Below, piece after piece: positions 1 through 21,073 of a stretch of 21,073 bases of DNA (within the stretch, counting starts at the first letter, position 1; each line of letters starts with the position of its first letter). The stretch spans positions 1-21,073 of the IMG/VR virus record IMGVR_UViG_3300010935_000028. One strand, given 5' to 3'. The translations under genes were made by a program, and so were the position numbers. The stretch comes from a virus. The notes under the pieces were generated by a model. It saw only the letters and a list, made by a program, of their open reading frames with translations, was not told where the DNA came from and made no database searches.

Positions 1-377
1 CGAACCCCGAAAAATGGCGTCAAGCAACTGCATTCGCCCAAGCTCGCCGCGCTCAGCTTACAAAGGAGCGTCGGGAGCGCGTAAAGATTTACGCCAGAGA
101 AGGTGAGATGACAGTCGCGCAGGTCGCAGAGTTGGAGCGCGTTGTGCAGACAACTATCAGGGCCGACTGTCAAGTGACGGGCGTCAGGTTGAAGGCGGGT
201 GTAGTAAAGGTCACGCCGTACCAAGCGGACATCGCGGCACGTCGAGAGATGCTTGAGGAATTAGCAAAGACTGGGATGACACGTCAGGCTGCATCCGTTG
301 AACTGGGCGTTAGTGAAGCGACTATTCGCAGAGACATAATGATAATGAGACTGAAGTGGTTGGGAGATAACCGATGA
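1..377 (+). CDS. Double helix-turn-helix protein, 5' end cut by window edge
   Basis: The frame is open from base 3 with no stop, so the gene begins left of the window and at least 124 codons are present. An in-frame ATG at 108 (behind AAGGTGAG) could be an internal start but would drop a basic stretch (AQLTKERRERVKIYARE). Two segments look like helix-turn-helix motifs: one around MTVAQVAELERVVQTTIR and a clearer one near the C-terminus, MTRQAASVELGVSEATIRRD, which has the DeoR-like pattern. This suggests DNA binding, perhaps control of early genes; that is inference and no named family was recognised. It ends in an ATGA overlap with the next gene, so the two are probably translated together. 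Confidence 0.6.
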   Translation, partial: NPEKWRQATAFAQARRAQLTKERRERVKIYAREGEMTVAQVAELERVVQTTIRADCQVTGVRLKAGVVKVTPYQADIAARREMLEELAKTGMTRQAASVELGVSEATIRRDIMIMRLKWLGDNR

Positions 378-571
378 GCGACCGTAGAATATTAATGCTT
401 GAGGACAATCTGAATGAGGCGCGGAGTCTAATTAGCGTGTTGCAGGGCAAGGTTGCACGGCAGCGCGATGACATAACGCGGATGCGCAATCGCGTTGATA
501 CGCTGATGTTCGATAAAAAAGAAATCACCAAAAAATTGAATGAGTTGCGGGAGGCGGAGAATGATCAATAA
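374..571 (+). CDS. Small coiled-coil protein
   Basis: Encodes 65 residues that are almost wholly helix-forming and highly charged, with heptad-like leucine/valine spacing (LISVLQGKVARQRDDITRMR) and a Lys/Glu-rich end (KKEITKKLNELREAE). This fits a short coiled coil. No membrane segment or catalytic motif is visible. The ATG overlaps the stop of the preceding gene (ATGA) and follows GGGAG, and the next gene begins inside its last codons. Its function is not recognised. Its position between two helix-turn-helix genes makes an accessory regulatory or oligomerising role possible, but this is only context. Confidence 0.6.
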   Translation: MSDRRILMLEDNLNEARSLISVLQGKVARQRDDITRMRNRVDTLMFDKKEITKKLNELREAENDQ

Positions 572-929
572 ACGTCATGCGATAAGTGAGCAGACCAAAG
601 CCATCTGGGCCATGCACAACGATGGCATATCTCAAAAAAAGATTGCATCAAAGTTCGGCGTATCAGGTGCCGTTGTCAGTGGTGCTATCAACAGGGGTCG
701 CAAGTCTGGCCACGCCAAGATGAAGGTGAAGACTGTAACGACGGTTTACAACAAAAGCACCTGCATGTGGGGATACATTGGTCAAATTAGGGACCAACTG
801 TCGCCCGATCAAGCTGAGTGGCTGTTTAATAGCGCAGAGGATTGCGGCTGTACGAGCGTGGCTGAATACATTGCCGAGCTTGTCTTGGATGCGTATGAGG
901 AAGAGAAGGAAAAGGAGAGCAACCGATGA
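561..929 (+). CDS. Helix-turn-helix protein, GcrA-like N-terminus
   Basis: The protein has 122 residues. The ATG at 561 is chosen because a strong GGGAGG lies 6 bases upstream; a longer reading from 540 would add only seven residues and lacks a site. Residues about 10-45 (IWAMHNDGISQKKIASKFGV followed by SGAVVSGAINRG) form a helix-turn-helix with the layout of the N-terminus of GcrA, the alphaproteobacterial cell-cycle regulator, although the resemblance is short and could be general. The C-terminal half (SPDQAEWLFNSAEDCGCTSV, then an acidic helix) is not recognised. The likely role is DNA binding. The stop overlaps the next start by ATGA. Confidence 0.6.
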   Translation: MINKRHAISEQTKAIWAMHNDGISQKKIASKFGVSGAVVSGAINRGRKSGHAKMKVKTVTTVYNKSTCMWGYIGQIRDQLSPDQAEWLFNSAEDCGCTSVAEYIAELVLDAYEEEKEKESNR

Positions 930-1210
930 ATAGAGACGATATACTGCACGAGGCCATGCACTGCATCAACGTAGACCGTGCCGCGACGCACGGTGACGCA
1001 GAGGACAGCTTCAGCGAAATCGCTAAGCTCTGGGATTGGTGGTTGCAAAACCGACCAGTGCCAGAGGCAGAGTTGCTGCCAGAGGACGTTGCCATGATGA
1101 TGGCACTGTTCAAAATTGGCCGCATAGCGGGCAACAGAACCCATGCAGATAATTACGTGGACCTATCTGGGTACGCGGCCCTTGCTGGTGAAATCTCAAT
1201 GCAGGAATAG
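926..1210 (+). CDS. DUF6378 family protein
   Basis: Encodes 94 residues with the hallmark order of the DUF6378 family of phage and bacterial proteins: an N-terminal helix, the THGDAEDSFSEIAKLW motif (residues about 22-37), an EDVAMMMALFKIGRIA helix, and a closing DNYVDLSGYAALAGE. The family is all-helical and its function is unknown; its Asp/Glu-rich helices recall MazG-like nucleotide pyrophosphohydrolases, but that link is a guess. The start overlaps the previous stop (ATGA) and sits behind AAAAGGAG. Its last 15 bases overlap, tail to tail, the end of the minus-strand nuclease gene. Confidence 0.75.
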   Translation: MNRDDILHEAMHCINVDRAATHGDAEDSFSEIAKLWDWWLQNRPVPEAELLPEDVAMMMALFKIGRIAGNRTHADNYVDLSGYAALAGEISMQE

Positions 1211-1600
1211 ACCTGCTATGTCGTCATCTTCGGCCTGCTGCGTGAATGCTTCGGGCCGAAGTGTAACTGTTACCCTTCTTATCTCAGAAGCACCTACAAT
1301 GCGAAGCAAACCAATACCTATGGCCACAAGAACGAATATGTCAGCATCGCTGCCGCCACGGTTGAACCTGTAGCTTCCATATTGTGAGATTACCCCCGCA
1401 GTCTTCACTTCGACGCGCAGAACACGATTGCACGGAAGCGTTACGTGTAGGTCACAGGTGCCGTCTATATGCGAGACCTGCAAGCCAGCCAGTTGCAGCT
1501 TGTAGGCGGCGTAAAACTCGCCAGCCCGACCAAGACTTGCATCGACGCGGCCCTTCGCTCCAACTTTCTTCGTCTCAGGCAATTTCCCCGATTGCGCCAC
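1196..1600 (-). CDS. PD-(D/E)XK family endonuclease
   Basis: A 134-residue protein with a complete PD-(D/E)XK nuclease core: Glu28 in LGRAGEFYAAYKL, Asp50 in TCDLHV, and Glu64-x-Lys66 in RVEVKTAG, followed by YRFNRGGSDADIFVLVAI, the pattern seen in the small archaeal/phage endonuclease family of PF11645. These residues bind the metal ions that cut DNA. The start is GTG; an in-frame TAA two codons upstream excludes a longer form. A weak AAGG lies 11 bases before it. It is the last minus-strand gene, 194 bases past the spanins, and meets a plus-strand gene tail to tail. It could serve in recombination, packaging or host DNA breakdown; nothing in the sequence decides which. Confidence 0.75.
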   Translation of the reverse strand: MAQSGKLPETKKVGAKGRVDASLGRAGEFYAAYKLQLAGLQVSHIDGTCDLHVTLPCNRVLRVEVKTAGVISQYGSYRFNRGGSDADIFVLVAIGIGLLRIVGASEIRRVTVTLRPEAFTQQAEDDDIAGLFLH

Positions 1601-1794
1601 AGATTAAACTACCTTACCCATTAATGTCCGACACATAAGGCTGCAACAAGCGACAGTCCGATGCGCTGGTAATTGATGAGGCAACCCTTATCGCTAAATG
1701 ATTTGCGCACATGCTATCTCTTATTTTAGCTGGAATTTTGACCCAAATGGCAGGCTTGGGGTCGGGTGCCTGCCGAAATTAAAGCTCAGTAAGA
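1601..1794. other. Longest non-coding gap, between spanin and nuclease genes
   Basis: This 194-base gap is the largest in the window. Apart from the hairpin at 1749-1774 it holds no convincing gene. Weak promoter-like boxes can be found upstream of the nuclease (TTGTTG, 17 bases, CATTAA on the minus strand), but they match the sigma70 consensus poorly and are not called. Confidence 0.5.
1749..1774 (-). terminator. Hairpin after the lysis genes, weak terminator candidate
   Basis: A perfect 7-bp inverted repeat (GGCAGGC / GCCTGCC) with a 12-base loop lies 21 bases beyond the spanin stop codon. In the minus direction it would end the late lysis transcript. It is not followed by a clear run of T (next bases CATTTGGGTCAAAATT), so it may act with Rho, serve as an RNA stability element, or have no role. 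Confidence 0.35.
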
Positions 1795-1995
1795 TTACTC
1801 ACACAGCCTTTCAAAAGTTTCATTATGTCGCACAATTTGGCGCAGCAAATCTGCGTCAGTCCAATCAATCACTGCCTCGCTCTCAAACGTAATTACGCGC
1901 GACACGTAGCAGTAAGTATCACCCGTCACTCTCGCTCCGCACCCAGCGACCAGCACGGGCAGCAATGTCATCATCACTAGAACTCTCAAGCTCAT
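1795..1995 (-). CDS. Outer-membrane spanin lipoprotein (Rz1-like)
   Basis: A 66-residue protein with a short basic start, a hydrophobic stretch and a lipobox (LVAGC, Cys19), so it should be cut and lipid-anchored as a 48-residue lipoprotein. The mature part ends IVRHNETFERLCE, a tail often seen in phage small lipoproteins. The ATG lies 77 bases inside the 3' end of the upstream membrane-anchored gene, in another frame, with GAGG 7 bases ahead. A lipoprotein gene starting within an i-spanin gene next to an amidase is the classic spanin layout, in which the pair joins inner and outer membrane in the last step of lysis. The two further cysteines could form disulfides. The function rests on architecture and context. 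Confidence 0.75.
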   Translation of the reverse strand: MSLRVLVMMTLLPVLVAGCGARVTGDTYCYVSRVITFESEAVIDWTDADLLRQIVRHNETFERLCE

Positions 1996-2161
1996 CTTGT
2001 ACCTCTTTCGCTGTCAATATCTTGTTAAGGCGTTCATCCTTGATCTCATATTCAAGGTCATCTTGACCATCAGCGCGGCCACGATAATACACAGTCACAA
2101 TGGCCAGTGCAGCAGCTCCAATAAACGCTGCGTACAGTTTTAATTTGCCGAGTAGAAACAT
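1919..2161 (-). CDS. Inner-membrane spanin (Rz-like)
   Basis: The protein has 80 residues: a short basic N-terminus, one membrane helix at about residues 8-26 (YAAFIGAAALAIVTVYY), then a charged helical periplasmic part (LEYEIKDERLNKILTAKEVQ) ending GRWVRSESDG. This is the design of an i-spanin, which would pair with the lipoprotein encoded in its overlapping 3' end. The ATG at 2161 is preferred because it overlaps the amidase stop as TAATG; a reading from 2182 would only prepend residues that overlap the amidase gene. It is shorter than lambda Rz (153 residues), like many phage i-spanins. Confidence 0.7.
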   Translation of the reverse strand: MFLLGKLKLYAAFIGAAALAIVTVYYRGRADGQDDLEYEIKDERLNKILTAKEVQDELESSSDDDIAARAGRWVRSESDG

Positions 2162-2817
2162 TATCTGTCGCCCTTGTTCCATTTGCCGAGGCGCTCAACG
2201 TCAATGACGCCCAGAGCTACCATCGCCACCACTGCCAGAACGCCCATTATCGCTAGGTTTTGCCACGGAAGACCACCGACAACACCAACAAGGGGCGTGG
2301 CGACAGAGGCCAGCTTTGCAACAGACGAAGCTTGGATTGTCTTTGTCTGGGCAATCCGTTTGCGCTCTGGTTTCTTCACGGTCTCGACGCTGTTTAGCCA
2401 CGGTGTCACCTCGAAGCATGGACACATTTTGGCCGAAACCTCGTTATGCCCACGCACCTTTGTGATTGATGGATATTCCATACGCAGCTCAGCAATCAGC
2501 CTGCGCAGCGCACGATCCTGCTTGGGCGTGAAGTTGTCCTCAAACTTGTCGTCCTGTTCGCCGCCGTGGCCGCCCCAAAGTGCAATGGCAACAGAACCTG
2601 TGTTGTGGCCCTTCTGCGCGGCAGGCGTCACCTCAATCGGGCGACCCTCAGTCACAGTACCATCACGGTCTACAAAGAAATTGTAGCCCACGTCGGACCA
2701 ACCTCGATCCAAGTGCCAGCGCTTGCACTCTGCCGCTTTCTCGCTTGATCTGCGGCCAGCCCACCACTCGGCGCGGGTTGTTGTGCAATGTACGAAAATG
2801 GTGTCTAGATGTCTCAC
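2161..2817 (-). CDS. Endolysin: zinc N-acetylmuramoyl-L-alanine amidase with C-terminal membrane helix
   Basis: Residues 1-140 match the Amidase_2/T7 lysozyme family, which cuts the amide bond between N-acetylmuramic acid and L-alanine in peptidoglycan. Visible residues correspond to the T7 zinc and catalytic set: His10 (FVHCTTT), Tyr45 (GYNFFVDRDG), His124, Lys130 and Cys132 (GHNEVSAKMCPCF), with the same H-x5-K-x-C spacing as T7. Unlike T7 lysozyme (about 150 residues) it has 218: a basic linker (KKPERKR), a hydrophobic stretch and a likely membrane helix at about 185-203 (NLAIMGVLAVVAMVALGV), then a short charged end. The start is GTG with a weak site (GAAGAG, 11 bases away); no later start keeps the active site. 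Confidence 0.88.
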   Translation of the reverse strand: MRHLDTIFVHCTTTRAEWWAGRRSSEKAAECKRWHLDRGWSDVGYNFFVDRDGTVTEGRPIEVTPAAQKGHNTGSVAIALWGGHGGEQDDKFEDNFTPKQDRALRRLIAELRMEYPSITKVRGHNEVSAKMCPCFEVTPWLNSVETVKKPERKRIAQTKTIQASSVAKLASVATPLVGVVGGLPWQNLAIMGVLAVVAMVALGVIDVERLGKWNKGDR

Positions 2818-2832
2818 GTTTTTACAATCTCT

Positions 2833-3090
2833 TCAATTAGAGGCGCGCTTCTCGATCACCATGCGTATCGCCTTTATGTTTTCATCAATACGTCCAAGCA
2901 TCACAGCCTGTATTTGCGATGTCTTTTCAATCTCAATAATGCGAACTTCGTGGCGAGCTATCTCACGGGCGTTGGTCGATACCGATGCGTCGAGAGTTGA
3001 CACATACCAAACAAGGCCAAGCGACTGCATGACGATGGTCACAATAACGGTGATTGGTACTGATTTTGATAGGTGCCAATTTTCGGTCAT
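2833..3090 (-). CDS. Single-span membrane protein, holin candidate
   Basis: An 85-residue protein with a hydrophobic helix at about residues 11-31 (VPITVIVTIVMQSLGLVWYV) followed by a long heptad-bearing helix (IARHEVRIIEIEKTSQIQAV...GRIDENIKAIRMVIEK). Short proteins of this shape are common just ahead of endolysin genes in phages. It lies directly before the amidase, so a holin, antiholin or pinholin-like role is likely by position. A second possibility is a membrane anchor for the endolysin. No specific holin family signature was recognised. The ATG follows the upstream stop by one base. Confidence 0.55.
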   Translation of the reverse strand: MTENWHLSKSVPITVIVTIVMQSLGLVWYVSTLDASVSTNAREIARHEVRIIEIEKTSQIQAVMLGRIDENIKAIRMVIEKRASN

Positions 3091-3091
3091 G

Positions 3092-3397
3092 TTAGTAGCT
3101 ACCTTCCCAGACGCGCAGAGCAGAAAACTCGTTACTCATTAGCTTTCTCTTTATCACATCTTTGACAGCTTGGGTATCTTCCCATGACACGCCAGCCTCT
3201 TTTAACCATACGCCCAGCATAGCTAGGTCAACATTGCCGACGTGCTTATAATCAGAGCCAAATGCGTTCTCTGTGGTCTCGCGTGCGTGCTTTGCGTCAT
3301 TAAGCATGTGAGACGCGTCAAAGGTCTTTTTGATGACCATATTGTCATCGCCATCAAACGTGATGTTCTCGAAGACTTTGGTAGATGTGTTAAGCAT
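3092..3397 (-). CDS. Small post-capsid protein of unknown function
   Basis: A 101-residue soluble protein. The ATG at 3397 is chosen over one at 3407-3409 because GAGG sits 6 bases upstream of it, while the other has no site; it then overlaps the preceding gene by 8 bases. The sequence is helical and charged (VIKKTFDASHMLNDAKHARE; LAMLGVWLKEAGVSWEDT; VIKRKLMSNEF). It resembles unnamed proteins of similar size in other tailed phages, usually near structural genes. A head-completion or connector role is possible from its place after the capsid gene, but lysis genes follow directly, so it may belong to either module. Confidence 0.6.
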   Translation of the reverse strand: MLNTSTKVFENITFDGDDNMVIKKTFDASHMLNDAKHARETTENAFGSDYKHVGNVDLAMLGVWLKEAGVSWEDTQAVKDVIKRKLMSNEFSALRVWEGSY

Positions 3398-3650
3398 TCC
3401 AAGCCTCATTCACATTTGGCGTCGAAGGGTCATCACCCTTCAGTGTGCCATTCTTATTACGTGCGCGGGTTTTTGTGGAGGGCGCTTTGGGCTTCTTGGC
3501 TAATATGGTCTTCTTCTCGACCTCAAGCGCGCCAGCGCGAATGCCGTTGATTACTTCAATCTCATCGTCAGGAAGGTCGATCACGTCGCCCTTAAAAAAC
3601 TTGCCAGCAGATGTGAATACATTTGCCGCGATTACTGTAGCCTTAGTCAT
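3390..3650 (-). CDS. Small post-capsid protein with basic linker
   Basis: An 86-residue protein. Its first half carries FFKGDVIDLPDDEIEVINGI and RAGALEV, a pattern common in small phage proteins encoded after the capsid gene (a KGD turn followed by acidic helices). The second half is a flexible basic stretch (KKPKAPSTKTRARNKNG). The ATG at 3650 has GGAG 6 bases ahead; a TTG at 3660-3662 would add four residues and is less likely. It is separated from the capsid gene by a strong terminator hairpin, so it is probably made in smaller amounts. A head-tail joining or decoration role is a guess. Confidence 0.6.
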   Translation of the reverse strand: MTKATVIAANVFTSAGKFFKGDVIDLPDDEIEVINGIRAGALEVEKKTILAKKPKAPSTKTRARNKNGTLKGDDPSTPNVNEAWNA

Positions 3651-3670
3651 ATCTATCTCCAATTAAAGAA

Positions 3671-3696
3671 TATGGGGGCAGTTGCCCGCCCCCATA
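3671..3696 (-). terminator. Terminator hairpin directly after the major capsid gene
   Basis: On the minus strand, 9 bases after the capsid stop codon, a perfect 9-bp stem (TATGGGGGC / GCCCCCATA) with an 8-base loop is followed by TTCTTTAATT. The stem is GC-rich and can be extended by a G-T pair. This fits an intrinsic terminator, or a leaky one like that after T7 gene 10, which would favour capsid mRNA over the lysis genes behind it. On the plus strand no T-run follows, so it should act in one direction. Confidence 0.75.
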
Positions 3697-3704
3697 CTGA
3701 GTAA

Positions 3705-4652
3705 TTATGAAGTTGTGCAGTCAGCGACCATGCCGTTCGCTGCTTCATTTTTAGAGCAAAGTGTAAGCTCTGTAACAACTTGGCGAGTTGTGTTGTCGCC
3801 AGTTTTCGCCAATGCTACGTTCTTCGTGCCACGTAGGGATGCAACTTCCCACATGTTGTCTTGCATGATGAACACGTCGCGTGAACGGTTTTCGCGTGAC
3901 GGCATGAACTCTACGCTACCCCATGGTGTGACGTACACAGCCAAAGACTTGATAACACGCTCATCGCCAGCTTGGACGTTTGAACGCTGGTTGTTGTTAC
4001 CAGTGAAGCCCAAAGCTACATTCATTTGGAATGCAGACAAGTACACTGTGTCTGGCTTACCACCAGCAACCCAGATTGACTGCATAACAGTGTCAAAGTT
4101 TGCTTGTGAGAAAGCAGCTTGCGTGCCGTCTGTACGTGCGTCTGTACCGTCTCCGGTTGCGTCCGCGCCGCCAGAACCAGCTACTGTGTTTGTTGTCAGC
4201 CAAGCTGGTGCGCCTGCAAGTTCGCGTGCAGTTGTAGAGTTACCAGCCGCACGTGCATTGTTGGCAAACAAAGCCTTTTCAATGTCGAGCTTTTGCTCTT
4301 TTGCGATTTTAAGAGTTTGATAAGCAATCTCTTTTGCGCGACCTGCGTTATCAACATTATCGTCGGAGTCAGATACGACTACGGCGTTTTTGAAGATTTG
4401 CGTGTAGTTGCCCAAACGAGTTGTTGCAGCACGAGCTTCAGCAGTAGTTGCGTCGCCTTCAATGTGAGCATTCGCAGCAGAAGCGCGAAGTGAATCAGTC
4501 TGCCACTCAACAAGAGTGTTTTTCGCGGACTTCTTTGCAGCCTTGCTGTAGAACGGTGTCTCCTCTGGGGAGATATTGTGGATCACATTGGATAGGTCTT
4601 CACGGATGCCTACGGAATCATAGGTATCGAATGTGTTTGATGGTTGTGCCAT
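3705..4652 (-). CDS. Major capsid protein, SU10-like (DUF5309)
   Basis: A 315-residue protein that forms the icosahedral head shell. The N-terminus reads NTFDTYDSVGIREDLSNVIH then ISPEETPFYSKAAKKSA, the conserved opening of the DUF5309/SU10-type capsid family, followed by VEWQTDSLRA and the central helix region EIAYQTLKIAKEQKLDIEKA. A later segment (WEVASLRGTKNVALAKTGDN) has the pattern of the family's C-terminal domain. Length and place right after a scaffold gene support the call. The start has AAAGGA about 9 bases upstream. No maturation protease is visible next to it. A terminator hairpin lies 9 bases past its stop, as expected for the most abundant virion protein. Confidence 0.9.
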   Translation of the reverse strand: MAQPSNTFDTYDSVGIREDLSNVIHNISPEETPFYSKAAKKSAKNTLVEWQTDSLRASAANAHIEGDATTAEARAATTRLGNYTQIFKNAVVVSDSDDNVDNAGRAKEIAYQTLKIAKEQKLDIEKALFANNARAAGNSTTARELAGAPAWLTTNTVAGSGGADATGDGTDARTDGTQAAFSQANFDTVMQSIWVAGGKPDTVYLSAFQMNVALGFTGNNNQRSNVQAGDERVIKSLAVYVTPWGSVEFMPSRENRSRDVFIMQDNMWEVASLRGTKNVALAKTGDNTTRQVVTELTLCSKNEAANGMVADCTTS

Positions 4653-4673
4653 TTGTTTAGTCCTTTCAAAGAC

Positions 4674-5642
4674 TTACTGATTTAAGATCAAGCCCAATGC
4701 GTCGTCGATTGAGCCAGTTTTCTGCAAGCGCGATTGCGCTTTTTTACGAGTTGCTCCAGAACTATCTTGCCGCTTCTTCGCACCAGCTTTTACCATCGGT
4801 CGGGCCTTCTGACCCTTGGATTGTGTTGTTTTGCGCTTGGCCACTAACTCTCGATATTTACGTGCGTCATTCAACGCCCGCACATATCTCGCGTCGGATA
4901 CGTGAGCCATCTCTTCCGCCGTGAAGCCATACTCCATGCCAGCACTCATTATGTCGCCCTTCAATTTCTCACCCTTTTCAGGGTCAGCAATCTCAGGAAT
5001 GTACTGTTTCAAAACCTCAGCTTGCTCTTGCAGATACGACTGATGCGCCTGCGATTGCTGCTGAATTTGGTTTTGCTGCACTTGTTGCATTTGGAAGATA
5101 TTTTGGTCGTATTGCGCCTTGCTCTCGTCATACTTGAGCTTTTCTTCCATGTACCCAATCGGGTCACTTTCAAACAGCTCTCGTGATGGCGGGGTTGGGG
5201 CTTGCAAACCACCGTTCTGCGCTTGCTGGTGCAACTGCAAGAGTTGTTGCTGTTGCTGTTGCAATGCGGCTGCCTGCTGTTCGATTTGCTTTCGCGCCTC
5301 GGCAGCTTCTTGGAACCGCTTATTAATTGCCGCTTGTCCCGCAGCAGATTGCTTCAACTGATCCAGTGTCCAATTCTCTTCTTTTCCGTCAACTTTAACG
5401 GGGATGAGATTGGTGTCTTCAGCAGCTTCTACTAGGTCTTCGTCGTCAATTTCGACATCATCATAATCGTCGGATGCCTCAACGTCATCTTGATCCTCGT
5501 CAGCAGCTTCAACTTCATCAGACTGATCGTCATCAGGCTCAATCATTGAGTCCACAGCTTCATCAAAATTATCTCCGCCAGAAGTTTCTTCTGACGTTGC
5601 CAGCAGGCTTTCTGCGGCTTGTTCTAGGGTAGTCGATTCCAT
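4674..5642 (-). CDS. Head scaffolding protein
   Basis: A 322-residue protein with the layout of a phage scaffold. It has a very acidic N-terminus (residues about 25-80, rich in Asp/Glu), then VDGKEENWTLDQLKQ, a long Gln-rich coiled coil (about 110-215, including a run of six Gln), and a basic C-terminus (KKRQDSSGATRKKAQSRLQK) that would bind the capsid protein inner face. It has no visible protease motif. It lies immediately upstream of the capsid gene. Scaffold proteins guide procapsid assembly and then leave. The Gln tract is coded by repeated CAG/CAA triplets. Confidence 0.85.
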   Translation of the reverse strand: MESTTLEQAAESLLATSEETSGGDNFDEAVDSMIEPDDDQSDEVEAADEDQDDVEASDDYDDVEIDDEDLVEAAEDTNLIPVKVDGKEENWTLDQLKQSAAGQAAINKRFQEAAEARKQIEQQAAALQQQQQQLLQLHQQAQNGGLQAPTPPSRELFESDPIGYMEEKLKYDESKAQYDQNIFQMQQVQQNQIQQQSQAHQSYLQEQAEVLKQYIPEIADPEKGEKLKGDIMSAGMEYGFTAEEMAHVSDARYVRALNDARKYRELVAKRKTTQSKGQKARPMVKAGAKKRQDSSGATRKKAQSRLQKTGSIDDALGLILNQ

Positions 5643-5647
5643 CGGTA

Positions 5648-5896
5648 CTACGTCCTTTTCTTGCGATCCAAAAGTGTCTCTGCTGCAAGTGCGGCGTCGA
5701 GGGTCACTTCGATCTGGTTAAGCGCACGGATCATCGCGTGCGCCTCTTCACGGGCTGCTACGTCAGCAGCCCCACTGCTTGCGAAAACCTGCATTTGGTT
5801 CTCGCGCACAATCTGCATGAACTGCTTAAATGCAGTATCGCCTTTTAAGCGACGGGCCTCTTCGGCCTCTATGCGTATCTCTGTTTTATTGGCCAT
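5648..5896 (-). CDS. Small helical protein upstream of scaffold
   Basis: An 82-residue protein predicted to be almost all helix, rich in Ala, Glu and Arg. The ATG at 5894-5896 is chosen because AAGG is 7 bases upstream; the longer reading to 5932 overlaps the previous gene by 23 bases. Key segments are EAEEARRLKGDTAFKQFM and AREEAHAMIRALNQIE, a pattern (short helix, F..., a long charged helix carrying a conserved R-A-L) seen in unnamed small proteins near capsid genes of many phages. No catalytic residues are seen. A role in head assembly is likely only by position. Confidence 0.6.
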   Translation of the reverse strand: MANKTEIRIEAEEARRLKGDTAFKQFMQIVRENQMQVFASSGAADVAAREEAHAMIRALNQIEVTLDAALAAETLLDRKKRT

Positions 5897-5909
5897 TAGA
5901 GCCTTTTCC

Positions 5910-6107
5910 TTAGTTTCGCATTGCGTCCTCAAGCAGCAGAAGTTCCAATCTCTGGATGCTCATACGCATGTCTTGGAGGACTTCCCTGTCTGTCTGCTGC
6001 ACTTGGATGTTTGCAACTTTGATCGACAAGTCATGTGTCTGTTTTAAGTTCCATCCCGCTAAACCTAGAACCACTGCCATCAGGCCGAGGATTATTTGCT
6101 TTTCCAT
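5910..6107 (-). CDS. Small single-span membrane protein within the head module
   Basis: A 65-residue protein with a hydrophobic N-terminal helix at about residues 5-20 (IILGLMAVVLGLAGW) and a leucine-rich amphipathic helix after it (LQDMRMSIQRLELLLLED). The ATG overlaps the stop of the gene before it as TGATG; a GTG nine bases upstream is possible but not needed. A membrane protein between spike fibre and scaffold genes is not expected. It could be a second holin-type protein, a virion membrane-binding peptide or an unrelated insertion. The family is not recognised. Confidence 0.6.
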   Translation of the reverse strand: MEKQIILGLMAVVLGLAGWNLKQTHDLSIKVANIQVQQTDREVLQDMRMSIQRLELLLLEDAMRN

Positions 6108-6439
6108 CAGAGCCACACACGCTTAGGTGCATCAGGTGTAAAACCGTGTGATACATCAAGAGCCTCGACAGCATCACGCATAGTATCGCTAGATAGGCGG
6201 ATGTTTACATGCCAACCGTCTAATGCTTCCATCTCAGGATACTCCATACCATCGTCATCTGTGATGGTAACGCCTGTGGCCTCATGTAAGACCCCTACAA
6301 CGTCGATGGAGTAGTCTGCTGTGTTACTCACAAACTCACCTTCCTCATCGTAGAAGGCAGACAACATTGAGGGCATAGACGCCTCAGATACCAGCTTGAG
6401 ATAAAAGTCAGTCTTTGGTGCTTCTACTTCGTCTATCAT
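6107..6439 (-). CDS. Hypothetical protein coupled to the head spike fibre
   Basis: A 110-residue acidic soluble protein starting inside the spike-fibre stop (ATGA overlap). It contains YSIDVVGVLHEATGVTITDD and a GWHVNIRLSS segment near residues 75-84, and ends TPDAPKRVWL. Proteins of this length with the same order (a short repeatable N-terminal part, a D-x-V-G beta turn, then GWHVN(L/I)R) are found next to fibre or spike genes in other tailed phages. A chaperone or accessory factor for the spike is a reasonable guess; nothing shows it directly. Confidence 0.6.
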   Translation of the reverse strand: MIDEVEAPKTDFYLKLVSEASMPSMLSAFYDEEGEFVSNTADYSIDVVGVLHEATGVTITDDDGMEYPEMEALDGWHVNIRLSSDTMRDAVEALDVSHGFTPDAPKRVWL

Positions 6440-8010
6440 GTTGATGCCTCCGCAATACCTACGTCACCTAAGTCATCAGACCACATACGGAACTGTCCGA
6501 TTGTACCCATGAAGACGTTACCAAGCTCTAGGTCAGTAGATGACAAGTCAGGGAGAATCGTAGGGGTTGTGTTGGCTGTCAGGAGTGTACCTTCGTTCGC
6601 ACCATTGATGAACGTAGAGCCGTGACGTGATGCAAGGTTAAACGGTACGTTAGTGTCAGGGGTGTAGGCATTGGGTATTCCATTGACGAAATCGTTACCA
6701 GAGGTTGTTTCTCTCTGTAGGAAGGTTGGTTGCCCTGACCTAGTACCTGATGTACTAACCCTAGCAAAGATGTAGTTAGGGCCGTTTAGTGTCCAATCGT
6801 AAGGTTGAACTTCATTTATATTGTCACCATCAGCATACGACATCTTGCCATCTATCTGGATAGACATGTTAGTGTTGTCATAAGGCAGGTTAGCCGCAGG
6901 GACTGTTAGTGTCTCAGCAGCACGAGTAGCTGAAGCACCCGCTGTTGGGATGTAGCTTGATGGGGTTGCGCCAGCTTCTAGTTGTGCATTTGTGACTGCA
7001 CCTGAGACGGTCAATGTCAGAGTTCCCGCTGCTGGGGTAAACGTCAAACTAACTCGATTGTTTTCTCCCGTACCTGTTCCAACCAAAGGTCCAACAGTAG
7101 ATGCGCCAGATAAAGTAACTGTGCCTGTCCCTGTGAAACTGAGGGTATTCTCTACAGCAGATACAGTAGCACTTTGAGTAGATAGTGTGCCAGAGTTCAA
7201 CAACAAGTTAGTCCTAGCTTCACTCTCGTGGAGGAGGCCTTCGTTAACCCAAGCAGAGCCATTGTAGATGTGATGGCCTGTCCGAGGAGCATAGACAGCA
7301 GCAGAGGTCGTTGGGACGTAGCTGCTAGCAGTGTCAGGGTTGTTTACCATGCCACCGAGGTCACTGCGGAACATGTGTGCGCCGTAAAGCTCAAGTTCAC
7401 CTATTTGAGAAGCAGGGCTGGAGGCATTGACCTTCCCAATTATAAAGAACAGGCCAGTGTCATTAGCTGCAACAGTAGCTTCAAATGAAACTAACGCCCA
7501 AGTGGAGGTTACAGCTAGATTGGCCTCTGGTACGTTGTTGGGTGTCTGTCCACGACCATTTGTTGCGAACGTAATAGAAGTTATGGTGTCACTGCGAACC
7601 CATGCGGCAAGAGTTACTTTGTCTCCTGCTTTAACAGAAACTGTGGACAAGTTGTAAAGGTGTGAGCTTCCAGTAGAGAAGTTAACTGTGGACGCTGTAT
7701 TAGCTACACCGTTAGGGCCAACTGCGGCGTTATCAACAACAACAACTGAGCTTTTATTCCACGTACTAAAGGTGTTTGACTTTGTAAGGTTGTTATGCGG
7801 ACGCCACTTAAGCAAGCCATCACTATCAACCATAGTTGCATTAGTGGAAGCTGTGTGAGTTATAGCAGAGGCGAACGTAGTAGAGGCCCCGACTTTGCGG
7901 TAATAACTATTCTTAAAGTCAAACACCAATGCAGGGTCGGAACCTAACACTGCATAAGTACTCGATGAACGCAATTGCGCCGTCAAGGAAAGGCTAAGAC
8001 CAATTTGCAT
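6436..8010 (-). CDS. Head spike fibre (GTA Rcc01080-like role)
   Basis: A 524-residue beta-rich protein. The N-terminus has DPALVFDFKNSYYRK followed by ATMVDSDGLLKW, the motif typical of phage head-spike and tail-appendage proteins. There follow two carbohydrate-binding-like beta-sandwich stretches (about 75-215 with VSVKAGDKVTLAAWVR, and about 265-365 with NAQLEAGATPSSYIPTAGAS) and a lectin/LamG-like end (GNVFMGTIGQFRMWSDDLGD). It follows the spike base gene by 12 bases and has GAGG before its ATG. In the R. capsulatus gene-transfer agent the equivalent pair sits on head vertices and binds the host capsule. Assignment to spike rather than tail is from gene order. Confidence 0.72.
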   Translation of the reverse strand: MQIGLSLSLTAQLRSSSTYAVLGSDPALVFDFKNSYYRKVGASTTFASAITHTASTNATMVDSDGLLKWRPHNNLTKSNTFSTWNKSSVVVVDNAAVGPNGVANTASTVNFSTGSSHLYNLSTVSVKAGDKVTLAAWVRSDTITSITFATNGRGQTPNNVPEANLAVTSTWALVSFEATVAANDTGLFFIIGKVNASSPASQIGELELYGAHMFRSDLGGMVNNPDTASSYVPTTSAAVYAPRTGHHIYNGSAWVNEGLLHESEARTNLLLNSGTLSTQSATVSAVENTLSFTGTGTVTLSGASTVGPLVGTGTGENNRVSLTFTPAAGTLTLTVSGAVTNAQLEAGATPSSYIPTAGASATRAAETLTVPAANLPYDNTNMSIQIDGKMSYADGDNINEVQPYDWTLNGPNYIFARVSTSGTRSGQPTFLQRETTSGNDFVNGIPNAYTPDTNVPFNLASRHGSTFINGANEGTLLTANTTPTILPDLSSTDLELGNVFMGTIGQFRMWSDDLGDVGIAEAST

Positions 8011-8022
8011 AGTGACCTCTTT

Positions 8023-8265
8023 TTAATACAAGGCGGCAATATTTGACGCGGTGGTTCCGGTTGCAAAAACACGCTTGACCGATACAGGCAATATTGAGCC
8101 TGCGACAACGCCATTTAAAGTAACAGTTGAGCCAGCGGCAGTAATAACCTTCAAATTGCCAGAGCCGCCAATAAATAGACCGCGTGTAGGTTCAATGTCA
8201 GCAGTGTCGCTGGTGGTAACAGACGCCATGTCGTGCGCTGGTTCAGTTTTTCCGATATTAGCCAT
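8023..8265 (-). CDS. Head spike base protein (Rcc01079 family)
   Basis: An 80-residue protein that closely follows the known spike base family named after GTA protein Rcc01079. It has VTTSDTADIEPTRGLFIGG (residues about 16-34), a short beta strand GNLKVITAAGSTVTL, then VVAGSILPVSVKRV and a terminal ATGTTASNIAALY. In the gene-transfer agent this small protein sits on capsid vertices and holds the spike fibre. Here it is just behind the portal gene and ahead of a large beta-rich fibre gene, which supports the same role. The start has AAAGGA 7 bases upstream and a promoter candidate ahead of that. Confidence 0.85.
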   Translation of the reverse strand: MANIGKTEPAHDMASVTTSDTADIEPTRGLFIGGSGNLKVITAAGSTVTLNGVVAGSILPVSVKRVFATGTTASNIAALY

Positions 8266-8291
8266 TGTCGTATCCTTTTAAAGTCTAGAAA

Positions 8292-8320
8292 TATATAACA
8301 CGAAGCCGAGTTTATGGCAA
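8292..8320 (-). promoter_or_regulatory. Sigma70-like promoter ahead of the head-spike genes
   Basis: On the minus strand TTGCCA (8315-8320) is separated by exactly 17 bases from TATATA (8292-8297), 5/6 and 4/6 matches to the sigma70 consensus. The -35 box overlaps the end of the portal gene. Transcription would start near 8285, giving a leader of about 20 bases that holds the AAAGGA site of the spike base gene. An extra promoter here could raise expression of spikes, scaffold and capsid above the portal. Confidence 0.5.
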
Positions 8321-10474
8321 TTGAGCCATGTCGCCAATCATGCGGACCTTGTCCTGTTCAGCTTTTACACGAGCCACATCAACCGTTGTACCATATTCGC
8401 CATAAATCTTTGCCGCGTCTACGAGCAAATCCTGCGCCATTTGATCCCGCTTGAGATCATCGTCGGCTGCTGCCTTCTGCGCGTCCAACTGCATTTTCAT
8501 TTGGTCAGACTGCATTTTGACTTGAGCCTTCATTTGCTCTGCCTGCAAGAACGCAGTGTTTGGATCGGCTGGTTGGCCTTGCTGCTCTTGAGCCTGCTGC
8601 TGCATTTGCAGCATTTGAGCCTCAATCTCAGGTGTAATTGGCGCAAAGTAACGGTCAGCGTTTCTGATGCCAGAAATTGCCAACTGGTCAGCCAGCGTAT
8701 TGCGGATATTGGTCATGCTGACCAAGCCGTTTTGCGGGCCGTATGTTTGGTAAACCATCGTCTGCATTTGCAGTGCTTGGTTTAGCGCCATAATCTTTTC
8801 TTCTTCGCGGCCAGTGCCAAGTCCAACATTGATGCTCACGTCAAAGGATGAATCCCAGACACGAGGGTCAACGGGAACAAAGGCACCGTTCATCCGCATC
8901 ATCTGCTCTTCGTCAACATTCTTGTTCATCAAACGCAGCATAATGCCGAACAAGTCACGCATACCATCCGCAAGGTTGCGAACCATAACCTCAACCTGAC
9001 CAGCAGCAGACTGCACAGTGGCCTGTACAGCCGCTTTGGTCGTAGACTGCATCGCTGATGGATCAAGGCCCATAGAGGCTCTGGAGACGCCTGTTTTGGT
9101 CTCTACGAGGCCATCAAGGTAAGTCAGCGCACCAAGTGTCTGGCCCGCAGTAAATGGCACGGACAATTCCTGTACAGAACCCGGCGATCTCATGCGCACG
9201 ATTGCTCCGATTTCGTTGTTAAGCACGTCATCAACATTGACGGCGCCCTCAACAATGCCAAGGCGTGGGTTGTTGGTCATGGCCACATTATCAAGGATTG
9301 AGCGCAGCACAGATGTAGCTGCGTCTTGGTCATCCATAACAATCTCGGCCAGTGAGCGTCCATAGAACGTGTGCGGCTCTGGATCGACCTCAAACTTTGC
9401 AAATGGAATTTCATCGCATGGCTCGTAATCTAGCATTTCGTATGACGTGCCACCGCATGTGATCTTGTGCAAAACTGGAACGCCAGTGCCATCAACGTCA
9501 ATGCGCATGTAGGCTTCTGTCACGGCAACATTACGCATGGATGGGTCCTGCTCGTCCTCATCGGACGTGTCCATTCCGTAGCCTTGGCGCTCGTAAACCT
9601 CTGATTCCGTCATGTCAGAACCGCTCTCGAAGCTGTCTAAATTTGTGACAACCTCTGGGTCATAGCCCATCGCAATCAAGTCGCCAGCGCGCATGTCAGT
9701 GCGGTGCGCAACAACGTAGGCATCGGCAAGGCTTCTAGCGTCACGGTTGATAAAGAACTCTTCTGGCGGCACACTCTCAATGCACAACTCGCCACTTTCT
9801 TTTTGGCGGCTCAACTTTACGCTGTGAACGGGCATTTCCATTTCCATGCCCATTTCGTCCATCTCAATGGTTATTTCCATGCTGTGTTCCAGCACGGTCA
9901 CGTCATCATCATCAATCAGGTAAGTGTATTCGTCATCTGACAAGTCAGTGAACGTGTAAATCTCGGCCTCTGGATACGTCATCCAGTATGCCTTCACGAT
10001 ACCCTGCTTTTTGATTAGCGCATCTTGGAAGGCGTCATTCATCACACGATACCCATTTAGACGGGTAAATTCGTGGTGCATAAACTCGGTGGCCTGCTCG
10101 GCCATTGCCACGTCTTCTGGGCCGTGCGGCACAAACTCAACAGGCTTTGCTGTGCTGAGGAAAATACGCATCAGGCTTGGCTTCACCGCACGTACAGTAT
10201 CCCGTACCTTTGTGGCTACAACCTTGCTGCGGCCATCCTCGTATCCAAGGTCGACTTCGCCATCATAATAACGCTGCGCCTTGATGCGGTCATCGCTGAT
10301 TTCGCTCTCAACAAAGTCTACCGCGTCTGAAATTGCGTCTTGGACAATGCCCTCAACCTCGGTGCGTGATTTTGGTTTAAACTCGCTGTCAGCTTTGACT
10401 TCTTCGATGTCAGCCATTTCGACCTCACCGCCAGAAACCTCAAGCATTTCTTCGATCATATCTTCGGGTTCCAT
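8312..10474 (-). CDS. Portal protein (P22-like)
   Basis: A 720-residue protein, within the size range of P22-type portals (P22 gp1 is 725). The ATG at 10472-10474 (MEPEDMIEEML) is preferred, with AAGGACGG upstream; the longer reading to 10537 would overlap the preceding gene by 50 bases. Features include an acidic start, AQRYYDGEVDLGYEDGRS and the wing/stem region EFMHHEFTRLNGYRVMNDAF followed by KKQGIVKAYW. A central SLAEIVMDDQDAATSVLRS is followed by TGVSRASMGLDPSAMQSTTK, typical of the portal fold. A Gln/Met-rich C-terminal coiled coil (about 620-690) matches the barrel helices of P22. As a dodecamer it is the DNA gate of the head. Confidence 0.9.
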   Translation of the reverse strand: MEPEDMIEEMLEVSGGEVEMADIEEVKADSEFKPKSRTEVEGIVQDAISDAVDFVESEISDDRIKAQRYYDGEVDLGYEDGRSKVVATKVRDTVRAVKPSLMRIFLSTAKPVEFVPHGPEDVAMAEQATEFMHHEFTRLNGYRVMNDAFQDALIKKQGIVKAYWMTYPEAEIYTFTDLSDDEYTYLIDDDDVTVLEHSMEITIEMDEMGMEMEMPVHSVKLSRQKESGELCIESVPPEEFFINRDARSLADAYVVAHRTDMRAGDLIAMGYDPEVVTNLDSFESGSDMTESEVYERQGYGMDTSDEDEQDPSMRNVAVTEAYMRIDVDGTGVPVLHKITCGGTSYEMLDYEPCDEIPFAKFEVDPEPHTFYGRSLAEIVMDDQDAATSVLRSILDNVAMTNNPRLGIVEGAVNVDDVLNNEIGAIVRMRSPGSVQELSVPFTAGQTLGALTYLDGLVETKTGVSRASMGLDPSAMQSTTKAAVQATVQSAAGQVEVMVRNLADGMRDLFGIMLRLMNKNVDEEQMMRMNGAFVPVDPRVWDSSFDVSINVGLGTGREEEKIMALNQALQMQTMVYQTYGPQNGLVSMTNIRNTLADQLAISGIRNADRYFAPITPEIEAQMLQMQQQAQEQQGQPADPNTAFLQAEQMKAQVKMQSDQMKMQLDAQKAAADDDLKRDQMAQDLLVDAAKIYGEYGTTVDVARVKAEQDKVRMIGDMAQLP

Positions 10475-10487
10475 GTGTGTCCGTCCT

Positions 10488-12131
10488 TTATTGGATGTTG
10501 CCAGCAGTGGCCTGTGTCGCTCCACGCGCCATTGCATTGGCCGCTTCTTGCAGCACCTTAAACGCTTCTGGGCTTTTTTGCATTACCTCATCGGCGCGGC
10601 CAGACGATATAATTTGCTGAAGCGTTCTTGCTCGCTTCTCTAAATCCATTTCCCGAACTGCGCGAAGAGCTGTCGTACCCGCAACCTCTATACCAGCCCC
10701 CACCAAAGCGCCCAACGGTCCTCCGCCAGCAAGTCCACCGACAATCGCACCCGTAGCCATTCCGCCCGCTGCTGGGGCCGTGCGCCCACCGCTGGGTGAG
10801 AATCCGAGATAACTTAAGCCAGCCAAAACTCGGCCAATTGGTGAGCCTTGTTGAATCTGAGAAAGCAGTGCAATTTCATCCTTACTAAATCCACGACGCT
10901 TCTTTTTGTTTCTCAATATAGTTCCAATTTGCGTCTTCAAACCAGATTCAAACCCGCCAGCGTACCCACCCTCTTTGGCGGTTTCAATTATGTCAGATAT
11001 GGCTTCAGTCTTTCTCATTCTGGACCACAATCCACGAGCTTTCTTGAATGTTTCATCGACGCCCTTGACGGAACCTTTGGTTATCTGATCTGGGCCTATG
11101 TTTGAAATGAAATCATCAATTCCGTCAATAATCATCATCGCAGCTTGCTGCTCGGCCTTGTCTGTAACCTTTCCAGCGGGGACATTGGCTAGCTGACGGA
11201 TGCCTTCTAAATCATCAATACCAATAGACTTGCCAAGTTTGCTCACATCCTGCATTGCGTCAAGAACAGCAGAGGACGATGGTTTCAGTCTTGAGAATAT
11301 TTCGGGACTAACCCCGCCAGAGACTTTATTAATTGTTTGCGCGACAAAATCATCAAACGCTTCTTTTGAAATTGTTGCGCCACTCTTACGCGCCTCATCA
11401 TAAAGTGCGCTTGCTTGAGCCTTTAATTGGCTAACTGATTGACCACCCTCAGCCACCGCTTTTGAGGCTTTTCCAGATAAATACTTCTCAAAGCTAGACC
11501 CTACCATGTCGGACGCTTTCTTAAACCCAGCGCCGAACATGCCGCCCAATGCGGCACCTGTGACAGCAGATTTTGCCCGATCCTCAACGCCACCTTCTCC
11601 AGAAAGAAAGCCAGAAGCTGCTCCGTAGCCTAATCCAGCAATAGCAGCCTTACCAAGCGTCGCCATGCTGCCGACTGGTAGAGCTGCTGCCCCAGCAATT
11701 TCAGATACTGTAGAGGCAATTGGCGCTTCTGATTCGAATTGACCGATGCGTGAGCGCTCACGCTCAAGCTCTTGACCGTATACGTCGCCTATGTTTCTTT
11801 CGTCGCCCATAATCTTCTTCACAGCAGCAGTACCGCCAGCAACGATTTCATCTCCAGCGCCAAGCGTTAGACCCTGAAGTACGTTTCGGCCAACACCCAT
11901 AGCATTGCCCCCAGTGGTCGCACTAGGCTGGTCAAATTTAAGCCCCCTTCCCTTCTGGTTCGCTAATTTTAACAAATCAAGAGATTGAGACTTGTCTAAT
12001 CCGACCTGCTTCGCGAAGCTAATGATAGGCATGTCAGAATAAAACTTACTATGGAATCCCATAACCAGCTCTGCGTCGCTTAGATCGCCATACTGAGGAA
12101 ACTTCTTTCTAATCGAATCAATGCCCTGCAT
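10488..12131 (-). CDS. DNA ejection (internal virion) protein
   Basis: A 547-residue protein. Its N-terminus (DSIRKKFPQYGDLSDAELV, then FHSKFYSDMPIISFAKQVGL) is a module seen at the start of many phage DNA-transfer proteins. The middle holds glycine/alanine-rich hydrophobic stretches (AAIAGLGYGAASGFLSGEGG; GAALGGMFGAGF; GAIVGGLAGGGPLGALVGAG) able to insert into membrane, separated by long amphipathic helices. This fits ejected proteins such as P22 gp20/gp16 or T7 gp16, which leave the head with the DNA and help build a channel through the envelope. It follows the transglycosylase gene by 10 bases. Which homologue it matches cannot be told here. Confidence 0.75.
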   Translation of the reverse strand: MQGIDSIRKKFPQYGDLSDAELVMGFHSKFYSDMPIISFAKQVGLDKSQSLDLLKLANQKGRGLKFDQPSATTGGNAMGVGRNVLQGLTLGAGDEIVAGGTAAVKKIMGDERNIGDVYGQELERERSRIGQFESEAPIASTVSEIAGAAALPVGSMATLGKAAIAGLGYGAASGFLSGEGGVEDRAKSAVTGAALGGMFGAGFKKASDMVGSSFEKYLSGKASKAVAEGGQSVSQLKAQASALYDEARKSGATISKEAFDDFVAQTINKVSGGVSPEIFSRLKPSSSAVLDAMQDVSKLGKSIGIDDLEGIRQLANVPAGKVTDKAEQQAAMMIIDGIDDFISNIGPDQITKGSVKGVDETFKKARGLWSRMRKTEAISDIIETAKEGGYAGGFESGLKTQIGTILRNKKKRRGFSKDEIALLSQIQQGSPIGRVLAGLSYLGFSPSGGRTAPAAGGMATGAIVGGLAGGGPLGALVGAGIEVAGTTALRAVREMDLEKRARTLQQIISSGRADEVMQKSPEAFKVLQEAANAMARGATQATAGNIQ

Positions 12132-12141
12132 CTTCGTACCC

Positions 12142-13698
12142 TTATTCTCTTATGCCCAGTGGATCGTCGTTAACACCTGACGCCGTAGATGGCATCGCGC
12201 CAGTCCCAGACCCTTGCTGCTGCGCTTGCTGATCTAGCCAGCCAGAAATGCTGTTTCCGGGCTTAGTCAAGTAACGAGCGGCGTTTTGCAAAGCAGCAGC
12301 GGCCTTTGCCTGAGCGTCACGCTTCTTGACCAGATAGCTTCTGAGGGCTTCTGGACCAAGGTCTCTTGGCACAGCGGTCTCCATAGCCAACTTCATTTCG
12401 CCCTCTGAAAGCGCACCAAAGGTTACAGAGCTAATCACATCCAACCCCATTTGGTTCATTGCTGTTGATAAGGCCGCTGATGATTCGGTTATGTTGGGAA
12501 GCATTTTGTAAACGGGGCCAGCTTTCGCACCGTCGTCGATGGCAGCAATGGCACTATCAATCGTCGATAAGGAACCCAAGACAGCGTTTGCTTTGTCAAG
12601 AGTGTCAAAGCCAAGCTCCATGCTGAGCTTGCCAGACGCTCTCGCTGCTTCTGCGGCCGCCCCAAACTCTACTTCGGCCCCCAATGTACCCGCTGCACGA
12701 GAGCCATAAATAGATTTCTCAGCCGCCGCATATGCTTCCTCAGAATCGCGCACAAATTTAAGCGCAGCATCACCCGAAATTGTTTCGCCGCCAGCAGTCT
12801 TTACCACAATACTTCCATCTCGCATTGTCAAAACAACACCAGACCTGTCACGAAGAGCTGAAGACGATTGAACGCCATTATCAGTGCTGCTAAAAGCCAT
12901 CTTCAACGCCGACACCGGATCGCCGCCAGCAGACAAATACTCAATCGCCTGCTTCGACTGCGGTGTGTTCATGCTGCTTAAAGCCTCAATGGTTTTTGAT
13001 GCCTTGCGCTCTTGATCTCGCCTTGCAAACCTACGGTTAGCCACAGCCTGCGCAGGGGCATCAAGACCCATCACGCCCATGCGACCAAGCGCAGGGGCAA
13101 GTGAGGCCAGAGTATCACCAAAACTTTCACGGTTGTAGAAACGCTGACCCGCTTCACCTTCTGCACCCTCTTGCATCTTTTGAATGCCAAGTCCCTCAAG
13201 CAAGCCGCGTGGTTTCTGCTTCTCAATCATCGGTTTATTCTCCGTATCATTTGCCGCTTGGTTCTCCAGCAATCCCGCTGATTGCTTGCCGAGAACTCGC
13301 ATGGTGTCGTTAGCCACAGTCTTTCCGCTATCGCCGCCGAGTATCTTGCGAACATAGTCCTGCGTCTCTTTGAAGGGCGGAATACCTCCATGCTTACGAA
13401 CCGCACCCGGCCCAGCATTGTATGCAGCTAAGGCCAGTGCAGGAGACCCAAAGGCGTCAAGCTGCTGGCGAAGGTATCGCGCACCGCCCGTCATGTTTTG
13501 GATAGGGTCTGTGGGATCAACGCCAAGCTCTCGTGCCGTGCTGGGCATAAGTTGGGCAAGCCCGCTGGCCCCCTTGGGGCTGACTGCCCCCGGCTGCCAT
13601 GAACTCTCCTGGCCAATCATGCGCAAGAACAAGTCAACAGGTACGCCTTCTTGCTGCGCAATCTGCTGGGCTTTAGAGCGGTAATCCACTGGCGTCAT
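12142..13698 (-). CDS. Ejection protein with lytic transglycosylase domain
   Basis: A 518-residue protein. Residues about 5-120 form a Slt-type lytic transglycosylase domain: catalytic Glu31 in [15 protein letters not shown], then [31 protein letters not shown] and [20 protein letters not shown]. Such domains cut peptidoglycan between N-acetylmuramic acid and N-acetylglucosamine to open a path for DNA. The remainder is a helical, alanine-rich part (about 180-500) with no recognised enzyme. The arrangement is like T7 gp16, though that protein is far larger. The ATG is 5 bases after the previous stop, with GGAGG in the end of that gene. Confidence 0.85.
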
Positions 13699-13703
13699 TA
13701 TCC

Positions 13704-14738
13704 TTAACCTCCAGCCCCAGCAGTCGCGGCCAAGCTCAGATAATCGAACAATCCGGGGTTCCGTTGATTCGTAGTTGTTGACTGGTTTGGCTGTGCGCCA
13801 AGGGCCGCAAGCGGAGCGTTGAGTGACTGCAACGGCGCGTTTGCAGCATTCTGATACTGCCCACGAGCCGCATCAATAAGTGACTGCTGCAATCCCTGCT
13901 GCATAAGACCCTGCTGCATTTGGTTCTGCTGAATTTGCTGGCCCATGCCAAAGCCTGCCTGAGATAGACCGCCAAGTTGACCAGCGGCATTGCCTTGAAT
14001 GCTGGCTTCTTGGAACTGTTTTTGATAATTGGCTTGGTTAGCTGCTTGCTCAGCTTGTGCCTGCTGAATTGCGAACTGGTTTGCAGCCTGCATATTGCCA
14101 GCACTGGCCGCTTGTTGTCGAGCCGCCGCCGATTCTGCCGCTTGCTGTGCGAGCATCCCGGCCTGCATTTGCTGATTTGACGCAAGTGTCCGCGCCTGCT
14201 GAGTTTGGCCAATGTCAAACTGGCCTGCTTGCAATGCATTTTGAAATGCCTGCCCACGCTGCTGTGCAGACAACGCGCCAGCTTGGCGAAGAGCCTCGCC
14301 AGCCAGTACACCCTCTTGGACAGCCTGACGCGATCCGCCAAAAGCACCAGCGGACTGCGCCTGTGCGCCAAGCGTGTTTGACGCCATCTGGCGCTGACGC
14401 TCGATATCTGCCTGACCAGCATCAATTACATTTTGCGTGTACGGAGACATATACGGGTCAAGGTTAGTCGAAGCTAACTGATTAACACCAATTTGACCCG
14501 GAGCCTGAGCTGATTGCACCGCTCCAACACTCTGCATGGTTTGAGCTGGACCAAGCTGCGCTACGTTCATGTCTGTCGCCGCAAAATTAGATAAACGCGT
14601 TGCAGCATTTTTAGCGCCAGTAAGGGCTGCCGCTGATTGCTGGTAAACGTTTGGAGCAGGAGACTGCTGAACCTGTGGCGCGGGAAATGAAGGCTTAACC
14701 GTCATCGCATTTGGGCTACCTGCTGGAGAACCTGCCAT
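13704..14738 (-). CDS. Gln/Ala-rich ejection or virion protein
   Basis: A 344-residue protein of strongly biased composition (Ala, Gln, Asn, Gly). It includes [20 protein letters not shown], then [20 protein letters not shown], a signature common in podovirus proteins encoded next to ejection proteins, and a long helical Gln/Ala stretch (about 165-300) with imperfect repeats ([26 protein letters not shown]). The sequence suggests extended helices rather than an enzyme. It starts within the previous stop (TAATG). A role as an internal virion or DNA-transfer protein is inferred from motif and position. Confidence 0.7.
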
Positions 14739-15439
14739 TAGTACTTACCTCCGAGAATATTAGCGCCGACTGAATAAAGGCCAAGACCTTTGTGCTTGCC
14801 TCCAGTGCCATTCATACCGCCACCATCAGTGGCGTCAGTCAAAAAGTCACTTATGAAATTTGACGTATTGCTCGCAGCTGGCATATTGCCTTTAGGCGAT
14901 TCATAAGAAGCGCGGGCTGCGGCCATTGTCTCATCTAGAAGCGACGAACCTGAGCCACCTGAGCCTACATTAGAAGAGTATGGCACGTTAGCTGCATAAA
15001 TGCCGCCAAGGTCAGTATTCTGCATACCTGTAGAACCCGTATACGGGTAATCAGGCGAAGCACCTGTTATGGGATCAATAAACGGAGCATTGATTGCTGC
15101 GTATTGACCGGGGCGTCGCGCTTCAAATTCTGCCATAGATTGCTCGTACAATGGGGCGGCTGAATAGCCTCGAATGCCGCCAGCATATTCCGTTGGAACT
15201 GGAACACCCTCCATGCCAGTGCCGCCACCGCCCAAACCGAACGCATTAGCAGCAGAAGCTGTGTTCCTAAACGCATCTTCTTGCATCTGGCTAAAAGCCG
15301 CGACGTCTGGCCCATAATGCGGAACATAACCGATTTGAGCCAGCAGGTCGGCCTTAGCCAAGTTAGCCTTCGCGGCGTCCTCTACGTACTGGGGGACTTC
15401 TACTTTGCTTGTGGTTGAACCACCTTTTCCGCCTGACAT
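14738..15439 (-). CDS. Probable internal virion protein
   Basis: A 233-residue Gly/Ala/Ser-rich protein. The N-terminus (MSGGKGGSTTSKVEVPQYVE, then helix AAKANLAKADLLAQIGYVPH and PDVAAFSQMQEDAFRNTASA) resembles the start of small ejection-type proteins in other podoviruses. The rest is flexible and Tyr/Gly-rich (YPYTGSTGMQNTDLGGIYAA) with a glycine-rich end. AAGGAG lies 8 bases ahead of the ATG. It shares the N-terminal style with its downstream neighbour, and both may be parts of the internal core. There is no enzyme motif. Confidence 0.6.
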   Translation of the reverse strand: MSGGKGGSTTSKVEVPQYVEDAAKANLAKADLLAQIGYVPHYGPDVAAFSQMQEDAFRNTASAANAFGLGGGGTGMEGVPVPTEYAGGIRGYSAAPLYEQSMAEFEARRPGQYAAINAPFIDPITGASPDYPYTGSTGMQNTDLGGIYAANVPYSSNVGSGGSGSSLLDETMAAARASYESPKGNMPAASNTSNFISDFLTDATDGGGMNGTGGKHKGLGLYSVGANILGGKY

Positions 15440-15441
15440 TA

Positions 15442-15798
15442 TTAAAACTCCTTAACGTATGAGGCGTGCTGGGCTTCCCAACCGTGTGCCTTTAATGGTT
15501 TCTTCCAGCCGAAACGACCAGACATTGTAAGGGCGCTGCAATTTTGCGCTTTAGCCCATGTTATCACATCGTCGTGCATATCCAAAATCTGCTCAAGCTC
15601 TCCGCCGCCTAAAAACACATTTAATACACGTTTTCTTGGGTATACCACTATTTCAGTAACGATGCACCCCCCTGACGTAGGCCAAAGCTGAAGGACGCCA
15701 CTTTGCAAACCCTCAACAATGTCCTCAAAATTGTGAGTGCCGCCGCTGTACTCAAGGGCAGCTTCAATCCAAGTTCTGCATCGGTCTAGCTCGTTCAT
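15442..15798 (-). CDS. GNAT-like protein (T7 gp13-like)
   Basis: A 118-residue protein: LDRCRTWIEAALEYSGG, then QLWPTSGGCIVTEIVVYPRKRVL, NVFLGGGELEQILDM and a final block (WAKAQNCSALTMSGRFGWKK, then AHGWEAQHASYVKEF). This order of strands and helices follows the GNAT-like fold of phage proteins related to T7 gp13 (internal virion protein A), which lack clear acetyltransferase activity. The typical R/Q-x-x-G-x-G/A acetyl-CoA loop is not evident. It overlaps the preceding gene by ATGA. A virion assembly role, not enzyme activity, is most likely. Confidence 0.6.
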   Translation of the reverse strand: MNELDRCRTWIEAALEYSGGTHNFEDIVEGLQSGVLQLWPTSGGCIVTEIVVYPRKRVLNVFLGGGELEQILDMHDDVITWAKAQNCSALTMSGRFGWKKPLKAHGWEAQHASYVKEF

Positions 15799-16448
15799 GC
15801 TCTTATCCGTGTAATCGAAAGCGACGTGGACGGTGCGCTTGGTGCATACGCGGTCGCAGTAGTGGCATGTAAATAGCCAGATGTGCTATCCACAGCCCAC
15901 ATAACCTCAAGGTAATCACCAGCACTTACTTGAAATATTGCAGTGCGCGATGCAACCGTTGTGGCGTTGTTCTGGTGCAGGTTGGCTACAATTGTGCTAC
16001 CCGCAACGTCCGTGCCATTAATCCGAGGCCAGAAGCGAAAACTCACAGTGCTGCCAGACGTAGACGTGATCTGTGCTGAGAACGACAAAAGGTAAATGCC
16101 ACCCTCCGCAAACACAATACGGCTTGTTGGCGTACCTTGAGAAATGCCAGAAGACATTGCTGGCAGGTCGTATGTAATAGCATATGCTGTATTAGCCGCA
16201 GCCGCCGTGATGTCAGCATCCTGGCCAAGAAATGCGTAGCCGTCGGCCAAAACAATCTGCCGAAACTCACCACCCTTTGAGACAACGGGGTAGCCTTGCT
16301 CGCGATCCCACAGCAAGACGCCATCTTCAGACGCAACAGTCGATGCATCACGCGCGCCAAGCACGTCCAAAGCACGACCCAAGAAGCGACGAATGTTTTC
16401 GGCCCACGCACGAGCGTCTGTCGTAAATGGGGGGACTACGCGGCTCAC
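15795..16448 (-). CDS. Virion protein with C1q/jelly-roll-like end
   Basis: A 217-residue protein. Residues 1-75 (TTDARAWAENIRRFLGRALD; VASEDGVLLWDREQGYPVVS) form an attachment-like N-terminus seen in other phage appendage proteins. About residues 85-217 are beta-rich: TAYAITYDLPAMSSGI, a stretch with IYLLSFSAQITS, VSFRFWPRINGTDVAGST, ASRTAIFQVSAGDYLEVMW and SLSITRIRA. This strand order resembles C1q/TNF-type jelly rolls used in tail and capsid appendages. The start is GTG in a GTGA overlap with the preceding stop, which favours this start. The exact virion position is unknown. Confidence 0.65.
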   Translation of the reverse strand: MSRVVPPFTTDARAWAENIRRFLGRALDVLGARDASTVASEDGVLLWDREQGYPVVSKGGEFRQIVLADGYAFLGQDADITAAAANTAYAITYDLPAMSSGISQGTPTSRIVFAEGGIYLLSFSAQITSTSGSTVSFRFWPRINGTDVAGSTIVANLHQNNATTVASRTAIFQVSAGDYLEVMWAVDSTSGYLHATTATAYAPSAPSTSLSITRIRA

Positions 16449-17923
16449 CGCTGACCTCGCGGCTTAACCTCAAGACGCATGATGCCAACGCGCCAATCGT
16501 CCAAAACGTCTGCCGTGACGCGCATCCGCACTTGCCGCCCCGTAAAGCGCACCCCAGTAGGGTTCGCCATGATATACGGGCCGTGTGATGTCTCAACGTC
16601 GTTAGGGTGGAAGCGCGTCTTAAACGTGGCCGTGACCTCGCCTTGCGTTTCTTCGTCAGGTATCAGCCTTGTAACCGCAGCGACATTGTCTCCGTTCCCG
16701 ATAGAAATTGGCCCGCTTTCCGCAAACGGGCTTATGCCATCGTGATCGTAGCCTACTTCGTGTTCGTACAAAACTCCGTCTGACTTGAACCAAAGTGGGA
16801 AACGGAAAATGCCGCCTTCAACGCCAGATGTGCGGTCTAGCTCGCCGATCATCCAGACGCCTGTAATGTAATTATATGAAACATAGCGATCAACTTCAGT
16901 GGCACCTTCTGATGGATAGAACCACCAAATCTCGCCCCAAGCGCCGTGCGTTACAGCATGGATTAGACTTTTCTGAGATGTATTGATGTCGCTGAACACA
17001 TAGTCCCCAACGTCACATTTGACCTCAACAACGCTACCACCTGCGTATTGGAAGAATGAACGCTCACCCATCCAAATGACACCCGCATCAACGGATGCAG
17101 CCGCCTTTGCCGCGATGAGGCCACAGCTAGTGCCTACGCGCTCAAAGCCGTAGACAAATGGCGGTCCAACGTAACTGGCTGTGTGTGCGTCTTGATCCGT
17201 TAAAATTAGTGATTGGCCGCGTGTTCGCAGCCCAGCAAGAATTCGGCCACTCGTCTGCAACTCAATGTCGCCAGCTTCGTTTGTCGATGCGGGAGACCAC
17301 AGCGTGTTATCCTCACGGTCACACCATTGGACAAGTCGAGGGTTTCCACCTGCACCCAACGCAAATAGGAAACGCTCTTCTGTGACGAACATCGCTGAGT
17401 TGTTAGTTGGCGCGTTTGCAATTGGGGCAGCATTAGACGCAGGGTCAAGCTGCCACTCAAGTATCTGACCATCGTCAGTTGAGCAGGCAACAAGATATTC
17501 ACCCCAGTTATCCAATGACCATGTGGTCGCATCTAACAGCGTCGTAGCGTCTTCTCTCGGCAGACCGTAAAGAGCAGTCCCGTAAGTGTCGCCGCCATAT
17601 CCAAGGTTAGCGGATGAGTTTAGGCGACCGCCTGTGAATTGCGCTGGGGTGATGTCGGTGACGCTGCCGCCCTCGTCCATTACGAAAAGGGCGTTATGAA
17701 CCCCGATGCCCAAATACCTGTCGCTGTTATTTGTGCGCCAAGCGACAGTGCCGCGAGGTGTTCCGTTGATATCTATACTGCCACGCTGACGCCACCCACC
17801 AATGGGGCGCATGGCCTCTTGGTGCCAGCGTATTAGGTTTGCATCGCGCCAGCGGCCCGCCGATTGCAAGTCTGTGCCGTTGCGGTAAACGCCTGCGGGG
17901 ATTTGGAGGGGGATTAACGGCAT
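16445..17923 (-). CDS. Tail nozzle/tube protein, P22 gp10-like
   Basis: A 492-residue, strand-rich protein. N-terminus: LIPLQIPAGVYRNGTDLQSA, GRWRDANLIRWHQEAMRPIG. Repeated blade-like segments follow (TWSLDNWGEYLVACS; ILAGLRTRGQSLILTD; GVIWMGERSFFQYAGGSVVE; THGAWGEIWWFYPSEG), which fit a beta-propeller like that of packaged-DNA stabilisation protein gp10 of P22 and nozzle protein gp12 of T7. The end (VRMRVTADVLDDWRVGIMRL) also matches gp10 style. Its length is close to P22 gp10 (about 470). GAGG lies 5 bases before the ATG. Other tail-hub families remain possible because overall identity looks low. Confidence 0.55.
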   Translation of the reverse strand: MPLIPLQIPAGVYRNGTDLQSAGRWRDANLIRWHQEAMRPIGGWRQRGSIDINGTPRGTVAWRTNNSDRYLGIGVHNALFVMDEGGSVTDITPAQFTGGRLNSSANLGYGGDTYGTALYGLPREDATTLLDATTWSLDNWGEYLVACSTDDGQILEWQLDPASNAAPIANAPTNNSAMFVTEERFLFALGAGGNPRLVQWCDREDNTLWSPASTNEAGDIELQTSGRILAGLRTRGQSLILTDQDAHTASYVGPPFVYGFERVGTSCGLIAAKAAASVDAGVIWMGERSFFQYAGGSVVEVKCDVGDYVFSDINTSQKSLIHAVTHGAWGEIWWFYPSEGATEVDRYVSYNYITGVWMIGELDRTSGVEGGIFRFPLWFKSDGVLYEHEVGYDHDGISPFAESGPISIGNGDNVAAVTRLIPDEETQGEVTATFKTRFHPNDVETSHGPYIMANPTGVRFTGRQVRMRVTADVLDDWRVGIMRLEVKPRGQR

Positions 17924-17930
17924 GGATACC

Positions 17931-18347
17931 TCACTCTGGCTGGGTAGGCCAAGAAACGCTATGCGGGAAGCTGTCTTGCTGTGGAATATCTAAAAGGAGC
18001 TGTCGATATGCAGTCCATTCAGCTTGCTTTTCAGCCGTTAAATCAGCCCAGCGCAAAGGGTTGGAGACCAGAGGGTCAACCACTGCAACCAAGATGTGAT
18101 CACGATCCGCACGAACACGAGCCGCAGCCTGCGCGTCTAGTTCAGCTTGTGTCGGGGCTACATACGCAGTGAAGTTGCCACCGATCAAAGCCATAACTGC
18201 ATCGTTATCAATAGTCGTATCGGTGTCAGAGGGGTCTACCGTGTACGGTATCCACCCGTAGTCTGGGTGATTAATTTCTACGTCCATGCGCTGGTTGTCA
18301 GACTGTAGTGACTGTGCATTGCGCACTTCTGCTATCGTGATGCTCAT
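17931..18347 (-). CDS. Tail fibre assembly chaperone, downstream copy
   Basis: A 138-residue protein. The ATG at 18345-18347 is chosen because it overlaps the fibre stop as TAATG; a longer reading would run into the fibre gene. N-terminal part: NHPDYGWIPYTVDPSDTDTT and AVMALIGGNFTAYVAPTQAE. C-terminal part (residues about 100-138) has DRDHILVAVVDPLVSNP, then WTAYRQLLLDIPQQDSFPHS and VSWPTQPE, the signature of the phage tail assembly chaperone family PF16778. Such proteins help fibres fold and are encoded right after the fibre. A second copy (19960-20412) shares this C-terminus. Confidence 0.8.
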   Translation of the reverse strand: MSITIAEVRNAQSLQSDNQRMDVEINHPDYGWIPYTVDPSDTDTTIDNDAVMALIGGNFTAYVAPTQAELDAQAAARVRADRDHILVAVVDPLVSNPLRWADLTAEKQAEWTAYRQLLLDIPQQDSFPHSVSWPTQPE

Positions 18348-19306
18348 TAGGAAATCCTCAAAAATACTGTGCCTCGACCGTAAGTAGAGGTGGAGCTGTA
18401 GGTAATAGAACCCATGGCTCTCCAAGTGCCTGACATGGTAGTGTCTCCACGAGATAATTGACTTAGGTTTGCTGAGTACACAGTGTTATTGCTCGTAAGG
18501 CTCTGAGCCGCATTTACACCACCACTTTGTAGTGTTGAGCCAGACACAGTAGCGCCAGAGGCAAGTGATGTCCCATTGCGAATTAGGAAAGCGTACGTCC
18601 CAACAGCAGAAAATGATGTAGGTGGGGTGTACTGGGTAGTAATGTAGCCTGCGCCATTAGTCAGTTGGTTGTTGTTAGTAGGAACGCTGGCTGACGTTAT
18701 GAAACCGCTGTCGTTTGATATCTGGCTTGTAGCTGTCGGGATGCTAGATATTGCAGAAGCCTGAGAAGAGGTAAGTAGAGAGTAGCCGGAGGAAAAGGAT
18801 AGAGACAGCGTTCCACTTGATGTTATTGGCGAACCAGAAACTGAAAAGCCCGTAGGAGCAGATAAGCCAACGCTTGTGACGGTCCCGCCACTTTCACCAG
18901 CTACAAGGTTGTCAATCTGCGTCTGGATAGATGAAGTCACGCCGTCTAGGTAGTTGATTTCTGCCGTAGTTGCCGTAACACCGTCCAGCTTGTTCATTTC
19001 AAGCGTAGAGACCGTAACCCCGTCCAAGATGTTCAGCTCGCCAGTAGTAGCTGTAACACCGTCCAAGATGTTCAGCTCAACGGTAGTGGCTGTAACGCCG
19101 TCCAAAATGTTGAACTCCGCGACGCTGGCCGTAACCGTAGAACCGCCAATCTGAAGTGCGGACAGGTTGGGCGAAATTGATGTCGTTCCGTCCAGCAGGT
19201 TATCCAAGCTGTCGAGGTTCGTGTTTAGCTTATCGCCCCATGAGCTGTCGCTTGCACCGACCTCTGGCTTTACAAGGCTATATGTTGTGGTGGTACTATC
19301 GGCCAT
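18347..19306 (-). CDS. Tail fibre with 13-residue repeats
   Basis: A 319-residue protein. The ATG at 19304-19306 is preferred because GGAGG lies 7 bases ahead and it overlaps the previous stop (TAATG). Residues about 1-45 ([34 protein letters not shown]) are a common marine phage fibre N-terminus. They are followed by five tandem copies of a 13-residue unit ([12 protein letters not shown]-like), a T/S/G-rich region ([48 protein letters not shown]) and a beta-rich C-terminus ([17 protein letters not shown]). The repeats suggest a trimeric shaft, and the C-terminus probably contacts the host. It lies between two chaperone-type genes. Confidence 0.8.
18936..19130 (-). repeat. Five tandem 39-bp repeats in the fibre shaft
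   Basis: Units begin at 18936, 18975, 19014, 19053 and 19092, each exactly 39 bp, with the core GTAACACCGTCCAAGATGTT (plus-strand form). They stay in frame and encode a 13-residue unit ending LDGVTATT. Copies differ mostly at silent positions and at a few residues, so they are old enough to have diverged but could still recombine. Confidence 0.9.
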
Positions 19307-19944
19307 TATGCCGCCTCCGTCCAAATGCTGGAAGCCGACACCGCGTCGGTCCAAATGCTAGAAGCCGACACAGCGTCGGCCCAATCTGTTGTTTCAGTTG
19401 CGGCATCTTCCCACTTTTTGCGTCCAAAAGCAACGGTAGTGCAGCTTGCAGAGACAATTGACGCTCCAAGCAGGATTGCATTGGACCCACTAGCCACAGT
19501 AAGTCCTGCTGCTATGGCCAAACTGCCTTTAGCAGTTAGTGTGCCTGACTGTGCCGATGTGGACGTTGCCGTAATGCTTGACTTGCCGCTCTTGGCGCCA
19601 TCAACAGACCCAACCAAAGTGGATGTCGCCGTCACTGTGGACTGGCCCTTTGCTACAATTGTAGCCGAGGCAGACTGTGATAGAGCGCTGGGGATATTTG
19701 CCCCCTGCGACTCAATAGAAGAAGCAACTTGCGTCGCAGAACAAGATATAGTCGCCGCTGCGTTTGCCTGCACTGTGGCGGCTGACTGTTGCGACAGCGA
19801 AGCTGAAATGTCAGCGGTAGATGGATTTTGCGCGACAACACTTGCGACAGCGGAGACGCTAGATGTTGCAGTAATTGCAACAGTTAGCGCCACCCCACCG
19901 TCATCAGCAAGTGGACTTGAAGCTAGTGGTGAAAATCCAAGCAT
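19306..19944 (-). CDS. Ser/Ala/Thr-rich repetitive fibre-like protein
   Basis: A 212-residue protein with very low complexity: N-terminal [20 protein letters not shown], then many imperfect beta-type repeats of about 25 residues ([55 protein letters not shown]). At the C-terminus there is a spaced run of [19 protein letters not shown] type. It looks like a stiff, beta-rich filament or adhesin tip rather than an enzyme. It lies between a chaperone gene and the repeat fibre and starts with a weak ribosome site. It is related in style to fibre proteins that begin with FGSxPL-like motifs. Confidence 0.6.
19319..19378 (-). repeat. Two 30-bp tandem repeats at the end of the 212-residue gene
   Basis: Bases 19319-19348 and 19349-19378 match at 28 of 30 positions (differences at CTGG/CTAG and ACCG/ACAG). 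They stay in frame and encode [10 protein letters not shown]-type units. A diverged third copy continues leftward in the protein (WADAV). Confidence 0.9.
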
Positions 19945-19959
19945 GGCCTAAGACCCCTC

Positions 19960-20412
19960 TTACGGTTTAGTGGGCCACGTTACGCTGTACGGAAAGCCCG
20001 ATTGATCTGTCACGTCACGAAGTGCCTGACGGTAATCTAACTGCGCCTGTGCAGCAGTACGATCCGAGAGACACCACCAGTCTGTTTCAGATAGCAATGT
20101 GTCTCGCTCTAGCCTGATACGCATCTCTTCATTGGCATCAAACTCAGCTACTTCTTCTGTGGTCTTATCAGTAACAGTCCAGCCCAGTGTCCAGACACCC
20201 TCAACTAAAGAAGGCTGTGTGTCCTGCGAAAGCACCTGTGTGCGCTGAGTAAAGCTAGGTTCACTTGCTACAACTACAGTCTCAACTCCGTAGCTGGATA
20301 GAACCTCGTCGGGTATTTGCTTTGGGAATGAAGTGTTGGGGTTGTCACGGCGTAGTTGCCCTACGGAGTAGGGGTATGTTTCTACACTACCGTTTGTAAT
20401 TTTGACGTACAT
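19960..20412 (-). CDS. Tail fibre assembly chaperone, upstream copy
   Basis: A 150-residue protein. N-terminal part: NGSVETYPYSVGQLRRDNPN and TSFPKQIPDEVLSSYGV, a typical phage N-terminus for fibre-associated proteins. The middle is VWTLGWTVTDKTTEEVAEFD. The C-terminus is SETDWWCLSDR with LDYRQALRDVTDQSGFPYS and VTWPTKP, again the PF16778-type end. Its start has AAAGGAA upstream. It probably serves the fibre or adhesin gene just before it. Its N-terminal half differs from the copy at 17931-18347, so the two chaperones likely serve different fibres. Confidence 0.8.
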   Translation of the reverse strand: MYVKITNGSVETYPYSVGQLRRDNPNTSFPKQIPDEVLSSYGVETVVVASEPSFTQRTQVLSQDTQPSLVEGVWTLGWTVTDKTTEEVAEFDANEEMRIRLERDTLLSETDWWCLSDRTAAQAQLDYRQALRDVTDQSGFPYSVTWPTKP

Positions 20413-20426
20413 TTATGTTTTCCTTT

Positions 20427-21073
20427 TTAGGCTTTAGGCATTCTAAAGGCTAGTGCAAAGTTAGTACCAATAGTTATAGAAGCATAACCTTTGCCCCACG
20501 TAGCTGCGGAAAAAGAGAAGTCGGTTTCGCTGGTTTCAAGTTGCGTGTTGCCAAACATAACCTCGATCTGAGACGGGTCCTCGTCGTCCTCCCTAGCAGA
20601 AGAGGTATAAGAACCGTTTAAACGGGAGTCCATTGTACTAGAAGTGTACACCCTTGCATTGTTCATAGAGCAGCCTGTAGCATACATGATGTAACTATCT
20701 CCGCTGTATGACCCTCCACTAAGAGGTAGCCCTGTAAATGTGCTGCCGCTTCCAGATTGTGTATGGCCAGCTCTGCTTCTAGCATATATCACTGTGTTAC
20801 CCCAAGAGGCGGTAGGTGCAGCTGCACCTGAGAACACACCCGCAACAAACGCAGAACTAACGTTATTTGTGTAAGGCTGATTTATCTGTGTCTCTGTACC
20901 ATCAGCAATCTTGTAATGTATGTAAACATTGCTATTATAGCCATCCCCACTAGCGTTTACATATAAACCCAAACCTTGTGTATAACCAGTGTAGCTCAAT
21001 GAGCGGTTAGTGTTAAAGTCTCCAAGATAAGTGATAATAACAATAACGTCACCTGCTTGAACAAAGTCTCTAC
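20427..21073 (-). CDS. Tail fibre/adhesin C-terminal region, cut by right window edge
   Basis: The frame is open to the window edge (214 codons visible). A TTG at 20997-20999 could be read as a start, but coding continues upstream without a stop as RDFVQAGDVIVIITYLGDFN, so the gene almost surely begins outside. The sequence is glycine/serine/tyrosine-rich and beta-type: GYNSNVYIHYKIADGTETQI, AAPTASWGNTVIYARSRAGH, FTGLPLSGGSYSGDSYIMYA. It ends in QLETSETDFSFSAATWGKGY and ALAFRMPKA. The QAGD(V/L)-V-V start of the visible part is a domain often seen in tail fibres of marine phages. It lies ahead of a chaperone gene. Confidence 0.7.
   Translation of the reverse strand, partial: RDFVQAGDVIVIITYLGDFNTNRSLSYTGYTQGLGLYVNASGDGYNSNVYIHYKIADGTETQINQPYTNNVSSAFVAGVFSGAAAPTASWGNTVIYARSRAGHTQSGSGSTFTGLPLSGGSYSGDSYIMYATGCSMNNARVYTSSTMDSRLNGSYTSSAREDDEDPSQIEVMFGNTQLETSETDFSFSAATWGKGYASITIGTNFALAFRMPKA

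Follow-up and report, generated by a model that had tools for sequence, protein, structure and literature searches.

The window analysed here, the whole 21,073-nt stretch of the IMG/VR record IMGVR_UViG_3300010935_000028, carries on its minus strand, in this order, tail genes, genes of internal virion proteins, the portal gene, a pair of genes of the head-spike type, small genes, the scaffold gene and the gene of the major capsid protein (Table 1). The first member of the pair encodes an 80-residue protein of the Rcc01079 (GhsA) spike base family, and the second, which begins only 12 nt further downstream, encodes a 524-residue fibre protein with a head-spike-fibre domain. The pair is thus placed between the portal and scaffold genes, with the fibre gene directly behind the base gene, exactly as a preliminary description of this DNA had reported. 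Together with a third gene of 110 codons the pair makes up a cassette, which is followed by two further small genes before the scaffold gene.

Table 1 Features of the window around the spike genes and elsewhere in the virion gene region
Feature	Position	Strand	Evidence or remark
Major capsid protein, SU10 type	3705..4652	-	PF17236 E=2.1e-83; PDB 9ny2 E=1e-46, SU10 7z45 E=1e-25
Scaffold	4674..5642	-	PHROG 3927 E=2.6e-44
94-aa gene, downstream border of the insertion	5648..5932	-	Homologue directly after the portal gene in cassette-less relatives
68-aa gene after the cassette	5910..6116	-	Seen in the window and L014; outside the common cassette
Third cassette gene, 110 aa	6107..6439	-	PHROG 18574; ATGA overlap with the fibre gene
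Head-spike fibre, 524 aa, enlarged Rcc01080/GhsB type	6436..8010	-	NF048003; sole PDB match Rcc01080
C-terminal domain of the fibre, residues 370-524, putative receptor-binding end	6439..6903	-	Predicted concanavalin/CBM/galectin-type beta-sandwich
Second, partial NF048003 domain	6916..7146	-	With QLEAGATPSSYIPT motif, also in Rcc01080
First NF048003 'phage head spike fiber' domain	7294..7794	-	Profile
Star anchor peptide I-G-L-S-L-S-L, fibre residues 3-9, predicted to fill base-pentamer pockets	7984..8004	-	Sequence
Head-spike base protein, 80 aa, Rcc01079/GhsA family	8023..8265	-	NF048002; PDB 6tb9; AlphaFold/Foldseek
46-nt leader with ribosome-binding site, portal stop to base start	8266..8311	-	Sequence; absent in cassette-less relatives
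Portal, SU10/P22 type, upstream border of the insertion	8312..10537	-	PF23899 E=2.8e-191
Tail-fibre assembly chaperone	17931..18425	-	Phage_tail_APC
Separate tail-fibre-like gene	18347..19354	-	57% identity over 164 aa to annotated Octadecabacter virus DB2 tail fibre
Second tail-fibre assembly chaperone	19960..20412	-	Phage_tail_APC

Family profiles as well as PDB matches assign both the portal and the major capsid protein to the SU10 type, so that the virus is presumably a podovirus, for which the short tail and prolate head of SU10-like phages would be expected, and not a gene transfer agent (GTA). A GTA-like virus was rejected on these two families, since PF23899 and PF17236 are both of the SU10 type and neither protein is of the RcGTA type. 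No match to tail-tube, tape-measure or sheath families was found among the window proteins searched, the record being a fragment. The phage has tail-fibre genes of its own, which lie with their chaperones at 17931-19354 and 19960-21071. By portal, Octadecabacter Antarctic DB virus 2 is the closest of the named phages (48%). It also has counterparts of the window capsid protein (70%), of a 492-aa virion protein (59%) and of the tail fibre (57% over 164 aa). The spike genes are absent between the portal and scaffold genes of DB virus 2, and this phage was unmatched when all phage records were searched with the base. The portal reading frame as listed (741 aa) overlaps the upstream 547-aa gene at 10488-10537. 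Because related portals align to the window portal only from about residue 11-52, the true portal start probably lies downstream of the listed one.

The base and fibre proteins

The 80-residue protein matches the NCBIfam model NF048002, 'spike base protein, RCAP_Rcc01079 family', with 80.3 bits against a cut-off of 28 (E=9.8e-23), which bears out the family membership proposed in the preliminary description. Consistently, phmmer searches of the PDB with the single sequence return Rcc01079 (6tb9, E=3e-6) and the spike base of phage Carin-1 (8cjz, E=3e-4), and the profile of the base family matches 6tb9 at E=2.8e-22. An AlphaFold model of the base, built on an alignment of the window and IMG/VR rows only, reaches a pLDDT of 82. 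Foldseek superimposes this model on 6tb9 with a TM score of 0.80, an rmsd of 1.4 and 40% identity and on 8cjz with a TM score of 0.74, and it gives no other matches below E 1e-3. The model thus predicts a jelly-roll fold for the base. Matches of the base profile to BP39L and to a fucose lectin were dismissed because there was no significant single stretch behind them. Pfam holds no model for either the base or the fibre protein.

Glu12 of Rcc01079, which coordinates a cation together with the capsid protein, does not recur at the aligned position of the window base, which may count against a role in a head spike. Glu8 of the window base lies one position off Glu12 when the phmmer alignment is extended without gaps, and the capsid protein of the window belongs to a different family. 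Phages of Flavobacterium, Verrucomicrobia and Edwardsiella also carry members of this base family.

The 524-residue protein matches NF048003, 'phage head spike fiber domain', with 70 bits against a cut-off of 36 (E=3.6e-19). Its only match in the PDB is Rcc01080 of 6tb9, both by phmmer (E=2e-6) and with the fibre profile (E=1.8e-12). Comparison with the GTA spike structures, by structure prediction for the base and by profile for the fibre, therefore leads for both proteins to the GTA spike, the relation that the preliminary description had drawn. At the level of sequence, chance is excluded as the source of the base and fibre family matches. The structural model of the fibre is weak overall (pLDDT 57). 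Its C-terminal part, which is mostly at 70-88, resembles CBM40, galectin and LamG-type folds in Foldseek and is read here as a lectin-type beta-sandwich only; sugar binding by this domain is plausible in general terms on the basis of the model.

The anchor peptide

The fibre begins with M-Q-I-G-L-S-L-S-L-T-A, and MQIGLSLSLTAQL presents four alternating hydrophobic residues after Met1, as expected of a star peptide that would bind to a base pentamer. In the base pentamer of RcGTA, residues 2-10 of Rcc01080 (I-A-L-G-L-G-L-G-L) take the shape of a star with five points, each hydrophobic residue occupying one pocket, and the remainder of the fibre is flexible (PMC7296036). The anchor was defined as at least three alternating hydrophobic residues within residues 2-14 of the gene after the base. 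The bases of 96 loci fall into 31 clusters at 70% identity, and 15 of these clusters show the anchor, compared with 69 of 1011 control N-termini of the same loci (Fisher p=1e-9). In a second set, drawn from bacterial genomes, the anchor is present in 14 of 28 cases against 24 of 575 controls (p=3e-11); the background rate is approximate in both comparisons because the controls are mechanically chosen reading frames.

The Cobetia phage Carin-1 is, like the phage of the window, a short-tailed marine phage. It has a structurally validated base on its capsid (gp40, 8cjz) and, like the window, an anchor-type start in the next gene. The product of this gene, gp39 (L200 32214-33368), is annotated as hypothetical and begins with MLGLGLGI. 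Because of this anchor and its position beside the validated base, gp39 is very likely to be the fibre of the Carin-1 head spike. However, Carin-1 is T7-like and its base is only 26% identical to the window base in the structural alignment, and neither gp39 nor the window fibre found the other in phage searches. The same anchor is present in Verrucomicrobia phage P8625, Edwardsiella phage ZHS, Rhodobacter phage RcapNL and Flavobacterium phage immuto. DSS3P8, Cr30 and RHph_Y25 (L008, L010 and L004) have a base and no adjacent anchored gene; their fibre may be encoded elsewhere in the genome or may be absent. At L104 8251-8334, the base is followed by a 27-aa reading frame, MGIGVGVSVDVKGGIPIMEPEPPPPPP, an anchor that carries hardly anything else.

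Many related phages have a small gene (about 40-80 aa) behind that of the base. It encodes the star anchor and then a tail, often with three short repeats, and it directly precedes a larger gene, which in several cases matches tail-fibre families. Small proteins with the star anchor and three repeats occur at L045, L054, L105, L069, L043, L335, L290 and other loci. The three-repeat score exceeds that of all 150 shuffles in 8 of 26 clusters and is not significant in many others. Repeats of the xGxxY kind pair with PQIQAAQxGDxY-type fibres, LITE-like repeats with KFSQF..VGY fibres and LLED repeats with SALTSLTG fibres. Among those read, the repeat class never disagrees with the N-terminal type of the fibre that follows, not even where the base family is the same, the classes having been set by eye after the sequences had been seen.

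The repeats and pairings, which lie outside the window, lead to a tentative proposal, to which we give slightly less than an even chance, that the base and its plug peptide form a general exchangeable vertex socket converting five to one, on which different parts can be hung, and that the small protein of the split form is a 5-to-3 symmetry adaptor. In the fused form, as in the window, RcGTA and Carin-1, the plug chain itself would be the lectin-like fibre. In the split form, the three repeats would serve as docking sites for the chains of a trimeric fibre, and the small protein would thus act as the adaptor. A further group of loci (L102, L103, L106, L108, L109, L110 and L117) has the spike-base domain in a different fused form, at the C-terminal end of a protein of 294-359 aa, and the next reading frame, of 31-39 aa, is of another type that ends in a YDVIWNI..WEE.. 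tail.

Gain, loss and exchange of the cassette

Comparison with 52 relatives, which have portals about 80-91% identical to that of the window and contigs spanning the portal to the capsid gene, places the cassette as an insertion. The spike genes are absent in 51 of them and present in one. In 50, the portal gene is directly followed by the small gene that precedes the scaffold gene, and one has a different 112-aa reading frame there. Where spike-less relatives were inspected, the stop codon of the portal gene overlaps the start codon of the gene behind it, leaving a precise empty site. In spike-bearing relatives, a leader of 45-46 nt with a ribosome-binding site, the base gene, the fibre gene and the 110-aa gene are inserted after the portal gene. 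The pair was rejected as a core part of the head operon of this phage group because relatives lack it.

Relatives of the base and fibre were collected by single-protein scans, and these scans led to further spike-bearing relatives (L014, L022, L025, L030 and L041). On the portal tree, the five spike-bearing rows require at least four gains or losses, all of them forced by well-supported branches, a count that portal recombination could inflate. Between the window and L041, DNA identity is 85% in the base gene, 87% at the start of the fibre gene and 93% in the 110-aa gene, compared with 75% in the portal gene and 78% in the scaffold gene. The greater likeness of the cassette fits a transfer that took place after the flanks had diverged, or may be due to stronger selection on the cassette. 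Because most near-identical relatives have no spike genes, the cassette seems to be an exchangeable accessory with which the phage would hold on to the sugar coat of the host.

The fibre itself is mosaic: identical anchors are followed by differing middles, and conservation returns over roughly the last 190 residues. The C-terminal part, often with the 110-aa gene behind it, is also present in phages with no base gene next to it, on fibres with other N-termini (L015, L017, L018, L029 and L035, the last of which looks T4-like from its neighbouring reading frames). The occurrence of the distal half on base-less fibres suggests that the receptor-binding end and its companion move between head fibres and other, probably tail, fibres. 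The 110-aa gene goes with this fibre end in most loci read. Because it constantly follows the fibre, its product is possibly a fibre chaperone or an accessory subunit. WD-40 matches of the 110-aa profile were dismissed, as no significant single stretch supported them.

A putative head spike and its alternatives

Taken as a whole, the base and the fibre are best explained as a capsid-vertex head spike, a reading that we regard as highly probable. Five copies of the 80-aa jelly-roll base would sit on one pentamer of the major capsid protein and hold one fibre chain by its first residues. I3, L5, L7 and L9, and probably the flanking M1 or A11, would occupy hydrophobic pockets that are equivalent to one another, as is the case in RcGTA. 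The remainder of the fibre, with its NF048003 beta-domain and its lectin-type C-terminal domain, would extend outward flexibly and bind reversibly to a surface polysaccharide of the host, in a step that precedes commitment through the tail fibres. The cassette with the 110-aa gene is detachable between the portal gene and the next head gene and has repeatedly been gained and lost, and the outer half of the fibre is exchanged with tail-type fibres of other phages. Each mechanistic step, including capsule binding, has its precedent in RcGTA (PMC7296036, PMC10218006), the homologous fibre of which binds the capsule (PMC10218006). For the phage of the window, the evidence comes from sequence, predicted fold, gene order and evolution. 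The preliminary description had proposed a head-spike pair in a short-tailed phage besides the tail fibres, and the family and fold of the base, the anchor, the position in the head operon and the separate tail fibres support this well. Because tail fibres with chaperones are encoded separately, the fibre of the head operon would be an additional device.

The Rcc01079 (GhsA)/Rcc01080 (GhsB) spike of Rhodobacter capsulatus shares with the window pair the family and fold of the base, the adjacent fibre, the N-terminal star anchor, the NF048003 domain and a QLEAGA..SS.IPT motif in the fibre. However, RcGTA has a long tail and an oblate head, and its spike genes are found at a separate locus beside capsule genes. 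Furthermore, its fibre consists of 325 aa, whereas that of the window consists of 524 aa with an extra C-terminal domain and is followed by the 110-aa gene. The E. coli kuravirus SU10 has portal and major capsid proteins of the same families as the window. In contrast, its head is undecorated, with bare pentamers in the cryo-EM map (PMC9509320). Such bare pentamers leave room for a base, and docking on this capsid type is putative. Head fibres of short-tailed phages are also represented by gp8.5 of phi29 and gp21/gp29 of crAss001. However, these attach as trimers or dimers at threefold or hexon sites and not by way of a pentameric base (PMC11476376, PMC10172136), and no sequence relation to the window was seen.

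The 524-aa protein could instead be a tail fibre or tail spike encoded within the head operon, with the 80-aa protein as a tail adaptor. PHROGs labels the base and fibre families 'tail' (PHROG 12296 and 5939), RefSeq homologues are named 'tail fiber protein', and the distal half with the 110-aa gene occurs on base-less fibres (e.g., L017, L029 and L035). However, both solved homologues of the base are located on capsids (6tb9, 8cjz), and base and star anchor go together whereas the base-less copies read have different N-termini. Furthermore, tail fibres with chaperones are encoded elsewhere in the window, and the gene is missing from near-identical relatives, an absence that an essential tail fibre would not permit. 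We therefore consider a tail function very unlikely. The label 'tail fiber protein' on spike-base homologues (PHROG 12296; RefSeq, e.g., NC_029047 and NC_055853) is probably a misannotation.

Even less likely is that the pair is a vertex cap or cement that stabilises the capsid, with a fibre without importance for the host. The base is a predicted small jelly-roll of the kind found on pentamers, and in some phages its partner is a very short peptide with an anchor, such as that of 27 aa at L104. However, the capsids of most relatives are evidently workable without the base, and a large lectin-type fibre region that is swapped between phages is the usual sign of receptor binding. Least credible is a GTA, or a direct descendant of a GTA ancestor, with a vertically inherited spike: the spike genes are homologous and the isolated phage closest by portal has Octadecabacter as its host, which is related to Rhodobacter, but the portal and capsid are of the SU10 type, the presence of the cassette is scattered over the portal tree, and the window base groups with other viral bases and not with Rhodobacterales genome copies in a base tree that is weakly supported and too short to place the window confidently relative to the GTA.

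The shared origin with the GTA that was suggested in the preliminary description thus holds for the spike genes and not for the particles, as the capsid and portal are of the SU10 type and relatives lack the cassette. Because, in addition, the base occurs in diverse phages and those relatives are nearly identical to the spike-bearing ones, horizontal transfer is a better explanation of the shared spike genes than descent of the particles from a common ancestor.

RcGTA and Carin-1 already provide examples of such head spikes, and spike homologues in R. capsulatus phages have previously been noted (PMC8601537), so that the window pair is not unprecedented. Neither the anchor rule, nor gain and loss among close relatives, nor split adaptors were found described in the open papers searched, a coverage outside which many journals lie. 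The rule of a base gene followed by an alternating-hydrophobic N-terminus finds head-spike fibres that are annotated as hypothetical or tail proteins, and the split forms give a hint at how a fivefold vertex may be matched to one or three fibre chains. Nature also provides near-identical pairs of phages with and without the genes of the putative head spike (e.g., L030/L171 and L023/L125), which make the role of a head spike beside a phage's own tail fibres directly testable.
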